Positions 1 to 64,000 of a stretch of DNA of 64,000 nt are shown piece by piece. The stretch spans positions 1,302,001 to 1,366,000 of the forward strand of contig NZ_FVZB01000006.1 in assembly GCF_900166655.1 (NCBI RefSeq). Direction: 5' to 3'. Position 1 is the first letter of the stretch, and each line of letters begins with the position of its first letter. The notes below the pieces were generated by a model that saw only the letters and a list, made by a program, of their open reading frames with translations, had not been told where the DNA came from and searched no databases. The position numbers were made by a program, and so were the translations under genes. The stretch comes from Halobacillus hunanensis. GTDB lineage: Bacteria; Bacillota; Bacilli; Bacillales; Halobacillaceae.

Positions 1-2
1 AT

Positions 3-791
3 AATCCCGATGCCATGCGTCAAGTATGGAAATCGTTTGGCACGTACAACCTTGATGAGGATATTGATTTAGCCACATTAAAAGCGATTGACCTCGGAAA
101 TGTGAAGCAGCACGCAACAGATATTTCTTATACTCACCAGCAAATCGGGCAGGCAATGACTGCTATGAGAAAACATCATCCCCATACATTTCCTGTTGTG
201 ATGGGTGGGGATCATTCAATTACAGCGATGTTGATTAAAGGCTGGAAACAAGCCCATCCGGATGAAACAGTCGGTATTCTACAGCTCGATACCCATTTTG
301 ATTTGCGTGACTTGAATGTATTTGGTCCAGCAAATGGTACACCAATCCGCAACTTAATCGAAAGTGGTACCGTCGAAGGCCAACACGTTCACAATATTGG
401 TTTGCATGGATTTTTCAATGCCAAAGAATTGAAGGATTACGCAGATGAGACAGGTGTTCATTATACAACGATGAAACAAACACGGAAAAAAGGAGTAGAC
501 ACTGTCATCAAACGAGCATTGGAGAAGTTGAATGACCAAGTCGACACGATTTACTTAACAGTCGACATGGATGTTTTGGACATCACTCATAATCCCGCTG
601 CTCCTGCAGCAACTCCCGGAGGAATGTACACAGAGGAGTTATTTGAAGCGGTGCAAATCGCCGGGGAACATCCAAAGGTGAAGGCAATGGATATGGTCTG
701 CCTTGACCCGCGTAAAGACGTGGGAGAAATGGCCGTTAAAAGTGCTGTGCATACGATGCTGTCCTTTTTGACAGGCTATTGCAAGCGCTGA
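3..791 (+). CDS. hutG: formimidoylglutamase (arginase family), 5' end cut by window
   Basis: Arginase/ureohydrolase-family enzyme, probably formimidoylglutamase, which hydrolyses N-formimidoyl-glutamate to glutamate and formamide in histidine degradation. The reading frame is open to the left edge (Asn-Pro-Asp-Ala before the first Met at 15), so the real start lies outside. Counting from that Met, the Mn-binding motifs are GGDHS (64-68), DTHFD (92-96) and DMD (184-186), in the order typical of the family. The DxHFDLRD form is closer to HutG than to arginase or agmatinase. A strong terminator follows at once. The hut assignment is family knowledge plus inference; agmatinase cannot be excluded without the N-terminus. 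Confidence 0.75.
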   Translation, partial: NPDAMRQVWKSFGTYNLDEDIDLATLKAIDLGNVKQHATDISYTHQQIGQAMTAMRKHHPHTFPVVMGGDHSITAMLIKGWKQAHPDETVGILQLDTHFDLRDLNVFGPANGTPIRNLIESGTVEGQHVHNIGLHGFFNAKELKDYADETGVHYTTMKQTRKKGVDTVIKRALEKLNDQVDTIYLTVDMDVLDITHNPAAPAATPGGMYTEELFEAVQIAGEHPKVKAMDMVCLDPRKDVGEMAVKSAVHTMLSFLTGYCKR

Positions 792-817
792 AGGCGAAGG
801 TGACTTCGCCTTTTTTT
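791..817 (+). terminator. rho-independent terminator of hutG
   Basis: A 9-bp stem AAGGCGAAG / CTTCGCCTT with a GTGA loop runs into seven T. It starts at the last base of the hutG stop codon, so hutG transcription probably ends here. Confidence 0.85.
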
Positions 818-859
818 AACATCATCTGTCAGAATAATTAAATAATAGGAGGCAGAAGA

Positions 860-2188
860 ATGGAGTCTTTACAAAAAGATTTTCACAGCGAATCATCAGG
901 TCCTTCGAAGGCTCATGTCATTAAGTTTTTTGTATTCAGCCTGATTGGTATTTTCACCTTTTTCATTCCCATTACAATCAATGGTACTTCTTCCATTCCG
1001 CTCGACCATATAGTCACATATATTCAGAGCACCTTTACGTCCCTCGTCCCTTTTTATGCATTCATCGTCATTATTCTCGGGGCTGTCTACCCTTTTATCA
1101 ATCGTACGTGGAATAAAGACGCTGTTACTATCGTTCTATCATTATTTAAAGTGTTCGGTGTCGCTGTGGCTGCCATGCTGATTTTCAATTTTGGCCCTGC
1201 CTGGTTATTCACACCAAACATGGGACCGTTCCTTTTTGACAAACTCGTTATTCCAGTCGGCCTGCTCGTACCGATCGGTGCTGTATTCCTCGCTTTGCTC
1301 GTTGGATATGGGCTGCTGGAATTCATCGGTGTTCTGCTTCAGCCTGTCATGCGTCCGATTTGGAAAACACCGGGGCGTTCAGCGATTGATGCCGTCGCGT
1401 CGTTTGTAGGCAGCTACTCGATCGGACTGTTGATTACGAATCGTGTGTTTAAGGAAGGCAAATATACCGTGAAAGAGGCAACGATTATCGCTACAGGGTT
1501 TTCTACCGTATCCGCGACCTTCATGATTGTCGTAGCGAAGACACTCGGCCTGATGGATCTCTGGAACATCTATTTCTGGGTCACTCTTTTCGTAACCTTT
1601 TTAGTTACCGCCATAACGGTACGCATTTGGCCTTTAAATAAAATTAGCGATGAATATTTTGATGGAGAAGGACAGCCAGAGAAAGTTATCAAGGAAAAAC
1701 GTATTAAAGCAGCTTGGGCACAAGCCATGGAGGCCGCTGAACAATCCCCTTCCTTTGGCAAAAATATATGGATGAACTTAAAAGATGGCTTTATCATGAC
1801 GATGGCCATTCTGCCATCTATCCTCTCCGTTGGTTTGTTAGGGTTAATTCTTGCCGAATTCACACCAGTATTTGATGTCCTGGGCTATATCTTTTATCCA
1901 TTTACTTGGATCATGCAAGTACCCGAACCTATGCTGGCTGCCAAAGCATCAGCCATTGAGATTGCTGAAATGTTCCTGCCTTCCTTATTAGTAGCAGATG
2001 CTCCATTAATCACAAAATTTGTCATTGCTACCGTATCCGTTTCGGCGATCCTGTTCTTTTCAGCTCTCATTCCCTGTATCTTATCAACAGACATACCAGT
2101 AAGTATCCCTAAACTGCTTGTGATCTGGATCGAACGCACCATCCTAACCATCATTATCGTAACACCCATCGCTTACCTATTACTTTAA
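860..2188 (+). CDS. YjiH family membrane protein (nucleoside-recognition GATE domain)
   Basis: A 442-residue polytopic membrane protein with about ten hydrophobic segments and a charged central loop near residues 270-300. It resembles the YjiH family, whose members carry the nucleoside-recognition GATE domain shared with nucleoside transporters and spore maturation proteins. The substrate is unknown. An AGGAGG-like ribosome site (aggaggcag) lies a few bases before the ATG. It is 69 bases downstream of hutG but separated from it by a terminator, so it may have its own promoter. YjiH genes often sit near histidine-utilisation genes, so a link to uptake of a related metabolite is possible but only inferred. 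Confidence 0.7.
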   Translation: MESLQKDFHSESSGPSKAHVIKFFVFSLIGIFTFFIPITINGTSSIPLDHIVTYIQSTFTSLVPFYAFIVIILGAVYPFINRTWNKDAVTIVLSLFKVFGVAVAAMLIFNFGPAWLFTPNMGPFLFDKLVIPVGLLVPIGAVFLALLVGYGLLEFIGVLLQPVMRPIWKTPGRSAIDAVASFVGSYSIGLLITNRVFKEGKYTVKEATIIATGFSTVSATFMIVVAKTLGLMDLWNIYFWVTLFVTFLVTAITVRIWPLNKISDEYFDGEGQPEKVIKEKRIKAAWAQAMEAAEQSPSFGKNIWMNLKDGFIMTMAILPSILSVGLLGLILAEFTPVFDVLGYIFYPFTWIMQVPEPMLAAKASAIEIAEMFLPSLLVADAPLITKFVIATVSVSAILFFSALIPCILSTDIPVSIPKLLVIWIERTILTIIIVTPIAYLLL

Positions 2189-2208
2189 AAACCAATTAAA
2201 CCAATTAT

Positions 2209-2258
2209 CCCCACCTCAGGTCATCCAAATATTGGATGACCTGAGGTGGGGGTTTTTT
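2209..2258. repeat. 39-bp palindromic repeat, copy 1, acting as bidirectional terminator
   Basis: Perfect inverted arms CCACCTCAGGTCATCCA and TGGATGACCTGAGGTGG flank a 5-base loop AATAT, extended here by extra C/G pairs and followed by six T. The identical 17-base arms recur at 39604-39642 with loop TAAAT. Copy 1 stands between the convergent yjiH-like gene and ykfC, where it can end transcription from both sides. Confidence 0.85.
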
Positions 2259-2271
2259 CCATTCTACAAGG

Positions 2272-3285
2272 TTAGTCTATATATCTTCTGGCTCCGGAAA
2301 ATTCAGAAGAGTAGTAGTCTGATTCAAATACTTCAATGATCTCGACGGTACTGCTGGAGTTCGGAGAATGTATCATTTCTCCATCGCCAATATACATACC
2401 AACATGGTGCACGGATCCCTCTCCTTCATTATAAGCAAAGAACAACAAATCCCCTTTTTGTAAGTCCTCTTTAGCAACAGGTGTTCCGTGTGTTGCCTGT
2501 ACAGAGGAATCTCGCGGAATTGTTATGCCGTTTGCCTTATAGATCGTATGGGTGAACCCGGAACAATCAAAACCAAAGCCAGATGCTCCTGCCCACAGGT
2601 ATGGCAATCCTAAAAACTGCTTCCCTGTCTCTACTAGGTCTTGCCCAGTTGGAGCAGGAATATCTTGCTGTGAATTATAAACAGAAACAGCGTCTGAAGC
2701 AATCCATTTCATTCCATCACTCGGTGTTGCGACAAGAGTCATCTCCCCTACTTGAGCAACAACCGGAAGTTTCGTATTAAAGCTGATTTCCTTAAACTTA
2801 CCTTGACGTTGTTTACCATCATAAAGCCATGCGGTCGTATCTGTAACAAGAGCAAATGATTTAGTCTCTTTTAACGCAGCAAAATAGTTTTCATCTGCCA
2901 GTTGAACTTTTGGCATCCACGCAGGGTAGCCTAGTTCGTTCTTCGGTGTCGGCTGACCGTGAACAGCTACTTTAACCCAATCGCCACTCTCTTCAAGGAT
3001 TGTAACTTCCTGCCCATATAAAGCCTGTGTTTGCAGATTACCTACCAGCCAAAGCTTTTGATCAAGGGTCATACTTTCTGTCCATTTCCACATGTCTACC
3101 GGATTTCCTACAGACGGTTCATCAACTGGGCGGGTAATATCAGGTTCAGACCATAGAGTTGCTACGGAAACATCGACATAAGCAGTCTCACCCTTCACAC
3201 CTTCCTCTGCTTGGGACGTTAACGGAGCAGACAAGCAGGATACGAGAATGAGAGCTAGCACAAACATAGACCATTTCTTAATCAA
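2272..3285 (-). CDS. ykfC: gamma-D-glutamyl-L-diamino acid endopeptidase (NlpC/P60, SH3b)
   Basis: Secreted murein-peptide endopeptidase of 337 residues. A signal peptide occupies about residues 1-26, followed by two SH3b-like regions (about 35-130 and 140-205) and a C-terminal NlpC/P60 domain (about 212-337). Catalytic residues are visible as C241 (FDCSGF), H294 (HHVGMYIG) and H306 (MIHSP). This matches YkfC, which cuts after L-Ala-D-Glu in wall peptides. It is the last gene of a three-gene operon with the epimerase ykfB (20-base gap) and a DUF819 membrane protein, and the operon ends at the palindrome at 2209-2258. Length and architecture fit the SH3b-containing YkfC subtype. Confidence 0.88.
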   Translation of the reverse strand: MIKKWSMFVLALILVSCLSAPLTSQAEEGVKGETAYVDVSVATLWSEPDITRPVDEPSVGNPVDMWKWTESMTLDQKLWLVGNLQTQALYGQEVTILEESGDWVKVAVHGQPTPKNELGYPAWMPKVQLADENYFAALKETKSFALVTDTTAWLYDGKQRQGKFKEISFNTKLPVVAQVGEMTLVATPSDGMKWIASDAVSVYNSQQDIPAPTGQDLVETGKQFLGLPYLWAGASGFGFDCSGFTHTIYKANGITIPRDSSVQATHGTPVAKEDLQKGDLLFFAYNEGEGSVHHVGMYIGDGEMIHSPNSSSTVEIIEVFESDYYSSEFSGARRYID

Positions 3286-3305
3286 GATAAAACACCTCCA
3301 AATTT

Positions 3306-4370
3306 TTAATTAAAACCAATCCCAGGGTCATCTGATAAGCGAATTTTATTTCCTTCGAATTGCATACCTCCTTTCATGTTTTCATCAGTCATCCATATAG
3401 GAGCATCTAAATCATAATACGTAATGTTTGGATGAGCGGCTGCCAAATGGCTTGCAGCTGTTACAGAAACCACCGATTCCATCATGCTTCCGATCATGCA
3501 TTGAATCCCTGCCGCTTCACACATATCAGCGATCTGCCAGGCGCGGCGTATCCCGCCACACTTCATTAGCTTAATATTTATGAGATCTACTGCCCCAAGT
3601 TGTACGAGCCTTGATGCATCTCTTGGGGTGAAGACACTTTCGTCTGCCATAATCGGAGTTGAAACATGGTCCCTGACAAATTTCAACCCTTCCAGGTCAT
3701 TGGCAGGAACAGGCTGCTCTACAAGTTCAATCCCCCATTTCTCCCGCTCCATAAATTGAATAATATGAACAGCTTGCTTACTAATCCAGCCTTGATTTGC
3801 ATCCAGACGCAGCAGGACATCATCACCCACTGCTTCTCGTACTTTTTCAATACGAAGGAGATCTAGTCTCTCATCATTGCCGACCTTGATTTTTAATACA
3901 TTAAATCCTTCCGCCACTTTTTCCCTGGCAGATTGATACATCAATTGGGGATCATCGATGCTGATAGTCATATCTGTTTCCAGCTTGTTTGTATAACCTC
4001 CAAGCAGGGCGTAAAGCGGCAAGTTAAACAGTTTGCAATAGGCATCATGTAAAGCGATATCTACTGCCGCTTTAGCACTGGTATTGCCCGCACAGCTTTT
4101 CTCCAGCTCCATATTCACTTTATTTAGGAAAAGAATATCCTTATTTAGTGCAGCCTCCTTGAGCGGCCCGTTAACAGCTGTCATGATTCCTTCCAAGGAT
4201 TCACCAGTAATTTGCCAGGTAGAAGCAGCCGAACCCACCCCGGTTACTCCATTCTCCAATTCAACATGCACATCTACTACATCAATTTTTGTAACGCTTC
4301 TTAGGGACGTTTTAAACGGCTGTTTCAGTTGAACTGAACGCCTCTTACAGCCTAGATTAATAATCTTCAC
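3306..4370 (-). CDS. ykfB: L-Ala-D/L-Glu (dipeptide) epimerase, enolase superfamily
   Basis: A 354-residue enolase-superfamily enzyme that epimerises L-Ala-D-Glu, released from murein, to L-Ala-L-Glu so that it can be degraded. Visible active-site elements are the KxK motif (K160, K162), the metal ligands D190 (LDANQGW), E218 (VEQP) and D243 (ADES), and a second-base lysine K267 (NIKLMK). They are spaced as in muconate-lactonizing-type epimerases. It lies between the DUF819 gene (18-base gap) and ykfC, which supplies the dipeptide. The context supports Ala-Glu as substrate, though other dipeptide specificities exist in this family. Confidence 0.88.
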   Translation of the reverse strand: MKIINLGCKRRSVQLKQPFKTSLRSVTKIDVVDVHVELENGVTGVGSAASTWQITGESLEGIMTAVNGPLKEAALNKDILFLNKVNMELEKSCAGNTSAKAAVDIALHDAYCKLFNLPLYALLGGYTNKLETDMTISIDDPQLMYQSAREKVAEGFNVLKIKVGNDERLDLLRIEKVREAVGDDVLLRLDANQGWISKQAVHIIQFMEREKWGIELVEQPVPANDLEGLKFVRDHVSTPIMADESVFTPRDASRLVQLGAVDLINIKLMKCGGIRRAWQIADMCEAAGIQCMIGSMMESVVSVTAASHLAAAHPNITYYDLDAPIWMTDENMKGGMQFEGNKIRLSDDPGIGFN

Positions 4371-4388
4371 AACGATGTCTCCTCTTTA

Positions 4389-5561
4389 TTACAAGAATGA
4401 TAGAATTTTTGCTACAAGTAATCCGTAATAGGTACCAAGGAAAGAACCAGCAAGAGCCATTAATACTCCAATAGGAATTAAAGACCTGTGGTAAGTCCCC
4501 GCAAGCAATGGTGCTGAAGCCATACCGCCGATATTCGCAAGACTCGATACACCTAATGTGAAGAGATCCATCTTAAACAACTTAGCTACCAGCATAAGGA
4601 CCAATCCATGAATCGCTAAAATGACGAAGCCAGATACGATATAGATCGGCGCTTGGAACAACTGGGAGAAGTCAGCTCGGGAAGCAATTAATGCGATCAC
4701 AATATAAAGCAATACATTTGCTATATCCATTGAACCAGGGACCTTCGAAATTCGAGTCATGGCAAGCAATACCCCGACAATAGACACAATGAAAATCGTC
4801 CACGTTGTTGCATTGACTACTGTTCCGAATTCAGGAAGCAGCTCCCCAAATTTAGCAGCTACGGCTGAAGTAAAAATGGCGATAGAGATCAAACCCATTA
4901 TGTGCACAAATGAAATGGACTTTTGCTGTTTTTCCTCATATTCTTCCTTCAAATCAGCTGTAATTTCATCAAGATGAGATGTATCGGCTTTTGCCCATTT
5001 ATTGAAAACCGTAGCAAAAGGAACAAGCCAGAACATAATCATGACCCATGTGGAATAATTGACTGTATCCATGATCAAGGCATAACCGAATATGTTCTCA
5101 GGCACATCGAGGATCCCCTGAATAATCACCATATTCGCTGATCCGCCCGTCCAGCTTCCTGCCAGCGCCCCGAAAGCCTGCCAAGTTTCAGGTGCATATA
5201 ACCCCTGGAACATTAAATAAGTGAGCACGAAACCGAGGATGATACTAAATGAGGCGGCCACGTAGCCAATCAGCATTTTAGGCCCCAGTTTAACTAGCTT
5301 TCTTAAGTCACAGTTTAATAACATTAATAAAATTAACATTGGTAATAAAGCATCTCTTACTGAACCATACGTCGAATCAATCGACTCCGTCTCTCCGATA
5401 ATGCCGCTGGTTTTCAAGATTGCGCCGCTAAAATAAATCAGTACAATACCTGGCACATACTTAAAAAATTTGCTCTTGGTGCTCGATTCGAAGTAGGCGA
5501 TCAAACCCGCCAGTCCAACGACCACACCAAGGTACAAAAATCCTCCTTCAATCATGTTCAT
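4389..5561 (-). CDS. DUF819 family membrane protein (YjcL-like), possible murein-peptide or amino-acid transporter
   Basis: A 390-residue membrane protein with about ten hydrophobic segments and one long hydrophilic stretch near residues 195-215 (rich in Lys and Glu). It matches the DUF819/YjcL family. No transport substrate is established. As first gene of the ykfB-ykfC operon it would be well placed to move murein-derived peptides or amino acids, but that is inferred from context only. The conserved GSWTGGSANM stretch near residue 135 and the glycine-rich SSLANIGGMASAP near residue 340 could be re-entrant or substrate-contact elements. Confidence 0.75.
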   Translation of the reverse strand: MNMIEGGFLYLGVVVGLAGLIAYFESSTKSKFFKYVPGIVLIYFSGAILKTSGIIGETESIDSTYGSVRDALLPMLILLMLLNCDLRKLVKLGPKMLIGYVAASFSIILGFVLTYLMFQGLYAPETWQAFGALAGSWTGGSANMVIIQGILDVPENIFGYALIMDTVNYSTWVMIMFWLVPFATVFNKWAKADTSHLDEITADLKEEYEEKQQKSISFVHIMGLISIAIFTSAVAAKFGELLPEFGTVVNATTWTIFIVSIVGVLLAMTRISKVPGSMDIANVLLYIVIALIASRADFSQLFQAPIYIVSGFVILAIHGLVLMLVAKLFKMDLFTLGVSSLANIGGMASAPLLAGTYHRSLIPIGVLMALAGSFLGTYYGLLVAKILSFL

Positions 5562-5584
5562 TCCCCCTATTTTAATTTAAATAT

Positions 5585-5628
5585 AAAAAACCCAGCTGCA
5601 AGAATCGTATTCTTGTCAGCTGGGTTTT
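5585..5628 (-). terminator. terminator of DUF454-DUF3870 genes
   Basis: Arms CCCAGCTG(c)AAGAAT and ATTCTTG(t)CAGCTGGG form a long stem around a CGT loop, with A/T runs on both sides. It follows the minus-strand gene ending at 5658 and precedes the next operon start. Confidence 0.85.
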
Positions 5629-5657
5629 ATCAACGAGAAGTTAGATAAAGCAGCTCT

Positions 5658-5975
5658 CTACTTATTTAGTGCTTCTTTATATTTATAATAGGCTTGTTTA
5701 AAAGCTACAATTAATGCTTTTTGAGAAGAGCCAAAATAGCGTGCCTGTACCTCTTTAGCAGCCCCGTCATAATCCAATATACTCCGCCCTGCAAAAAGAC
5801 TTTGCACAAACTTAACGGTAATTCCCATCATGGCAGTGCACTCCACATCCACAATGAGATCTGTTTCTGGATCAATAACGAACCCTATGAAAAAACCATC
5901 ATACTTTTTCGTGATAGGGTTATTACCTGGGGATTTTGCCTCCCCGACTACATAACAAGTTCCACTGGCATACAC
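5658..5975 (-). CDS. DUF3870 domain protein
   Basis: A small cytoplasmic protein of 105 residues that matches DUF3870: YVVGEAKSPGNNPIT near the N-terminus, then a hydrophobic strand, and SSQKALIVAFKQAYYKYK near the end. Function unknown. The open frame extends much further upstream (to 6338) but that part overlaps the DUF454 gene and shows no domain. GTG at 5975 is chosen because a GGAGAG site precedes it by 8-10 bases and a good promoter lies at 6085-6113, inside the longer frame. A nearby GTG at 5984 has the ribosome site directly against it and is less likely. Confidence 0.75.
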   Translation of the reverse strand: MYASGTCYVVGEAKSPGNNPITKKYDGFFIGFVIDPETDLIVDVECTAMMGITVKFVQSLFAGRSILDYDGAAKEVQARYFGSSQKALIVAFKQAYYKYKEALNK

Positions 5976-6084
5976 TTTATTCACTCTCCAGATCAATCCG
6001 GCATCTTCCGCACGGATTACCTGTTCGATAGGGAACGGGCAGCCGTTACGAAATGTAGATGTTCTCGGAGGTAGTTTTGAAAAA

Positions 6085-6113
6085 ATAGTACCATGAAATG
6101 AATTCGCTTTCAA
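6085..6113 (-). promoter_or_regulatory. sigma-A promoter for DUF3870 gene
   Basis: On the minus strand, -35 TTGAAA (6108-6113) and -10 TACTAT (6085-6090) are separated by 17 bases. Transcription would start near 6078, leaving a leader of about 100 bases before the GTG at 5975. The leader contains short possible stems (for instance TCCG/CGGA) but no RNA family I recognise. Confidence 0.6.
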
Positions 6114-6217
6114 ATAATTGTTGAAAATTATTGAAAAATGTGACTTTCTCCTTATCCCCAAACCAAAGCTAAATAGCGTAGACCGCCGAGGCGGATTTAA
6201 CCTTTCTGGAAAAGCCA

Positions 6218-6589
6218 TCACCTCAAAGTCTTTTGAGACAGAATGAACCACGTAAAGTAGGCCGCTACTAACATCATGATGATTCGTACGAACACCAACG
6301 GTACAATAAAAAAGGCAGAATAGATAATGGAAATCCACAATGTGGCAACTCCGAGCACCTTCGCTTTTAATGGAATTCCCTTTCCTGCACGAAAGTTTTG
6401 AATATAGCTACCGAACCACTTATTATGGATAAGCCATTGGTAAAGTCTATTCGAGCTTCGTACAAAACATGCAGCTGAAAGTAATAAAAATGGTGTAGTC
6501 GGTATTAAAGGCAGGACGATCCCTATTATACCTAAGGCCAGAGATAGACTGCCAATAATAATCAAACTAACTTGTATCACTAATTTCAT
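6218..6589 (-). CDS. DUF454 (YbaN) family inner-membrane protein
   Basis: A 123-residue protein with an N-terminal hydrophobic hairpin (about residues 5-40), the motif GIVLPLIPTTPFLLL, a short loop with WLIHNKWFG, and two more hydrophobic segments at the C-terminus. This pattern is typical of the YbaN/DUF454 family, of unknown function. The ATG at 6589 is chosen because AAGGA lies 7 bases upstream; an earlier ATG at 6631 touches the repeat element starting at 6635 and lacks a clear ribosome site. The gene shares its terminator with the downstream DUF3870 gene, which also has its own promoter. Confidence 0.75.
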   Translation of the reverse strand: MKLVIQVSLIIIGSLSLALGIIGIVLPLIPTTPFLLLSAACFVRSSNRLYQWLIHNKWFGSYIQNFRAGKGIPLKAKVLGVATLWISIIYSAFFIVPLVFVRIIMMLVAAYFTWFILSQKTLR

Positions 6590-6634
6590 AATCAAGTCCT
6601 TCGTTTCTTTAGAAGTAGCTGATTTTGTCATAAA

Positions 6635-6940
6635 GAGGCTGAGACAATCTAAACTTCTTAAGTAAAAAGACGAACAATGTACTTTTTAGCGGAGAAAATA
6701 CCCGGAATCTCCTGCGGGAGGAAAGACCTAGATGAGACCCCGCAGTGTGTCAGCACAAGGAAGGCAGTAAAAATAAGGAAGTTCGGTTAAAACCGGCCTG
6801 TCCTGTGCCAACACCGGACGACCCCCCTACGCGCGAGGACCGCGGAAAGCGAAGTATATTTCCGTAGCGGATTATAGGCACCCTTCATAATTTTTACTTA
6901 GTTCGGACTTTTACTTGGTAAAATCACTTTTGTCCAACCC
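6635..6940. repeat. Bacillaceae dispersed repeat element with inverted ends
   Basis: A non-coding element of about 300 bp bounded by GAGGCTGAGACAA (6635-6647) and its near inverse TTTGTCCAACCC (6929-6940). Inner inverted arms TAAGTAAAAAGACGAAC (6659-6675) and GTTCGGACTTTTACTTG (6901-6917) also match imperfectly. The interior has the recognisable motifs TCCTGCGGGAGGAAAG, GAGACCCCGCAG and CGCGGAAAGCGAAG, which I recall from many Bacillaceae intergenic regions. The middle (about 6745-6835) departs from the usual version and may be rearranged. No open frame of note; it lies between the DUF454 and YihY genes. Confidence 0.7.
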
Positions 6941-6950
6941 ATTATTATTT

Positions 6951-7778
6951 TTACTTCACGTTCGCCTTTTTCCTGCGGTGATGGACCACATTGATCTCTG
7001 CGCCAATCATTAATATAATCCCCGTAATAAAGAACCAAAGCATTAAAATAATGACCCCTCCTAGACTGCCATACGTCGCCGAATAATTACCAAAATTGCT
7101 GACATAAAAGGAAAAGGCAAGGGAAATAAGCTGCCACAGAACTGCCGTAATTATTGCTCCGGGCAAAATCTCTTTAAAGGGTAACGTTTTGTTTGGTGCA
7201 ACATGATATAACGCCATTAACACTACACTCATTACAACTATACTAATTACCCAGCGAAGTACTTGAAATAAGATCACTGTGGCCTCGGGGAGTCCTAAGA
7301 ATGCTTGTAAGAAATTAATAAGCACATCACCAAAGATCGGCAAAGTAAGAGCGACGACAATCGCTATGATCATCCCTAGTGTAAGCAAGATGGATAGTAA
7401 TCTGATCTTAATAAACGATCTCGTCTCTTCTACATTATAAGCCATATTTGATGATTGTATAAATGCGTTAACGCCGCTTGAAGCTGACCATAATGTACCA
7501 ATAATACCAATGGTCAGTAACCCGCCTTTAGGCTGCGCGACAAGATTGACAATATTTTCACGATACGTCTCCACCGTGCCTCCTGGCGCCACATTTTGCA
7601 AGAAATCTATGGCTGTTTCAGGATCGATATTTAAATAAGGCAGGATAGATAATAGCAGGATAAGCATAGGAACAATTGCAAGTAAGTAATAATAGGCCTG
7701 AGCCGCACCTAATATCGGAACATTATCTTTCTGGAATTCATCCAGAATCTCTTTCGAATAACTAATCACTTTCTTCAT
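6951..7778 (-). CDS. YihY/BrkB family inner-membrane protein
   Basis: A 275-residue membrane protein of the YihY/BrkB (UPF0761) family. About six hydrophobic segments are visible, with the family motifs AAQAYYYLLAIVPML near residue 30, GTLWSASSGVNAF near residue 95 and NFGNYSATYGSLGGVI near residue 230. Its biochemical function is not known; it is not an RNase despite an old name for the family. ATG at 7778 is used because AGGAGG lies 6 bases before it; the longer frame begins with a TTG that overlaps that ribosome site. Its 3' end abuts the repeat element at 6635-6940. Confidence 0.85.
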   Translation of the reverse strand: MKKVISYSKEILDEFQKDNVPILGAAQAYYYLLAIVPMLILLLSILPYLNIDPETAIDFLQNVAPGGTVETYRENIVNLVAQPKGGLLTIGIIGTLWSASSGVNAFIQSSNMAYNVEETRSFIKIRLLSILLTLGMIIAIVVALTLPIFGDVLINFLQAFLGLPEATVILFQVLRWVISIVVMSVVLMALYHVAPNKTLPFKEILPGAIITAVLWQLISLAFSFYVSNFGNYSATYGSLGGVIILMLWFFITGIILMIGAEINVVHHRRKKANVK

Positions 7779-7863
7779 AAAAGGCCTCCTCAAACTAGTT
7801 ATATAAATACTTCCCTGTTTTTCCTAGTCGATAACCTTAAAATGATAGAAAGACTGCTTTGGC

Positions 7864-8676
7864 CTATTTATTCTCGGCCTTGTTCGAGTTATGAAAGAAT
7901 TCCAGTAAGGTTTTCTCTATCTTTTGAAAGTACTCCCCTATTTCAACAGGATGAATGAAAATTTCATGGTTGTTTACTTGTTCATAATCAATGTGCCAGA
8001 TCAGTCCCTCACCAGGTAGTAAGAAAACAATTTGATCAAACTTGGACTGATCCTCCACAAAATTGGAAACCATAAAAGCCAGATTATCTAACTCCTGTTC
8101 GTTATGTAAGAAATCCTTTAAAAAGCTTCGTAAGGAAACATCTACTTCTTCATCCTGAACCATTCTCTCCAATACTACCGTTTCTGCAGCATGTAACCCA
8201 TCAAACATATCATCTGATAACTGGATCGTTTGTAAATCACTCCTGCCATGATTAGCACTCTCTAAACCATAGTGGCTGCGCAAAATGGACTCAAACCCCT
8301 CATAGTTTTTATGAACCCAGAACGTATGCTCATGGCTATGGATTTCCTGTATTAGTGAATGCTCTTGATTGATAGAATGAATAAGCGCAACACGTTCTCT
8401 TTCTATATTTACACATCGTACTTTTTTCGTTGATTGGACTAACAAATGCAGCAAATCTTCTAATCCACTAGCAATATTGCTTGGCTTATCATCATCCCAG
8501 TACCCCTTTTGTCTTAAAGACGTTTCCGCTTCATATACAAAGCGGTCAAACTCTGCCTCGTTTTGAATTAACTTATGGTCATTGAGAATCTGACTAGCAA
8601 CTTGTTCGTAACCGCACATCACTAATGCTGACACTAACTCATTTACAGTAAGCTTGATTGTCCCTTTATCGATCAT
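7864..8676 (-). CDS. unrecognised cytoplasmic protein, divergent from the helicase gene
   Basis: A 270-residue soluble protein that I do not recognise. It is acidic, has no signal peptide or membrane segment, and is mainly alternating helix and strand in appearance. Residues 1-70 look helical (MCGYEQVASQIL, FDRFVYEAETSLRQKGYWDDD), and residues 200-260 contain hydrophobic strands (FDQIVFLLPGEGLIWHIDYEQV). The start ATG has AAGGAGGG just upstream. The gene is divergent from the 895-residue helicase gene, sharing a 138-base intergenic region, so the two may be co-regulated. A regulatory or partner role is possible but unsupported. Confidence 0.6.
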   Translation of the reverse strand: MIDKGTIKLTVNELVSALVMCGYEQVASQILNDHKLIQNEAEFDRFVYEAETSLRQKGYWDDDKPSNIASGLEDLLHLLVQSTKKVRCVNIERERVALIHSINQEHSLIQEIHSHEHTFWVHKNYEGFESILRSHYGLESANHGRSDLQTIQLSDDMFDGLHAAETVVLERMVQDEEVDVSLRSFLKDFLHNEQELDNLAFMVSNFVEDQSKFDQIVFLLPGEGLIWHIDYEQVNNHEIFIHPVEIGEYFQKIEKTLLEFFHNSNKAENK

Positions 8677-8749
8677 GCAATCCCTCCTTAACTATACTTC
8701 ATACTATACATGAAATTTCCTCAATTTTTCCACTTTCAATTACGCTAGC

Positions 8750-8777
8750 TTGTGCAAATATTGTTATACTGTATATA
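8750..8777 (+). promoter_or_regulatory. possible promoter of helicase gene
   Basis: TTGTGC (8750-8755) and TATATA (8772-8777) with 16-base spacing stand about 40 bases before the ATG at 8815. An AAGGAGGGG ribosome site follows. The -35 match is only moderate. Confidence 0.4.
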
Positions 8778-8814
8778 CCATTCAACATAGAATTTTAAAG
8801 AAGGAGGGGAGAAA

Positions 8815-11502
8815 ATGGAAGCATTTCCGGATGGGATATCTTTTTGCTATGATTGGCGTTCCTACCAAGCAAAAGCCCTCGATCAGTTAGACAAACACTT
8901 GAAAGATAAGCATTTTCATCTGGTAGCTCCGCCTGGTTCCGGTAAAACTGTATTAGGTTTAGAAGTCATGCTTCGACTGAATCAACCTACATTCATTGTT
9001 GCACCGACGATTGCCATTCGTAATCAGTGGGCTGATAGATTTCAAGAGTTATTCTTGCAAACTAAAACAAGACCTGATTGGATTTCCACTGATATCCGTC
9101 AGCCGACATTTTTAACCATAACCACCTATCAATCCTTACATAGTCTTTATCGAGGAGAACAAGAGAAGGACGAGGAAGAAGAACTGGATGAACCTGCTGA
9201 TTCAGCGACGGATGAAGAAGCAGAAAGTCAAAATGATGTGGAACTGGCTACGGACCATTTACATAAGATTGGGTTTAAGACCTTCATATTAGACGAAGCC
9301 CACCATTTAAGAACAGCCTGGTGGCAGAGTACGATTGACTTTCGCGACAGCCTTGGACATCCGGCGATCGTTGCTTTAACGGCTACCCCGCCTTATGACA
9401 CTAGCATGTCGGAGTGGAAGAAGTATGTGGATTTATGCGGACATATAGATGCTGAAATAAGTGTCCCTGAACTTGTGAGAGAAGCAGAATTATGCCCTCA
9501 TCAAGATTATATCTATGCTTCAGCGCCCTCTCATGAGGAAGCTGAGCCAATTTATGCCTTCAAGGAGAAGGTAAGGGCGTTTCAAAAAGAAATCATACAT
9601 AACGACGCATTTAAAGCATTGATTGAACAGCACCCTTGGATTGCTTCTTCCAAAGATCATATAGAAAACATGCTATCATCACCTTCTTATTTCTCAAGCC
9701 TGATCATTTACTTGAAGAAATCAGGCAGTACGGCATGGAAGAAAGCTATAAAAACAATTGAAGCCAACGAAAAGGATATTCCTGATTTTGATTTGGAATG
9801 GCTTGAAGAATTGCTTACAGGTGTGCTGTTTAAAGATGATTACTTTGCACCTAGAGAAGCGATTATTAAAGACATTCATAAACAACTTTCACAGATAGGC
9901 GCTGTCGAAAGAAGAAAAGTGATGCTGCAATCTACCGATATGATTAACCGAACATTAGTAAATAGTGTTTCAAAACTCTCAAGCATCAGCCAGATTGTAT
10001 CATTTGAGGAAAAAGAATTAGGCAAAGATTTACGACTGGTAATCCTTGCCGATTATATCAGAATGAAAGATATGCCAAATAAAACAGGCGATGAAAAACC
10101 ACTTGTTCGTCTCGGGGTAATTCCGATCTTTGAAAAGGTCCGCAGAGAATTAGGAACTCAAGTGAAAATAGGTGTATTAACCGGATCGATTGTCATTATT
10201 CCAAGTTCAGCGCTTCCGCTTTTGCAAACATGTGCGGACGAACAACATTTAGAATTCCAATCCAGTCCCCTTGCTTATGACGAAGCATATATCCGTGTAG
10301 AGATGAAAGCAGCTTCACGCCAAAAGATGGTAAGTGTTATGACAGAAGTGTTTTCATTAGGCGGGATTCAAGTATTAGTGGGGACAACTGCATTGCTAGG
10401 GGAAGGGTGGGATGCACCGAGTATTAACTCCTTGATACTCGCCTCCTACGTGGGAACATTCATGCTGTCCAATCAAATGCGCGGTCGAGCAATCCGGACA
10501 GAAACTGGTAATCCTAAGAAAACAGCCAATATATGGCACCTTGTTTGTTTTGACCCTGACCAACGAGATGGAGGCCATGATTTTAACTCGCTTACTAGAA
10601 GGTTCCGTTCGTTAATCGGAATCGCAGTGCAACGAGAAACGATTGAAACCGGCATCGAACGAATGAATCTACAGCCGCCTCCTTATTCTCAGGATAAAAT
10701 CCATACCGCAAACAAGAAAATGTTTGAAAGAGCAAGTAATCGTAAGGAACTTTTCGATCGTTGGAAAGAGGCTGTAGAACAGGATGGAGAAATTACGGAA
10801 GAGATCATTTCGGATAAGCGAGCAGTTCCTCGTCCTTTTATTTTCAGAAACACCCTTAAGGCCATGTTTATCTTTGCCATTATTAATGGTGTGCAACTCT
10901 TCTTTGGTGCATTGGAATCAAGCAGAGCCTATGATGAGGACGATATCAACATTGGTTTCCTAATCGGAATGGGGATCATCGCGATCCTTTCTGCATTGCC
11001 ATTGTTAAAAGCAATCAAAACTTCCTTTCGCCATTCCTCGATCGAATCCAGTATGGTTCAAGTTGGCGAGGTTGTCTACAACACATTGCATCATATGGAC
11101 CTAATCCAAACAAATCTTGAACACAATCAAATTCATGCTGAAAAAAATGAACTTGGATTTGTTACATGCTGGATGGAGAAAGGGTCTACCCATGAAAAAA
11201 CGGTCTTCCTCAAAGCGATGGAAGAACTAGTTGACCCTATTGAAAACCCGAGATATATATTGCTTAGAAAATCCCGTTTATTCTTCATACCACGCTATGA
11301 TTACCATGCTATACCACAAGAAATTGGACGCAGGAAGGAAAATGCGGAATTTTTCACAAAGGAGTGGGAAAAACGTGTAGGAAAAGCAGAACTTATTTAC
11401 ACAAGGACTCCTGAAGGGCGCAACAAATTGTTAACAGCAAGAATGAAATCCATGTCGGCAGCATTTGTTCCTAAATCTGAACGGATAAGTGCCTGGAGAT
11501 AA
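8815..11502 (+). CDS. SF2 DEAD/DEAH-box helicase-like ATPase with two C-terminal membrane segments
   Basis: An 895-residue superfamily 2 ATPase. Motif I is APPGSGKT (38-45), motif II DEAH (160-163), motif III-like TATPP (189-193), motif V GEGWDAP (529-535) and motif VI QMRGRAIR (554-561). An acidic insert (about 115-142) and a long helical region (about 240-400) separate the two RecA-like lobes. Unusually, two hydrophobic segments follow at about 681-700 and 713-733, then a soluble C-terminal domain of 160 residues. This predicts a membrane-tethered helicase or translocase. No nuclease motif is obvious. The ATG has an AAGGAGGGG site. Family members occur in Bacillaceae as unnamed helicase proteins; the role (DNA or RNA, defence or repair) is open. 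Confidence 0.8.
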   Translation: MEAFPDGISFCYDWRSYQAKALDQLDKHLKDKHFHLVAPPGSGKTVLGLEVMLRLNQPTFIVAPTIAIRNQWADRFQELFLQTKTRPDWISTDIRQPTFLTITTYQSLHSLYRGEQEKDEEEELDEPADSATDEEAESQNDVELATDHLHKIGFKTFILDEAHHLRTAWWQSTIDFRDSLGHPAIVALTATPPYDTSMSEWKKYVDLCGHIDAEISVPELVREAELCPHQDYIYASAPSHEEAEPIYAFKEKVRAFQKEIIHNDAFKALIEQHPWIASSKDHIENMLSSPSYFSSLIIYLKKSGSTAWKKAIKTIEANEKDIPDFDLEWLEELLTGVLFKDDYFAPREAIIKDIHKQLSQIGAVERRKVMLQSTDMINRTLVNSVSKLSSISQIVSFEEKELGKDLRLVILADYIRMKDMPNKTGDEKPLVRLGVIPIFEKVRRELGTQVKIGVLTGSIVIIPSSALPLLQTCADEQHLEFQSSPLAYDEAYIRVEMKAASRQKMVSVMTEVFSLGGIQVLVGTTALLGEGWDAPSINSLILASYVGTFMLSNQMRGRAIRTETGNPKKTANIWHLVCFDPDQRDGGHDFNSLTRRFRSLIGIAVQRETIETGIERMNLQPPPYSQDKIHTANKKMFERASNRKELFDRWKEAVEQDGEITEEIISDKRAVPRPFIFRNTLKAMFIFAIINGVQLFFGALESSRAYDEDDINIGFLIGMGIIAILSALPLLKAIKTSFRHSSIESSMVQVGEVVYNTLHHMDLIQTNLEHNQIHAEKNELGFVTCWMEKGSTHEKTVFLKAMEELVDPIENPRYILLRKSRLFFIPRYDYHAIPQEIGRRKENAEFFTKEWEKRVGKAELIYTRTPEGRNKLLTARMKSMSAAFVPKSERISAWR

Positions 11503-11506
11503 TAAA

Positions 11507-11553
11507 GGCCAAGGCCCAACAGAAGTAATACGTTGGTGAGCCTTGGCTTTTTA
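11507..11553 (+). terminator. terminator of helicase gene
   Basis: GCCAAGGC (11508-11515) pairs with GCCTTGGC before TTTTTAT, with an inner CAAC/GTTG pairing. It begins a few bases after the helicase stop codon. Confidence 0.75.
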
Positions 11554-11653
11554 TGCTATTTAGTCAAAAATACCGCCAACCGGAAACTTTGCTTCTCGTT
11601 TCATCTTCTTTCTATCGTTGACAGCTATCCATCTTACTATTGCCGGTTACTAC

Positions 11654-12298
11654 CTATTGCTCAAAAACATTAATAAGTACTGCGCTTTGCCACAATAAGA
11701 AAAAGACAAATACTATTGCAATTAATTTATTTAAGATTAGCGGTAACCTCATTAAAATAATTTGAATATGATAATTGATTCCTGAGAAAAGAACAGCTAT
11801 AAACTTAAATGTGTAATCCATGACACTTTCTGCTTCTCCATATACATTCGATTCATACAAAGCTATTGCTGGTTTATGGAAAATAATTGAATATAAAGCC
11901 ACCATGACGTTTGTGAAGATAGTTAAAAGAACAAGTGTGCTTGGATAAGGAATATGAATGCCTGTGAATATTAACGACATTAACGAAAATAAAATAGTTG
12001 CTATACCTAAGCCGAGCCACTTATTTTTTTGCTGCATGCTGAATTTCCTGTTCCTTGTCGTTGGCTTTACACAAGCTGTTACGCCTATAAGGATAAGGAA
12101 AAGCTCAAGGGTAAAGATGAACATACCTAAAGCAGATCCACCTGTACCTCTCCACACTCCATAATTGATTACGAACAACAACAAAATAAAAATCATTAGA
12201 AGGTTAGCCTTTAGAAAGAATTTGAAGCCACTTTTGAGAGAGAACTTTTTTGGCTCTTGAATGATCTCACCTTGTTTATCTAGAGATGAATTGCTCAT
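11654..12298 (-). CDS. multi-pass membrane protein, candidate immunity protein for the LXG toxin
   Basis: A 214-residue membrane protein with a 30-residue polar N-terminus and five or six hydrophobic segments (about 31-48, 56-76, 95-113, 121-141, 165-182, 188-210). I do not recognise a named family. It follows the LXG toxin gene by 27 bases in the same operon, where immunity genes are expected. A membrane-resident immunity protein would match a toxin that attacks membranes, as the toxin's glycine-zipper tail suggests. The start ATG has GGGGAG 5 bases upstream. The immunity role is inferred from position and topology. Confidence 0.6.
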   Translation of the reverse strand: MSNSSLDKQGEIIQEPKKFSLKSGFKFFLKANLLMIFILLLFVINYGVWRGTGGSALGMFIFTLELFLILIGVTACVKPTTRNRKFSMQQKNKWLGLGIATILFSLMSLIFTGIHIPYPSTLVLLTIFTNVMVALYSIIFHKPAIALYESNVYGEAESVMDYTFKFIAVLFSGINYHIQIILMRLPLILNKLIAIVFVFFLLWQSAVLINVFEQ

Positions 12299-12325
12299 TG
12301 TATCTCCCCATTTCTGTTTATATGG

Positions 12326-13921
12326 TTAATTGAAAAAGTTTGAGATGAACTTTCCAGAACCTGAGATAAGATCATCTATCCCCTCTTCTAACTTTTTCCC
12401 TGTCTCCTCTCCCCATTCTATAGCTCCTTCTACTTGCTCATCCAGCCATCTTCCGGCATCCTCGCCCCAGTCTTTCACAGTATCCTCAACGATCCAGGAC
12501 CCAATAATACCAACTCCAGCTCCCACTGCTCCGCCAATAATGGTTCCTACACCTGGACAAATCATCGTACCAATGGCAGCTCCACCGGTTGTCAGACCTG
12601 CAACCCCGACATCTAATCCGAGACCTGCAGCAAACCGACCCGTTTTTTCCAATCCTGACTTATGCTTATTGGTATCACTGTAAAATTCCCCGGAATTAGT
12701 CATCACAGAGAACCCTATCCCCACATAAGGAATACGCTTAGCAAACTTAGAAATAGTCTTAGCATCCGAGAATTGTTTTGCCGTTGCTTTCATATCTACA
12801 TCCCATTTGTACTTTTTAAGCATATCTTCGTCAAGAACTAACACATTCGTGTATTTGTTCGCAACTTTGCCAAAACTAATCCGAGTCGTTCCCCCCTCTA
12901 GATTTATCATTTCCCTGAGTACACCGCTTGGAGCGTTGTTATATTTTCCTAAGTATTTATTAAGTACTGGGTTGGCAGACTTGTTTCCTGTCTTTAATAG
13001 TTTGTGAAGGTTGCTAGCTAAGTTGGATCCATATTTCTTATTGATATCTTGTTTCCACGCTGAAGAAGCCGTCACAATAAAATTGCCTTTCCCATCCTGG
13101 GTCAATTTCAGCATTCCGCTGCTTAGCACACTTGCTGCAATGATGCCTTTCGCAACATTATAGGCACCGTTTAATTTTCCTAAATCAGAAAGCCATTGGG
13201 CTACGTCACCTTTAGGGGTAGAATCTCCTTGTTCTACAGATAGCTTCATAGCACTATCAATCATATCCTGAATGGTGTCCGATTCTCCAAAATAATTCTC
13301 CACTTGATTGATTTGAGCCTCAGTCAGAAATACCCCATTTTTCGTCCACGATGTTAGTTTCGAAACAAATTGTTGAATCTGATCTATGGATTGCTCAGGA
13401 GACTCCAGTTGTGAAGAACTTGTTTCATCAAGCTCCCTTAAACCATTAACAGTCTCCGTGTTTTGCCGTCTTGCCTGAAAGATGGACTGGTCAAGACGAG
13501 AAGTAGATAGACTCATAGGGTTAATTAAATCCCCTACTGAGTCATAATGGTTCCTTATATCATTCACAATATCGTGGGTTACGTTCTCTAATCGATTCAA
13601 TCCGTTTTCAATATCACTTTCGATAAAGCCTTCCCTTACTAACCCATCTTGACTTTCATATTCGCCAATTGCCCGCTGGATCTCTTTGAGCACATCTATA
13701 TATTGTTGCTGGAATTGATTGAATAGGATAATGGCCGGAAAGTGCAAGGTAATGAAATGTTCCTTTATAGCTTCCCCGCCTTCCCCTTTAAGGGCATCGC
13801 CTAAACTAATTACTTTATTCATTTCGTCTCTTAAAGTAAGAACTTGTTCCTTTTCCTGCTCCTTTTTTTGAATGATTTCATCTATCCCCTGAATCACTTC
13901 GGATACATTCAATACCTTCAT
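12326..13921 (-). CDS. LXG-domain type VII secretion toxin with C-terminal glycine-zipper domain
   Basis: A 531-residue LXG protein. Residues 1-230 form the helical LXG targeting domain, with the L-x-G signature LKG at 44-46 (GDALKGEGGEAI). The middle region (about 240-400) is soluble. The C-terminal part holds a hydrophobic Gly-rich stretch at 433-475 with GxxxG spacing (GLGLDVGVAGL, IIGGAVGAGVGIIG), followed by an amphipathic acidic tail ending in SNFFN. Such glycine zippers occur in pore-forming or membrane-permeabilising effectors. Two small helical genes upstream and a membrane protein gene downstream complete a standard LXG cassette. AAGGAG precedes the ATG by 8 bases. The membrane-active mode is inferred. 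Confidence 0.85.
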   Translation of the reverse strand: MKVLNVSEVIQGIDEIIQKKEQEKEQVLTLRDEMNKVISLGDALKGEGGEAIKEHFITLHFPAIILFNQFQQQYIDVLKEIQRAIGEYESQDGLVREGFIESDIENGLNRLENVTHDIVNDIRNHYDSVGDLINPMSLSTSRLDQSIFQARRQNTETVNGLRELDETSSSQLESPEQSIDQIQQFVSKLTSWTKNGVFLTEAQINQVENYFGESDTIQDMIDSAMKLSVEQGDSTPKGDVAQWLSDLGKLNGAYNVAKGIIAASVLSSGMLKLTQDGKGNFIVTASSAWKQDINKKYGSNLASNLHKLLKTGNKSANPVLNKYLGKYNNAPSGVLREMINLEGGTTRISFGKVANKYTNVLVLDEDMLKKYKWDVDMKATAKQFSDAKTISKFAKRIPYVGIGFSVMTNSGEFYSDTNKHKSGLEKTGRFAAGLGLDVGVAGLTTGGAAIGTMICPGVGTIIGGAVGAGVGIIGSWIVEDTVKDWGEDAGRWLDEQVEGAIEWGEETGKKLEEGIDDLISGSGKFISNFFN

Positions 13922-13976
13922 CCGTCCGACTCCTTACCTATATCTGATTAACGATTCTTTATAAAGACCTTTATCT

Positions 13977-14249
13977 CTATTTTTTCATCTGCTCTGACAA
14001 TCTCTGTTCAGTCTGAATAAAAGAATCAATATTGGAACTGATATCGTCTTCTACTCTTATAAGTGCTGTCTTATACGTGTCTAACGTTTGGTAATATTTC
14101 TCTTCGATGGTGTGTATTCTTTCGATGAGGTTAAGTGTAGATGTTGGAAATTGAGGTTGAGGGTTAGTTGTATTCAACTCTGTAGTTCGTTCCTTTAAAC
14201 TTTTAAAAACGGGTTCCACTTCATTGGGTCTAATATTTATTTCTGACAT
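13977..14249 (-). CDS. small helical LXG partner protein (YwqI/DUF5344-like)
   Basis: A 90-residue, almost wholly helical polar protein in the second position of the LXG operon. Size, position and the SxI-x-xxxxV N-terminal style match YwqI-like DUF5344 proteins, which bind the LXG domain and help its export through the type VII (Yuk/Yue) system. GGGGTG lies 7 bases before the ATG. It follows the first gene by 14 bases and precedes the toxin by 55. Confidence 0.7.
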   Translation of the reverse strand: MSEINIRPNEVEPVFKSLKERTTELNTTNPQPQFPTSTLNLIERIHTIEEKYYQTLDTYKTALIRVEDDISSNIDSFIQTEQRLSEQMKK

Positions 14250-14263
14250 TTTTCATCACCCCG

Positions 14264-14650
14264 CTACTTGCTTTTTATAGCATTCATATGATTTTCTTTT
14301 GATTCTACCGATTGGGACAAACTTGAATTAAGATTCTGAAGCCGAGTTATTTCACTTGTTATTCTTTCAAGTAGAGATTCTACCTTTTGGTTCGATATAG
14401 TTGTATAAGCCTGCTCTATGTCGCTTCTTATATTTAGAAATTCTGCGGCATGCTTGCCTGCCCAAGAATCAGATGACAACTCCGGGTCAAAAACGAGCTT
14501 TTTTTGCACCGCCAGTTCCTCTTGTTCCTTTAAAATGTTGGTCTTAGCTTGTTCTAATCTGTTGATATCTTCTGCATTGGATTGGATCCTATTAGTAAGC
14601 GACCAAATGTCGTTTGTTAAAGACCTAATCATGTACTCACTTTCTATCAC
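14264..14650 (-). CDS. WXG-like LXG partner protein (YwqH/DUF5082-like)
   Basis: A 128-residue coiled-coil protein, first gene of the LXG operon. It has two long helices separated by a loop with SDSWAGKHAAEF, a WxG-type turn. This resembles YwqH-like DUF5082 proteins found upstream of LXG toxins in Bacillus. GTG at 14650 is preferred because GAGGTG lies 6 bases upstream; an in-frame GTG at 14659 overlaps that site. A promoter at 14724-14752 serves the operon. Confidence 0.7.
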   Translation of the reverse strand: MIESEYMIRSLTNDIWSLTNRIQSNAEDINRLEQAKTNILKEQEELAVQKKLVFDPELSSDSWAGKHAAEFLNIRSDIEQAYTTISNQKVESLLERITSEITRLQNLNSSLSQSVESKENHMNAIKSK

Positions 14651-14723
14651 TTTATTCACCTCTCTTGGTTATAAAGTACTGCATCCTAAAACATTATTTG
14701 GAAAATTACCCATATGAATATTG

Positions 14724-14752
14724 ATTATACTGCAGATGATATCTCCAGTAAA
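14724..14752 (-). promoter_or_regulatory. promoter of the LXG operon
   Basis: On the minus strand, -35 TTTACT (14747-14752) and a consensus -10 TATAAT (14724-14729) are 17 bases apart, about 75 bases before the first gene. Confidence 0.6.
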
Positions 14753-14966
14753 TTGCCTCCCGTTAATTCGCCACCTTTTACCTAGGTATTTCATGAGTGT
14801 TCAGCTATAACATCGTAACCTCGCCTCACTTAACAGTAAATTTGAACCATGATTTTAGACTCTCACAAAAGCCCTTATTAGTAAGAGAGCACCCCCAACT
14901 TAAAACCTAATCCCCGGCATAATTTAGTTCTCATTACTCCTTTTTCAAAAAATCCTACTCATATAC
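14753..14966. other. intergenic region with no recognised feature
   Basis: A-T-rich spacer between the LXG operon promoter (leftward) and the dapA leader promoter (rightward). I see no gene, strong hairpin or repeat in it. Confidence 0.5.
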
Positions 14967-14995
14967 TTGTAGTCAAAAGTAATTTTTGTTATAGT
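14967..14995 (+). promoter_or_regulatory. promoter of the lysine riboswitch-dapA transcript
   Basis: TTGTAG (14967-14972) and TATAGT (14990-14995) are 17 bases apart. The predicted start is near 15002, about 35 bases before the riboswitch core. Confidence 0.65.
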
Positions 14996-15035
14996 ACACT
15001 CAATTAAATATTTCTTATTTCAATATCATTTGAAG

Positions 15036-15208
15036 TAAGGATAGAGGTGCAAAGACCATTAGTACGCAATGTGAGGGGCATGAGACCCTAAGAAGGTTGT
15101 GGAAAGGGGAATTTGCCGAAGCGGAAGGAATCTCATGTTCAGGAAGCTGGTTCTGTTATTTAATAAATGCAGGACTGTCATATAGGGAACTATATGGAGG
15201 GCTATCTT
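15036..15208 (+). ncRNA. lysine riboswitch (L box)
   Basis: The conserved L-box elements occur in order: GATAGAGGTGCAAAGA with a nearby AGTA, GGGAATTTGCCGAAGCGGA, CTGGTTCTG, GGACTGTCATA and the closing GGAGGGCTATCTT, whose end pairs with the opening AAGGATAG. A terminator follows at 15243-15272 and then dapA. High lysine should favour termination before dapA. Open frames crossing this stretch are not genes. Confidence 0.93.
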
Positions 15209-15242
15209 ACGCAGGAACGACTTTTCTAAATGTGTTTCTACG

Positions 15243-15272
15243 GCAACAGCGAACCCTCGTTGTTGTTTTTTT
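15243..15272 (+). terminator. regulated terminator of the lysine riboswitch
   Basis: CAACAGCGA pairs with TCGTTGTTG (one G-U) around ACCC, followed by a T run. It sits between the riboswitch and dapA, as expected for lysine-dependent attenuation. Confidence 0.85.
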
Positions 15273-15335
15273 GTGTTTACGACCGAATGGCCCAACACCA
15301 CAATATTTCTAAATTTATAAAAAGGGTGTGACAGT

Positions 15336-16223
15336 ATGAATTTTGGCCAAGTACTAACCGCTATGGTTACCCCATTTGACCAAAACGGGGAAATTGATTT
15401 TAACGCAACGAGAGCTTTAGTAAACCATCTACTGACGAATGGATCTGACGGATTAGTGATAGCAGGTACAACTGGTGAGTCTCCTACTTTAACAACAGAA
15501 GAGAAGTTGAACTTATTTAAATTTGTTGTTCAGGTGGTCGATGGGAGGGCTCCCGTCATCGCCGGAACGGGATCAAATAACACAAATGCTTCGATCCGTT
15601 TAACAAAACAAGCGGAGGAAACAGGAGTCGATGGCATTATGCTCGTGACCCCTTATTACAACAAACCATCCCAGGAAGGTTTGTTCCAGCACTTCCAGGC
15701 TATTGCTCAATCTACTTCGTTACCTATTATGCTTTATAACATTCCAGGGAGAAGTGTTGTAAACATGGCTTCTGAGACGATCATTCGCCTAAGCAAGATT
15801 GATAATATTGTATCAGTTAAAGAGTCAAGTGGTGATTTAGATGCCGTTTCAGAGATCATTAGTCATTCTTCCGATAATTTTTCGGTGTACAGCGGTGATG
15901 ATGGTATGACATTACCTGTTCTATCCATCGGTGGAGCAGGAATTGTGTCAGTCGCTTCTCATATTATTGGCAATGAAATGCAGGGTATGGTGACAAACTT
16001 CTTTAACGGCCACGTACAAGATGCAGCTGCTACTCACCGCAACCTGCTGCCCGTTATGAATGCATTATTTGCAGCACCTAGTCCATCCCCAGTAAAAGCC
16101 GCTTTATCTATAAGAGGGATTAATGTGGGTGATGTTCGTTTACCAATGTTACCATTAACCAAGGAAGAAAGAGATACTCTTCAAAGAATAATGCCGCCTA
16201 ACAAAATTGAAGCCGTTGGCTGA
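15336..16223 (+). CDS. dapA: 4-hydroxy-tetrahydrodipicolinate synthase
   Basis: First committed enzyme of the diaminopimelate/lysine branch; it condenses pyruvate with aspartate semialdehyde. The 295-residue length is normal. Active-site residues are visible: Schiff-base lysine K162 (VKESSG), Y134 (LYNIPGR), T45/T46 (GTTGES) and R139, plus Y108 of the neighbouring-subunit triad. It is a single gene behind a lysine riboswitch, not part of the usual asd-dapG-dapA cluster, so a second dapA copy elsewhere is likely. An AAGGGTG ribosome site precedes the ATG. Confidence 0.93.
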   Translation: MNFGQVLTAMVTPFDQNGEIDFNATRALVNHLLTNGSDGLVIAGTTGESPTLTTEEKLNLFKFVVQVVDGRAPVIAGTGSNNTNASIRLTKQAEETGVDGIMLVTPYYNKPSQEGLFQHFQAIAQSTSLPIMLYNIPGRSVVNMASETIIRLSKIDNIVSVKESSGDLDAVSEIISHSSDNFSVYSGDDGMTLPVLSIGGAGIVSVASHIIGNEMQGMVTNFFNGHVQDAAATHRNLLPVMNALFAAPSPSPVKAALSIRGINVGDVRLPMLPLTKEERDTLQRIMPPNKIEAVG

Positions 16224-16230
16224 CACGGCA

Positions 16231-16269
16231 AAAGTTCACATTAGGATAATCTTAATGTGAACTTTTTTT
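16231..16269 (+). terminator. terminator of dapA
   Basis: AAAGTTCACATTA and TAATGTGAACTTT form a 13-bp stem followed by T, just after the dapA stop codon. Confidence 0.88.
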
Positions 16270-16431
16270 CAACTTAAAGTATTCTACTCACCACTCACTT
16301 TTGGCATGTCATAGTCTAGATGAAGATTAACGAACTTGAATTTTTCAAGAGGTCGAATAAAATCTCCTCAAAAGGGTATGAATCATAATAGAGTAGAAAC
16401 GAAATCGAAAAGCAAACGGAGGAGATCTGTG

Positions 16432-16899
16432 GTGAACCGTGGAATCGTGACAGCTTTATCAGCAATTGGGATCGCACAAGGGCTCAAAATACTTACACAT
16501 AAAAACGTAACGGGGAAGTGGGAATGGAAACCAATCTTTCAAACCGGCGGCATGCCAAGTTCCCACTCTGCAGGAGTTGCCTCACTCGCTACCTATGTAG
16601 CTGCCAATCGCGGCACGAGACATATCGAAACCGCCTTAGCAGTTGTGTTCGGATCAATCGTCATGTATGATGCCCAGGGAATTAGACGCCATACTGGTGA
16701 GATTGCGCAGCTTGTAAACGACCTCGAAGATCACTTCGAAGCCATTTCTGGTGATTTTCCCAGCTTAGAATATGTAAAGCAGGAACATGAATTAAAAGAA
16801 GTTCTAGGGCATCAGCCAGCCGAAGTTCTAGCAGGAGGATTGTTTGGTATCCTGCTTGGATTAATTTCTGCAAAAGTAGAAGACAAAAGAGAAGCATAG
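16432..16899 (+). CDS. YuiD-like DUF212 (divergent PAP2) membrane protein
   Basis: A 155-residue protein like B. subtilis YuiD of the DUF212/divergent PAP2 family. The phosphatase-like motif GGMPSSHSA lies at 39-47, followed by DAQGIRRHTGE near residue 80 and LGHQPAEVLAGGLFGILLG near the end. Hydrophobic helices flank these motifs. The frame is open further upstream, but GTG at 16432 has GGAGGAG 7 bases before it and gives the family's usual length; the upstream part is a Lys/Arg-rich stretch without support. Activity on a lipid phosphate is possible but unproven. Confidence 0.8.
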   Translation: MNRGIVTALSAIGIAQGLKILTHKNVTGKWEWKPIFQTGGMPSSHSAGVASLATYVAANRGTRHIETALAVVFGSIVMYDAQGIRRHTGEIAQLVNDLEDHFEAISGDFPSLEYVKQEHELKEVLGHQPAEVLAGGLFGILLGLISAKVEDKREA

Positions 16900-16966
16900 C
16901 TATCACAACTTTGATGATAGTTTTTGATCCTGAACGAATGATTACGATAAATAGGGTGTGAATAAT

Positions 16967-17776
16967 ATGGTTCAACATATGAGCCAAAAACGACCCATCG
17001 TTACATATAAAAATGGGCAGTTACAAGAAGTAGAGGATGAAATTGTAACTGAATTTCCTATTACCATTCATATTAACGGCGTAGAGTTTGCCACGATGGT
17101 TTGCACGCCAACTCATCTGGAAGAACTTATTATTGGCTTTTTAGCGTCTGAAGGAGCCATCTTATTTAGAGATGACGTAACAGACCTCATGATTGATGAG
17201 AGCGGCGGCTTTGCCTATGTCACTTTGAAATCTGAAATTAAGACGGACCAGCAGCAGCATTCAAAACGTTTCATTGGCTCCTGTTGCGGGAAAAGCAGAC
17301 AATTTTATTTTCAAAATGATGTTCGAACTGCAAAAACATCAATGACGAAGACTAGACTCAAACCCGAAGATTGCTTGAATCTCATGAAGATGATGCAGAA
17401 AGGTAGTCTTGTTTTTAAGAATACCGGCGGTGTACATAATGCCGCCCTATGTACTCCTTCTAAGATCATAGCAGGGCGTGCTGATATCGGAAGACATAAT
17501 GCAATTGATAAATTATACGGCCATAGTCTTCTGAACAAAATACCAGTCAGAGATAAAGTAATTGTCTTCAGTGGAAGGATCTCATCCGAAATCCTCATAA
17601 AGGCAGCTAAAATTGGCGTAGGTGTTGTTTTATCAAAATCTGCTCCAACTGATCTTGCCATTCAACTCGCGGATGACCTCAATATTACAATGGTCGGTTT
17701 TATCCGCGGGGAATCATTTAACGTGTATTCTCACCCGGAGAGAATATCAAATTATAGTACGGCTGAACAGGAGTAA
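16967..17776 (+). CDS. fdhD: formate dehydrogenase accessory sulfurtransferase FdhD
   Basis: Transfers sulfur from a cysteine desulfurase to the molybdenum cofactor of formate dehydrogenase. The 269-residue protein shows FIGSCCGKSR (C106, C107), where the E. coli protein has CxxC, then NTGGVHNAALC, GRADIGRHNAIDKL and FSGRISSEILIKAAKIG, all FdhD signatures. ATG at 16967 is preferred over an in-frame GTG at 16958, because the AGGGTG site overlaps the latter. No formate dehydrogenase gene is in the window. Confidence 0.9.
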   Translation: MVQHMSQKRPIVTYKNGQLQEVEDEIVTEFPITIHINGVEFATMVCTPTHLEELIIGFLASEGAILFRDDVTDLMIDESGGFAYVTLKSEIKTDQQQHSKRFIGSCCGKSRQFYFQNDVRTAKTSMTKTRLKPEDCLNLMKMMQKGSLVFKNTGGVHNAALCTPSKIIAGRADIGRHNAIDKLYGHSLLNKIPVRDKVIVFSGRISSEILIKAAKIGVGVVLSKSAPTDLAIQLADDLNITMVGFIRGESFNVYSHPERISNYSTAEQE

Positions 17777-17816
17777 AGGAGCCATCCATGTTTGTATAAT
17801 GGATGGCTCCTTTTTA
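17776..17816 (+). terminator. terminator of fdhD
   Basis: AAGGAGCCATCCAT pairs with ATGGATGGCTCCTT, followed by T. It overlaps the fdhD stop codon. Confidence 0.9.
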
Positions 17817-17949
17817 TCACTTAGGGTTAATTCTACACCCTGTTATGAAGAGGATGGGGTGTCTTCACTCTATCTTTTATCGGATTCGGGAATTTCATGA
17901 ATAATGAAAGTATATTTTTATAAAAAGAGCTCACTTATACTGATTTTGG

Positions 17950-18075
17950 TTAGTCTTCTAACATAAGAATATTAGCTCCGAAGAAATGAGGATTTCCGTT
18001 AAAATAAGACCATTCGTTCCCTTGCACTTTTCGTTTGATGCTATTAAAGTATATAATGGTTGAAATCCAGCCTAT
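17950..18075 (-). pseudogene. remnant sharing the tail of the XRE-membrane protein gene
   Basis: The minus-strand frame has no start codon and ends ...HFFGANILMLED-stop. The XRE-type gene at 19366-19827 contains HYFFGTNILMLEDLPEV. Twenty bases, TCTTCTAACATAAGAATATT, are identical at 17954-17973 and 19457-19476, and the match continues imperfectly for about 15 more. This looks like a decayed, partial duplicate. The remnant and the intact gene stand on either side of the dihydrouridine synthase gene. The rest of the 17817-18155 gap shows nothing else. Confidence 0.45.
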
Positions 18076-18155
18076 CTAGGAATAGATAACAACAACATTT
18101 TCACTTTTTAATTTTGGGAACATGTTTTCCCTTAAGGAAAGGGTTCAGATATACT

Positions 18156-19154
18156 ATGAAAGAAAATTTTTGGCATGAGCTTCCACGACCGTTTTTTGTT
18201 TTGGCACCGATGGAAGCTGTGACAGATGTCGTTTTTCGTCATGTCGTGAGTGAAGCAGCGAGACCTGACGTGTTCTTTACAGAGTTTACGAATACAGAAA
18301 GCTACTGCCATCCAAAAGGAAAAGACAGCGTTCGTGGGCGTTTGACGTTCACGGAAGATGAACAGCCGATCGTTGCCCACATCTGGGGAGACAAGCCCGA
18401 ACACTTTCGGGAAATGAGTATCGGTATGGCAGAAATGGGATATCGCGGCGTGGATATAAATATGGGATGTCCTGCGCCGAATGTCGCACCGAAAGGGAAA
18501 GGATGCGGCCTGATCCGGCGCCCGGATGTCGCAGCGGAAATCATCCAGGAAGCCAAAGCAGGAGGGCTGCCCGTCAGTGTGAAGACCCGTCTTGGTTATA
18601 CGAAAGTAGAGGAATGGCGCCACTGGCTTACGCACCTCCTGGAACAGGATATTGCCAATCTTTCCATCCATCTTCGTACGAAAAAAGAAATGAGTAACGT
18701 TGAGGCTCACTGGGAGCTGATTCCGGAGATCAAGAAGCTTCGCGACGAAATAGCCCCTAACACGCTTTTGACGATCAACGGTGATATCCCTGACCGTCAG
18801 AAGGGACTTGAACTAGCAGAAAAGCATGGCGTGGACGGAGTGATGATCGGACGGGGGATTTTCCATAACCCGTTCGCTTTCGAAACAGAGAAGAAAGAGC
18901 ATACCAGTGAAGAACTGCTCGATCTCCTGAGGCTGCAGCTCGACCTTCATGATAAATATTCCGCAGAACTAGAGCCACGGCTATTCAAACCGCTTCGACG
19001 TTTTTTCAAGATTTACGTCCGTGGATTCCGGGGAGCGAGTGAGTTAAGAAATCAGCTGATGAGCACCCAGTCCACCGATGAAGTGCGTGCGTTGCTTGAT
19101 GAGTTTACCGATAAAGATGGAGTGAAAGAAGAGGAAGGTTTTTCTATTTCATAA
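18156..19154 (+). CDS. dus: tRNA-dihydrouridine synthase
   Basis: FMN enzyme that reduces uridine to dihydrouridine in tRNA D loops. The 332-residue TIM-barrel protein shows [12 protein letters not shown] (17-28), the signature [13 protein letters not shown] (98-110), catalytic C117 (GKGCGL) and the FMN phosphate site [12 protein letters not shown] at 18156 is used; an in-frame TTG at 18114 has no clear ribosome site. The coding sequence is visibly richer in G+C (many GCG, CCG, CGC codons) than its neighbours, suggesting transfer from a different source. A gene fragment lies to its left and the related intact gene to its right. Confidence 0.88.
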
Positions 19155-19190
19155 GTAAAGCCGTTTTGTTTGATTGAATTATTCTTAAAG

Positions 19191-19225
19191 GAGAGGAGAG
19201 CCATTTGTGCTTTCCTCTCTTTTTT
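19191..19225 (+). terminator. terminator of dus
   Basis: GAGAGGAGAGC pairs with GCTTTCCTCTC (one mismatch) and is followed by a run of six T. Confidence 0.85.
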
Positions 19226-19365
19226 AAGCTCTCCAATATTTAGATTTGGCATGAAAACACACTAAATCTACTACACTTAAGTTGACGAGAAACAAGCTAG
19301 AGATTGAATTTAAATAATGAAAGTCCAATCATAGTGAACTCTGTTTAGTGAAATAATTTTTTTAA

Positions 19366-19827
19366 TTAAATATATTTATCTTTCAATTGATCACTGCCAA
19401 CGCCACCAATCAACATTAAAGTTAATGGTAAAAAGTTGGATACAACTTCTGGTAAATCTTCTAACATAAGAATATTTGTTCCGAAAAAATAATGTAATGC
19501 GAAAATGATTATTTTTGAAACTAATAAAAAAGCACCTAACAAAAAGACACTATCGAAGAAAACTTTCCACTTTGGGTACTCCAACTTCTTACCATCTTGA
19601 ATCACTTTCTCCTTCAACTCTTCATCGCTCCTTAATAGTTCGTCTATCGTAATACCAAACAAATCACTCAAATCTATGATCACTTCGATATTTGGATAGT
19701 TTTTGCCCGTCTCCCATTTTGAAACGGATTGGCGACTAACATGCATTTTTTCAGCAAGCTCTGTTTGAGACCACCCCTCTTTTTCCCTTTCTCTTTTTAA
19801 TCGTTCACTAAAAAACATATTTCTCAT
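19366..19827 (-). CDS. XRE-family HTH regulator with C-terminal membrane segments
   Basis: A 153-residue protein. Residues 5-62 are a Cro/CI-type helix-turn-helix (SQTELAEKMHVSRQSVSKWETGKNYP), followed by DLFGITIDELLRSDEEL and two hydrophobic segments (about 90-112 and 126-145). Such membrane-linked XRE proteins are common in Bacillaceae and often regulate neighbouring transport or stress genes; no target is evident. AAGGA lies 6 bases before the ATG. Part of its tail is repeated at 17950-18075. Confidence 0.75.
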   Translation of the reverse strand: MRNMFFSERLKREREKEGWSQTELAEKMHVSRQSVSKWETGKNYPNIEVIIDLSDLFGITIDELLRSDEELKEKVIQDGKKLEYPKWKVFFDSVFLLGAFLLVSKIIIFALHYFFGTNILMLEDLPEVVSNFLPLTLMLIGGVGSDQLKDKYI

Positions 19828-20246
19828 CGCCTTTCCTTACAATTTCAGTATTAAAGAATTAGGAGGTGAAGTAAAGCGAGTTCTAGGCGCATCAAGGCGC
19901 AACCCCTAGTTGCCGCCTAAAAAGCACCCATATATATTGAGGGCTACAGGCATTTAATCATATTAAATTTACAGTACATACTCTTTATATACTGATTGAA
20001 TAAATTGATACAAATATGTAAAACAGTTCACAAATTATACAACGATAGATATAAATTGAACAGAAGCCACTATGACCTTACAAGTATCCTACACAATTAT
20101 ATTTTTATAGAATGAAGGAGACTGGGCGTACCCAGTCTCCTTCTGGTTTACTAAAACTTTACATCTATATCGAACCAATTAATTAGTTAAAACAGTAAAA
20201 ATTTTCATTAATTATACTAAACTCCACGGCGACACCTAAACCTCAT
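19828..20246. other. intergenic region with one strong hairpin
   Basis: A-T-rich stretch without a credible gene. It contains the perfect hairpin at 20114-20143 listed separately, and otherwise nothing recognised. Confidence 0.5.
20114..20143. terminator. perfect 13-bp hairpin downstream of rlmH, weak T run
   Basis: GAAGGAGACTGGG and CCCAGTCTCCTTC pair around CGTA. It lies about 100 bases beyond the rlmH stop codon. Neither side has a long T run, so it may be a terminator of modest strength or another palindromic element. Confidence 0.5.
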
Positions 20247-20726
20247 TTATTTATGGTACGGTTCCCCCCGATTAATCTTAAAAGCCCGATAAACTTGCTC
20301 CACCAGCACCAGCCGCATCAACTGATGAGGAAACGTCATTTTAGAAAACGAAAGTCCGAAGTCCCTTCGCTGCAAAACTTCATCACTCAACCCCAGTGAT
20401 CCGCCAATGACAAAGGCGACCTTGCTCTTACCATACGTAGCAAGGTCGTCCATTTTTTTGGCAAATTTCTCCGATGTCAGCTGCTGGCCGTCGATTTCCA
20501 GCGTTATAACATAGCTATCCGTATTGATTTTGCTCAGAATCCGCTCCCCTTCTTTTTGCTTCACTTCAAGCATTTGCGCCTCGCTTAAGTTCTCGGGAGC
20601 CTTTTCATCTGCAACTTCGATCAAATCAACTTTAGCGTAAGGGCCAATTCGTTTTACGTATTCTTGGATGCCTTGTTTCAAGTACTTTTCTTTTAGTTTT
20701 CCAACGGTTATGATGGTGATTTTCAT
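20247..20726 (-). CDS. rlmH: 23S rRNA (pseudouridine1915-N3)-methyltransferase RlmH
   Basis: SPOUT-class methyltransferase of 159 residues that modifies pseudouridine 1915 of 23S rRNA in the assembled ribosome. The fold signatures [27 protein letters not shown] are spread over residues 102-129, and the C-terminal knot [22 protein letters not shown] and RGEPYHK end are family hallmarks. In B. subtilis the orthologue (yydA) also lies beyond the walRK-htrC operon; here the two are separated by ltaE, asnB and an M48 protease gene. Confidence 0.95.
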
Positions 20727-20898
20727 GTAGCGTCCTCCGTTAAGATAAATGGTTACCCTTAGTGTACCATGTTGCCGGAGAACCTTTCATAATTTGAGTT
20801 AAAGAACAATCATGTTGAGTACGGGAACAATCCTCTGAGAAGCGGAATAATCCCATGAAGCTACAGGACAATTCCCAGGGCAACCCCCCCCAGCCATC

Positions 20899-22155
20899 TC
20901 ACTCCTTATACTCCTCAAGCATCGAAATCCGCTCCATCATCGTTGGATGGCCGTACCTGAAAAACTTGACGAGAGCGGGCGGATTCACGTCACTTAAGCC
21001 ATTAACGGTTAATTTTTGAAAAGAGCCTACTGCTGCTTTTGGATCCTCGGTCATCTCGATAGCGTATTGATCAGCTGCTTTTTCAGCTCCGCGTGAGATA
21101 GCTAATTCAGCTGGACTTGATGCAAAGGACAATAGAGATAAGATGATAAACAATGCGGGCAGTGAAGAAATATCAGCCACATGTTTCACACCCCAGCCTG
21201 CTCCCCATTTACGAACAACTACATGAAGAACTCGATAGGCAATGTACAAACCAATCAGACTGGAAAAAATGACAGCCGCTAGATTTAAATAAAGATGGTC
21301 CATCACATAATGGCCGATTTCGTGTGCCATAATGAACAACACTTCTTTATCCTTCAGGTTATTTAAGGTCGTATCCCAAAGTACAATGCGCAGGTTCGAA
21401 CCGATCCCATTTACATAAGCATTCATAGCGTTTGTTTCCTCAGACATATTGACCTGGTACACACGTTCAGCAGGAATGTCAGCTTCATCCGCAAGATTAA
21501 GGATCTTTTCCTCTAACATCGGATCATTTAATCTGGAGAAGTCATTGTAAAGCGGATCAATCACGACAGGTTGAATATACATCATAAAGATAAAGAAAGG
21601 GATAAGAAGGAACCAGGCATAGAGCCACCAGCGTTTCGTAAAGCGATTCATCAACCAATATAAAACGGTGATGAGAATAGTCATGATCAATGTCCCGATC
21701 CAGAAACTTAATAGCAGATCCTGCATCCAGCTTGAAAAACTTTGCGTTGAAATGCCGTATGTTACAGAAAGCTTTCGTTCAGCGTAATCGATCGGAAATG
21801 TAAGAATCCATGTAAACGCGGACAATAGTAATACATAAATGGGAATTTTAATGATGGAAAACCGTGAAACTCCTTCACCAAACCGCTTAAAAATTGGGGA
21901 AAGGCCAAAAACAAGCACACCTAAATAAATCAGTGCTTCTAAAGGGATCCCAATAAAAAATAAGAAATCCTTATATCTTGAGAATTCTTGACTCAGTTCA
22001 AGTTCCTTCGCTGTCATAAAGGTTGATGGGTCGGCTGCTGTGCCTTGATAGGCAGCCGGCACTCCTGTACCAGCTATGTGGAACAAATAAAGATAGACGA
22101 GAAAAGCATAAATCGGGAAAAGAACAGCCGTCCACAGCACAAATTTTTTTTTCAT
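20899..22155 (-). CDS. M48 family integral-membrane zinc metallopeptidase (Ste24-like)
   Basis: A 418-residue membrane protease of the M48 (Ste24/CAAX protease-like) family. About seven hydrophobic segments are visible, with the zinc motif HEIGH at 278-282 and a downstream glutamate in RGAEKAADQYA near residue 365. The conserved ETNAMNAYV stretch precedes the active site. Likely roles are membrane-protein quality control or processing, as for HtpX; the exact substrate is unknown. It is a single transcription unit. Confidence 0.85.
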   Translation of the reverse strand: MKKKFVLWTAVLFPIYAFLVYLYLFHIAGTGVPAAYQGTAADPSTFMTAKELELSQEFSRYKDFLFFIGIPLEALIYLGVLVFGLSPIFKRFGEGVSRFSIIKIPIYVLLLSAFTWILTFPIDYAERKLSVTYGISTQSFSSWMQDLLLSFWIGTLIMTILITVLYWLMNRFTKRWWLYAWFLLIPFFIFMMYIQPVVIDPLYNDFSRLNDPMLEEKILNLADEADIPAERVYQVNMSEETNAMNAYVNGIGSNLRIVLWDTTLNNLKDKEVLFIMAHEIGHYVMDHLYLNLAAVIFSSLIGLYIAYRVLHVVVRKWGAGWGVKHVADISSLPALFIILSLLSFASSPAELAISRGAEKAADQYAIEMTEDPKAAVGSFQKLTVNGLSDVNPPALVKFFRYGHPTMMERISMLEEYKE

Positions 22156-22287
22156 CTTTATTTAAGCCTCCGTTCTTTAATACACTCTATACTACTTGTA
22201 CGAGTTCTATTCCTTTTTAGAACCTTCATTCTTTTGTGAGTAGTTTAAGTCATTAATAGGGGCTGTCAGTATAACTGATGACAAAAT

Positions 22288-22320
22288 AAGGTCAGCCCAT
22301 ATGAAGATGGGCTGACCTTT
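22288..22320 (-). terminator. terminator of asnB
   Basis: AAGGTCAGCCCAT pairs with ATGGGCTGACCTT; the minus-strand side runs into TTATTTT. It lies 25 bases after the asnB stop codon. Confidence 0.85.
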
Positions 22321-22344
22321 ACAAATAGGATATTCTTTCAAAAC

Positions 22345-24258
22345 TTAAACCATTATCATCTGTTCAAGTACTTTACTTTCCGTTTCATCTTCTTTCTGCA
22401 GCTCTTCGAAGGAATATACACCTTCTACATAGATCTGATGCCACAGCATAAACACGAGTACCGTCCATATTTTCCTGGAGTAGTCCCCTTTTTGCTGAAC
22501 GTGTGCCTCAAGCAAATCAAGGATGACTGATTTATGAATGAGATGATCTGTTTCGCTTGAAACAATCAGGTTCTTCGCCCAGTCATACAATTCATTCCGC
22601 AGCCAATGGCGAATCGGTACAGGAAAGCCGAGCTTTTTACGATCCAGTACGTGATCCGGAACAATTCCACGGGATGCTTTGCGTAAAATGGACTTCGTTG
22701 TACCGTCAGCAATTTTACTTGCAACTGGTAACTCGCGCGCTACGTTAAACACTTCCTTATCGAGAAAAGGAACACGCAGTTCCAGTGAGTTTGCCATCGT
22801 CATTTTATCCGCTTTTAATAAGATGTCACCGCGCAGCCATGTGTGAATATCAACGTATTGCATTTGGTGAACAGGGTGATCGTTCTCTACGTTTTCATAC
22901 AGACTCTTCGTTAATGATTGATACGTATTGTCCTTGGAAAATTGCTTCAATAAATTTTCCTTCTCACGTTCTTCATACATTTTCGCGTTACCAATATAAC
23001 GATCCTTCAACGGCGTGGTACCACGCTCGAGGAAGCTTTTGCCCCGAACACCTTCAGGCAGCATATGCGCTACTTTTTGCAGGGCTTTTTTTACAACAGG
23101 CGGCATTGAGTCAAATGCCTTTAGTGACTCCGATTCACGATAAATGTTATAGCCGCCGAATAGCTCGTCTGCTCCTTCACCGGATAAAACAACCGTGACG
23201 TGCTTTCTCGCTTCTCGAGCAACAAAATAAAGCGGTACACAGGCTGGGTCTGCTAACGGATCGTCCATGTGCCACATTATTTTAGGCAGCTTCTGAACGT
23301 ATTCCTCAGGTGTTATGATGTATGAATGATTGGTTACGTTTAGTTTATCAGCAGTTTCTTTTGCCACGTCAACTTCTGAATAACCTTCACGCTCAAATCC
23401 TACAGAGAACGTTTTAATGTGTGGATTATATTCTCTGGCGATCGCCACGATGATCGAAGAATCGATCCCGCCGGATAGGAATGAACCGACAGGAACATCA
23501 CTTCGCATGTGAACATCGACAGAATTATATAACGCATCCTGAATTTGTGTAATCATACGATTCTCATCTGTAAGAACGGGTTTGAATGTAGCATGGAAAT
23601 AACGCTCAATGACAAGCGGCTCATCTGGAGTTTTCACAAAATAATGACCCGGTTCCAGTTTCTGAACGCCTTCCGTTAATGTCATCGGTTCAGGGACATA
23701 TTGATAGCTTAAATAGTGCTGCAAAGCCTCAGTATCTACTTGACCGCCTGCTTCAGCCAGACTCTTCTTCTCAGATGCAAAACTTAAAGCATCATCTGTC
23801 TTTGTATAAAACAACGGTTTAATGCCAAACGGGTCACGTGCACCGTACAGTGTCTTCGTTTCCTTGTCCCAAATCAAAATGGCAAACATGCCCCGCAGCT
23901 TACTGAAAGCTTGTTCCTGTTGATCCTGGAATAGGACTGCAATGACCTCTGTGTCCGATTCTGTTTCGAAGGTATAGCCTTTATCCTTCAGCTGCTCACG
24001 AAGTTCTACATAATTATAAACTTCACCGTTAAAGACCATCCAATAGCGATCATTTTCAAATTGAAAGGGTTGATGGCCACTTTCAATATCAATGATACTT
24101 AAGCGCCGAAATCCAAGTGAGATATATTCATCATGGTAATACCCTTCATCATCAGGCCCACGATGCTTAATAAAATTATTCTTTTTACTAAATTGCTGTT
24201 CATATTCCTGATTAACTTGATTTCCTTTTTTGTGTAATATCCCAATAAATCCGCACAT
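22345..24258 (-). CDS. asnB: asparagine synthase (glutamine-hydrolysing)
   Basis: Makes asparagine from aspartate, glutamine and ATP. The 637-residue protein begins MCGFIG, giving the N-terminal nucleophile Cys after Met removal, followed by a class II glutaminase domain (about 1-220, with RGPDDEGYY and VFNGEVYN). The C-terminal synthetase domain holds the PP-loop SGGIDSS near residue 264 and LSGEGADELFGGY. B. subtilis has several paralogues (asnB, asnH, asnO); which one this equals cannot be decided here. No T-box is visible upstream. Confidence 0.9.
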   Translation of the reverse strand: MCGFIGILHKKGNQVNQEYEQQFSKKNNFIKHRGPDDEGYYHDEYISLGFRRLSIIDIESGHQPFQFENDRYWMVFNGEVYNYVELREQLKDKGYTFETESDTEVIAVLFQDQQEQAFSKLRGMFAILIWDKETKTLYGARDPFGIKPLFYTKTDDALSFASEKKSLAEAGGQVDTEALQHYLSYQYVPEPMTLTEGVQKLEPGHYFVKTPDEPLVIERYFHATFKPVLTDENRMITQIQDALYNSVDVHMRSDVPVGSFLSGGIDSSIIVAIAREYNPHIKTFSVGFEREGYSEVDVAKETADKLNVTNHSYIITPEEYVQKLPKIMWHMDDPLADPACVPLYFVAREARKHVTVVLSGEGADELFGGYNIYRESESLKAFDSMPPVVKKALQKVAHMLPEGVRGKSFLERGTTPLKDRYIGNAKMYEEREKENLLKQFSKDNTYQSLTKSLYENVENDHPVHQMQYVDIHTWLRGDILLKADKMTMANSLELRVPFLDKEVFNVARELPVASKIADGTTKSILRKASRGIVPDHVLDRKKLGFPVPIRHWLRNELYDWAKNLIVSSETDHLIHKSVILDLLEAHVQQKGDYSRKIWTVLVFMLWHQIYVEGVYSFEELQKEDETESKVLEQMIMV

Positions 24259-24637
24259 AGGGAATCCTTCTTTCTTTTAGAGAAATTAGCGGGAAGCCTC
24301 GACACACTAGACTCATGTTCTCTTATGGTTATACTCCTAATGTACACATTTCTAATAACTGTATACTGTTTTATATAGGAGAAAGTGTACAGTCCTCATA
24401 TTTTGTCTAATGGTTTCCCAGAACATTTGACTCAAGCAATCTGAAGCTGCTTGTCTATACAGATATTGTACCATGTTTTCTAATACCTGTTATCCTTAAA
24501 TCTGACCATCCAGTGGCCTTAGTGATGTTGAAAGCTTATTCACTAATTAGACCGAAGCTGAAGGCAAAAGGTTTCTTGTATCCTACATTTTTTCGTGAAA
24601 AAATTTGAATTGTGACTATTGATGGTGGAATTTATCT
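24259..24637. other. intergenic region without recognised feature
   Basis: About 380 bases between the asnB start and the ltaE end. It must hold the asnB promoter, but I could not pick a confident one. No gene, T-box or strong terminator is seen. Confidence 0.5.
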
Positions 24638-25666
24638 TTAACGATTGGAAACTAATTGCTCTACACGATTTAGAACAGCTTCTATATCCTCCGCACTCAC
24701 ATCGTAGTTTGTTACGAATCTTACTGTTTCAGGCCCAAATGGCACTGCTAACACGTCGACACCTTTTAAATCGACCAGAAATTCATCAGCTGACTTTCCT
24801 AGGCCAGCTACATTGACTAGAACAATGTTGGTCTCTACCTGTCCTTCCAAACTTAGACCGCCAATTTGGCCAAGACCTGCAGCGAGTCGCCGGGCATGTT
24901 CATGATCTTCCGCTAATCGATCAACCATTTCGGATAAAGCTACTAATCCAGGTGCAGCAACCATACCAACCTGTCTAAGACCGCCTCCCAGACGTTTGCG
25001 CCATTTTCGGGCTTTGTTAATGAATTCATAAGAGCCGGATATGATTGAGCCCATTGGAGCACCGAGCCCTTTTGATAAACAAAACTGAACCGTATCTGCT
25101 TGAGCTGCGTAATGTTCAAGTGATACACCCGACGCCACTGACGCATTGAACAACCTCGCCCCATCCAGATGCACTGGGATCTGGCGTTCGCGAGCCACTT
25201 CATAAATGGCTTGCATATTTCCAAGTGGTACAACAGCTCCTCCGGCTTTATTATGGGTATTCTCCATACAAATAAGGCCGGTTTCTGGAAAATGAATATC
25301 CTCTGGACGGATTGCAGCTCGCACCTCTTCTGAATCCATCGCTCCGCGGTTACCATGAATAGTTCTAGGCTGAACACCAGCGAACGCAGACATTGAAGCC
25401 CCTTCATATAAAAATAGATGAGAATTTGCCTCAAGCAGTACTTCATCACCAGGGTGACAATGTGTTAACACCGCCACCTGATTTCCCTGTGTTCCACTCG
25501 TCACAAATAAAGCGGCTTCTTTACCAAGAAGTTTCGCAGCCATTTCCTCTAACTGGTGAACCGTAGGATCCTCGCCATATACATCATCTCCTACTTCGGC
25601 TTCAAAGGCAGCTTCTCTCATGGCTTGCGTTGGTTTTGTTACTGTATCACTTCGTAAATCGATCAT
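24638..25666 (-). CDS. ltaE: low-specificity L-threonine aldolase
   Basis: PLP enzyme that splits threonine/allo-threonine to glycine and acetaldehyde. Counting from ATG at 25666 it has 342 residues. It starts MIDLRSDTVTKPTQAM, typical of the family, followed by GDDVYGEDPT, the PLP-contact HLDGARLFNA near residue 167 and the PLP lysine in CLSKGLGAP near residue 198. GGGAGG lies 8 bases before this ATG; the longer frame to 25738 has no support. It sits between asnB and the DnaA-box cluster. Confidence 0.9.
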   Translation of the reverse strand: MIDLRSDTVTKPTQAMREAAFEAEVGDDVYGEDPTVHQLEEMAAKLLGKEAALFVTSGTQGNQVAVLTHCHPGDEVLLEANSHLFLYEGASMSAFAGVQPRTIHGNRGAMDSEEVRAAIRPEDIHFPETGLICMENTHNKAGGAVVPLGNMQAIYEVARERQIPVHLDGARLFNASVASGVSLEHYAAQADTVQFCLSKGLGAPMGSIISGSYEFINKARKWRKRLGGGLRQVGMVAAPGLVALSEMVDRLAEDHEHARRLAAGLGQIGGLSLEGQVETNIVLVNVAGLGKSADEFLVDLKGVDVLAVPFGPETVRFVTNYDVSAEDIEAVLNRVEQLVSNR

Positions 25667-25880
25667 ATGTAATTCCTCCCTTATTTCCATCAGTGTACGA
25701 AATAAATTTATTTCAGAACATTCCTTTGACCACAGCATTTAAATTCACAATAATTTCTATATCAAGAGCACAACGAAGAACTCTATAAGACATTTCTCGT
25801 ATGTCGTTAGTAAAGCCGGCTTTATGTCTACGGGGGATGGATATATTTTTTCAGATAACATGTGATTAACTAGCAGGTAT

Positions 25881-26145
25881 TGTGGATAAACGCTAATACT
25901 GCGCCACCACTGTTATTCACATGTGGAAAGCAAGACTAACGAAAATAGTTACCCACAATTGTCCACAGACTTATACACAACTAATATTGATTTACTTTTA
26001 CTAACAGGTTGTCCTAGGCTATGAACAAGTTATCCCCTGAATTTATCCACACCTGTGCATAACTTAAAGTCTATATGGTAGTAGTATATATGTTCGCTAC
26101 CATATATGCTATTTATCCAGAGCTTTATCAACATACTGTGGATAA
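25881..26145. promoter_or_regulatory. DnaA-box cluster (oriC-proximal)
   Basis: Six exact matches to TTATNCACA lie within 265 bases: 25881-25889 (-), 25913-25921 (+), 25971-25979 (+), 26043-26051 (+), 26054-26062 (-) and 26137-26145 (-). One-mismatch copies lie at 25949-25957, 25959-25967, 26113-26121 and 26125-26133. The stretch is intergenic and A-T-rich. It is not oriC itself, because no dnaA or dnaN is adjacent. Clusters like this near the origin in B. subtilis bind DnaA and influence initiation. Confidence 0.85.
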
Positions 26146-26163
26146 ATGTGTATGACTTACCTT

Positions 26164-26205
26164 AAAAAAAGGCGCATGCATTGAATCGATCCATGCATGC
26201 GCCCT
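26164..26205 (-). terminator. terminator of the walR-htrA operon
   Basis: GGCGCATGCAT and ATGCATGCGCC pair; the minus-strand side ends in seven T. It follows the htrA stop codon directly. Confidence 0.9.
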
Positions 26206-26210
26206 CATTT

Positions 26211-27428
26211 TTATTGCTGTGAGCCTAACGTTACAGTAACTGTATTCTTTTCTCCATCCCGATAATATGTGATTTCCATTTCATCACCAGGGTCTTTCTG
26301 TTTATAAAGATACTTGCGTAAGTCGATGATATCTTCTACCGGCTCACCATCGACCGCTGTAATGACATCAAGTGGTTCTAAACCAACTTTATCGGCAGGT
26401 GACATTCTCGTAATACTTCGAATGTATAAGCCGCCATTCACATCTTCAGGTAAATTCAAAGTGTTTCGCCATTCAGAAGTTGGAACTTGCGATAATGAGT
26501 AGGCTTCGATTCCTATGAATGCCCGATTAACTTGTCCATACTGCTCAAGCTCTGCGATGATCGGTTTAACTGTTTCAATTGGTATAGCAAAACCGATGCC
26601 TTCTACAGCTGACTGAGCGATTTTCATGGAGTTAATTCCAATAACTTGTCCTTCTATGTTTATAAGTGCTCCTCCACTGTTTCCAGGGTTAATGGCTGCA
26701 TCAGTTTGAATAACTTCTGATTGCCAGTCTTTTTGGCCGTCTCCATTAAAATCCTGAGGAATTGCCCGTTGTTTCCCGCTGATAATTCCTTTAGTGACGG
26801 ATCCAGCAAAGCGAAGGCCTAAAGGGTTTCCAATTGCAATAGCTGGTTCTCCTACTTGTAAGTTGTCAGATGAACCAAACTCAGCAACTTTCTTCACATT
26901 TTCACTCGACATCTTAAGTACAGCTAGATCAGTAAATACATCCCCGCCGACCAGCTGTGCCTTCTTCCTTGTACCATCGGAAAGAACGACTTCGATTTCG
27001 CTAGCCCCTTCAATGACGTGATAATTCGTCACTACATAGGCAGTGCCGTCTTCTTTCTTATAAATAACGCCTGATCCAGCTCCTGCCTGCTCAGGATCCC
27101 CTCTCTGCTCCCAGAAATTTTGCTGAGATTGGAGGTTGATAACCCCTACAACTGCAGGAGATACTTCTTCCACCACTTTAGTAATTTGGCTTGTTACATC
27201 TAACTCAACTGTTTGTGCGGGATCTTCATTAGGAGTACCCCCATCCTCAGCTGATTGTTGTTCATTTGGAGTAATATTATATGGCAGTATGTTTGTCTGG
27301 ACCAGCGCCGGTAAAGCGAGCAGCACGAGAACTGCACCAAGAACGACTCCAACGATCGTTGGCATAACAAAGCGACGTCGACCTTTTTGCCGCTGATTGG
27401 CTGGTGAATGATCGTCATAATAACCCAC
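26211..27428 (-). CDS. htrA: HtrA-type membrane-anchored serine protease with PDZ domain
   Basis: Envelope quality-control protease (YyxA/HtrC-like). From GTG at 27428 it has 405 residues: a short cytoplasmic start, a membrane anchor at about 20-45, a polar linker, a trypsin-like domain with catalytic H137 (TNYHV), D167 (FTDLAVL) and S251 (NPGNSGGAL), and a C-terminal PDZ domain (about 300-400). AAGGTGG lies 5 bases before the GTG; an ATG at 27449 with its own AAGGA is a real alternative. It closes the wal operon, as in B. subtilis, which ties it to wall stress. Confidence 0.9.
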   Translation of the reverse strand: MGYYDDHSPANQRQKGRRRFVMPTIVGVVLGAVLVLLALPALVQTNILPYNITPNEQQSAEDGGTPNEDPAQTVELDVTSQITKVVEEVSPAVVGVINLQSQQNFWEQRGDPEQAGAGSGVIYKKEDGTAYVVTNYHVIEGASEIEVVLSDGTRKKAQLVGGDVFTDLAVLKMSSENVKKVAEFGSSDNLQVGEPAIAIGNPLGLRFAGSVTKGIISGKQRAIPQDFNGDGQKDWQSEVIQTDAAINPGNSGGALINIEGQVIGINSMKIAQSAVEGIGFAIPIETVKPIIAELEQYGQVNRAFIGIEAYSLSQVPTSEWRNTLNLPEDVNGGLYIRSITRMSPADKVGLEPLDVITAVDGEPVEDIIDLRKYLYKQKDPGDEMEITYYRDGEKNTVTVTLGSQQ

Positions 27429-27506
27429 GTTTTCCACCTTTCCTTTCATTTCGGCTTTCCTTCTACCTATCTTATTGTTACCTTATCCAAACCCATTTAA
27501 AACCTG

Positions 27507-28301
27507 CTATACTTCATAAATTGGTGTGGCCTGTGCCGGATCGGTATCGTGAAGCTCAATACGTGATCCAATCTCAAAGCCACGCTCCTCCAATACGTTC
27601 TTAACGGACATACGGGCTAAATCCTTCATGTTATTATCGAGACTCAAATGTGCTAGATATATCCGTTTGGTCCGATCCGTTAATATATCAGACAGAGCAA
27701 GAGCAGAATCCTCGTTAGACACATGGCCTGAGTCGCCTAAAATTCTCCGTTTTACATTCCATGGATATCGCCCCATGCGTAACATACTCACATCATGATT
27801 GGATTCAAAAATATAAGCATCAGCATCCTCAACAGTCTTTTTGATTCGTTCAGAAACATACCCTAAATCAGTAACAAGCGCCACCTTTTTCCCGTTGTTG
27901 CGAAATGTATAAAACATAGGTTCTGCTGCGTCATGTGAAACAGCAAAGGACTCAACATCTATTCCGCCAAACGATTTCGTTTCCTCCATATTAAAGTGAA
28001 ATTTCTGATCTACAGATAGCTTGCCAAGTTGTCCTTCCATTGCATTCCATGTCTTTTCATTTGCATAAATAGGCAGCTTATAACGGCGGGCCACGATTCC
28101 AAGGCCTTTGATATGATCACTATGTTCATGGCTGACCAGAATTCTGGTCAGCTCTGTCGGATCCACATCCACTTGTTCCAGTAACCCTTCAATCCTTTTC
28201 CCGCTAAGACCAGCATCGACCAGGATCTTCTCTTCTCCAGATTCTATATAAAAAGCATTCCCCGTACTTCCTGATGCTAGTACGCTAAATCTTAATGTCA
28301 T
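27507..28301 (-). CDS. walJ: WalJ metallo-beta-lactamase-fold hydrolase (YycJ)
   Basis: A 264-residue MBL-fold protein of the wal operon. Metal-ligand motifs are [10 protein letters not shown] near residue 58, and a conserved [13 protein letters not shown]-terminus is typical of YycJ. Family members show exonuclease-like activity on DNA and have been tied to coordinating division with replication; the in vivo role is unsettled. The ATG at 28301 has GGAG 9 bases upstream; an in-frame ATG at 28316 lies too close to its purine stretch. Confidence 0.9.
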
Positions 28302-28322
28302 ATTTAGACACTCCATCTCCCT

Positions 28323-29207
28323 TTATTCTTCAGTGTTTTCTCCTTTGTTAGTTATAACGCTTTGACTATTCTTCGATTTAATCTCTTCGAATCCATTCAT
28401 AGTTTTTTGAATAAACTCATTTTCATCAAGTTGTAAATAAATGGGTTTGGCTGCCAGGGCAGAATAGAAAGCATCGTCATTACCATTAATGGTCACTTTC
28501 CATACAGGAGCGAATAATTGATCACTCGCTTTTCTCCCAGGATCTAGACTATATGCTGAATAGTAGCCAATCGACATGTCTGTAACTGTATCTCCCTCAT
28601 TTATAACTCCATCCGTATATAACCGTTCTACCACTTCCAACGGGTTAATTAATTCTTGTTTCTCCTCCCCTGACTGATTCAGTACTTTCAGATGAACAAG
28701 CTGATAACCCGTCATTTTGCCGCTTTCAATATGAACAATCAGCACTCCTCCCGAGTTATAATACACGGTTCGTGAATTCGCCTTTTGGAAAAAAACCGCC
28801 CTGCCCAGCTCTTCATTCAAGTTCCAAAAAGAATATTGGCTGCTAAATGGCACATATTTGCTGACAACTCCTGCAATTGTCTCTTCAGTTACTGCAACAG
28901 GCTCATCTAAAGTCGAGGTTAAAAGGTTCTTGTTATATACTTTAGCCGTCTGACCCTCAAGTTCCCTTATCACGTCAAGCTGATCTTCAGAGAAGTCATC
29001 CGCAGAAGCAGTGATTAAACTTACTGTAGGTGCTTCTTCTGGTACATTATTGGAAATGGTTATATCTGCGTTATTTAAGCTCGTTTCATATTGGGAATCT
29101 CCAATGGTTTGAATACTCGTTTGCTTATCCAGAAATTGCTGAAGAAGGAATAAATCGAGCACAAGGAAACTAAAGATGAACAACGTTTTAATTTGTCCCC
29201 ATTGCAC
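28323..29207 (-). CDS. walI: WalI (YycI) regulator of WalK
   Basis: A 294-residue single-pass membrane protein: hydrophobic helix at about 7-25, then a large extracellular domain. It fits YycI by position, size and topology. In B. subtilis and relatives WalH and WalI associate with the sensor kinase WalK and restrain or tune it. It overlaps the walH end by 20 bases, implying translational coupling. Confidence 0.88.
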   Translation of the reverse strand: MQWGQIKTLFIFSFLVLDLFLLQQFLDKQTSIQTIGDSQYETSLNNADITISNNVPEEAPTVSLITASADDFSEDQLDVIRELEGQTAKVYNKNLLTSTLDEPVAVTEETIAGVVSKYVPFSSQYSFWNLNEELGRAVFFQKANSRTVYYNSGGVLIVHIESGKMTGYQLVHLKVLNQSGEEKQELINPLEVVERLYTDGVINEGDTVTDMSIGYYSAYSLDPGRKASDQLFAPVWKVTINGNDDAFYSALAAKPIYLQLDENEFIQKTMNGFEEIKSKNSQSVITNKGENTEE

Positions 29208-30525
29208 CAGCTATCCCTCCTTCCCCTTCGATTGATTCTTCGACCTCTTTCCAGCTGCCATTTTCTAAGACAAACCATTTAGGAATTAGGGAATAGCCCC
29301 CATATCCCCCACTTTGCTGGACAAGCTTATAGCCAATTTCAATATCTTCAATAAGCTTGACATTATATTTCCGTGATTCATTAATAAGGGCAATAATGGT
29401 ATCCCCTGATGAAAGTGAATATTTTGCCCCGGATTTATTAATCGAGGGCTCTAGACGAACCAAAGGTCGTGCATATCGTTTTTCTTGACCATTTTGATAA
29501 TCTACTTTAATTGTATGAATGTTACCTTCACTTGCCAAAACTGGTAAATGTTTTAGATACATATAATAGGTAATCGATGTGTTCGCTGTCGACAAATCAC
29601 CAATTCGGAACGTGTCTGTCCACCCATCATGTGCATTGACGAAGCTGATACTCTTCTCTAATACCTCATAAGAGCTCATGGCTGTCTGAGGAGAAGGCTC
29701 CCTGGGCAACCCAGAAAAAACCATTCGCTTCCCACCTTCTATCACCTCTAGATTACTAAGAGAATCAGTAAGTCTTTGTTCTACTCTCGGAGCAGGGATA
29801 TCCTTAACGATAGAGGGGTCTTCAAATAAAGTGTTCTTCAAAGGCGCAACCCGAATAGATGTAGTATCTAAAATATGCCAAGGAACTTTAGTTTCCCCCT
29901 CCGGTAAGAAAATTCGCTTTTCTCCATCACCAGTAAACATAACTTGTTCACTTACCCCTTCAGTAGTGGCGATTAATTTTTCCAGCTGATATATATTTTC
30001 GCTTCGAAGTGAGGCCCCATATGCGAGAGCGTCCTCCGATTCGGGCTTAAAGAAGACATCTACACCGCCATTGTCATTAATAGAAAAAAAGATCCTCCTG
30101 AATTCACCTGAAGAAGGTGGGAAATCCTGTTCACCAAGTGTAAAGATGTTTTTAATGGCCTGAGCAGGAATATTCGTTGGAAAAATAACCTCCATCATAT
30201 TGGCCGCTTCAGGAACATCACGGTTTTCCTCTGTGTGAATATTAAACAATGTCCAATTTTTCATGAGTTTGTAAGTATTCTCGCGATCTTTTCCATCTTC
30301 AAAAGAATAATGAGCTCCGTTCCTATGGAATACAAACTGAGAAGGAGCGATTAAGGAAGACATTTTAACCTCCTTACCGCCAATTGTGGTCTCTTCTACT
30401 ACATTTTCACTGTCCTCCCCTACCTCATCCGTGATAGGCTGATAATTCCATAAACCGACAGTTAATAACAAACTAAAACAAATAAGGATTAATAAAATGA
30501 TGGACTTAAGTGTTTCAAATTTCAT
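29188..30525 (-). CDS. walH: WalH (YycH) regulator of WalK
   Basis: A 445-residue protein with one N-terminal membrane helix (about 7-25) and a large extracellular domain, matching YycH. It acts together with WalI on the WalK kinase through transmembrane contacts. The ATG overlaps the walK stop codon by four bases (ATGA arrangement), so translation is coupled. Confidence 0.9.
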   Translation of the reverse strand: MKFETLKSIILLILICFSLLLTVGLWNYQPITDEVGEDSENVVEETTIGGKEVKMSSLIAPSQFVFHRNGAHYSFEDGKDRENTYKLMKNWTLFNIHTEENRDVPEAANMMEVIFPTNIPAQAIKNIFTLGEQDFPPSSGEFRRIFFSINDNGGVDVFFKPESEDALAYGASLRSENIYQLEKLIATTEGVSEQVMFTGDGEKRIFLPEGETKVPWHILDTTSIRVAPLKNTLFEDPSIVKDIPAPRVEQRLTDSLSNLEVIEGGKRMVFSGLPREPSPQTAMSSYEVLEKSISFVNAHDGWTDTFRIGDLSTANTSITYYMYLKHLPVLASEGNIHTIKVDYQNGQEKRYARPLVRLEPSINKSGAKYSLSSGDTIIALINESRKYNVKLIEDIEIGYKLVQQSGGYGGYSLIPKWFVLENGSWKEVEESIEGEGGIAGAMGTN

Positions 30526-32363
30526 TTTTTCCGCCTCCGCTTCTGACTGATTAGCGGAAGTGTAAAGAAGACGGTAGTCCCCTTACCTTCTTGGCTTTTC
30601 GCCCAAATTTGACCATGATGGGCTTCAATTATTTCCCGGGCAATAGCTAGTCCAAGTCCTGTACCACCCATTTCTCTTGACCGTGCTTTATCGACCCGAT
30701 AAAAGCGGTCGAATATTTTATCGACTGTGTCGGAAGGCATACCTAGTCCCTGATCCGAAATGCACACTTGAAGATGTTTATTAACCGGCTGCGCTTGAAA
30801 GGTAATGGTTCCTCCCTCAGGCGAATACTTAATCGCATTAGAAATCACATTGTCTAGCACTTGTGTAATTTTATCTTTATCGATCCATACATAGAGGTGT
30901 TGCTTGGAAAGTTCCCGTTGATGAGCTATGTTTTCGTCCCGATTCATCTCAAAGCGATCTATAATATGTCCGAAGAAAGGGACAAAATCAACTTTTTCCT
31001 TAAATAGTCCAGTATCTTGCTTACGCTCCATTTTCGACAATTGAAGCAAATCATTGACGAGTCGAATCATTCGATCTGTTTCATTTTGAGTCACATCTAA
31101 GAACCTTGGTGCAATTTCTTCGTCCTTCCACGCACCGTCTGTCAATGCCTCAATATAGCTCCGCATTGTTGTTAGCGGAGTGCGGAGTTCATGTGACACA
31201 TTCGACACAAATTCCCGTCGCTCCTGTTCTACTTTTTCTTGTTCAGTTACATCACTAAGTACAGTAATAAAGCCATTCATCTCTTCATTTTCGTCTTGTA
31301 CCACAGAGAAGTTAGCTTTTAATAGAAGGTGCTGATCTTCCTCACTCAAATCAATAATCACTGAACCAATGGAATCAATCTCTGACACTTCGCCGATCTG
31401 ATCTGTTAAGTCCAGGATATCAATTAAGGATTGTCCTTGGACTTCTTCAAAACTTTGTCCAATCAGTTTAGACGCTGGAGCGTTCATTAATGTTACAGCT
31501 CCTAAACGATCTGTTGCGATAACTCCGTCTGACATGTTTGAAAGGACAGAACTAAGTTTCCTTCGTTCTCCCTCCGTGGTGGCTTGAGATAACTTTAATT
31601 TATCCGTCAAATCATTAAAAGCTATCCCTAATTGACCGATCTCATCATTTCCATGCACCGTTACTTTTTGCGAGAAGTCCCCCGTAGACATCACAAGAGC
31701 CTGTCTTCGCATCGCAGACAGAGGTTTCGTGATGGTCCGTGCGACCAAAATTCCAAGTAAAGCAGTAATCGTAATAGCCAGCACTGCCCCAGTAGCAAAA
31801 ATATTATTGATCGTCTGAAGCTGTCCATAAACTTCACTCATATCAGCTTGATAATACACGGCACCGAGTGCTTGTTCTTCATTACTACTAAGGATAGATG
31901 TTGCCCCTACCAATAAGCGGTTGCCCGTTTCACCATCCTGCCTCATAACTGGTGAAGTATCGGGAGAGGGCAATTGTAAAGCAGAGGTGATGCGAGGATT
32001 AATGACTTTCTTCCCAACATTTGAATTTCTTAACTCTTCATTTTGTTCTGCAATGATTCGTCCATTACTATCTACCACCAAAAGTTTTTGGATGTCAGAT
32101 TTGTCAAAATCCTGAATTAAATTTTGCACGTCTGACTTGAGACTAGGATCTGTTTCGTCCCGTTCTAATTGAAAGGAATTTTGCAGGCTATAAGTAAGAG
32201 AGCGAATCGTCCCTTCAATGGAATTTGTAAAATTATCCGTAAGCTGCTCCTCAAGCTTATCAACAAAGTACGCCCCAATCACCTGAATACCTAGCAGGAG
32301 TAATAAAATATAAACAACAATAAGCTTCAGCCTGACTGACTGAAAAAAGCTCACTTTCTTCAT
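30522..32363 (-). CDS. walK: WalK (YycG) cell-wall sensor histidine kinase
   Basis: Essential sensor kinase controlling wall hydrolase genes. The 613-residue protein has two membrane helices (about 13-33 and 186-208) enclosing an extracellular domain, then HAMP (about 209-262), PAS (about 266-375) and a kinase core. The phospho-accepting histidine is H391 (VSNVSHELRTPLTTM); N, G1 and G2 boxes appear as NAIKYSPEGG, DQGLGMP and GGTGLGLAI. It is translated just downstream of walR (6-base gap). Confidence 0.95.
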   Translation of the reverse strand: MKKVSFFQSVRLKLIVVYILLLLLGIQVIGAYFVDKLEEQLTDNFTNSIEGTIRSLTYSLQNSFQLERDETDPSLKSDVQNLIQDFDKSDIQKLLVVDSNGRIIAEQNEELRNSNVGKKVINPRITSALQLPSPDTSPVMRQDGETGNRLLVGATSILSSNEEQALGAVYYQADMSEVYGQLQTINNIFATGAVLAITITALLGILVARTITKPLSAMRRQALVMSTGDFSQKVTVHGNDEIGQLGIAFNDLTDKLKLSQATTEGERRKLSSVLSNMSDGVIATDRLGAVTLMNAPASKLIGQSFEEVQGQSLIDILDLTDQIGEVSEIDSIGSVIIDLSEEDQHLLLKANFSVVQDENEEMNGFITVLSDVTEQEKVEQERREFVSNVSHELRTPLTTMRSYIEALTDGAWKDEEIAPRFLDVTQNETDRMIRLVNDLLQLSKMERKQDTGLFKEKVDFVPFFGHIIDRFEMNRDENIAHQRELSKQHLYVWIDKDKITQVLDNVISNAIKYSPEGGTITFQAQPVNKHLQVCISDQGLGMPSDTVDKIFDRFYRVDKARSREMGGTGLGLAIAREIIEAHHGQIWAKSQEGKGTTVFFTLPLISQKRRRKK

Positions 32364-32369
32364 ATAACC

Positions 32370-33074
32370 TTACTCCTGCTCTGGGTTTCTCAAATAGTAA
32401 CCAACTCCACGCCGGGTCACAATCCATGCTGGATTACTCGGATTCTCCTCAATTTTCTCACGAAGACGACGAACTGTAACATCAACTGTACGAACATCTC
32501 CGTAGTAATCATACCCCCACACTGTCTCAAGCAAATGTTCACGTGTCATCACTTGTCCAATATGACGGGCAAGGTAATGCAGCAATTCAAATTCACGGTG
32601 CGTAAGTTCAATATAGGACCCATCCCGAGTGACTGTATAGGCATCAGGGTGAATAGCTAAACGCCCGATCGTAATGTCTTTCGATTGTTGAGACTGATCC
32701 TCTGGCTCTTGCTGATGTCTGCGCAAATTAGCCTTTACCCTGGCAATCAGCTCACGATTACTGAACGGTTTGGTCACATAGTCATCGGCACCCATCTCTA
32801 AGCCTAATACCTTATCGATTTCTGCATCTTTTGCTGTCAGCATTATAATAGGCATCGTGTGATTTTTACGGACCTCACGACACACTTCATTCCCATCTTT
32901 ATGAGGCAGCATAATATCAAGCAAGATTAAATCAGGGTCTTCTTGATCAGCTTTTTGAATGGCTTCATCCCCATCATAAGCACAGACCACATCATAACCC
33001 TCTTTTTCTAAGTTAAATTTCAATATATCTGCAATTGGCTTTTCATCGTCTACTACTAAGATTTTTAGCGCCAT
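32370..33074 (-). CDS. walR: WalR (YycF) OmpR-family response regulator
   Basis: Essential regulator of wall metabolism. From ATG at 33074 it has 234 residues. The receiver domain carries D9/D10 (VVDDE), phospho-acceptor D53 (LLDIMLP) and K in [10 protein letters not shown]; the C-terminal winged helix contains [18 protein letters not shown] and [15 protein letters not shown] nine bases upstream is a weaker start. First gene of the wal operon. The leader carries a terminator-like hairpin at 33173-33210. Confidence 0.95.
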
Positions 33075-33172
33075 ACTAGTCACTTCCTTTTCATCTACTT
33101 CAATTCTTTCCCTTATTTTAACTTATTTACAGCCAAATGTCTTACTTCAACTGAAATAACCTTCCTGCATAG

Positions 33173-33210
33173 GAAAAAAGCGCTGGCCTTGAGTGTCTTG
33201 GCACTGCGCT
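33173..33210 (-). terminator. terminator-like hairpin in the walR leader
   Basis: Read on the minus strand, AGCGC and GCGCT plus an inner GCC/GGC pairing form an interrupted stem followed by TTTTTT. It lies about 100 bases upstream of walR and about 70 bases past the separate terminator of the preceding gene. It could be an attenuator or the end of a small transcript. Confidence 0.4.
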
Positions 33211-33281
33211 CTGAGTTGTGGCGAGCTTCTTGTATGCTGTTTATAGCATAGGTAAACATTTTGATATTATCTTGTACAAAC

Positions 33282-33310
33282 AAAAAACCGCTATGATGCA
33301 CATAGCGGTT
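33282..33310 (-). terminator. terminator of the M23 endopeptidase gene
   Basis: AACCGCTATG and CATAGCGGTT pair around a short loop; the minus-strand side runs into TTTTTTG. It follows the stop codon at 33317. Confidence 0.88.
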
Positions 33311-33316
33311 CGTCTA

Positions 33317-34720
33317 TTAAAAATATGAAAGAGGATTTTGTAAGGAACCATCTTTATATACTTCAAAGTGCAGGTGTACCCCTGTTGAATCTCCAGTCGT
33401 TCCCATTACTCCGATCGCGCTTCCTTTTTCAACAGTTTCCCCTGGACTTACACTAATGGACGCTAAATGAGCGTAAATGGTTTTATAGCCATTATTATGA
33501 TTGATCACGACTTTATTCCCATAGTCGCCATCATTTCCTGCTGAAACAACGACTCCATTGTCAGCTGCTTTAATCGTATGGTCGCTCACTCCTGAGATAT
33601 CAATCCCTTTATGAAAGTCGCCCCATCTTGAGCCTTGCTCACTTGTAATCGTCCCGCCTACAGCCGGCCATGCAAATTCTCCAGTCCCTTGTGATGGTGT
33701 CACTTTTGTTCCTTTTAAAATGATTTCTTTAACGGGTTCTGTAATGACTTCTTCATCCAATGTTTTCTCTTTGATTACATTCCCGTTTTTCTCTTTTAAG
33801 GAAAAATGGACTTCCTTTTTCCCTTCCTGTCCCTCTTGTTTTACTTCTGTTTCACCTTTGCGAAGGTCATCTGTTTCAACAACCTTCGTCTCGTAAGAAA
33901 TTGTCTCTTCTTTGATCCCTTCTTCTGTAACAAGAACCTCTGTTAACGGTTTAAACTCTGTCACATTCAGTTCTTGTCCAATCTGTAAAGGTTCCCCTTT
34001 ACTTAGTTCAGGATTCAATTCAAATAATTTCTCCTTGGGGAGATCATACTTAGAAGATATTTCACTAAGTACTTCACCTTTTTCGACGGTGTGAAGAGTT
34101 TCTTCCGGTGTCCCTTTTTGTAAAATATTCACGGCTTCATCTACCGTTACAACTTCCCCGAGTTTTACTTTTTCTTCTTTTTTTGAAACCTCGTGAGTAA
34201 GTTTAACGTCTATTATAGTAGAATCATCAATTTTCAGTTCTTCACCATTCTCTTTTCTCTCTTTTAAGTTACGAAGCACTTCTTCATCGACATATTGTGC
34301 TTTGTACTGTTGGACAGCTTTCTGAGCTTTTTCTTCACTTGGAAGATAAGCTACGGTTTGATCACCGACTTTTAATGCTACAGCATCGGCCACAATAGTG
34401 ATATCGTTTTTGATAACATTCATAACTTCTTTATTATCATGAGAAGGTTTAAACATTTTTTCAGGTACGTAAACGATATCTCTTTTTGTTGTAACCTGAA
34501 GATGATTACGATTTTCCTGGGCTTGGTTCAAGCGTTGACCTACATAGTTTTGGACGACTTCCTTTTCGTCCACTACTCCTACATGTTTATCCCCCATATA
34601 TACGTGGTAGATAGTTTCCAGATTGCCTTCAGCATATGATGTAGCCCCAAGGCTCAAACCAAATCCAAGCAAAGTCATTATGGCGACTTTTTTCCAAATA
34701 CCAGTCGTCTGTTTCACGTT
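33317..34720 (-). CDS. secreted LysM-G5-M23 peptidoglycan endopeptidase
   Basis: A 467-residue exported wall hydrolase: signal peptide (about 1-31), an N-terminal region of about 170 residues, a LysM repeat (about 218-260), a G5 domain (about 262-340) and a C-terminal M23 zinc peptidase domain (about 350-467) with HKGIDIS, NHNNGYKTIYAHL and HLHFEVYKDG. It should cut peptide crosslinks in the wall. GTG at 34720 is used because GGGGG lies 8 bases upstream; the longer frame starts with TTG. Its position beside walR suggests WalR control, but I found no clear WalR box. Confidence 0.88.
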   Translation of the reverse strand, partial: NVKQTTGIWKKVAIMTLLGFGLSLGATSYAEGNLETIYHVYMGDKHVGVVDEKEVVQNYVGQRLNQAQENRNHLQVTTKRDIVYVPEKMFKPSHDNKEVMNVIKNDITIVADAVALKVGDQTVAYLPSEEKAQKAVQQYKAQYVDEEVLRNLKERKENGEELKIDDSTIIDVKLTHEVSKKEEKVKLGEVVTVDEAVNILQKGTPEETLHTVEKGEVLSEISSKYDLPKEKLFELNPELSKGEPLQIGQELNVTEFKPLTEVLVTEEGIKEETISYETKVVETDDLRKGETEVKQEGQEGKKEVHFSLKEKNGNVIKEKTLDEEVITEPVKEIILKGTKVTPSQGTGEFAWPAVGGTITSEQGSRWGDFHKGIDISGVSDHTIKAADNGVVVSAGNDGDYGNKVVINHNNGYKTIYAHLASISVSPGETVEKGSAIGVMGTTGDSTGVHLHFEVYKDGSLQNPLSYF

Positions 34721-35165
34721 CCTTTCCCCCAAATCAATTCTCTATCTCTCTTTTTTTATAGTTGACACCTTTTTCAAGGTATCATAACTAAACATGATTC
34801 GACAGGATATTTAAAAGATGTAAACAATTTATAATATTGCTTCCAAAATTCTCTTATAAAGGGTAATCAAATTCCCGAAAGGTGTACTTTTACACAAATT
34901 AATGGATTTTTCATCCATTATTATTGCGCTAATGTTACATAAATCGACAAAAGGAGAAAATAGTCTCTCTTATAGGTGTTTTTGTCGGGTTTACGCAGCC
35001 CATAATCGAATCCACCTGGCTCCATTGAGGAACATAAATAACCATAATGTCCCACATTTAATTTATTTAATGAAGGAATGAGAAAACTTAAAAATAAAGT
35101 AAGCGATCACTACAGGTGGCAAAGACGAGGGCAATAGTAAGTCCCTAACTATTGTTCCATAATAA
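34721..35165. other. long upstream region of the M23 gene, function unknown
   Basis: About 440 bases without a gene. On the minus strand there are local stems, for example CAATAGT/ACTATTG at about 35133-35156 and GGGctgcgtaaaCCC near 35000, with a locally G+C-richer core. I looked for the c-di-AMP (ydaO) riboswitch and other wall-related leaders; fragments resemble it but the conserved core is not convincing. Confidence 0.35.
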
Positions 35166-35194
35166 AAACGTCCGTGAGCAAGTCACGGACGTTT
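35166..35194 (-). terminator. terminator of the tRNA operon
   Basis: ACGTCCGTGA and TCACGGACGT pair; the minus-strand side continues TTTTTATT. It lies ten bases beyond tRNA-Phe. Confidence 0.9.
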
Positions 35195-35203
35195 GTTTAA
35201 TAG

Positions 35204-35519
<316 letters not shown>

Positions 35520-35535
35520 AATGTTTTATGTAAAA

Positions 35536-35612
35536 TGGCGGTCCGGACGGGACTCGAACCCGCGACCTCCTGCGTGACAGGCAGGCATTCTAACCAGCTG
35601 AACTACCGGACC
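35536..35612 (-). tRNA. tRNA-Asp (GTC)
   Basis: A 77-base gene including encoded CCA. Acceptor GGTCCGG/CCGGACC with discriminator G, D arm GTTC..GAAT, anticodon arm CCTGC/GCAGG with loop containing GTC, and T loop GGTTCGAGTCC. First gene of the tRNA operon. Confidence 0.97.
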
Positions 35613-35634
35613 GTTTCTTACGGCAACGATATTT

Positions 35635-35663
35635 ATCATATCATAGAGCTATACAAACAGCAA
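35635..35663 (-). promoter_or_regulatory. promoter of the tRNA operon
   Basis: Minus-strand -35 TTGCTG (35658-35663) and -10 TATGAT (35635-35640), 17 bases apart. The predicted start is about 16 bases before tRNA-Asp. Confidence 0.7.
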
Positions 35664-35712
35664 TAGATTTTTTGATAGTCCTTTCAAAAGAGAAATTGGA
35701 AGGGGGACCCCT

Positions 35713-36264
35713 CTATTTCTCTCTCAGCCAACTTTCCATCTTCTCTACAAGCTCTCCTGGTTCTGCAGCTTGTAAGATCAAGCTCCGATTAGACTCGGCA
35801 ACGAAGCCTGCTTGAATTGCATGCTCAATCAAGTTTAGCAAGGGAGTATAATAATTTTCGGTATTTAATAGCGCGATGGGTTTCGTGTGCAACCCAATTT
35901 GGGCCCACGTTATCGTTTCGAATAGTTCCTCGAACGTCCCAAACCCTCCAGGAAGGGCAATAAAACCATCAGCCAATTCGCTCATTTTAGCTTTTCTTTC
36001 ATGCATGGTTTTGACTTCAATAAATGAAGTCAACTTTTGGTGAGCAATTTCTTTTTCAAAAAGCGGTGTCGGCATAATACCTGTCACGCTGCCTCCTGAT
36101 GCTAAAATGGCGTCAGCCAGCTCCCCCATTAGTCCACTTTTAGCTCCACCGTAAACAAGTTCGATTTGTTTCTCAGCAAAAACTTCGCCCAATACCTTGG
36201 ATTGTGCCGCAAAAGCCTGGTTACTTCCTGGTTTTGACCCAGCATACACACATATTCTGTTCAT
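35713..36264 (-). CDS. LOG-family protein (TIGR00730, cytokinin riboside monophosphate phosphoribohydrolase-like)
   Basis: A 183-residue Rossmann-fold protein. Family motifs are VYGGAKSGLMG near residue 40 and the catalytic PGGFGTFEELFE near residue 102. LOG proteins cleave nucleoside 5'-monophosphates to base and ribose 5-phosphate; in bacteria the physiological substrate is often unclear. The B. subtilis YvdD protein is a close type. It is downstream of the tRNA promoter in the opposite sense of no other gene, and follows purA after a terminator. Confidence 0.88.
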   Translation of the reverse strand: MNRICVYAGSKPGSNQAFAAQSKVLGEVFAEKQIELVYGGAKSGLMGELADAILASGGSVTGIMPTPLFEKEIAHQKLTSFIEVKTMHERKAKMSELADGFIALPGGFGTFEELFETITWAQIGLHTKPIALLNTENYYTPLLNLIEHAIQAGFVAESNRSLILQAAEPGELVEKMESWLREK

Positions 36265-36283
36265 AATAAGCTCCTTTCCTCAA

Positions 36284-36316
36284 CAAAACACGTCCCCCCT
36301 TAAAAGGGAGACGTGC
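36284..36316 (-). terminator. terminator of purA
   Basis: GCACGTCtCCCTT and AGGGGGGACGTG pair on the minus strand and run into TTTTGTT, between purA and the LOG gene. Confidence 0.8.
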
Positions 36317-36333
36317 TTATTCTTTCTATTATA

Positions 36334-37653
<1,320 letters not shown>

Positions 37654-37672
37654 TTAAATTAAATACATGGTC

Positions 37673-37701
37673 AGTTTATCAATATTCCACTCATCCGTCA
37701 A
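37673..37701 (-). promoter_or_regulatory. purA promoter
   Basis: Minus-strand -35 TTGACG (37696-37701) and -10 TAAACT (37673-37678) with 17-base spacing, just downstream of the PurBox pair. Confidence 0.78.
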
Positions 37702-37704
37702 CGC

Positions 37705-37748
37705 AAATCCGAACAATACATATCATTTCATTAATAATGTTCGATTAT
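37705..37748. promoter_or_regulatory. PurR operator: inverted pair of PurBoxes
   Basis: AAATCCGAACAAT (37705-37717) fits the PurBox AWWWCCGAACWWT. An inverted partner at 37736-37748 reads ATAATCGAACATT on the other strand with one mismatch. The 18-base gap and position upstream of the purA -35 match known PurR control sites. Confidence 0.75.
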
Positions 37749-37795
37749 ACCATCCTCATTTAATACTTATATATACTTACATTAACTTAAATTAC

Positions 37796-37824
37796 TTGAT
37801 ATAAATAACGTTATTACTTATAAT
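37796..37824 (+). promoter_or_regulatory. promoter of deoR-HAD operon with internal palindrome
   Basis: TTGATA (37796-37801) and consensus TATAAT (37819-37824) are 17 bases apart. Between them lies the palindrome ATAACGTTAT (37805-37814), a possible operator for the adjacent DeoR-type regulator. Confidence 0.75.
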
Positions 37825-37849
37825 AACTTATAAAGGAGTGGTGGTTGCG

Positions 37850-38617
37850 ATGTACCAAGAGGAACGGCTTATTGAAATTCTTACTTACTTAAGGAATGAA
37901 AAACGGATTTCAGTAGAAAAAATCTGCGAACTCTTTGACGTTTCTCGTGATACAGCCAGGAGAGACCTCGTAAAGCTCGAAGAACAGCAAGCGATTTTAC
38001 GAACAAGAGGGGGAGCCATCCTGCCTTCTATTCATAACAAAATTAAGGACTATCCCAATCGCCTGCGGACTGATTCCGGAGAAAAATTCCATATTGGGCG
38101 AAAAGCTGCCTCTTTGATCAGGAACGGCGATAAAGTGATATTAGATGCTTCAACTACTGTTCAGTCATGCGCGGATCAAATGAAGGAACTCGACTGTACC
38201 GTTATTACAAATTCCATTAACCAGGCAGAAATCCTTTCAAATAAAGCAAACGTAACGATTCATTTACTCGGTGGCCAGCTGCATAAGGAACATCGTTTTT
38301 TATATGGCACCTCCGTCATTGATCGGCTCTCAAAGTATTATGTTGATCATGCTTTCATCGGTGTAGTAGGGATCTCCGAGCATGGCTTAACCATTGCTCA
38401 TGAAGAAGACGGTATGGTGAAAAGAAAAATGCTTGAACAGGCCAAACAGGTTACGGTTCTTGCTGACCATACTAAGATAGGGATAACTGACTTTTACCAG
38501 TATGCAAGTTTAGAAGATATTGACCTGCTGATTACAGATCGGACTCCAAGTGTTGAATTTCAGGAGCTTCTCAGCACCCACCAGGTCGAGTTAGTCGTAA
38601 CGGAGGAGGGGGCATAA
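37850..38617 (+). CDS. DeoR/GlpR-family transcriptional regulator
   Basis: A 255-residue sugar-responsive repressor. The N-terminal winged helix (about 1-57) contains ISVEKICELFDVSRDTARRDLVKLEEQ; the C-terminal domain (about 70-235) has the ISOCOT fold with ILDASTTVQSCAD and DHAFIGVVGIS. Such proteins bind phosphorylated sugars. AAGGAG precedes the ATG by 11 bases; in-frame GTGs at 37838 and 37841 are alternatives. The next gene, a HAD phosphatase, starts two bases after its stop codon, so the regulator may respond to that enzyme's substrate. Confidence 0.85.
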   Translation: MYQEERLIEILTYLRNEKRISVEKICELFDVSRDTARRDLVKLEEQQAILRTRGGAILPSIHNKIKDYPNRLRTDSGEKFHIGRKAASLIRNGDKVILDASTTVQSCADQMKELDCTVITNSINQAEILSNKANVTIHLLGGQLHKEHRFLYGTSVIDRLSKYYVDHAFIGVVGISEHGLTIAHEEDGMVKRKMLEQAKQVTVLADHTKIGITDFYQYASLEDIDLLITDRTPSVEFQELLSTHQVELVVTEEGA

Positions 38618-38619
38618 CT

Positions 38620-39480
38620 ATGAAGATGATCGCCATTGATTTGGATGGAACCCTTTTAAATAGTCACAGTTCCATCAGTAAAGAAAATATTGCAGCCATT
38701 AAAAAGGCACAAGCTAGAGGGATAGAAGTTGTCATTGCTACGGGACGTGCTGAATTTGATGTGCGGGAAGTTTTCAAGAATACTGGAGTGCTCACATGGG
38801 TAATAGGAGCAAATGGAGCTACCATGAATCAGCCTAATGGGGAATACTTTGACGCTACTTCGATTGATCCCAAGGATGGAAAAGAGATATTACAGTGGCT
38901 CGAACAGGAGGAATTCTATTATGAGGTCTTCAGTGACTCAGCAATCCTCACCCCACAAAATGGGCGGGAACTGCTCAATATCGAACTTGATAGGGTTCGG
39001 AGTGCCAATCCAAAAGCAGATATTTCTGATTTAAAGCTAGCTATGAATAAACAATTTGGACAGCAAGGATTCCTGCATGTTAAATCATATCAAGAAATTC
39101 TGGCGGCCGATGTTCCGCTTTACAATGTGCTGGCTTTTTCGTTCGATCAGGATAAACTCGCGACAGGCTGGCGACAGTTTGAAGCTCACGATGATTTAAC
39201 GTTAGTGAGCTCTTCCCTTCATAACTTCGAACTTGAGCATAAGGATGCTTCAAAGGGCAACGCACTGAGAAGACTCGCGGATTTTAAAGGCATTTCCCTG
39301 CAAGATACTGGTGTAATTGGAGACAGTCCTAATGATCTGTCCATGTTCGAAGCAGCTGGGCACAGTGCAGCAATGGCAAATGCCCATGATTTAGTGAAAA
39401 AGGCCGGTGACTTTATAACAAAGTCCAATGATGAACACGGGGTTGCCCATATCATTGATAAATGGCTTACTTCCTATTGA
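38620..39480 (+). CDS. Cof-type HAD-superfamily phosphatase
   Basis: A 286-residue HAD hydrolase of the Cof (IIB) subfamily. Motif I is DLDGTLLN (D7, D9), motif II TGR near residue 43, motif III lysine in KGNALRRL near residue 215, and motif IV GDSPNDLSMF near residue 239. It probably dephosphorylates a sugar phosphate or a similar metabolite. Two bases separate it from the DeoR-type gene, making an operon. The substrate is unknown. Confidence 0.85.
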   Translation: MKMIAIDLDGTLLNSHSSISKENIAAIKKAQARGIEVVIATGRAEFDVREVFKNTGVLTWVIGANGATMNQPNGEYFDATSIDPKDGKEILQWLEQEEFYYEVFSDSAILTPQNGRELLNIELDRVRSANPKADISDLKLAMNKQFGQQGFLHVKSYQEILAADVPLYNVLAFSFDQDKLATGWRQFEAHDDLTLVSSSLHNFELEHKDASKGNALRRLADFKGISLQDTGVIGDSPNDLSMFEAAGHSAAMANAHDLVKKAGDFITKSNDEHGVAHIIDKWLTSY

Positions 39481-39540
39481 TTCATACACACTCGGCGTAA
39501 CTTCTTATTGAAGGCGTGACGAACTGTGATGAATATAATC

Positions 39541-39571
39541 AGGCGTCTGAGTATTAAATACTCAGACGCCT
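39541..39571 (+). terminator. terminator of deoR-HAD operon
   Basis: AGGCGTCTGAGTA pairs with TACTCAGACGCCT around TTAAA, followed by a short TTA stretch. It is about 60 bases after the HAD stop codon. Confidence 0.75.
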
Positions 39572-39603
39572 TACTATGTTTAGACACATATAAAACGCAA
39601 AAA

Positions 39604-39642
39604 ACCACCTCAGGTCATCCATAAATTGGATGACCTGAGGTG
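39604..39642. repeat. 39-bp palindromic repeat, copy 2, terminator of dnaB helicase operon
   Basis: Arms CCACCTCAGGTCATCCA and TGGATGACCTGAGGTGG are identical to those at 2209-2258, with loop TAAAT instead of AATAT. A and T runs on both flanks make it a bidirectional terminator between the HAD gene and dnaB. Confidence 0.88.
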
Positions 39643-39660
39643 GCAAAAAAAGGATGTTGT

Positions 39661-41022
39661 TTAGGCCGGTGGTACGTCGGCGTCACTGTATCGTCTGTCA
39701 AGGTCAACGAATTTGTTATATTCCTTTACGAAGGCGAGTTCCACATTGCCAACGGGGCCGTTACGTTGCTTAGATATAATTATTTCAATAATATTTTGGT
39801 TTTCTGACTCCTGATCATAATAATCATCACGGTACAGAAATCCTACAATGTCGGCATCCTGCTCAATTGAGCCTGATTCACGCAGGTCGGACATCATCGG
39901 ACGCTTATCCTGCCTTGATTCAACACCGCGTGATAACTGAGATAGTGCAATCAAAGGAACATTCAACTCACGAGCCAACCCTTTTAAGGAACGGGAAATT
40001 TCCGATACTTCCTGCTGACGGTTTTCTTTAGAATTGGCGCTTCCTTGAATGAGCTGCAGGTAGTCAATCAATATCATACCTAGGCCATGTTCTTGTTTGA
40101 GCCGACGGCACTTGGAGCGGATCTCGCTCACCCGTATCCCTGGTGTGTCATCGATATAAATACCTGCATTCGATAGACTCCCCATTGCCATGGTCAACTT
40201 GTTCCAATCGTCAGATTCCATACGCCCTGTCCGCAAACGCTGCGCATCAATATTCCCCTCAGCACATAGCATACGTGAGACGAGTTGATCAGCACCCATT
40301 TCAAGACTGAAAATAGCCACGTTTTCTTCCGTGTGTACAGCTACGTTCTGAGCTATATTAAGAGCAAACGCTGTTTTACCCATGGAAGGACGGGCAGCGA
40401 TTATAATCAAATCATTTCGCTGGAACCCTGAAGTAATTTGATCAAGGTCCCGGTAACCGGTTGGAATTCCTGTTACGTTTCCATCATTGTTATGAAGCAT
40501 TTCAATATTGTCATATACATCGATCAGCACATCTTTAATACTTTTAAATGCTCCAGAGTTCTTTCTGCTGGACACTTCAAGAATATCTTTTTCTGCTGCA
40601 TTTAAAACATCCTCTAAGTTCTCTTCTTCAGCAAATCCGCTTGTAACGATATCCGTCGCGGTACGAATCAATCCCCTTAGTGTCGATTTTTCACTGACAA
40701 TTTTCGTATAATAGCCGACATTTGCTGCCGTTGGCACAGAGTTCGCGATATCACTTAGATAGGAGACACCGCCAACTTCTTCTAACACTTTATTATTTGA
40801 TAACGCCGTGGTCACCGTCACAAGATCAATAGGTTCTCCACGATCAGATAAAGTAAGCATCACTTCAAAAATGCGCTGGTGACTTGCTCTGTAAAAATCT
40901 TCAGGCAGCAAGTATTCAGCGGCCGTGGACATAGCTTCCGGTTCCAAAAAAACCGCCCCGAGCACCGCTTGTTCCGCTTCGATATTATGAGGTGGGGTAC
41001 GGTCGTTCCATAGTTCACTCAC
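39661..41022 (-). CDS. dnaB: replicative DNA helicase DnaB (called DnaC in Bacillus)
   Basis: Hexameric helicase at the replication fork. The 453-residue protein has the N-terminal domain (about 10-110), a linker, and a RecA-like C-terminal domain with Walker A RPSMGKT (211-217), Walker B IDYLQL, and QLSRGVESR. It follows rplI by 34 bases in the conserved yybS-gdpP-rplI-dnaB order. Confidence 0.97.
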   Translation of the reverse strand: MSELWNDRTPPHNIEAEQAVLGAVFLEPEAMSTAAEYLLPEDFYRASHQRIFEVMLTLSDRGEPIDLVTVTTALSNNKVLEEVGGVSYLSDIANSVPTAANVGYYTKIVSEKSTLRGLIRTATDIVTSGFAEEENLEDVLNAAEKDILEVSSRKNSGAFKSIKDVLIDVYDNIEMLHNNDGNVTGIPTGYRDLDQITSGFQRNDLIIIAARPSMGKTAFALNIAQNVAVHTEENVAIFSLEMGADQLVSRMLCAEGNIDAQRLRTGRMESDDWNKLTMAMGSLSNAGIYIDDTPGIRVSEIRSKCRRLKQEHGLGMILIDYLQLIQGSANSKENRQQEVSEISRSLKGLARELNVPLIALSQLSRGVESRQDKRPMMSDLRESGSIEQDADIVGFLYRDDYYDQESENQNIIEIIISKQRNGPVGNVELAFVKEYNKFVDLDRRYSDADVPPA

Positions 41023-41056
41023 ATGCTGTTCCTCCCCTAGTCAAGCAAAGGGCCTC

Positions 41057-41503
41057 TTATTTCCCTTCAATATGAACACGAATGTTACCTGTAACCTCTG
41101 GGTGCAGCTTTACAGGCACATTGGTGTACCCAAGTGTACGAATAGGCTCGTCTAACTCAATTTTACGTTTATCTATTTTTATTTGATAGGATTTCTTCAG
41201 CTCTTCAGCAATTTGCTTACTTGTAATGGACCCAAATAAACGTCCGCTATCACCGGACTTAGCTGTTAATTTCACTTCCATATTAGCTAATTTTTCTTTA
41301 AGCTGTTCCGCTTCCTTCACTTCTTCCTCAGCAAGCTGCTCTTGTTTTGCATCTTTCGCTTCCTGTGCCTTGAGGTTTCCGCTCGTAGCCTCGACAGCTA
41401 AATTATGTTTCAAAAGATAGTTCCGCGCATAACCATCAGAAACGTTTTTGATTTCTCCTTTTCTCCCTTTTCCTTTTACATCTGCTTTAAATATAACCTT
41501 CAT
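41057..41503 (-). CDS. rplI: 50S ribosomal protein L9
   Basis: L9 of the large subunit, 148 residues: compact N-terminal domain ([20 protein letters not shown]), long central helix rich in Glu, Lys and Ala (about 42-80), and C-terminal domain ending IRVHIEGK. Its ATG overlaps the gdpP stop by four bases. Confidence 0.97.
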
Positions 41504-43473
41504 TCTTCTTCTCCTCCCTCAAAGTACTCATCAATAATATCTTGTAACAATGCTCTCGCATCTTCAATTGTTGTATCTTCTAGCTGGGTAGCAGCATTAG
41601 TTAAATGGCCTCCCCCATTCATACGTTCCATAATAATCTGGACATTTACATCACCTAGAGAGCGAGCACTAATGCCAATCCGACCATCTTTTCGCTCAGA
41701 AATTACAAATGAAGCTACAATCCCAGTCATGGTAAGTAACGTATCTGCAGCCTGGGCAATTATCACCGGACCATAAGCTTCACCGTGCTCTCCGGCTGAG
41801 ATCGCAATTCCATCTCGGTACACATCTGCTTTTTCAATTAAACGACTGCGTTTTACGTAAACGTCTAAATCTTCCTTCATGAATTTCTGCACTAAAACAG
41901 TGTCTGCTCCTTTGGACCTTAAATAAGAAGCAGCATCAAAAGTCCGGGAACCCGTACGTAAGGTGAAACTTTTTGTATCAACAATAATGCCTGATAACAA
42001 TGCCGTAGCCTCAAGCATGGATAGTTTCAGCTTCTTCGGCTGATACTCAAGCAGCTCTGTTACCAACTCTGCTGTAGAAGAGGCATATGGCTCCATATAA
42101 ACAAGGGTCGGGTCAGCTATGAATTCCTCCGCACGACGATGGTGATCGATTACCACCACATGTTCTGTTTTATTTAAAAGTTTTTCTTCGGCAACGAGCG
42201 ATGGTTTGTGCGTGTCGACTACGACTAGCAGGGTTTCATTCGTTACAAGTTCAAGGGAATCTTCCGGAGTAATGAAATTAGACCATAACCCTTCGTCACC
42301 CTGAATTTCTTCAATCATCCGCTGGACACCAGTATCGATATCATGTGGGTCAAGAACAATAGATGCAGGTATGTCATTGGCTTGTGCGATTTTCAAGATC
42401 CCTATAGCTGCACCAACCGCGTCCATATCCGGAGATTTATGCCCCATAATCAGCACTCTTTCACTTTCCTGAACAAGCTCTTTCATAGCATGTGAGATTA
42501 CCCGGGCGCGAACTCTTGTACGTTTTTCCATTGGGTTCGTTTTTCCACCGTAAAAGCGGACCTTCCCAGTGTCATCCTTAATGGCCACCTGGTCCCCGCC
42601 ACGTCCGAGGGCGAGATCCAGACTTGATTGAGCTAATTCCCCTAGTTCTGGCAGGCTCACTGGCCCGACTCCGACTCCGAAACTTAACGTTAAGGGAACA
42701 TTCTGATTCGTGATGAGCCCTCTAACCTCGTCTAGAATCTCAAACTTCGAGCGTTCTAGGGTTTGTAAGATCTCCTGGCTCATAACAGCAATAAAGCGCT
42801 CCTGGGATGTACGTTTAAGGTAGATCCCATAATCTCCCGCCCACTTGTTTAAGGTGGATGTCACTTGTGAGTTGATTTGACTCTTATTTGTATCATCCAT
42901 TCCTTGAGTAATTTCTTCATAATTATCAAGAAAAATAATGGATAATACAGTCTGCTCATTTTGATATAGATTATGAATCTTTGTCTGATTTGTACGATCA
43001 AAGATATATAATAGCCGCTCATCACGTTTAATTAATGTGTGAAGTTTATAATCTTCAATCTCTAACCAGGTTTCGTCCTGGTCTTCCTTAATTTGAGCAA
43101 TTATATCATCAGAAAGAGTTGTAAGTGACTCCCCGACAATTGTGTCCTGCTTGGTAAATTTGTTCATATATGGATTAGCCCACTCTACTTTATAATCCTC
43201 ACTGTATAGAACAATCCCAATAGGCATCTCAAGTAAAGCTTCTTCCCCAACCTTTTTCACTCGATAGGAAAGTGTAGATATATATTCCTCTGTTTCACTA
43301 ATCATGGTCTGCTCTGTGCGGACACTGTAGAATATAGATGCAGCGAGAAACAGTGTCATCAATAATCCCAGCATCCACTGGTAATACCAGATAAAGCAAA
43401 GAAGCAGTATGGAGATGACATAGATAACCCATAAATGTCCACTCATAGTCGGTTTTTTAAAAAAGTTCGGCAT
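41500..43473 (-). CDS. gdpP: cyclic-di-AMP phosphodiesterase GdpP
   Basis: Degrades the second messenger c-di-AMP, which controls potassium, osmolyte uptake and wall stress. The 657-residue protein has two membrane helices (about 14-50), a PAS-like domain (about 75-155), a degenerate GGDEF domain (about 175-305) and a DHH-DHHA1 catalytic region. Metal-binding residues include H345, D349, D351 ([12 protein letters not shown]), D420 and DHH at 443-445. The ancient GGDEF motif is not intact, as usual. Overlaps rplI by four bases. Confidence 0.96.
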
Positions 43474-43508
43474 ATCATTCAGCTCCTGCCATTTTGTACG
43501 AGCTATCG

Positions 43509-44456
43509 TTACTTTTTAGCTTGTAAACGTTCGCGTAACGAAAATCCTATATCAATTATACCTAAGATTCGTACAAGATAAAGTAGGATTGTTGGTAAAA
43601 GCACACACCCTATGACTGCGATAATCGGCAGCGCCTTTGTTTTCCGTTTAACATGGGAGTAGAAAGCAATAAAGGCAATCCCTTGAACAGCTAAAAGCGC
43701 TCCTGTCAGAGTGAAAACATTAATCGCAGCCAAATAACCTATACCATCACCGGCTGCAAATATATAGTTAAAAATTAACGCGAAAAAGTAATACCATAAT
43801 ACAGAAGTCGGCAATGTAAAATTACGAAAAGCGGGAAAATGAAACTTTTTACCTTCGACTCGATTAATTAATTTATAGCTTGCCCATTGACTAATAAAGG
43901 CATAAAATATTCCTAAAATAGCCAGGATGCTAGGAATTAAGTCAGGAAGTGTTTCCATTTGCTGTCGTAAACCCTCAAGCTGTTCCTCGGTCATTCCTCC
44001 CCCGCCAAGCGTACCTAACATTCCTTCTGTTATCGTAAATGCTTCATCTAAAGCCGCCTGAATTTGTTCCGTCCAGCTGACTCCAAACAATACCTGTGAC
44101 ATCAAGTATATGGCAACAAGACCAATGATAAAACCAATTGAACCCATTGCCCAAGTTTCATATGCTGACCTCTTATTATTCATGGAGGCGCCGACAAATA
44201 TTCCGCCAATCCCTGTAAGTAAAGTAACGGGTAGTGAAAAGACCGTTGCAAACAAGGAAGCAAATATAGTGACAGCGATCAGCATGAGTCCCCCTGGTTT
44301 CCACCCATGCCTGTAAGTATAAAACACAAATGGTATTGGTAATGTAAGGATTAGAATAGAGCCAATAATCCCAGGAAGAAACAGAATTAACAATAACACT
44401 AGCAGATAAATTCCTGTCATTAAAGCCCCTTCTGTAATTCTTCTCGTATCATTCAT
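43509..44456 (-). CDS. yybS: YybS family (DUF2232) membrane protein
   Basis: A 315-residue membrane protein with about eight hydrophobic segments. It fits DUF2232/YybS by position before gdpP and by motifs near GIGGIFVGASMNNKRSAYE. Function unknown. Lies 35 bases upstream of gdpP and is the first gene of this operon. Confidence 0.88.
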   Translation of the reverse strand: MNDTRRITEGALMTGIYLLVLLLILFLPGIIGSILILTLPIPFVFYTYRHGWKPGGLMLIAVTIFASLFATVFSLPVTLLTGIGGIFVGASMNNKRSAYETWAMGSIGFIIGLVAIYLMSQVLFGVSWTEQIQAALDEAFTITEGMLGTLGGGGMTEEQLEGLRQQMETLPDLIPSILAILGIFYAFISQWASYKLINRVEGKKFHFPAFRNFTLPTSVLWYYFFALIFNYIFAAGDGIGYLAAINVFTLTGALLAVQGIAFIAFYSHVKRKTKALPIIAVIGCVLLPTILLYLVRILGIIDIGFSLRERLQAKK

Positions 44457-44606
44457 TCACGTGCACCTCATCTTTACTCAAAACTATGCTAACTACCCTA
44501 TTTTAACATACCAGGCAACAGCTCATCTTTTCATAACGTTTTGTCTTTAGGATGATATGCTGATATGATAAGACAAACCATTTTAAACAGGGCAGGGGGA
44601 TCAAAA

Positions 44607-45422
44607 ATGCGAACTGATTATCATGTACATATGGCCGAAACAGGGGATTTGTCTGTAGATTATTTACGCAATTACATTGAAAGAGCTAAACAAGAAGGGA
44701 TTGAGGAATTAGGGATTTCTGAACATGCATACTTTTTCCAAGAAACATCCAACATTCTTTCTAATCCTTGGGTAGAAAACCGCCGCACATTAGAATTCAA
44801 TCAGTACCAGCACCTGTTTGATGCAGCGCATGAAGCGGGGCTTCCCATTAAAATGGGGATCGAAATGGACTATATGCCTGGCAAAGAAACTGAAATGCAG
44901 CAATTTATTGAGGCGCATCCATTTGATTATGTCATAGGTTCCGTACATTGGATTGATGAATGGGGGATTGACTTAGCTATATTTCGAGAAGAATATGAGA
45001 AGCGCGACTTACATAACGTTTACCGAGAATATTTTGATCGAGTCGTTACCTTAGCGGAATCTGGTCTATTTGATTTCGTCGGTCATATTGACGTTATTAA
45101 GGTATTCGGCTATCGCCCGGATGATAAAGAATTCCTCCAAGAACAGTATGAACGGGCCGCCCAAGCCCTTGCTAAAACCAACACTTGTATCGAAATCAGT
45201 ACAGCTGGCTTAAGGAAGCCAGTCGGTGAATTATATCCCGATCCTGATCTTTTGAAGGCTTGTAAGGAAAAAGGTGTTGGAATTGTTCTATGTTCAGATG
45301 CCCATAAGCCAGACCATATTGGTTATGCTTACGATGAAGCTATTAAACTAGCTCGATCAGCTGGTTATGATGAAGTGAATGTATTTAAGAAACGTAGAGC
45401 ACGTACGGAACCTATAACTTAA
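44607..45422 (+). CDS. PHP-family histidinol-phosphatase-like hydrolase
   Basis: A 271-residue PHP-domain protein. HVH at 6-8, EHAYFF near 40, GSVHWI near residue 110, DFVGHIDVI near residue 160 and SDAHKPDHIG near residue 233 supply the metal ligands of HisJ-type phosphatases. It may hydrolyse histidinol phosphate, but other PHP phosphatases look alike and no his genes are near. ATG at 44607 has GGGGGA 6 bases upstream; the longer frame from 44565 has none. Confidence 0.82.
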   Translation: MRTDYHVHMAETGDLSVDYLRNYIERAKQEGIEELGISEHAYFFQETSNILSNPWVENRRTLEFNQYQHLFDAAHEAGLPIKMGIEMDYMPGKETEMQQFIEAHPFDYVIGSVHWIDEWGIDLAIFREEYEKRDLHNVYREYFDRVVTLAESGLFDFVGHIDVIKVFGYRPDDKEFLQEQYERAAQALAKTNTCIEISTAGLRKPVGELYPDPDLLKACKEKGVGIVLCSDAHKPDHIGYAYDEAIKLARSAGYDEVNVFKKRRARTEPIT

Positions 45423-45429
45423 GAATACA

Positions 45430-45470
45430 CAACCCCCAGGTGTAGCTTGTTTACGCCTGGGGGTTCTTTT
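45430..45470 (+). terminator. terminator of the PHP gene
   Basis: AACCCCCAGG pairs with CCTGGGGGTT, with T after it. Lies about eight bases after the stop codon. Confidence 0.85.
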
Positions 45471-45495
45471 GTAAGTTACAAGATTGGTGAAGCCT

Positions 45496-45766
45496 TTACA
45501 TTGCCATGGTATGTTCAGCAGTTGATATGGTATTCACACCTGGCACATTTACAACCACAATGCCATGCTCTGCAGCAGCTTCTAAACAATATTATTTACA
45601 CCCGCTCGTCCGATCCCTTCAGCTCAGTTGCTTGCTCAGTCAGCTCTCGCGTCACCTCGGTTTGACTACGAACAGTCATGGCATAACTAGTACTTAATTC
45701 CGTAAGTAACTCCCCGTGGCTTAAAGACGAGTTTACTGTCGGGTCATTTATTAAAATACGATGCAC
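45496..45766 (-). pseudogene. decayed N-terminal fragment of serA (3-phosphoglycerate dehydrogenase)
   Basis: Reading the minus strand from GTG at 45766, preceded by AAGGAG at 9 bases, gives VHRILINDPTVNSSLSHGE then TSYAMTVRSQTEVTRELTE, the start of SerA. After ATELK small indels shift the frame; other frames then give IGRAGV, a stop, then AAAEHGIVVVNVPGVNT and ISTAEHTMAM-stop. This follows the SerA order (VIGRAGVGVDNI, ATERGI, NTISTAEHT). Only about 95 codons remain of more than 500, so it is a broken remnant. Confidence 0.82.
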
Positions 45767-46049
45767 TTATTTCAACTCCTTCATGGCATACAAATAAATT
45801 TCCTAGGCTGCTATTTTAAAACTACTCCACTTGTCCTTTCAGCGCGCACAATTTATCTTCTGAAATAGAAATTTAATATTCATTTATCCTATCAAAGCAT
45901 ATTCAATGTCAATCAACTGCTGTGATCAACAATAAATAGTTTTTTTCTTTTTTTTCTTTTGTAAAGATGCTGTTAATTAATAGAATTGTCTGTATAATTT
46001 AAAAGGTAGAAAAAATTTAGAATATTACCACATTAGGGGGAGGATTACT
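45767..46049. other. upstream region of oppA; no recognised gene
   Basis: An A-T-rich stretch with a poly-T tract near 45940-45960. It must hold the oppA promoter. I found no confident -35/-10 pair. Confidence 0.4.
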
Positions 46050-47714
46050 TTGAAAAAAGGCAATTTATGGTTATTATTATCTTTAATGATGACATTCGTA
46101 TTAGCCGCATGCAGCGGTGGGGAAAGTACATCAAGTAATTCTAGTGGAGAAGAAGAAAGCAGCAGTGAAAGTGATGTTAAACAGGAGATAACCATCACAG
46201 CAAAAAGTGAAATTGCAAGTATGGATCCTTCATTAATAACAGATACGGTTTCATTCCAATGGGCCGGTGAAACACTGGAGGGACTATTCCGATTGGACAA
46301 GGACGGCAACCTTTCACCGGGTATTGCTAAAGATAGTTCTGTTAGTGAAGATGGACTAACTTGGACTTTTAACCTGCGTGAAGATGCTAAATGGGCTAAT
46401 GGGGATCCTGTAACCGCCCATGACTTCGTGTATTCCTGGCAGCGTGCAGTAGACCCTGCAACTGGATCTGAATATGGACCTTATTTCCTTGGCGGTGTAG
46501 TCAAAAATGCTACAGCCATTAGTGAAGGTGAAATGGATCCATCAGAACTTGGTGCAGTGGCCGTTGATGATCATACATTAGAAGTTCACCTTGAAAAGCC
46601 AGTTCCATATTTCAAAAATATGACGGTTTTCATCACATTTATGCCTCTTAATCAAGATTATGTAGAGAAGCATGGAGATAAGTTTGGAACCGAAGCGAAG
46701 TTTACCCTGGCGAATGGACCTTTTAAAATGACAGAGTGGAACCATGGCGAAGGATGGACCCTTGTTAAAAATGAATCTTACTGGGATGCAGACGCCGTTA
46801 AGCTGCAAAAGCTTGAAGGAAAAGTCATTAAAGAAATCTCAACTGGGGTTAACCTCTATCAATCTGGTCAAATTGACCAAGCAGAACTTAACGCTGAATT
46901 CGTCGACCAATATTCAACTTCTGAAGATTTCAGAATAGCAGAGCAGCCGTATTTATACTTCTTCAAATTCAATCAGGCGAATGAAGTGTTAGCAAATGTA
47001 CATGCACGTAAAGCTATTTCCCTTGCGATTGATCGCCAAGCTTTAGTTGACGTCATCTTAAACGATGGCTCTATCGTAGCTGAAGGGTATGTTCCATCCA
47101 ACTTTGTGAACAAACCAGGTACCGACAAAGGTTTCCGTGAAGTACAGGGATCACTTGTGGAATCTAATGAAGCTAAAGCTAAAGAACATTGGGCAAAAGC
47201 ACTCGAAGCACTTGGAAAAGAAGAAGTAACATTAGAAATCTTAGGTGATGATACAGGAACATCACAAAATGCTATGGCTTACTACAAAGATCAATTAGAA
47301 ACAAAACTTGAGGGACTTACAATCGAACTTGTGCAAGTTCCTTTCAAAGAACGTGTGCGCCGAGGACAAGAATCAGAATTTGAAATCCTTGCCGCTACTT
47401 GGGGACCTGACTATGTGGACCCGAACACCTATTTAAATATGTATTTGACTGACGGACAAAATAATAACATGAACTTCTCTAGCGAAGAGTATGATGCACT
47501 AATTGCAAAAGCAAATGGTGAATATGCTCAACAGCCGCAAAAGCGTTTTGAAACTTTCCTAGAAGCTGAAAGATTACTTTTAGAAGAATATGCTGCCGTA
47601 GCACCGATTTACCAGGATGCGAAAGCTATGCTATTCAGGCCATCTATTAAAAACGCATTCGCTACAGCTACCGGCCCAGAATTTGAATTTAAGTGGGCAT
47701 ATGTAGAGGAATAA
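46050..47714 (+). CDS. oligopeptide ABC transporter substrate-binding lipoprotein (OppA type)
   Basis: Binds peptides outside the membrane for an Opp-type ABC importer. The 554-residue protein has a lipoprotein signal with lipobox LAAC (C21), an acidic serine-rich linker and a family-5 solute-binding domain (about 45-554, with LTWTFNLREDAKWANGDPVTA and PYFLGG). The start is TTG at 46050 behind a strong GGGGGAGG site. No permease or ATPase genes follow, so it is an orphan binding protein in this window. Confidence 0.88.
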   Translation: MKKGNLWLLLSLMMTFVLAACSGGESTSSNSSGEEESSSESDVKQEITITAKSEIASMDPSLITDTVSFQWAGETLEGLFRLDKDGNLSPGIAKDSSVSEDGLTWTFNLREDAKWANGDPVTAHDFVYSWQRAVDPATGSEYGPYFLGGVVKNATAISEGEMDPSELGAVAVDDHTLEVHLEKPVPYFKNMTVFITFMPLNQDYVEKHGDKFGTEAKFTLANGPFKMTEWNHGEGWTLVKNESYWDADAVKLQKLEGKVIKEISTGVNLYQSGQIDQAELNAEFVDQYSTSEDFRIAEQPYLYFFKFNQANEVLANVHARKAISLAIDRQALVDVILNDGSIVAEGYVPSNFVNKPGTDKGFREVQGSLVESNEAKAKEHWAKALEALGKEEVTLEILGDDTGTSQNAMAYYKDQLETKLEGLTIELVQVPFKERVRRGQESEFEILAATWGPDYVDPNTYLNMYLTDGQNNNMNFSSEEYDALIAKANGEYAQQPQKRFETFLEAERLLLEEYAAVAPIYQDAKAMLFRPSIKNAFATATGPEFEFKWAYVEE

Positions 47715-47728
47715 TCACAAACACAAAT

Positions 47729-47763
47729 AATACCTCTGTTGATTTACTCAACAGAGGTATTTT
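47729..47763. terminator. bidirectional terminator between oppA-like gene and hmp
   Basis: ATACCTCTGTTGA pairs with TCAACAGAGGTAT; A/T runs on both sides serve the two convergent genes. Confidence 0.88.
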
Positions 47764-47769
47764 GCTGCT

Positions 47770-48990
47770 TTAATCGAGGCTTCCTTCCGGGCCAAAGAAC
47801 TCATAGTTTCTTCGCTCTTCCGGTATTCCCCAAGCTTTCAGTGAATGATGTACAGCCTTCATAAATCCTTCAGGTCCACAATAATAAAAGTCTGCCTGTT
47901 GCGGTACATTTTCCTGAAGCCATTCTAAATCAATATATCCTGTTTTATCATATCCACTATCCTGTTCAGATGGATCCTCATAAATGGTATAAGCTTTTAC
48001 GGAAGGATAATCTAGCACCACTTCTCTCATATCCTCCTTAAATGCGTGGACACTACCATTGCGTGCTGCATGAATAAAGTAAATATCACGACCTGTTTGT
48101 TTCATAGTTGAGGTTTTAAGCATACTCATTAATGGTGTTAGTCCTACACCGCCACTAACTAGCACGACAGGATTTTCTGATTCCGTATTCAAGTGGAAGT
48201 CCCCAGCTGGGGCACTGATTGATACGACATCCCCAGTTTCTATCTGATTGTGTAAAAAACTAGATACAATACCTGCTGGATTCCCTCCAATTTCATCTTC
48301 CCTTTTTACACTAATACGATAGTAGCCTTTGCCAGGGGAATCAGATAGACTGTATTGTCTCAGGTGTGTATGTTCTTCGCCGGGAATTTCAGCTTTAATC
48401 GTAATATATTGACCCGGTTTATAGTCGGACAATTCACCGCCATCCACTGGCTCCATGTAGAAGGATGTGATCACATCACTTTCCTTTACCTTCCTCACAA
48501 TCCGAAATTCACGATAATCATTCCAACCGCCTTTTTGTACGGCAGCATCATAGTACTTCTGTTTTTCTACTTCTATAAATGCTTCTGCAATCACACCATA
48601 AGCTTCTCCCCATGCTTCGATGATGTCATCAGTAGCAGCATCACCTAGGACCTCTTTAATAGCTAGTAGCAAATACTCACCTACAATAGGGTAATGCTCA
48701 GGTTTGACATTTAAACTCCGGTGTTTCTCAGAAATCTGCATAACTGTCGGCATGATCACACTTAAATCGTCAATATGTTGTGCAGCCGCATAAACCGCAT
48801 TAGCCAAAGCCTTAGGCTGTCTTCCTGCCCTTTGGTTCGTTTGGTTAAAAATGTTCCTTAATTCAGGATAATCAGCAAACATCCGCTGATAGAAACACTT
48901 TGTAATAGCTTCCCCATGCTCTGCCAGTACAGGTACAGTTGACTTAACTATTTTTACGGTCTCTTCATTTAATTGAGTTTTTACAGTCAT
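47770..48990 (-). CDS. hmp: flavohemoglobin (nitric oxide dioxygenase)
   Basis: Detoxifies nitric oxide to nitrate with O2 and NAD(P)H. The 406-residue protein has an N-terminal globin domain (about 1-140, proximal His in LKVEHYPIVGEYLL region), an FAD domain with RQYSLS near residue 205, and an NAD domain with LVSGGVGLTP near residue 270. GGGAG precedes the ATG. It is divergent from nsrR across a palindromic NsrR site. Confidence 0.95.
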   Translation of the reverse strand: MTVKTQLNEETVKIVKSTVPVLAEHGEAITKCFYQRMFADYPELRNIFNQTNQRAGRQPKALANAVYAAAQHIDDLSVIMPTVMQISEKHRSLNVKPEHYPIVGEYLLLAIKEVLGDAATDDIIEAWGEAYGVIAEAFIEVEKQKYYDAAVQKGGWNDYREFRIVRKVKESDVITSFYMEPVDGGELSDYKPGQYITIKAEIPGEEHTHLRQYSLSDSPGKGYYRISVKREDEIGGNPAGIVSSFLHNQIETGDVVSISAPAGDFHLNTESENPVVLVSGGVGLTPLMSMLKTSTMKQTGRDIYFIHAARNGSVHAFKEDMREVVLDYPSVKAYTIYEDPSEQDSGYDKTGYIDLEWLQENVPQQADFYYCGPEGFMKAVHHSLKAWGIPEERRNYEFFGPEGSLD

Positions 48991-49006
48991 AGAAATACTC
49001 CCTTTA

Positions 49007-49031
49007 AAAGATGTATTTTTAATACATCTTT
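49007..49031. promoter_or_regulatory. NsrR operator of hmp
   Basis: AAAGATGTATT and AATACATCTTT flank TTT in a near-perfect palindrome that fits the AAGATGYATTT-type NsrR consensus. It lies directly after the hmp -10 box. A half site AATACATCTTT recurs at 49069-49079. Confidence 0.8.
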
Positions 49032-49061
49032 ATTATAAAAATAATCTCTATATAAAAGCAA
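49032..49061 (-). promoter_or_regulatory. hmp promoter
   Basis: Minus-strand -35 TTGCTT (49056-49061) and -10 TATAAT (49032-49037), 18 bases apart, with the NsrR palindrome just downstream. Confidence 0.7.
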
Positions 49062-49177
49062 TATTATAAATACATCTTTTGTGACAATATTGTAACAAGC
49101 TAAACAATCGAAAGCAGAAAGACAACTTGCAGATTATATGATAAGATAATGGAAAACTAAAATGAGGATTTTTATAT

Positions 49178-49615
49178 ATGCGCTTAAAAAAATATACGGA
49201 TTACGCTCTGAGAGTACTAATTTATACAGCCTCTATTCCAAAAGATCAATTAGCGAGTAAAAAAGAAATCTCTGAAGTCTTTCATATTTCTGAGAACCAC
49301 CTGGGGAAAATTATTCATCAGTTAAACAAGCTTGAGTTGATTGAAACCATTCGTGGGAGAAGCGGAGGATTAAAGCTGGCAAAGGAACCCAGAGATATTA
49401 ACATTGGTTATGTAGTCAGGGCAATGGAAGATGATTTTCTTCTGTTAGAGTGTTTTGACAATGACACCAATTACTGCGTGATTACACCTGCCTGCAAGCT
49501 AAGGCGTGTATTAAATGATGCCTTACGTGCTTTTTTAGAGGTGGTCGATAACTATACACTGCATGATTTATTGTCCAACAAGGATGATTTAAGAGAGCTT
49601 ATGGATATAACCTAG
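49178..49615 (+). CDS. nsrR: NsrR, Rrf2-family NO-sensing repressor
   Basis: A 145-residue Rrf2 regulator with an N-terminal winged helix (SKKEISEVFHISENHLGKIIHQL) and three cysteines C91, C99 and C105 (LECFDNDTNYCVITPACKL) that hold an iron-sulfur cluster. NO damages the cluster and frees hmp. The ATG has a GAGGA site. Divergence from hmp and the adjacent palindrome support the name. Confidence 0.88.
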   Translation: MRLKKYTDYALRVLIYTASIPKDQLASKKEISEVFHISENHLGKIIHQLNKLELIETIRGRSGGLKLAKEPRDINIGYVVRAMEDDFLLLECFDNDTNYCVITPACKLRRVLNDALRAFLEVVDNYTLHDLLSNKDDLRELMDIT

Positions 49616-49650
49616 AGAGATGCAGGAGGCCAGACCATTTTAAAAACGAA

Positions 49651-49692
49651 AAAAAGGCCGTTCAGTTGTTTAACTAGCTGAACGGCCTTTAT
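49651..49692. terminator. terminator of nsrR and rpsR
   Basis: AAAGGCCGTTCAG pairs with CTGAACGGCCTTT; flanked by A and T on both sides, it ends both convergent units. Confidence 0.88.
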
Positions 49693-49702
49693 TTATTGCT
49701 AT

Positions 49703-49930
49703 TTATTCAGCACTGTAAGGTAATAGTGCCATTTGACGAGCGCGTTTGATTGCTTTCGTCAATTTACGTTGATATTTTGCAGAAGTTCCAGTTACGCGAC
49801 GAGGAAGAATTTTTCCACGGTCGGAAATGAAACGTCTAAGCAAGTCAGTATCTTTAAAGTCGATATGTGTGATTCCGTTTGCTGTAAAGAAACACACCTT
49901 TTTACGTTTACCGCGTCCACGACGTGCCAT
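49703..49930 (-). CDS. rpsR: 30S ribosomal protein S18
   Basis: A 75-residue S18 with a basic N-terminus ([12 protein letters not shown]) and core [27 protein letters not shown]. Third gene of rpsF-ssb-rpsR. A GGAGGG site precedes the ATG. Confidence 0.97.
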
Positions 49931-49952
49931 GAGGCGTCCCTCCTTTACTTAT

Positions 49953-50438
49953 TTAGAATGGTAAATCATCATCAGAGATGTCGATCGGCTCTCCATTATC
50001 TGCGAAAGGATCATCATCTTTATTATTATTATTTGAACCGAAGTTATTACCTGGTTGCTGTTGATTCTGATTTGGTTGGAATCCTGAACCTTGTTGGCCG
50101 CCTCCGTTTTTGGATGCACCTTTAGATTCTAGGAACTGTACGCTGTCTGCAACAACTTCTGTTACAAACACACGCTTACCTTCTTGATTATCGAAACTTC
50201 TGGACTGTAATCGCCCGTCCACACCGATAAGACTGCCTTTGCTCATAAAATTGGCAAGGTTTTCAGCAGCTCGTCTCCAAACAACGCAGTTAATGAAATC
50301 TGCATCACGATCACCCTGGTTATTTGAGAATGGTCGATTCACTGCAACAGTGAAGTTGGCAACAGCTACCCCATTTGGCGTATAGCGTAAATCCGGATCC
50401 TTCGTTAATCTGCCGACTAAAACGACACGATTTAACAT
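49953..50438 (-). CDS. ssb: single-stranded DNA-binding protein
   Basis: A 161-residue SSB: OB-fold domain (about 1-105, [21 protein letters not shown]), a Gly/Asn/Gln-rich linker and the acidic protein-interaction tip DDDLPF. The ATG at 50438 has AAGGGGTGG five bases upstream; a GTG at 50447 is less likely. Twelve bases separate it from rpsF. Confidence 0.96.
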
Positions 50439-50450
50439 CAGAACCACCCC

Positions 50451-50741
50451 TTATTTGTCATCTTCGCGTACAGCGATGTGGCGGATAACATCATCCGAGA
50501 ACTTCGCTTGACGGTCGAATTCATTGATCGCTTCACGATCACCTTTGAAGTTGATCGTTACATAGATCCCATCACGATAATCATTAATTTCGTAAGCAAG
50601 ACGACGCTTGCCAACTTCTTTAAGATTTTCGATTTCCGCACCATTATTTGTAAGGATACCGCTGAAACGCTCAACTACAGCTGTTTTAGCTTCCTCCTCG
50701 ATGTCTGGGCGGATGATGTACATGATTTCATAATTTCTCAT
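50451..50741 (-). CDS. rpsF: 30S ribosomal protein S6
   Basis: A 96-residue S6 ([30 protein letters not shown]). First gene of the rpsF-ssb-rpsR operon. A leader at 50755-50812 looks like the S6:S18 binding motif, so the operon is probably autoregulated. Confidence 0.97.
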
Positions 50742-50754
50742 CCGTATTCACCTC

Positions 50755-50812
50755 CTTATGGACTTAACGGCTCCTTTAACAGGAAAGGAGCAAGGAGTAA
50801 TTTAACTATAAT
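50755..50812 (-). ncRNA. candidate S6:S18 ribosomal-protein leader of rpsF
   Basis: On the minus strand GCTCCTTT and AAAGGAGC form a hairpin followed directly by CCGTTAAG, then the ribosome site AAGGAGGTG. A hairpin with an adjacent CCG element before rpsF matches the S6:S18 leader motif known in many bacteria. Confidence 0.6.
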
Positions 50813-50885
50813 TACTCACAATGTTGTATTATATCAAAAGTACATCGGAAATACAATACGTTAACGGAGAGATCCGGGTTTTGGC

Positions 50886-51983
50886 TTATACGTTGAATCG
50901 GAAATGGATAACATCGCCATCTTTAACTAAATACTCTTTTCCTTCTAAACGAACTCGGCCACGATCTCGAGCTACTCCCATAGTTCCAGCATCCACAAGG
51001 TCTTCGTAAGATACTGTCTCCGCACGAATAAATCCGCGTTCAAAGTCAGTATGGATAATCCCCGCAGCTTGAGGAGCTGTCATTCCTTCTTTAAACGTCC
51101 AAGCACGAACCTCTTGCTCGCCAGCTGTAAAGTAAGTAGCTAGCCCTAACAAGTTATAGGTTGCTTTAATCAATTGATCCAAGCCAGATTCTTCAATACC
51201 AAGGTCTTCGAGGAACTCTTGTTTTTCTTCCCCATTCAACTCGGCAATTTCAGCTTCAATTTTTGCACATATGACAATAACCTCTGCATTCTCCTGGGCT
51301 GCAAACTCCCGGATCTGCTTCACTTTATCATTGTCACCTTCACCGATCTCCTCTTCACTCACATTAGCTACGTATAAGATCGGCTTAGAAGTTAATAAGT
51401 GCAAGCCTTTTACAACCTTGTGCTGATCCGTTGAGAATTCAATTGCTCGAGCAGGGGTTTCACCCTCAAGACCTTCTTTAAGCTTTTCTAAAACTGCATA
51501 TTCAGCTACTGCATCCTTATCTTTTTGGCGAGCCATTTTGGCCACCCGGTCCAAACGCTTTGAAACAGTTTCCAAATCGGCTAAAATCAATTCTAAATTA
51601 ATCGTTTCGATATCTGATATTGGATCTACTTGTCCGGAAACATGTGTGATATTCTCATCTTCAAATGCACGTACAACGTGGCAAATTGCATCTACTTGGC
51701 GAATATGGGATAAGAACTGATTTCCTAACCCTTCTCCCTTGCTAGCTCCCTTAACAATACCGGCAATATCGGTAAATTCGAATGCTGTCGGTACTGTCTT
51801 CTTCGGATTGACCAGCTCAGTTAACTTTTCTAGTCGAGGGTCCGGAACCTCCACAATCCCAACGTTTGGATCAATGGTGGCAAACGGATAGTTTGCAGAC
51901 AATGCTCCAGCCTGCGTAATTGCGTTAAATAAAGTAGACTTGCCCACGTTAGGCAATCCTACAATTCCAGCTGTTAATGCCAT
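50886..51983 (-). CDS. ychF: redox-regulated ATPase YchF (Obg-related, ribosome-linked)
   Basis: A 365-residue P-loop protein of the Obg/YchF group: G1 GLPNVGKST (8-16), G3 DIAGIVKGA, and the altered G4 motif NVSEEE, which explains ATP preference. The C-terminal TGS-like domain ends KDGDVIHFRFNV. Conserved in this position upstream of rpsF (B. subtilis yyaF). Confidence 0.95.
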   Translation of the reverse strand: MALTAGIVGLPNVGKSTLFNAITQAGALSANYPFATIDPNVGIVEVPDPRLEKLTELVNPKKTVPTAFEFTDIAGIVKGASKGEGLGNQFLSHIRQVDAICHVVRAFEDENITHVSGQVDPISDIETINLELILADLETVSKRLDRVAKMARQKDKDAVAEYAVLEKLKEGLEGETPARAIEFSTDQHKVVKGLHLLTSKPILYVANVSEEEIGEGDNDKVKQIREFAAQENAEVIVICAKIEAEIAELNGEEKQEFLEDLGIEESGLDQLIKATYNLLGLATYFTAGEQEVRAWTFKEGMTAPQAAGIIHTDFERGFIRAETVSYEDLVDAGTMGVARDRGRVRLEGKEYLVKDGDVIHFRFNV

Positions 51984-52078
51984 ATAAAAATTCCACTCCT
52001 TAAGGATTTACATACATGTATGTTCGGTCATATCAATTATAGATACTGTACAAAAAAATAACAACCTATGCAAAATAG

Positions 52079-52110
52079 AAAACAGGCCCCTTCAGGAAGC
52101 CTGTTTTTCA
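52079..52110 (-). terminator. terminator of the mscS-yyzM unit
   Basis: AAACAGG pairs with CCTGTTT, with T-rich flanks, between the yyzM end and the ychF start. Confidence 0.7.
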
Positions 52111-52210
52111 TGTTTACTCTATTTAAAAATCCAAATGTCAGGCCCTCTCACCTCAGTTTATTTTAAAACCTACATTCATATAGGGGGTTAAACAAAGCTG
52201 GGAAACCTTG

Positions 52211-52408
52211 TTATTGTTCACTCGCTTCGAGTACTTTCTTCATCTTCGTTTCAAACTTTTTACGCGGGATTAGCACACTATGCCCGCATCCTTCGCACTT
52301 AATTCTAATATCAGCACCCATGCGTATAATTTTCCAGCGGTTTTCCCCGCATGGATGTGCTTTCTTCATTTGAACTATATCGTTTAAATGATACGTTTTC
52401 TCTGCCAT
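52211..52408 (-). CDS. yyzM: YyzM (DUF951) small protein
   Basis: A 65-residue DUF951 protein: HPCGENRWKIIRMGADIRIKCEGCGH suggests a small metal-binding or nucleic-acid-binding fold with C20, C40 and C43. Function unknown. It follows the mechanosensitive channel gene by 24 bases, as in related genomes. Confidence 0.85.
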   Translation of the reverse strand: MAEKTYHLNDIVQMKKAHPCGENRWKIIRMGADIRIKCEGCGHSVLIPRKKFETKMKKVLEASEQ

Positions 52409-52432
52409 AGCTTTTGCCTCCCGGATATATAA

Positions 52433-53317
52433 TTAAGATGGTTCCTGTCCCGTTTCTTCTTCGTGGCGTGAGTACATCACGATACGCGGATAAGGTATTT
52501 CGATCCCTTTTTCTTCTAAACGCTGTTTTACTTCTCTTCGAAGCGCACGAGCCACACCCCAGTGTTCCATAGGGACTGTTTCACTAATGATCCTCATCAT
52601 AATTTCTGAAGCATTTAAATTATCTACACCTAGCAGTTCTGGTATAGCCGTCATCTGCTCATATCGTTCTGGTAATTCCTCAAGAAGTTCGGATATGATC
52701 TGTTCTGTATATTCAATATTATTTTCATAGGCAATCCTCACATCCACTACAGCAATGCTGTTGTGAATCGAGTAGTTGGTAACTTGGGTAACATTCCCAT
52801 TCGGGAGAATATTGATCTCCCCTGTCCAACTTTTGATTTTAGTCGTCCGTAAACCAATTTCCTCAACAAATCCCTCTACACCAGATGTCAGTACATAGTC
52901 TCCTACAGAAAATTGATCTTCAAAGATAATAAAGAATCCCGAAATGATATCACGTACAAGGTTTTGCGCACCAAACCCAATCGCTAAGCCAGCCACCCCA
53001 GCACCGGCAAGCAACGGTCCAATTTTGATACCAAACACTTCTAATATCATGATAAATGCCGTGAAATAAACGATGTATGTCATGGTATTAATCACAAGCT
53101 TTTTGAGAGTAGATTCACGGCGTGCAGTAATCTGAAAGGGACCGCGTCTACGGTTTTCAAAAAATCGTGATATAATTTTACTGCCGATCCGAATGATTAA
53201 TAGCGAAACAAATAGAATCAGCAATATTTGCAATAGCCCCTGTCCAATTCCAACCCACAATTCAGGACCTGTTATATAGTCAACGAATTTTCCCCAGTCT
53301 ACTAAAGCCTCCTCCAT
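52433..53317 (-). CDS. MscS-family small-conductance mechanosensitive channel
   Basis: A 294-residue MscS channel. Three membrane helices (about 20-42, 68-90 and 98-128), the pore helix containing AGAGVAGLAIGFGAQNLV, then the beta domain (SVGDYVLTSGVEGFVEEIGLRTTKIKSWTGE) and an alpha/beta domain. It releases solutes on sudden osmotic downshift, fitting a salt-adapted host. Confidence 0.92.
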   Translation of the reverse strand: MEEALVDWGKFVDYITGPELWVGIGQGLLQILLILFVSLLIIRIGSKIISRFFENRRRGPFQITARRESTLKKLVINTMTYIVYFTAFIMILEVFGIKIGPLLAGAGVAGLAIGFGAQNLVRDIISGFFIIFEDQFSVGDYVLTSGVEGFVEEIGLRTTKIKSWTGEINILPNGNVTQVTNYSIHNSIAVVDVRIAYENNIEYTEQIISELLEELPERYEQMTAIPELLGVDNLNASEIMMRIISETVPMEHWGVARALRREVKQRLEEKGIEIPYPRIVMYSRHEEETGQEPS

Positions 53318-53371
53318 AAATTACCCTCCTAAGTTTCAGTACTAGAATATGAAACTTATTTTAACAGGTTT

Positions 53372-54388
53372 CTACCGAATTTTGAATCGATGTATGAAAG
53401 GAGAAAGCAGAAGGGAACCCAAAACATATAAGTTAAGCAATCCATAAAGAGGATACAAGTATTCGATCAATGTAGAGAAACCAAAGGATGTAAACGGAAC
53501 CATGATGACAATAGTAATCATGGAAAGGATCCATAACGGTTGTTGTAAATATTCTCTGAACCGAGTTACAATTCCAAGCATCCCTGAAGCAGCGGTCGTG
53601 AACATAGCAATCCACATTACGATCGACATAAATATCATCATTTCAAACGGGTACTCTTTTAATATAGCGAATAAAGGGATTTCATATAAAATAATTTCCT
53701 CGGAAATTTGTATCAAACTATTATTATATAAATAAGAAACTACCCCCAAAAGGAGACCGCTTCCTATGCTTGCTACCCATATTTCACGACGGCTTTCCAC
53801 CTTGTTTCCTATCGCACCAAGAACGGCTATTAATGGAACAACATTAAGAGCTGTAAATGGAAAGGCTGCTTTCCAATTGCTTGTCTCCTTTATGTGCCCG
53901 AACATTGATAAGTTCTGGTCATGAGTAAATAAAAGTAAGACAAAGAGCAATCCACCAATTAATACTGGGAGAACTAAGCTATTAACCGTCACGATCCCTT
54001 TTACATCCCAAACAAACAGTAAAATTAAAGGGATAATAATAGCCAGCACCCCTAATCGGTAAGAAAAGTGAAAGGCTTGCCATGTTGCACCACTTCCCGC
54101 CAGCATCACCACTGTTGTCGTAAATAAATAGAGGATAATCATTCCATCATAAATGCCCGTCAGGTGTCTTCCGACCACTTTTCTAAGGACAGGTAAATAA
54201 TGACCCGCCTTCTGTTCATAGCTGATTCTCATAATACTCATACAACAGAAACTAAACATAAACGAAAATAATAGGATCGCCAGACTGCTATCTTGTCCAA
54301 AAAACTGCCATAGTTCCCTGCCAGATGCATAGCCAGCACCAATTGTTGTTCCTATGATTAAGCACATCCATTTAAAACCTGCTCTCAC
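53372..54388 (-). CDS. yyaD: YkvI/YyaD-like membrane protein
   Basis: A 338-residue protein with about ten hydrophobic segments and the N-terminal signature GTTIGAGYASGRELWQFFG seen in YkvI-type proteins related to the APC transporter superfamily. Length equals B. subtilis YyaD and position beside yyaC agrees. Substrate unknown. The name rests largely on synteny. Confidence 0.7.
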   Translation of the reverse strand: MRAGFKWMCLIIGTTIGAGYASGRELWQFFGQDSSLAILLFSFMFSFCCMSIMRISYEQKAGHYLPVLRKVVGRHLTGIYDGMIILYLFTTTVVMLAGSGATWQAFHFSYRLGVLAIIIPLILLFVWDVKGIVTVNSLVLPVLIGGLLFVLLLFTHDQNLSMFGHIKETSNWKAAFPFTALNVVPLIAVLGAIGNKVESRREIWVASIGSGLLLGVVSYLYNNSLIQISEEIILYEIPLFAILKEYPFEMMIFMSIVMWIAMFTTAASGMLGIVTRFREYLQQPLWILSMITIVIMVPFTSFGFSTLIEYLYPLYGLLNLYVLGSLLLSPFIHRFKIR

Positions 54389-54479
54389 TACAACCGCTCC
54401 CTACTCGATATATTTTGCCACGTATAGAAACATGAAAAGCCTTATATACTGTTACTAATATGTGTCTGGAGGGGTACCT

Positions 54480-55088
54480 ATGAATGTTAAGGACAAGTTT
54501 TCAAAAGGTGAGCAGCGTGTCCATGTAGACGATCCAAATATGAGTGAACAGCTTAGTCATTACCTGTTGGAGTCCCTTCCTAAGGACAAGCAAGTAATTA
54601 TTGCATGTATTGGCACTGACCGATCAACTGGAGATTCTTTAGGACCATTGGTTGGTTCAATGCTTCGAGACCATCCCTTAAAAACTTTCCACGTCTATGG
54701 AACATTAGAGCATCCTTTACATGCCCTAAACCTGAAAGATACAATAAAAGCTATCTATCATACCCATCCATCGCCATTCATTCTTGCCATTGACGCCTGC
54801 CTTGGAAAAAACTCTTCTATTGGAAGTGTATCTATTGGAAAAGGAACGCTTAACCCTGGAGCTGCTTTAAAAAAGGATCTACCGCCTATAGGTGATATGC
54901 ATATAAGCGGAATGGTTAATGTGGGTGGTTTTATGGAATATGTAGTCCTGCAAAATACCCGCTTGCATCACGTTATGAATATGGCTGCAAAAATTGCAGC
55001 AGCTATCCGTTTGGCAGAAGAACAACGCGGAAGTGGCCTTTATACTTATCAGCCTTTAGTAGCTGCAACAAAAAAACAGCAACGGTAA
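54480..55088 (+). CDS. yyaC: YyaC, spore protease-related protein (GPR-like)
   Basis: A 202-residue protein of the YyaC family, related to the germination protease fold. Conserved CIGTDRSTGDSLGPLVG near residue 45 and AIDACLGK near residue 102. A B. subtilis counterpart is expressed in the forespore. ATG at 54480 has GGAGGGG five bases upstream; the longer frame from 54462 overlaps that site. It is divergent from yyaD and opposite in strand to most neighbours. Confidence 0.85.
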   Translation: MNVKDKFSKGEQRVHVDDPNMSEQLSHYLLESLPKDKQVIIACIGTDRSTGDSLGPLVGSMLRDHPLKTFHVYGTLEHPLHALNLKDTIKAIYHTHPSPFILAIDACLGKNSSIGSVSIGKGTLNPGAALKKDLPPIGDMHISGMVNVGGFMEYVVLQNTRLHHVMNMAAKIAAAIRLAEEQRGSGLYTYQPLVAATKKQQR

Positions 55089-55104
55089 GGCATCCGTTGC
55101 TGTT
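55069..55104 (-). terminator. terminator of the DUF554 gene, overlapping the yyaC end
   Basis: AACAGCAACGG pairs with CCGTTGCTGTT; the minus-strand side ends in seven T. The hairpin covers the yyaC stop codon, so the two convergent genes share it. Confidence 0.82.
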
Positions 55105-55809
55105 CTAGAACCACTGCATCACATAAAGAACAATTCCGACTATAAATAATGAGGGTAATAAATTTGCTACCCGTATTTTTGTTAATTTAAGTAAATTTAA
55201 CCCAATTGCGACAATCAGTAACCCGCCAGTGGCTGTCATTTCCACAATAAATAAATCGAGCATCTCCTCAGGAATCCACTTATTGATTTGCGTGGCAAGT
55301 AAGGCAATACCCCCTTCGTACAGTACAACAGGAATAACCGAAAAGATAACACCGATTCCGAGCGTAGAAGTTAATACTAAAGCAACAAACCCATCGATGA
55401 TAGCCTTCGTAATCAACACTTCATGATCATTACGAAGACCACTATCTAAAGCTCCAATAACAGAAAGTGCTCCTATAACAAAGATTAGTGAAGCTGTAAT
55501 AAACCCTTGAGAAATAGTTGACTGCTTTTCTGGTTTTGAAAACTTTCTCTCCACCCAGCGGCCAACATATTCTAATCGTTCCTCCAAATGAAGAGCCTCC
55601 CCAACGATTGCCCCTATGAGCAGACTCAGTAAAACTACAACAATATTGTTCGTTTCAAATCCCATCTGCAATCCAATCAGAATAACTGCTAAACCAACAC
55701 CGCTCATAACCGTTTCTTTAAAACGTTCTGGAATTTTCGTGAAGAATAAGCCAAGCAATGTACCAACGAATATACATAATCCATTTACAATAGTCCCTAA
55801 TAATACCAT
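55105..55809 (-). CDS. DUF554 family membrane protein
   Basis: A 234-residue membrane protein with about six hydrophobic segments, a basic loop around residue 90 and the start MVLLGTIVNGLCIFVGTLLGLFF typical of DUF554 (YdfK/YqgA). Function unknown. A parS-like site is 18 bases upstream of the ATG. Confidence 0.82.
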   Translation of the reverse strand: MVLLGTIVNGLCIFVGTLLGLFFTKIPERFKETVMSGVGLAVILIGLQMGFETNNIVVVLLSLLIGAIVGEALHLEERLEYVGRWVERKFSKPEKQSTISQGFITASLIFVIGALSVIGALDSGLRNDHEVLITKAIIDGFVALVLTSTLGIGVIFSVIPVVLYEGGIALLATQINKWIPEEMLDLFIVEMTATGGLLIVAIGLNLLKLTKIRVANLLPSLFIVGIVLYVMQWF

Positions 55810-55827
55810 AATGCACTCTCCAATGGT

Positions 55828-55843
55828 TGTTTCACGTGAAACC
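55828..55843. promoter_or_regulatory. parS-like site between DUF554 gene and parB
   Basis: TGTTTCACGTGAAACC differs from the Bacillus parS TGTTNCACGTGAAACA only in the last base. It lies just beyond the parB gene end. Confidence 0.85.
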
Positions 55844-55857
55844 TTATAAAAACGTAA

Positions 55858-55892
55858 TAAAAAGGCCTGGATACCAAACGACCAGGCTGTTA
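55858..55892 (-). terminator. terminator of parA-parB
   Basis: GCCTGG and CCAGGC form the stem with TTTTTATT after it on the minus strand. It follows the parB stop codon closely. Confidence 0.75.
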
Positions 55893-55896
55893 AATC

Positions 55897-56739
55897 TTAT
55901 TGACTTTCAAACCAGTTTAAGATCCGTTCAAGATCCTCATCATTAAGAAACTCAATCTCAATTTTCCCTTTTCGTTTTCCTTTTTGAATGTTGACACTAG
56001 TGCCCAAACGTTGTTTAAGACTCTCTTCCCGTTCACGGATAAAAATATCTTTTACTGGTTCGTTCTTGTTTTTTTTAGGCTTATCTTCATTTATTTCTAA
56101 AATAAGCTTTTCGACCTGACGTACGTTTAAACCTTCTGATTCAATGCGTTTCATAACAGGAATAACCATCTTCTTATCTTTTAACCCTAAGAGAGCCCGG
56201 CCATGCCCCATAGACAAGGAACCATCGTTAATACGTTCACTAACTTCTTGAGGAAGTGTCAGCAGCCTCACAAGATTAGCAATATGCGAACGACTTTTAC
56301 CAAGTCGCTTAGAGAGATTGTCCTGAGTAACGCCTAATTCCTTGATTAAATTTTGATAAGCATGCGCCTCTTCGATAGGCGTTAAATCTTCACGCTGAAG
56401 GTTTTCGAGCAGGGCCAGCTCCATCATTTCGTCATCCGTCAATTCTCGGACTAAAACAGGGACATATTCAAGGCCAGCTTGCTTGGCCGCACGAAACCGC
56501 CGCTCCCCTACTACAATTTCGTACCCCTTAATACTCTTTCTCACAATCAATGGCTGAAGAATCCCATGTTCTTCAATGGATTGTTGAAGTTCATTAATTG
56601 CCTCTTCAGTGAAATGTTTTCGTGGTTGATAAGGATTGGGTCTGCAATTCTCTACCCTAATTTCATGAATCTGTTCATTGTCTTTAACATTCATGTCATT
56701 AAATAATGCATTAATGCCTTTACCTAACCCTCTCGCCAT
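55897..56739 (-). CDS. parB: chromosome-partition protein ParB (Spo0J)
   Basis: Binds parS, spreads as a CTP-dependent clamp and loads condensin at the origin. The 280-residue protein starts MARGLGKGINALF, with the CTP motifs GERRFRAAK near residue 77, helix-turn-helix LSKRLGKSRSHIANLVRLL near residue 140 and the dimer domain at the C-terminus. It overlaps parA by 20 bases. Confidence 0.96.
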   Translation of the reverse strand: MARGLGKGINALFNDMNVKDNEQIHEIRVENCRPNPYQPRKHFTEEAINELQQSIEEHGILQPLIVRKSIKGYEIVVGERRFRAAKQAGLEYVPVLVRELTDDEMMELALLENLQREDLTPIEEAHAYQNLIKELGVTQDNLSKRLGKSRSHIANLVRLLTLPQEVSERINDGSLSMGHGRALLGLKDKKMVIPVMKRIESEGLNVRQVEKLILEINEDKPKKNKNEPVKDIFIREREESLKQRLGTSVNIQKGKRKGKIEIEFLNDEDLERILNWFESQ

Positions 56740-57493
56740 TTGCCATCACTTCCTTCGCTAAGTCTAAATATACTTCAGCCCCGCGTGACTTGGCATCATA
56801 TAAAATAATAGGTTTGCCATGACTGGGCGCTTCACTTAAACGAACATTGCGGGGAATTATTGCACGGTATACACGATCTTGAAAATACTTCTTTACTTCT
56901 TCTATCACCTGAATACCTAAGTTTGTACGAGCATCCAGCATTGTCAATAAGACACCCTCAATCATAAGGTCTTTATTCAAGTGTTTTTGGACAAGACGAA
57001 TCGTGTTAAGCAGTTGACTCAACCCTTCAAGAGCATAATACTCACATTGAACAGGAATCAAAACTGTGTTAGACGCTGTCAAAGCATTAATCGTCAACAG
57101 ACCTAATGAAGGCGGGCAATCAATAATGACATAATCATACTCATCTTTCACTTCATCAATGGCATGCTTAAGCCTTACCTCTCTGGAAATCGTAGGGACA
57201 AGTTCAATCTCTGCTCCAGCTAACTGAATGGTAGCTGGGATAGCATCAAGGTTTTCCACCATTGTTGCAGTACGAACTTGAGGAGCATCGACTCCCTCTA
57301 CTAGTACATCATATATACATTGGCTTACTTCTCCCTTTTCCACACCAACACCACTCGTAGCATTACCTTGTGGGTCAATATCAACCAAGAGCACCTTATT
57401 ATTTAAATAAGCCAGGCATGCGCTTAAATTGACGGCTGTTGTTGTTTTTCCAACGCCACCTTTTTGATTGGCAATGGAAATCACTTTACCCAT
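56720..57493 (-). CDS. parA: chromosome-partition ATPase ParA (Soj)
   Basis: ParA ATPase that also modulates DnaA. From ATG at 57493 it has 257 residues: deviant Walker A KGGVGKTT (11-18), Walker B DYVIIDCPPSLG. An AGGcAGGTG site is five bases upstream; the longer frame to 57523 lacks one. It overlaps parB and has its own unit downstream of a terminator after noc. Confidence 0.95.
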   Translation of the reverse strand: MGKVISIANQKGGVGKTTTAVNLSACLAYLNNKVLLVDIDPQGNATSGVGVEKGEVSQCIYDVLVEGVDAPQVRTATMVENLDAIPATIQLAGAEIELVPTISREVRLKHAIDEVKDEYDYVIIDCPPSLGLLTINALTASNTVLIPVQCEYYALEGLSQLLNTIRLVQKHLNKDLMIEGVLLTMLDARTNLGIQVIEEVKKYFQDRVYRAIIPRNVRLSEAPSHGKPIILYDAKSRGAEVYLDLAKEVMANGERVR

Positions 57494-57554
57494 GCTGTCA
57501 CCTGCCTCTTTCCTTATCATCACTTTCTTTTACATCGGCTAATTTATTTTTTCA

Positions 57555-57594
57555 AAAAACACCCATCTTCACAGCTGCAGGATAGATGGGTGGT
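57555..57594 (-). terminator. terminator of noc
   Basis: CACCCATC and GATGGGTG pair on the minus strand (with one interior mismatch) and run into six T, separating noc from parA. Confidence 0.85.
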
Positions 57595-57604
57595 AAAATG
57601 TAAG

Positions 57605-58486
57605 CTATGTTTTTTTCTTAGGAATTTTTATTGTGAATTGATAATATTCGTCATGGTCTTCCTCATTTGTTTCAACATCAATTCCAGTATCAGAGACCAT
57701 ATCAAGAGATTGTCGGATTGTATTCATTGCAATCCTCATATCTTTATTGACACCTTTAAGCTTCGGCTTTTTCTTCTTCGGCTTTGGATCCTGCAGCTTG
57801 GCAATTCGCTCTTCTGTCTGCTTGACGTTTAACTGCTTTTCGATTATTTCATCAAGAAGCTTTTCCTGGTTCTCCGGTTCTTTTAAAGCAATCAGAGCAC
57901 GTGCATGACGTTCTGTTATCTCTTTATTCATAACAGCTCGCTGTACGGATTCCGGAAGTTTCAACAATCGCATTTTATTGGCAACTGTTGATTGACTCTT
58001 CCCTAGCCTTTGAGCAAGTGCTTCCTGAGTTAATTCATGAATCTCAATTAAACGTGCGTAAGCCGTAGCCTCCTCAATTACTGTTAACTCTTCACGTTGT
58101 AAGTTTTCGATTAGAGCAACAGAAGCGGTTTGAGCATCATCCATCTCCCGAAGAATGGCAGGGATAGTTTCCCATCCAAGAGATTGGACAGCACGCCACC
58201 TGCGTTCGCCGGCAATTAACTCATAATGATCTTCGTTCAAACGACGCACAACAATTGGCTGAATCATCCCGTGCGTATGTATCGTCTGGGCGAGTTCACT
58301 AATCTTTTCATTGTTAAAAATAGCCCTAGGCTGATAACGGTTCGGTTGAACACTTTCGACAGGAACTTGCATGACTTCATCAGGGTTGTACTCTACTTCT
58401 TCATTGTTATGGCTGTTGCTGCTGTTATCTGACTCCGACTCTGTCTTGTCACCCAGTCCGAACAGACGACCAAAAGGATGTAACAC
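57605..58486 (-). CDS. noc: nucleoid occlusion protein Noc
   Basis: ParB paralogue that prevents division over the nucleoid. From GTG at 58486 it has 293 residues: [13 protein letters not shown] amphipathic start for membrane contact, an acidic serine/asparagine linker, [13 protein letters not shown] near residue 85, [21 protein letters not shown] and the dimer domain. The frame runs on to 58549, but the GTG has an AAAGGTGGTG site 7 bases upstream and gives the usual length. The upstream parS at 58529 would otherwise be coding. Confidence 0.94.
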
Positions 58487-58528
58487 GATCAGACACCACC
58501 TTTTTTCGATCAAGCACACGATCAAATA

Positions 58529-58544
58529 TGTTTCACGTGGAACA
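58529..58544. promoter_or_regulatory. parS site in the noc leader
   Basis: TGTTTCACGTGGAACA is the reverse complement of TGTTCCACGTGAAACA, a perfect Bacillus parS. It lies 43 bases upstream of the noc start codon. Confidence 0.93.
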
Positions 58545-58560
58545 TTCATTTTATCAAATA

Positions 58561-58598
58561 GAAAAAAGCGCCGCAGGCTGAATAGCTGCTGCGCGTAC
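58561..58598 (-). terminator. orphan terminator upstream of noc
   Basis: On the minus strand GCGC-GCAG and CTGC-GCGC pair and are followed by TTTTTT. No gene ends within 390 bases to the right, so it may be the left-over end of a former neighbour such as rsmG. Confidence 0.65.
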
Positions 58599-58925
58599 GT
58601 ATGCCTTTTTGAATCTATGATTTATTTTATCATATTTTGGCTAGTAAAAGTATCTAGCAAATCGATTATTTCTAATATCGACTTTTATTACAAAATAACG
58701 ACTCATTATACAAAATTCCACTATCATTGTATGATGAATAATCCGAAATTTCGACCCTAAGCTACATAACTATGAATCTAATCGCACTTTCCTAGCTTAC
58801 AAAAACATAGATATAAAACAACTCACCTTTTTCTTAATAACTATCTTACCATTACTATCCTTGAAGTTCCTAGGTGTTTTATTGCTTTCGAAGAAATTAA
58901 ATAGGAGTGTTCTTATTGACATAAT
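58599..58925. other. A-T-rich gap with no gene between orphan terminator and msrB
   Basis: No open frame of note, promoter or repeat seen. This is where the rsmG gene stands in B. subtilis. Confidence 0.5.
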
Positions 58926-58977
58926 GAAACTGCACCACAATTTTATTAGTAATTTCTAAATCGGGGTGCAGTTTCTT
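58926..58977. terminator. terminator of msrB
   Basis: AAACTGCACC pairs with GGTGCAGTTT across a loop of about 30 bases, just after the msrB stop codon. The T run is weak. Confidence 0.55.
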
Positions 58978-58993
58978 TAAATTGTAAAATTTA

Positions 58994-59566
58994 TTATTGG
59001 AATAGATGTATGAACTCCTCATATCCTTTTTCTTTAAGTTTTTCCTTAGGAATAAAGTTCATAGCCGCAGAGTTCATACAGTAACGTAGTCCTGTTGGCT
59101 CCGGACCATCATTAAAAATATGGCCAATATGGGAGTCAGCTTCTTTACTTCTAACCTCTGTACTTGTACCAAAGATTCCACGATCTTTTTTTGTTACAAT
59201 ATTCTCTTCAACTAACGGTTTAGTAAAGCTAGGCCATCCGGTACCCGAATAAAATTTATCGGTGGAGCTGAAAAGTGGCTCACCTGATATAACATCTACG
59301 TAGATCCCTGGCTGCTTATTATCCCAATATTTATTTTCAAAAGCTTTTTCTGTTCCATTATTTTGGGTAACTTTATACTGGAGAGGTGTCAGCATTTCTT
59401 TTAACTCAGCTTGGGAATATGTCACCTTCTTACCACCCTCAGTTCTCACATCTACTATACGTTCAGTGTTGTTCACTTCACCGGAGATCTTATTATAAAC
59501 GCCTGGACCCAGAAAGACAGTCAAACCAATCAAGGATACAATCGAAACTAGCCATACTTTTTTCAC
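58994..59566 (-). CDS. msrB: membrane-anchored or exported methionine sulfoxide reductase B
   Basis: Reduces methionine-R-sulfoxide. Residues 1-25 form a signal anchor ([19 protein letters not shown]); residues 40-185 are the MsrB domain with [20 protein letters not shown] and the catalytic Cys in RYCMNSAAM (about C164). The usual paired zinc cysteines are absent. GTG at 59566 has AGGAGG 8 bases upstream. An extracytoplasmic MsrB would protect envelope proteins from oxidation. Confidence 0.88.
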
Positions 59567-59739
59567 TTATTCTGCCTCCTTTTAAATCATGGTCACTATA
59601 CCCTGTAGGGTTATCTATAATCCAACTTTAACATTTACGTAAGCAATAGCTAATTTATATGTTTGCTCCATTTTTTTATTATGAGAAACGTCTGTCATTC
59701 GTTATAATCATAAATAAATGAAGAAAAGGAGCTATCCTG

Positions 59740-60039
59740 ATGAACCGAAAAGAAATGGAAGACCAGGTTATACAGAGTTACCAACAAGACGAACAAATGA
59801 TGATCCATGTGTTTGCCCAATGGTGTATCAACCATGACTTAAGCCCTGTTGATCTCTATAAAGAGGCATACCCTGAGCAAGCTGGTAATGAATCTTTAAA
59901 TCAAGCATTAGAATTAACTGTTCCTAAACAAGAAGCTGGTGAAATCCCGGATGAGACATTGCTTGGAGTATTATCTTTATTTGGAAACGAAGATTTAGCT
60001 TTTGTCGTAACTAAATATATGGAGAAGTTAAAAAAGTAA
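59740..60039 (+). CDS. small conserved-looking acidic protein of unknown function
   Basis: A 99-residue soluble, acidic, mostly helical protein that I do not recognise. AAAGGAG precedes the ATG by about 7 bases and the frame is well spaced from its neighbours, so it is probably a real gene. No motif stands out beyond a single Cys. Confidence 0.6.
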   Translation: MNRKEMEDQVIQSYQQDEQMMIHVFAQWCINHDLSPVDLYKEAYPEQAGNESLNQALELTVPKQEAGEIPDETLLGVLSLFGNEDLAFVVTKYMEKLKK

Positions 60040-60062
60040 AGCGGCTACCCACTTAGTGCCGC
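60040..60062 (+). terminator. terminator of small gene 59740-60039
   Basis: AAGCGGC and GCCGCTT form a 7-bp stem immediately after the stop codon; T run weak. A second hairpin follows at 60086. Confidence 0.5.
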
Positions 60063-60085
60063 TTACAAATTCAAATAGAAAGGAA

Positions 60086-60120
60086 AAGAACCTGTTAAGT
60101 CCATTATTAACAGGTTCTTC
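60086..60120. terminator. second hairpin downstream of small gene
   Basis: AAGAACCTGTTAA pairs with TTAACAGGTTCTT around GTCCATTA, a perfect 13-bp stem, followed by CCCTATTCC. Could serve as terminator in either direction. Confidence 0.7.
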
Positions 60121-60180
60121 CCTATTCCTTCTCTTAAATGCCCCAAACAACACATTACCGCTTCAGGCCAGAGTAATAAA

Positions 60181-60196
60181 TGTTCCACGTGAAACA
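60181..60196. promoter_or_regulatory. parS site between small gene and dipeptidase
   Basis: TGTTCCACGTGAAACA is an exact parS. It lies in the region between the hairpin and the dipeptidase end. Confidence 0.95.
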
Positions 60197-60226
60197 TTTA
60201 CTCGAATAATTAGATCTTTGAAGCAG

Positions 60227-61288
60227 TTATTTCCAAGTCGCCTTCAAAACCCGAATCCAATTTTCGCTCGTTAGTTTACGTAGAGCATTATCACTATACC
60301 CACGGTCCTTTAACAGTTTAATCACCTTAGGCACACCTGTCACATCACCTAATGCGTCCGGAATCGTTGTACCATCAAAGTCAGACCCTAAGGAGACATG
60401 TTCGATACCAATACGACTCGCAATATAATCGATATGTTTCACGATCATTTCTAGAGAAGTATCTGTATCTAACTTCCCATCCGGACGAAGCATATTTACA
60501 GCATAAGTCACCCCTACTACTCCATTGGATCCCGCAATGGCATCCAGTTGCTTATCAGTTAAATTACGCGATATCGGACATATGGTATGTGCATTTGAGT
60601 GAGTCGCCACCAGTGGCGCATCAGAGAGTTCATTTACATCCCAAAATCCTTTCTCATTAAGATGTGATAAATCTATCATGATGCCAAGTTTATTACATTC
60701 CTGCACAAGTTTTTTCCCAGGCTCTGTAAGCCCAAAACCAATATCAGGTGTGGAGGGATAACGGTATGGTACTCCTTCAGCAAATATATTCGGACGACTC
60801 CATACAAGACCAAGTGAACGGAGACCAGCTTGATAATATACGTGTAATGCATTAAGATCTCTGTCAATGGATTCGGCCCCTTCAAAATGGAGTATGGCAC
60901 CTAGTGTTTCTTTATGTACTAGATTTTCCAATTCTTCAGCGCTTTTGACAACTTTTAAAACTCCATTAGATTTGGTTTGCAAGTGATAAAGTTGAGCAAC
61001 CATTGCATTTGTCATGTGATGACAATAATCATAATCGACAGCTGAGGGTAAAGGAAAGTCGTATCCATTTTCATTCATGTATTCTTCAAAGTCTGGAAGC
61101 ATAGACCCTGAAGGATTTGGACAAAAAATGGCAAAAAAACCGGCACTCAACATACCTTTGCGTGCTCTGGGCAAATCAATATGCCCCACTGATGTTTCAT
61201 TTAAAAATAGACGATCACTGCTGTGCTCTTCTAGATGAAGCTTTAACAACGTATCATTATGACCATCAATAGTTGGAAACGGTTTCAT
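60227..61288 (-). CDS. membrane dipeptidase (renal dipeptidase, M19)
   Basis: A 353-residue zinc dipeptidase of family M19. Metal ligands appear as H9 and D11 (DGHNDTLL), E in HFEGAES near residue 130, and H in SHLNEKGF and THSNAH near 200 and 220. Such enzymes cut dipeptides, sometimes D-containing. GGTAGGA precedes the ATG. Lies outside any operon. Confidence 0.88.
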   Translation of the reverse strand: MKPFPTIDGHNDTLLKLHLEEHSSDRLFLNETSVGHIDLPRARKGMLSAGFFAIFCPNPSGSMLPDFEEYMNENGYDFPLPSAVDYDYCHHMTNAMVAQLYHLQTKSNGVLKVVKSAEELENLVHKETLGAILHFEGAESIDRDLNALHVYYQAGLRSLGLVWSRPNIFAEGVPYRYPSTPDIGFGLTEPGKKLVQECNKLGIMIDLSHLNEKGFWDVNELSDAPLVATHSNAHTICPISRNLTDKQLDAIAGSNGVVGVTYAVNMLRPDGKLDTDTSLEMIVKHIDYIASRIGIEHVSLGSDFDGTTIPDALGDVTGVPKVIKLLKDRGYSDNALRKLTSENWIRVLKATWK

Positions 61289-61494
61289 GATATTCCTACC
61301 TTTCTATTAGAACTAACTTTTGCGACTGAGATTACTTTCTTATCCCCAACTTCGACAGGATCCCTATACACTATTGAAATTTCTTTGTCGAAGACTGGTG
61401 CTACGGGAGACTGAAAGTTGTTTTCTTAATGATCTCCCACATCCTCTCTACCTTTAGATTTCGGTACTTTTTCATTTTTCCCTACTTTTTTTTC

Positions 61495-61528
61495 AAAAAA
61501 AGATCAGCTTTTATTTAAGCTGATCTAT
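61495..61528 (-). terminator. terminator of the YtxH gene
   Basis: AGATCAGCTT and AAGCTGATCT pair; the minus-strand side ends in seven T. Confidence 0.88.
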
Positions 61529-61548
61529 CCTGTCCTAGATTCTATTTA

Positions 61549-62046
61549 TTAATTGGGTTTGATCGTTTTTTTAATTTCATGCTCGTCACCGTTAACTACC
61601 GTAAGGTTTCCATTATCTTCAGAGTCAGTTAATTCTTCTTTTGCTTCATTTACTTTACTATTCACATCTTTCAATTCTTCACTTGCTTCTTTTGCAGTAG
61701 AGACGATTTCTTCAGAATCTGCTTTAACTTCTTGAACCTTTTCTTTTAATTCCTTGCCTTCGTTATCAAGGATATCTTGAATCTTGTTAATAGCTTCTTT
61801 TGTAACCGAGGTAGTTCTTTGAATTCGATTGACAAGCTCTTCTTTAGTGCCAGACGGATCTGCTTTAACTTTAGAAACATATTGACTTAAAGTGTCTTTC
61901 GTTGCCCCTGATCTTTCTTTTAACTTTGTACGCTCAGACGGATTTTTAACTAAAACAAGAGCTCCTCCTATGATTGCCCCGGCTGTCATGGCCAAGGTTA
62001 ATTTACCTGTGAGTGATTTTGTTTGTACCTGTGTTTGTTGTGTCAT
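61549..62046 (-). CDS. YtxH-domain general-stress-like protein
   Basis: A 165-residue protein: one hydrophobic segment near residues 17-33 (LAMTAGAIIGGALVLV) followed by a long charged coiled coil rich in Lys and Glu. YtxH-type proteins are often induced by sigma-B stress, but I found no clear sigma-B promoter here. Confidence 0.7.
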   Translation of the reverse strand: MTQQTQVQTKSLTGKLTLAMTAGAIIGGALVLVKNPSERTKLKERSGATKDTLSQYVSKVKADPSGTKEELVNRIQRTTSVTKEAINKIQDILDNEGKELKEKVQEVKADSEEIVSTAKEASEELKDVNSKVNEAKEELTDSEDNGNLTVVNGDEHEIKKTIKPN

Positions 62047-62441
62047 ACCTTTTAAATCTTCTCCCTCCGGATTGATATTATATTTTTCTTACCTTTATTT
62101 TCAATGCGGTTACACTACCGCTATTAACTAGTGTGAATAATTCCAAATTTTAGTTGGCGGAATTTCCGTATTGATCTCTAGTTGGGTGTGGACTTTGCTT
62201 TTTTTCAAGAAGGCAGCTCGACCACCTTTTCCACAGAAGTTACCCTAAAATCTATGTTTGAAAACATGGAGCTATGTAATACTTAATAAGCCCTTTTTTT
62301 GCTCTTATTTTATTGCTCTTTAAATGACAGAAATAACTCCATTCCATCTTATCATTTGTTACCGGTATATTCATATCAATATATCCATTAAGCGGCTGTT
62401 CCTTAACAGGTCAGGGATAGAGTATCCAGGATGGTTTTATT
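62047..62441. other. intergenic region between YtxH gene and SDR gene
   Basis: About 390 bases with no gene. The YtxH promoter must lie here. No repeat or terminator recognised. Confidence 0.4.
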
Positions 62442-62466
62442 GTTTGAAATGATTAGAATGTGGTAT
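62442..62466 (+). promoter_or_regulatory. possible sigma-B promoter of the SDR gene
   Basis: GTTTGA (62442-62447) and TGGTAT (62461-62466), 13 bases apart, resemble the sigma-B pattern GTTTAA / GGGTAT. About 45 bases before the ATG. GSP39-like genes belong to the sigma-B regulon in B. subtilis. Confidence 0.5.
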
Positions 62467-62514
62467 GCACATCAATATAACACATGATTTCTTGTGAGTG
62501 AGGAGGAAGGGTTC

Positions 62515-63384
62515 ATGAAACGAATGGATAGACAAACAGAAGGGCAACCTGGACAGGAACAATCCAAACAGCCTGGTATGGAAGAAAAGCTACATCCCCT
62601 GCCACTTCAAGCAGACGATGATTATAAGAGTGGAGATAAACTTATTGGCAAAGTAGCCTTAATTACCGGCGGTGATAGTGGAATTGGGCGTTCTGTCGCC
62701 ATTGGCTATGCCAAAGAAGGCGCTGATATTGCCATTTCTTATTTAGAAGAACATCAAGATGCAGAGGTCACAAAAGGAAAAGTTGAAGCTGAAGGACAAC
62801 GTGCCATTTTAATTCCTGGGGATGTAGGCGAGGAATCAGTATGTAAAGAAGCTGTCACCCGTACGGTTGATGAATTAGGGCAGCTTGATATATTGGTCAA
62901 TAATGCCGCCGAGCAACATCCTGCAGATGACCTTTTAGACATCTCGACTGAACAACTCGAAAGTACGTTTAAAACAAATATATACTCTATGTTTCATATG
63001 ACAAAAGCAGCCCTGCCCCATCTAAAAAGTGGAAGCTCCATTATTAACACAGCATCAGTAAATCCTTATACAGGCAATCCACACTTGGTCGATTATACAG
63101 CAACGAAGGGAGCTGTAGTAGCTTTCACACGCTCAATGGCTAAACAACTCGTAGAGAAAGGCATCCGAGTAAACGGAGTAGCCCCTGGTCCAATCTGGAC
63201 CCCCTTGATCCCAGCAACTTTTTCCGAGGAAAAAGTGGAGCAATTCGGCACAAACACACCAATGGGGCGGCCCGGGCAGCCTGTTGAACATGTCGGAAGT
63301 TATGTGTTGCTTGCTTCTGATGATTCAACTTATATCACTGGACAGTTTATTCATATAAATGGCGGAATGATTATGCAAAGTTAA
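62515..63384 (+). CDS. SDR-family oxidoreductase, general stress protein 39-like
   Basis: A 289-residue short-chain dehydrogenase. Residues 1-40 form a polar, Gln-rich extension typical of GSP39/YdaD. The NAD(P) loop TGGDSGIGRS lies near residue 50, NNAAEQ near residue 130, and the catalytic S-Y-K set near ASVNPYTGNPHLVDYTATKG. Ends with GGMIMQS. ATG at 62515 has GGAGGAAGG five bases upstream. Confidence 0.88.
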   Translation: MKRMDRQTEGQPGQEQSKQPGMEEKLHPLPLQADDDYKSGDKLIGKVALITGGDSGIGRSVAIGYAKEGADIAISYLEEHQDAEVTKGKVEAEGQRAILIPGDVGEESVCKEAVTRTVDELGQLDILVNNAAEQHPADDLLDISTEQLESTFKTNIYSMFHMTKAALPHLKSGSSIINTASVNPYTGNPHLVDYTATKGAVVAFTRSMAKQLVEKGIRVNGVAPGPIWTPLIPATFSEEKVEQFGTNTPMGRPGQPVEHVGSYVLLASDDSTYITGQFIHINGGMIMQS

Positions 63385-63421
63385 TAAAGAACATGGGCCC
63401 TGAGCTCATGTTTCTTTATTA
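63383..63421. terminator. shared terminator of SDR and phosphoesterase genes
   Basis: AATAAAGAA(a)CATG and CATG(t)TTCTTTATT pair around GGGCCCTGAGC between two convergent genes, slightly overlapping the second gene's end. Confidence 0.75.
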
Positions 63422-63909
63422 CTATAAAAGATATGGTCAGCACGAATACCTTGATGATCCACGGTTATAACCCCAAATGAGTAATAAGGGAGACGGCGCT
63501 TGTCCGTTACAGAGCCAGGATTAAACAACATCGTTTTCTTCACGAATCTAAGTAGTGGTAAATGCGAATGGCCAAATATAATGAGATCTAATTCTTCCCC
63601 TTCAAATTCTTCTATCACTCTTTTTTCTGTTGTCTTTTTATCGCCATGACCATGGACAATTCCTACTTTACAGCCCTCCCATTCGGTGACAACTCTTCGT
63701 GGCACCAATTCTTTCATCTCATTATCATCCACATTCCCATAAACCCCCATCACTTCCCCATAAGTAGATAACTGATTATATACATTGATTGAATGCCAGT
63801 CACCGGCATGAACTATAAGGTCTGCCGTATGAAGCTCCTGTATTAGACGGGCGGGAAGCTGTTTCGCTTTCTTAGGCATGTGTGTATCGGAAACAACGAT
63901 AATTCTCAC
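63406..63909 (-). CDS. YfcE/MJ0936-family metallophosphoesterase
   Basis: A 167-residue calcineurin-like phosphoesterase: DTH near residue 8, GDWH near residue 37, GNVD near residue 59, HGHGD near residue 87 and GHSH near residue 115 are the metal ligands. YfcE-type enzymes cleave phosphodiesters; the physiological substrate is unknown. The start is GTG at 63909 with AGGAGGG upstream. Confidence 0.88.
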   Translation of the reverse strand: MRIIVVSDTHMPKKAKQLPARLIQELHTADLIVHAGDWHSINVYNQLSTYGEVMGVYGNVDDNEMKELVPRRVVTEWEGCKVGIVHGHGDKKTTEKRVIEEFEGEELDLIIFGHSHLPLLRFVKKTMLFNPGSVTDKRRLPYYSFGVITVDHQGIRADHIFYSNKET

Positions 63910-64000
63910 ATTTTCCCTCCTTGATATAGACCATTTAAGTTTATTAATTAGGGTGGTGGGTATTTGATTTATATGATGGATAAGAAAGAATAATCTTAGT

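What the first reader, a model, noticed from the sequence alone, without database searches (positions are those of the whole stretch)
25881..26145. Dense DnaA-box cluster between ltaE and htrA
Six exact TTATNCACA boxes on both strands and at least four one-mismatch boxes occupy 265 intergenic bases. Nothing like it occurs elsewhere in the window. The site lies tens of kilobases from the origin on the left arm, where B. subtilis also has DnaA-box clusters that titrate DnaA and affect initiation timing. The adjacent wal operon end and ltaE have no known need for DnaA, so the cluster itself is likely the functional unit.
Basis: partly seen in the sequence, partly recalled or inferred. Interest (0 to 1): 0.78.

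Follow-up and report, generated by a model that had tools for sequence, protein, structure and literature searches.

The report
Ancient DnaA-box cluster outliving its gene
A 300-base patch packed with binding sites for the protein that starts chromosome copying sits at the same chromosomal place in many relatives of Bacillus, and in the Halobacillus family it was kept although the small gene that once overlapped it is dead, which suggests that the binding sites themselves matter.

Summary
The cluster is real: six exact and four one-mismatch DnaA boxes in 265 bp, with two more one-mismatch boxes just outside; 0 of 5000 shuffles match it. It is the counterpart of the B. subtilis yydA DnaA-box cluster, one of eight strong DnaA-binding regions there (PMC4447404). 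A DNA profile built from other families hits it at E=1.2e-13, and with non-box columns shuffled the best of 10 control models gave E=0.036. At least two exact boxes lie at this place in 43 of 43 readable family genomes and in 57 of 60 loci from 46 other families of the order. Elsewhere the cluster overlaps the 3' half of the small gene yyzF. Here yyzF is dead (0 of 44 genomes above cut-off), yet the DNA from the first box on stays colinear with it, with in-frame stops in 42 of 43, and the next gene downstream varies. This favours a cis role of the boxes, most likely DnaA sequestration near oriC, over control of one neighbour. The genome also has counterparts of the trmE, ywlC, gcp and sda clusters. 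DnaA binding and any effect on replication are inferred. New member of a known kind.

The parts
25861..26155 (.). whole DnaA-box cluster: 6 exact and 6 one-mismatch boxes
25881..25889 (-). exact DnaA box TTATCCACA
25913..25921 (+). exact DnaA box TTATTCACA
25949..25967 (+). two one-mismatch boxes (25949, 25959), conserved in the family
25971..25979 (+). exact DnaA box TTATACACA, conserved in the family
26043..26051 (+). exact DnaA box TTATCCACA
26054..26062 (-). exact DnaA box TTATGCACA
26113..26133 (+). two one-mismatch boxes (26113, 26125); read on the minus strand each gives an in-frame stop in the yyzF remnant
26137..26145 (-). exact DnaA box TTATCCACA, where the conserved block begins ('A box'; codons L-S-T of the former yyzF)
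26000..26152 (-). stretch homologous to the 3' half of yyzF and the DNA behind it in other families
   Evidence: nhmmer E=1.2e-13; controls
26092..26145 (-). remnant of the last 18 codons of yyzF (LSTVC**SSG*IAYMVAN), three in-frame stops
26072..26107 (.). imperfect palindrome TATATGGTAG-N15-CTACCATATA on the minus strand; conserved non-box element of unknown role
26211..27449 (-). htrC-like HtrA protease gene; left neighbour whose end anchors the cluster in the family
24638..25738 (-). ltaE-like aldolase ORF as listed; the likely start is the inner ATG near 25666
20247..20726 (-). rlmH (B. subtilis yydA), which elsewhere lies directly behind the cluster

Best explanation
The site is the orthologue of the B. 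subtilis yydA DnaA-box cluster. DnaA very probably binds its boxes cooperatively and the site holds a share of the cell's DnaA; lying about 46 kb from oriC it is doubled early in each replication round, so it takes up free DnaA soon after initiation and helps to prevent early re-initiation, together with the other clusters. Selection acts on the boxes as a cis element and not on one neighbouring gene: in this family the overlapping gene yyzF decayed while the boxes stayed. Shown: the cluster, its place, its homology and its conservation, and the loss of yyzF. Inferred: DnaA binding, sequestration and the effect on timing.
For: Place: walJ-htrC-[cluster] in 43 of 43 readable family genomes. Across 46 other families, 54 of 60 loci have at least 2 exact boxes behind htrC or ahead of rlmH, and 3 more once the stretch next to rlmH was read. 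Density behind htrC: family 5.55 per kb against 0.023 elsewhere; order 3.81 against 0.078; reversed-pattern controls 3 and 3. Homology: nhmmer E=1.2e-13 in the window and hits in 43 of 43 family loci from a model made only from other families; 10 column-shuffled models gave nothing, 10 with only non-box columns shuffled gave one hit at E=0.036. B. subtilis: eight regions dominate DnaA binding at the lowest concentration, region 8 is upstream of yydA spanning yyzF, Kd 0.16 uM with ATP (PMC4447404 passages); removal of six clusters outside oriC causes early initiation (two reviews, passages). Near relatives B. mojavensis, B. tequilensis and B. halotolerans have 3 exact boxes each at the yyzF-rlmH site. 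yyzF lost: 0 of 44 genomes above cut-off; stops in 42 of 43 remnants. Box columns are more conserved (modal 0.905) than other columns inside (0.705) or beside the cluster (0.554). Other clusters of the set are present.
Against: No binding or replication data exist for this species. In B. subtilis DnaA appears to repress the yyzF-yydD operon, so a gene-regulatory role of the ancestral site is real. [quoted passage not shown] The palindrome and the CGTTAGT/ACTAACG repeats are conserved too, which boxes alone do not explain. In the wider class only 8 of 20 loci have at least 2 exact boxes there, so the site is not universal.
Confidence: 0.65

Rival explanations
1. The cluster is an operator: DnaA bound there represses or tunes a neighbouring promoter (formerly yyzF-rlmH, now ltaE or whichever gene lies next to it), linking that gene to replication status.
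For: DnaA appears to repress yyzF-yydD in B. subtilis (PMC4447404 passages; PMC8203912 passage). In the genus and in 16 of 43 family genomes ltaE starts within 1 kb.
Against: The other 27 of 43 do not have ltaE within 1 kb; rlmH is 1.5 to 11 kb away in the 15 family stretches where it was found; a promoter scan of 25550-26300 found 2 sites against 2.7 expected. Other downstream genes were not identified, and a promoter of unusual type would be missed.
Confidence: 0.2
2. A gram-positive analogue of datA or DARS: a DnaA nucleoprotein complex that changes the nucleotide state or assembly of DnaA, with a second protein bound at the central palindrome between the boxes.
For: A conserved non-box palindrome lies between box groups; loose box-93/95-box-12/13-box spacing is seen in 42 of 44 family entries and 34 of 60 order loci (no chance control run).
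Against: Pairing in the palindrome shows no covariation beyond shuffles (73 of 1000 reach the observed value) and its fold is ordinary (z -1.81). In other families part of it is the coding end of yyzF. A 2026 review states that B. subtilis lacks IHF, datA and DARS (PMC13220808 passage).
Confidence: 0.1
3. The boxes are passive leftovers of yyzF/rlmH leader DNA, kept by chance or by linkage, without present function.
For: The stretch is derived from the yyzF 3' half.
Against: Box columns are far more conserved than the rest (0.905, 0.705, 0.554); 43 of 43 family genomes keep at least 2 and 42 keep at least 3 exact boxes while yyzF is gone; at one site exact boxes occur in 10 of 43 family remnants and in 0 of 47 intact genes.
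Confidence: 0.03

Closest known systems
B. subtilis yydA DnaA-box cluster (upstream of yydA/rlmH, spanning yyzF)
   Same: Dense DnaA boxes on both strands, origin-proximal, between the wal/htrC side and rlmH; DNA homology to the same block in other families.
   Different: In B. subtilis relatives the cluster stays with intact yyzF and rlmH, about 18 kb from htrC in G329; here it stays with htrC, rlmH is 5.5 kb away and yyzF is a pseudogene.
Other B. subtilis clusters: trmE/jag, ywlB/ywlC, gcp/ydiF, yqeG/sda
   Same: Box groups occur at the corresponding places of this genome: 2, 4, 3 and 2 exact intergenic boxes (genes, except ywlB, which is recalled).
   Different: Different loci, no DNA homology claimed. 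The ywcI/vpr cluster was not looked for.
E. coli datA
   Same: A non-oriC DnaA-box group near the origin that restrains initiation (PMC5295017 passage).
   Different: datA needs IHF, which B. subtilis lacks (PMC13220808 passage); no homology or shared gene context was looked for.
oriC of this genome
   Same: Same box type; 6 exact boxes upstream of dnaA and 2 between dnaA and dnaN.
   Different: Not beside dnaA or dnaN, 45.7 kb away; unwinding elements were not tested.

Membership tests
B. subtilis-type non-oriC DnaA-box cluster, yydA locus | several DnaA boxes grouped within a few hundred bp outside oriC, beyond chance | tested here: met
B. subtilis-type non-oriC DnaA-box cluster, yydA locus | orthologous place between htrC and rlmH, next to yyzF | tested here: met
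   in this family yyzF itself is a remnant
B. subtilis-type non-oriC DnaA-box cluster, yydA locus | DNA homology to the cluster of other families | tested here: met
   E=1.2e-13; controls
B. subtilis-type non-oriC DnaA-box cluster, yydA locus | high-affinity DnaA binding in vitro and in vivo | not testable with these tools
   known for B. subtilis only (PMC4447404)
B. subtilis-type non-oriC DnaA-box cluster, yydA locus | deletion, with the other clusters, advances initiation | not testable with these tools
   known for B. subtilis only (reviews); that yydA is among the six is recalled
datA/DARS-type DnaA-modulating locus | binding site for IHF or a comparable second protein, required for action | tested here: inconclusive
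   a conserved palindrome exists, no covariation, partner unknown
datA/DARS-type DnaA-modulating locus | change of DnaA nucleotide state | not testable with these tools
   biochemistry needed
replication origin (oriC) | adjacent to dnaA or dnaN | tested here: not met
   45.7 kb from dnaA
replication origin (oriC) | DNA unwinding element and DnaA-trio | not tested
   no scan made

The most novel reading that the evidence does not exclude
The clusters form an ancestral DnaA buffer of fixed chromosomal sites in Bacilli, and this site shows selection for the buffer itself: the boxes won a conflict with the overlapping gene yyzF, in whose frame a perfect TGTGNATAA box is read as a stop codon, and the central palindrome marks a second, unknown partner protein, making it a gram-positive counterpart of datA.
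Probability: 0.15. Interest if true: 0.75.

Novelty: new member of a known kind. Interest (0 to 1): 0.5.

Why it matters
Whether the clusters outside oriC matter by holding DnaA or by regulating their neighbour genes is hard to settle in B. subtilis, where cluster and operon sit together. In the Halobacillus family the gene context of this cluster has changed while the boxes are kept, so it is a natural experiment that separates the two. Conservation of the place across many families suggests that the clusters are old parts of replication control and not a B. subtilis peculiarity, and gives a list of genomes in which that can be tested.

Tried and rejected
Non-box element as a new protein site or RNA hairpin: at first GTRGCGAAC looked like a separate conserved element; it proved to be the coding end of yyzF in other families. 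As a hairpin it has no covariation support and an ordinary fold. Rfam gave one match below its gathering score, E=0.14. Promoter and terminator scans gave nothing beyond chance. Single-sequence hairpin scans in other families were mostly no better than shuffles.

Possible extra yyzF copies: 22 of 44 family genomes have sub-threshold matches at E up to 1 (best 18.9 bits against a cut-off of 35, in G001), none over cut-off. The one short cysteine-rich frame found near the locus (L077) belongs to G036, which has no match, so I treat it as false. My text pattern for yyzF missed some: L119 has no pattern hit but a near full-length profile hit, so 47 of 60 is a lower bound.

Script faults: the second-site count was off by one base for the family; one search replaces it. 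A pattern failed to anchor most sequences. The last listing misplaced some elements (for example L017). The box-spacing pattern has no chance control.

Rows dropped: L056 (contig ends inside htrC) from all family counts; three of 20 class loci without an htrC hit; one of 31 genomes each had no locus. In one search, L185 had 49 bp behind the gene. I took 59 of the 135 genomes outside the family, plus G329, chosen by strand, contig and family and not by boxes, and 20 of the genomes.

Literature: searches listed no paper on conservation of this cluster, but the two key papers (Okumura 2012, Ishikawa 2007) are not held, so I cannot say that it is unpublished.

Full report
Observation. The window has six exact TTATNCACA boxes between 25881 and 26145 on both strands, four one-mismatch boxes inside that span and two just outside. 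Shuffles of the intergenic stretch never reach this (0 of 5000). In the genome (3.98 Mb, 7 contigs) there are 192 exact boxes against 141 for the reversed pattern. The cluster lies at G000:C1 about 1,328,000, 45.7 kb from the start of dnaA.

Place and known counterpart. The order of genes is walR, walK, walH, walI, walJ, htrC-like, cluster, ltaE-like, asparagine synthase, M48-type protease, rlmH (walK and the M48 label are from reading). In B. subtilis the eighth strongest DnaA region in vitro lies upstream of yydA (rlmH), spanning yyzF (Kd 0.16 uM with ATP-DnaA, 7 sites), and the eight regions are also those bound in vivo (PMC4447404: abstract and passages). Two reviews report that removal of six clusters outside oriC causes early initiation (PMC5295017 and PMC13220808: passages). 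That yydA is one of these six I recall; the primary paper is not held.

Conservation in the family. walJ was found in 44 of 44 family genomes. One contig ends inside htrC (L056). In the other 43, own genome included, at least two exact boxes lie within 800 bp behind htrC, at least three in 42, at least four in 34; 191 exact boxes in 34.4 kb (5.55 per kb) against 13 in 555 kb of the rest (0.023 per kb); reversed control 3. Contig lengths identify some of these genomes as Halobacillus andaensis, H. litoralis and Thalassobacillus devorans. Box columns of the family alignment have a mean modal fraction of 0.905, other columns inside the cluster 0.705, flanking columns 0.554.

Conservation beyond. 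From the order I read 60 loci of 46 other families. At least two exact boxes lie between or beside htrC and rlmH in 54 of 60. Of the six others, three (L115, L121, L138) had no rlmH in the stretch; further DNA showed 3, 2 and 3 exact boxes just upstream of rlmH there, counted as L257, L256 and L255. The last three (L093, L108, L112) have one exact box and 2, 6 and 3 one-mismatch boxes. In 20 loci of 20 further families of the class, 8 have at least two exact boxes at this place and eight have none in the stretch. Where genes were inserted, the cluster stayed with htrC (this family) or with rlmH (L102, L134, G329 at about 18 kb from htrC). Named genomes agree: of the 80 best RlmH loci, 63 have at least two exact boxes in the 800 bp upstream of rlmH (257 boxes, reversed control 3), including B. 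mojavensis, B. tequilensis and B. halotolerans; 12 have none, among them three Halobacillus, Thalassobacillus, Oceanobacillus, Virgibacillus, Gracilibacillus and Aquibacillus. These 80 are the best of 582 and so lean towards Bacillus.

The dead gene. In 47 of 60 order loci and 13 of 20 class loci a small CxxH/CxxC protein gene lies there, family TIGR04129 (two members tested), which is yyzF by place. In the family 0 of 44 genomes have a match over the cut-off. A DNA profile of yyzF plus 110 nt from the 47 order loci, none from this family, matches window 26152-26000 at E=1.2e-13, and matches 43 of 43 family loci (E 1.6e-25 to 6.4e-8), in most from model position 93-104, which is the first DnaA box. 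Ten column-shuffled models gave no hit; ten with only non-box columns shuffled gave one, at E=0.036 (the shuffling also scatters gap columns, which may weaken those models). The last 18 codons are colinear: LSTTCEYCGNNAVYIVAN in L105 against LSTVC**SSG*IAYMVAN in the window and LSTACE*CSG*IAYMVAN in L052. In-frame stops occur in 42 of 43 remnants, at the Tyr/Phe codon of CxxC in 33. In this frame a perfect TGTGNATAA box is read TGT GNA TAA, a stop. At this site 10 of 43 remnants have an exact box, against 0 of 47 intact genes; mean mismatches 0.88 against 1.96. Seven loci of five other families without a recognised yyzF also match only from position 90-171 on (L091, L126, L128, L092, L096, L093, L113), which hints at repeated loss; no tree was made.

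The set. The genome has box groups at the places of other B. subtilis clusters: trmE/jag 2, upstream of dnaA 6, dnaA-dnaN 2, ywlC 4, gcp/ydiF 3, yqeG/sda 2 exact intergenic boxes. TsaD (gcp), an ABC-F protein, the TsaC-type protein, MnmE, Jag, DnaA, DnaN, YqeG and Sda were checked by family models; the small ORF taken as ywlB matched none. In 30 genomes each of the order (own included) at least two exact boxes lie within 500 bp at gcp in 24, ywlC in 24, trmE in 20. ywcI/vpr was not looked for, and one search listed only part of the boxes, so other clusters may exist.

How it most likely works. Boxes kept at one place near oriC, through loss of the overlapping gene and changes of the downstream gene (ltaE within 1 kb in 16 of 43), are best explained as a cis DnaA-binding site that is doubled early in replication and takes up free DnaA. 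Against this stand the repression of yyzF-yydD by DnaA in B. subtilis, the statement in one review that no cluster with a significant role in initiation control is known there, and the absence of any binding data here. A conserved palindrome in the cluster (26072-26107) remains unexplained: 336 of 390 cells pair, but shuffles reach this in 73 of 1000, and in 11 of 39 distinct sequences its spacer appears inverted.

Verdict. Ordinary in kind, since it is a known type of site at a known place, but its depth of conservation and the loss of the gene under it make the question of titration against gene control testable.

Noticed in passing
window 26072-26107; family loci L046, L053-L055, L058, L060-L064, L066: The central palindrome TATATGGTRG...CYACCATATA has its spacer inverted in 11 of 39 distinct family sequences, as if the loop between the arms had flipped.
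   Followed up: partly
window 25788-25800 and 25938-25945: CGTTAGT/ACTAACG motifs flank the end of the cluster as an inverted pair; CGTTAGT occurs behind htrC in 32 of 43 family loci and 2 of 60 order loci. Role unknown.
   Followed up: no
   Followed up: no
L023 4839-4951, L079 5927-6045, L250 2131-2230, L022 4702-4818: Counterparts of the ywlC, gcp/ydiF, sda and trmE clusters in this genome; the first three were also sampled in the order except sda.
   Followed up: partly
L092 (f14), L096 (f18), L093 (f15), L113 (f35), L091/L126/L128 (f13): Other loci where the profile matches only from the yyzF middle onward, suggesting further losses of yyzF with boxes kept.
   Followed up: partly
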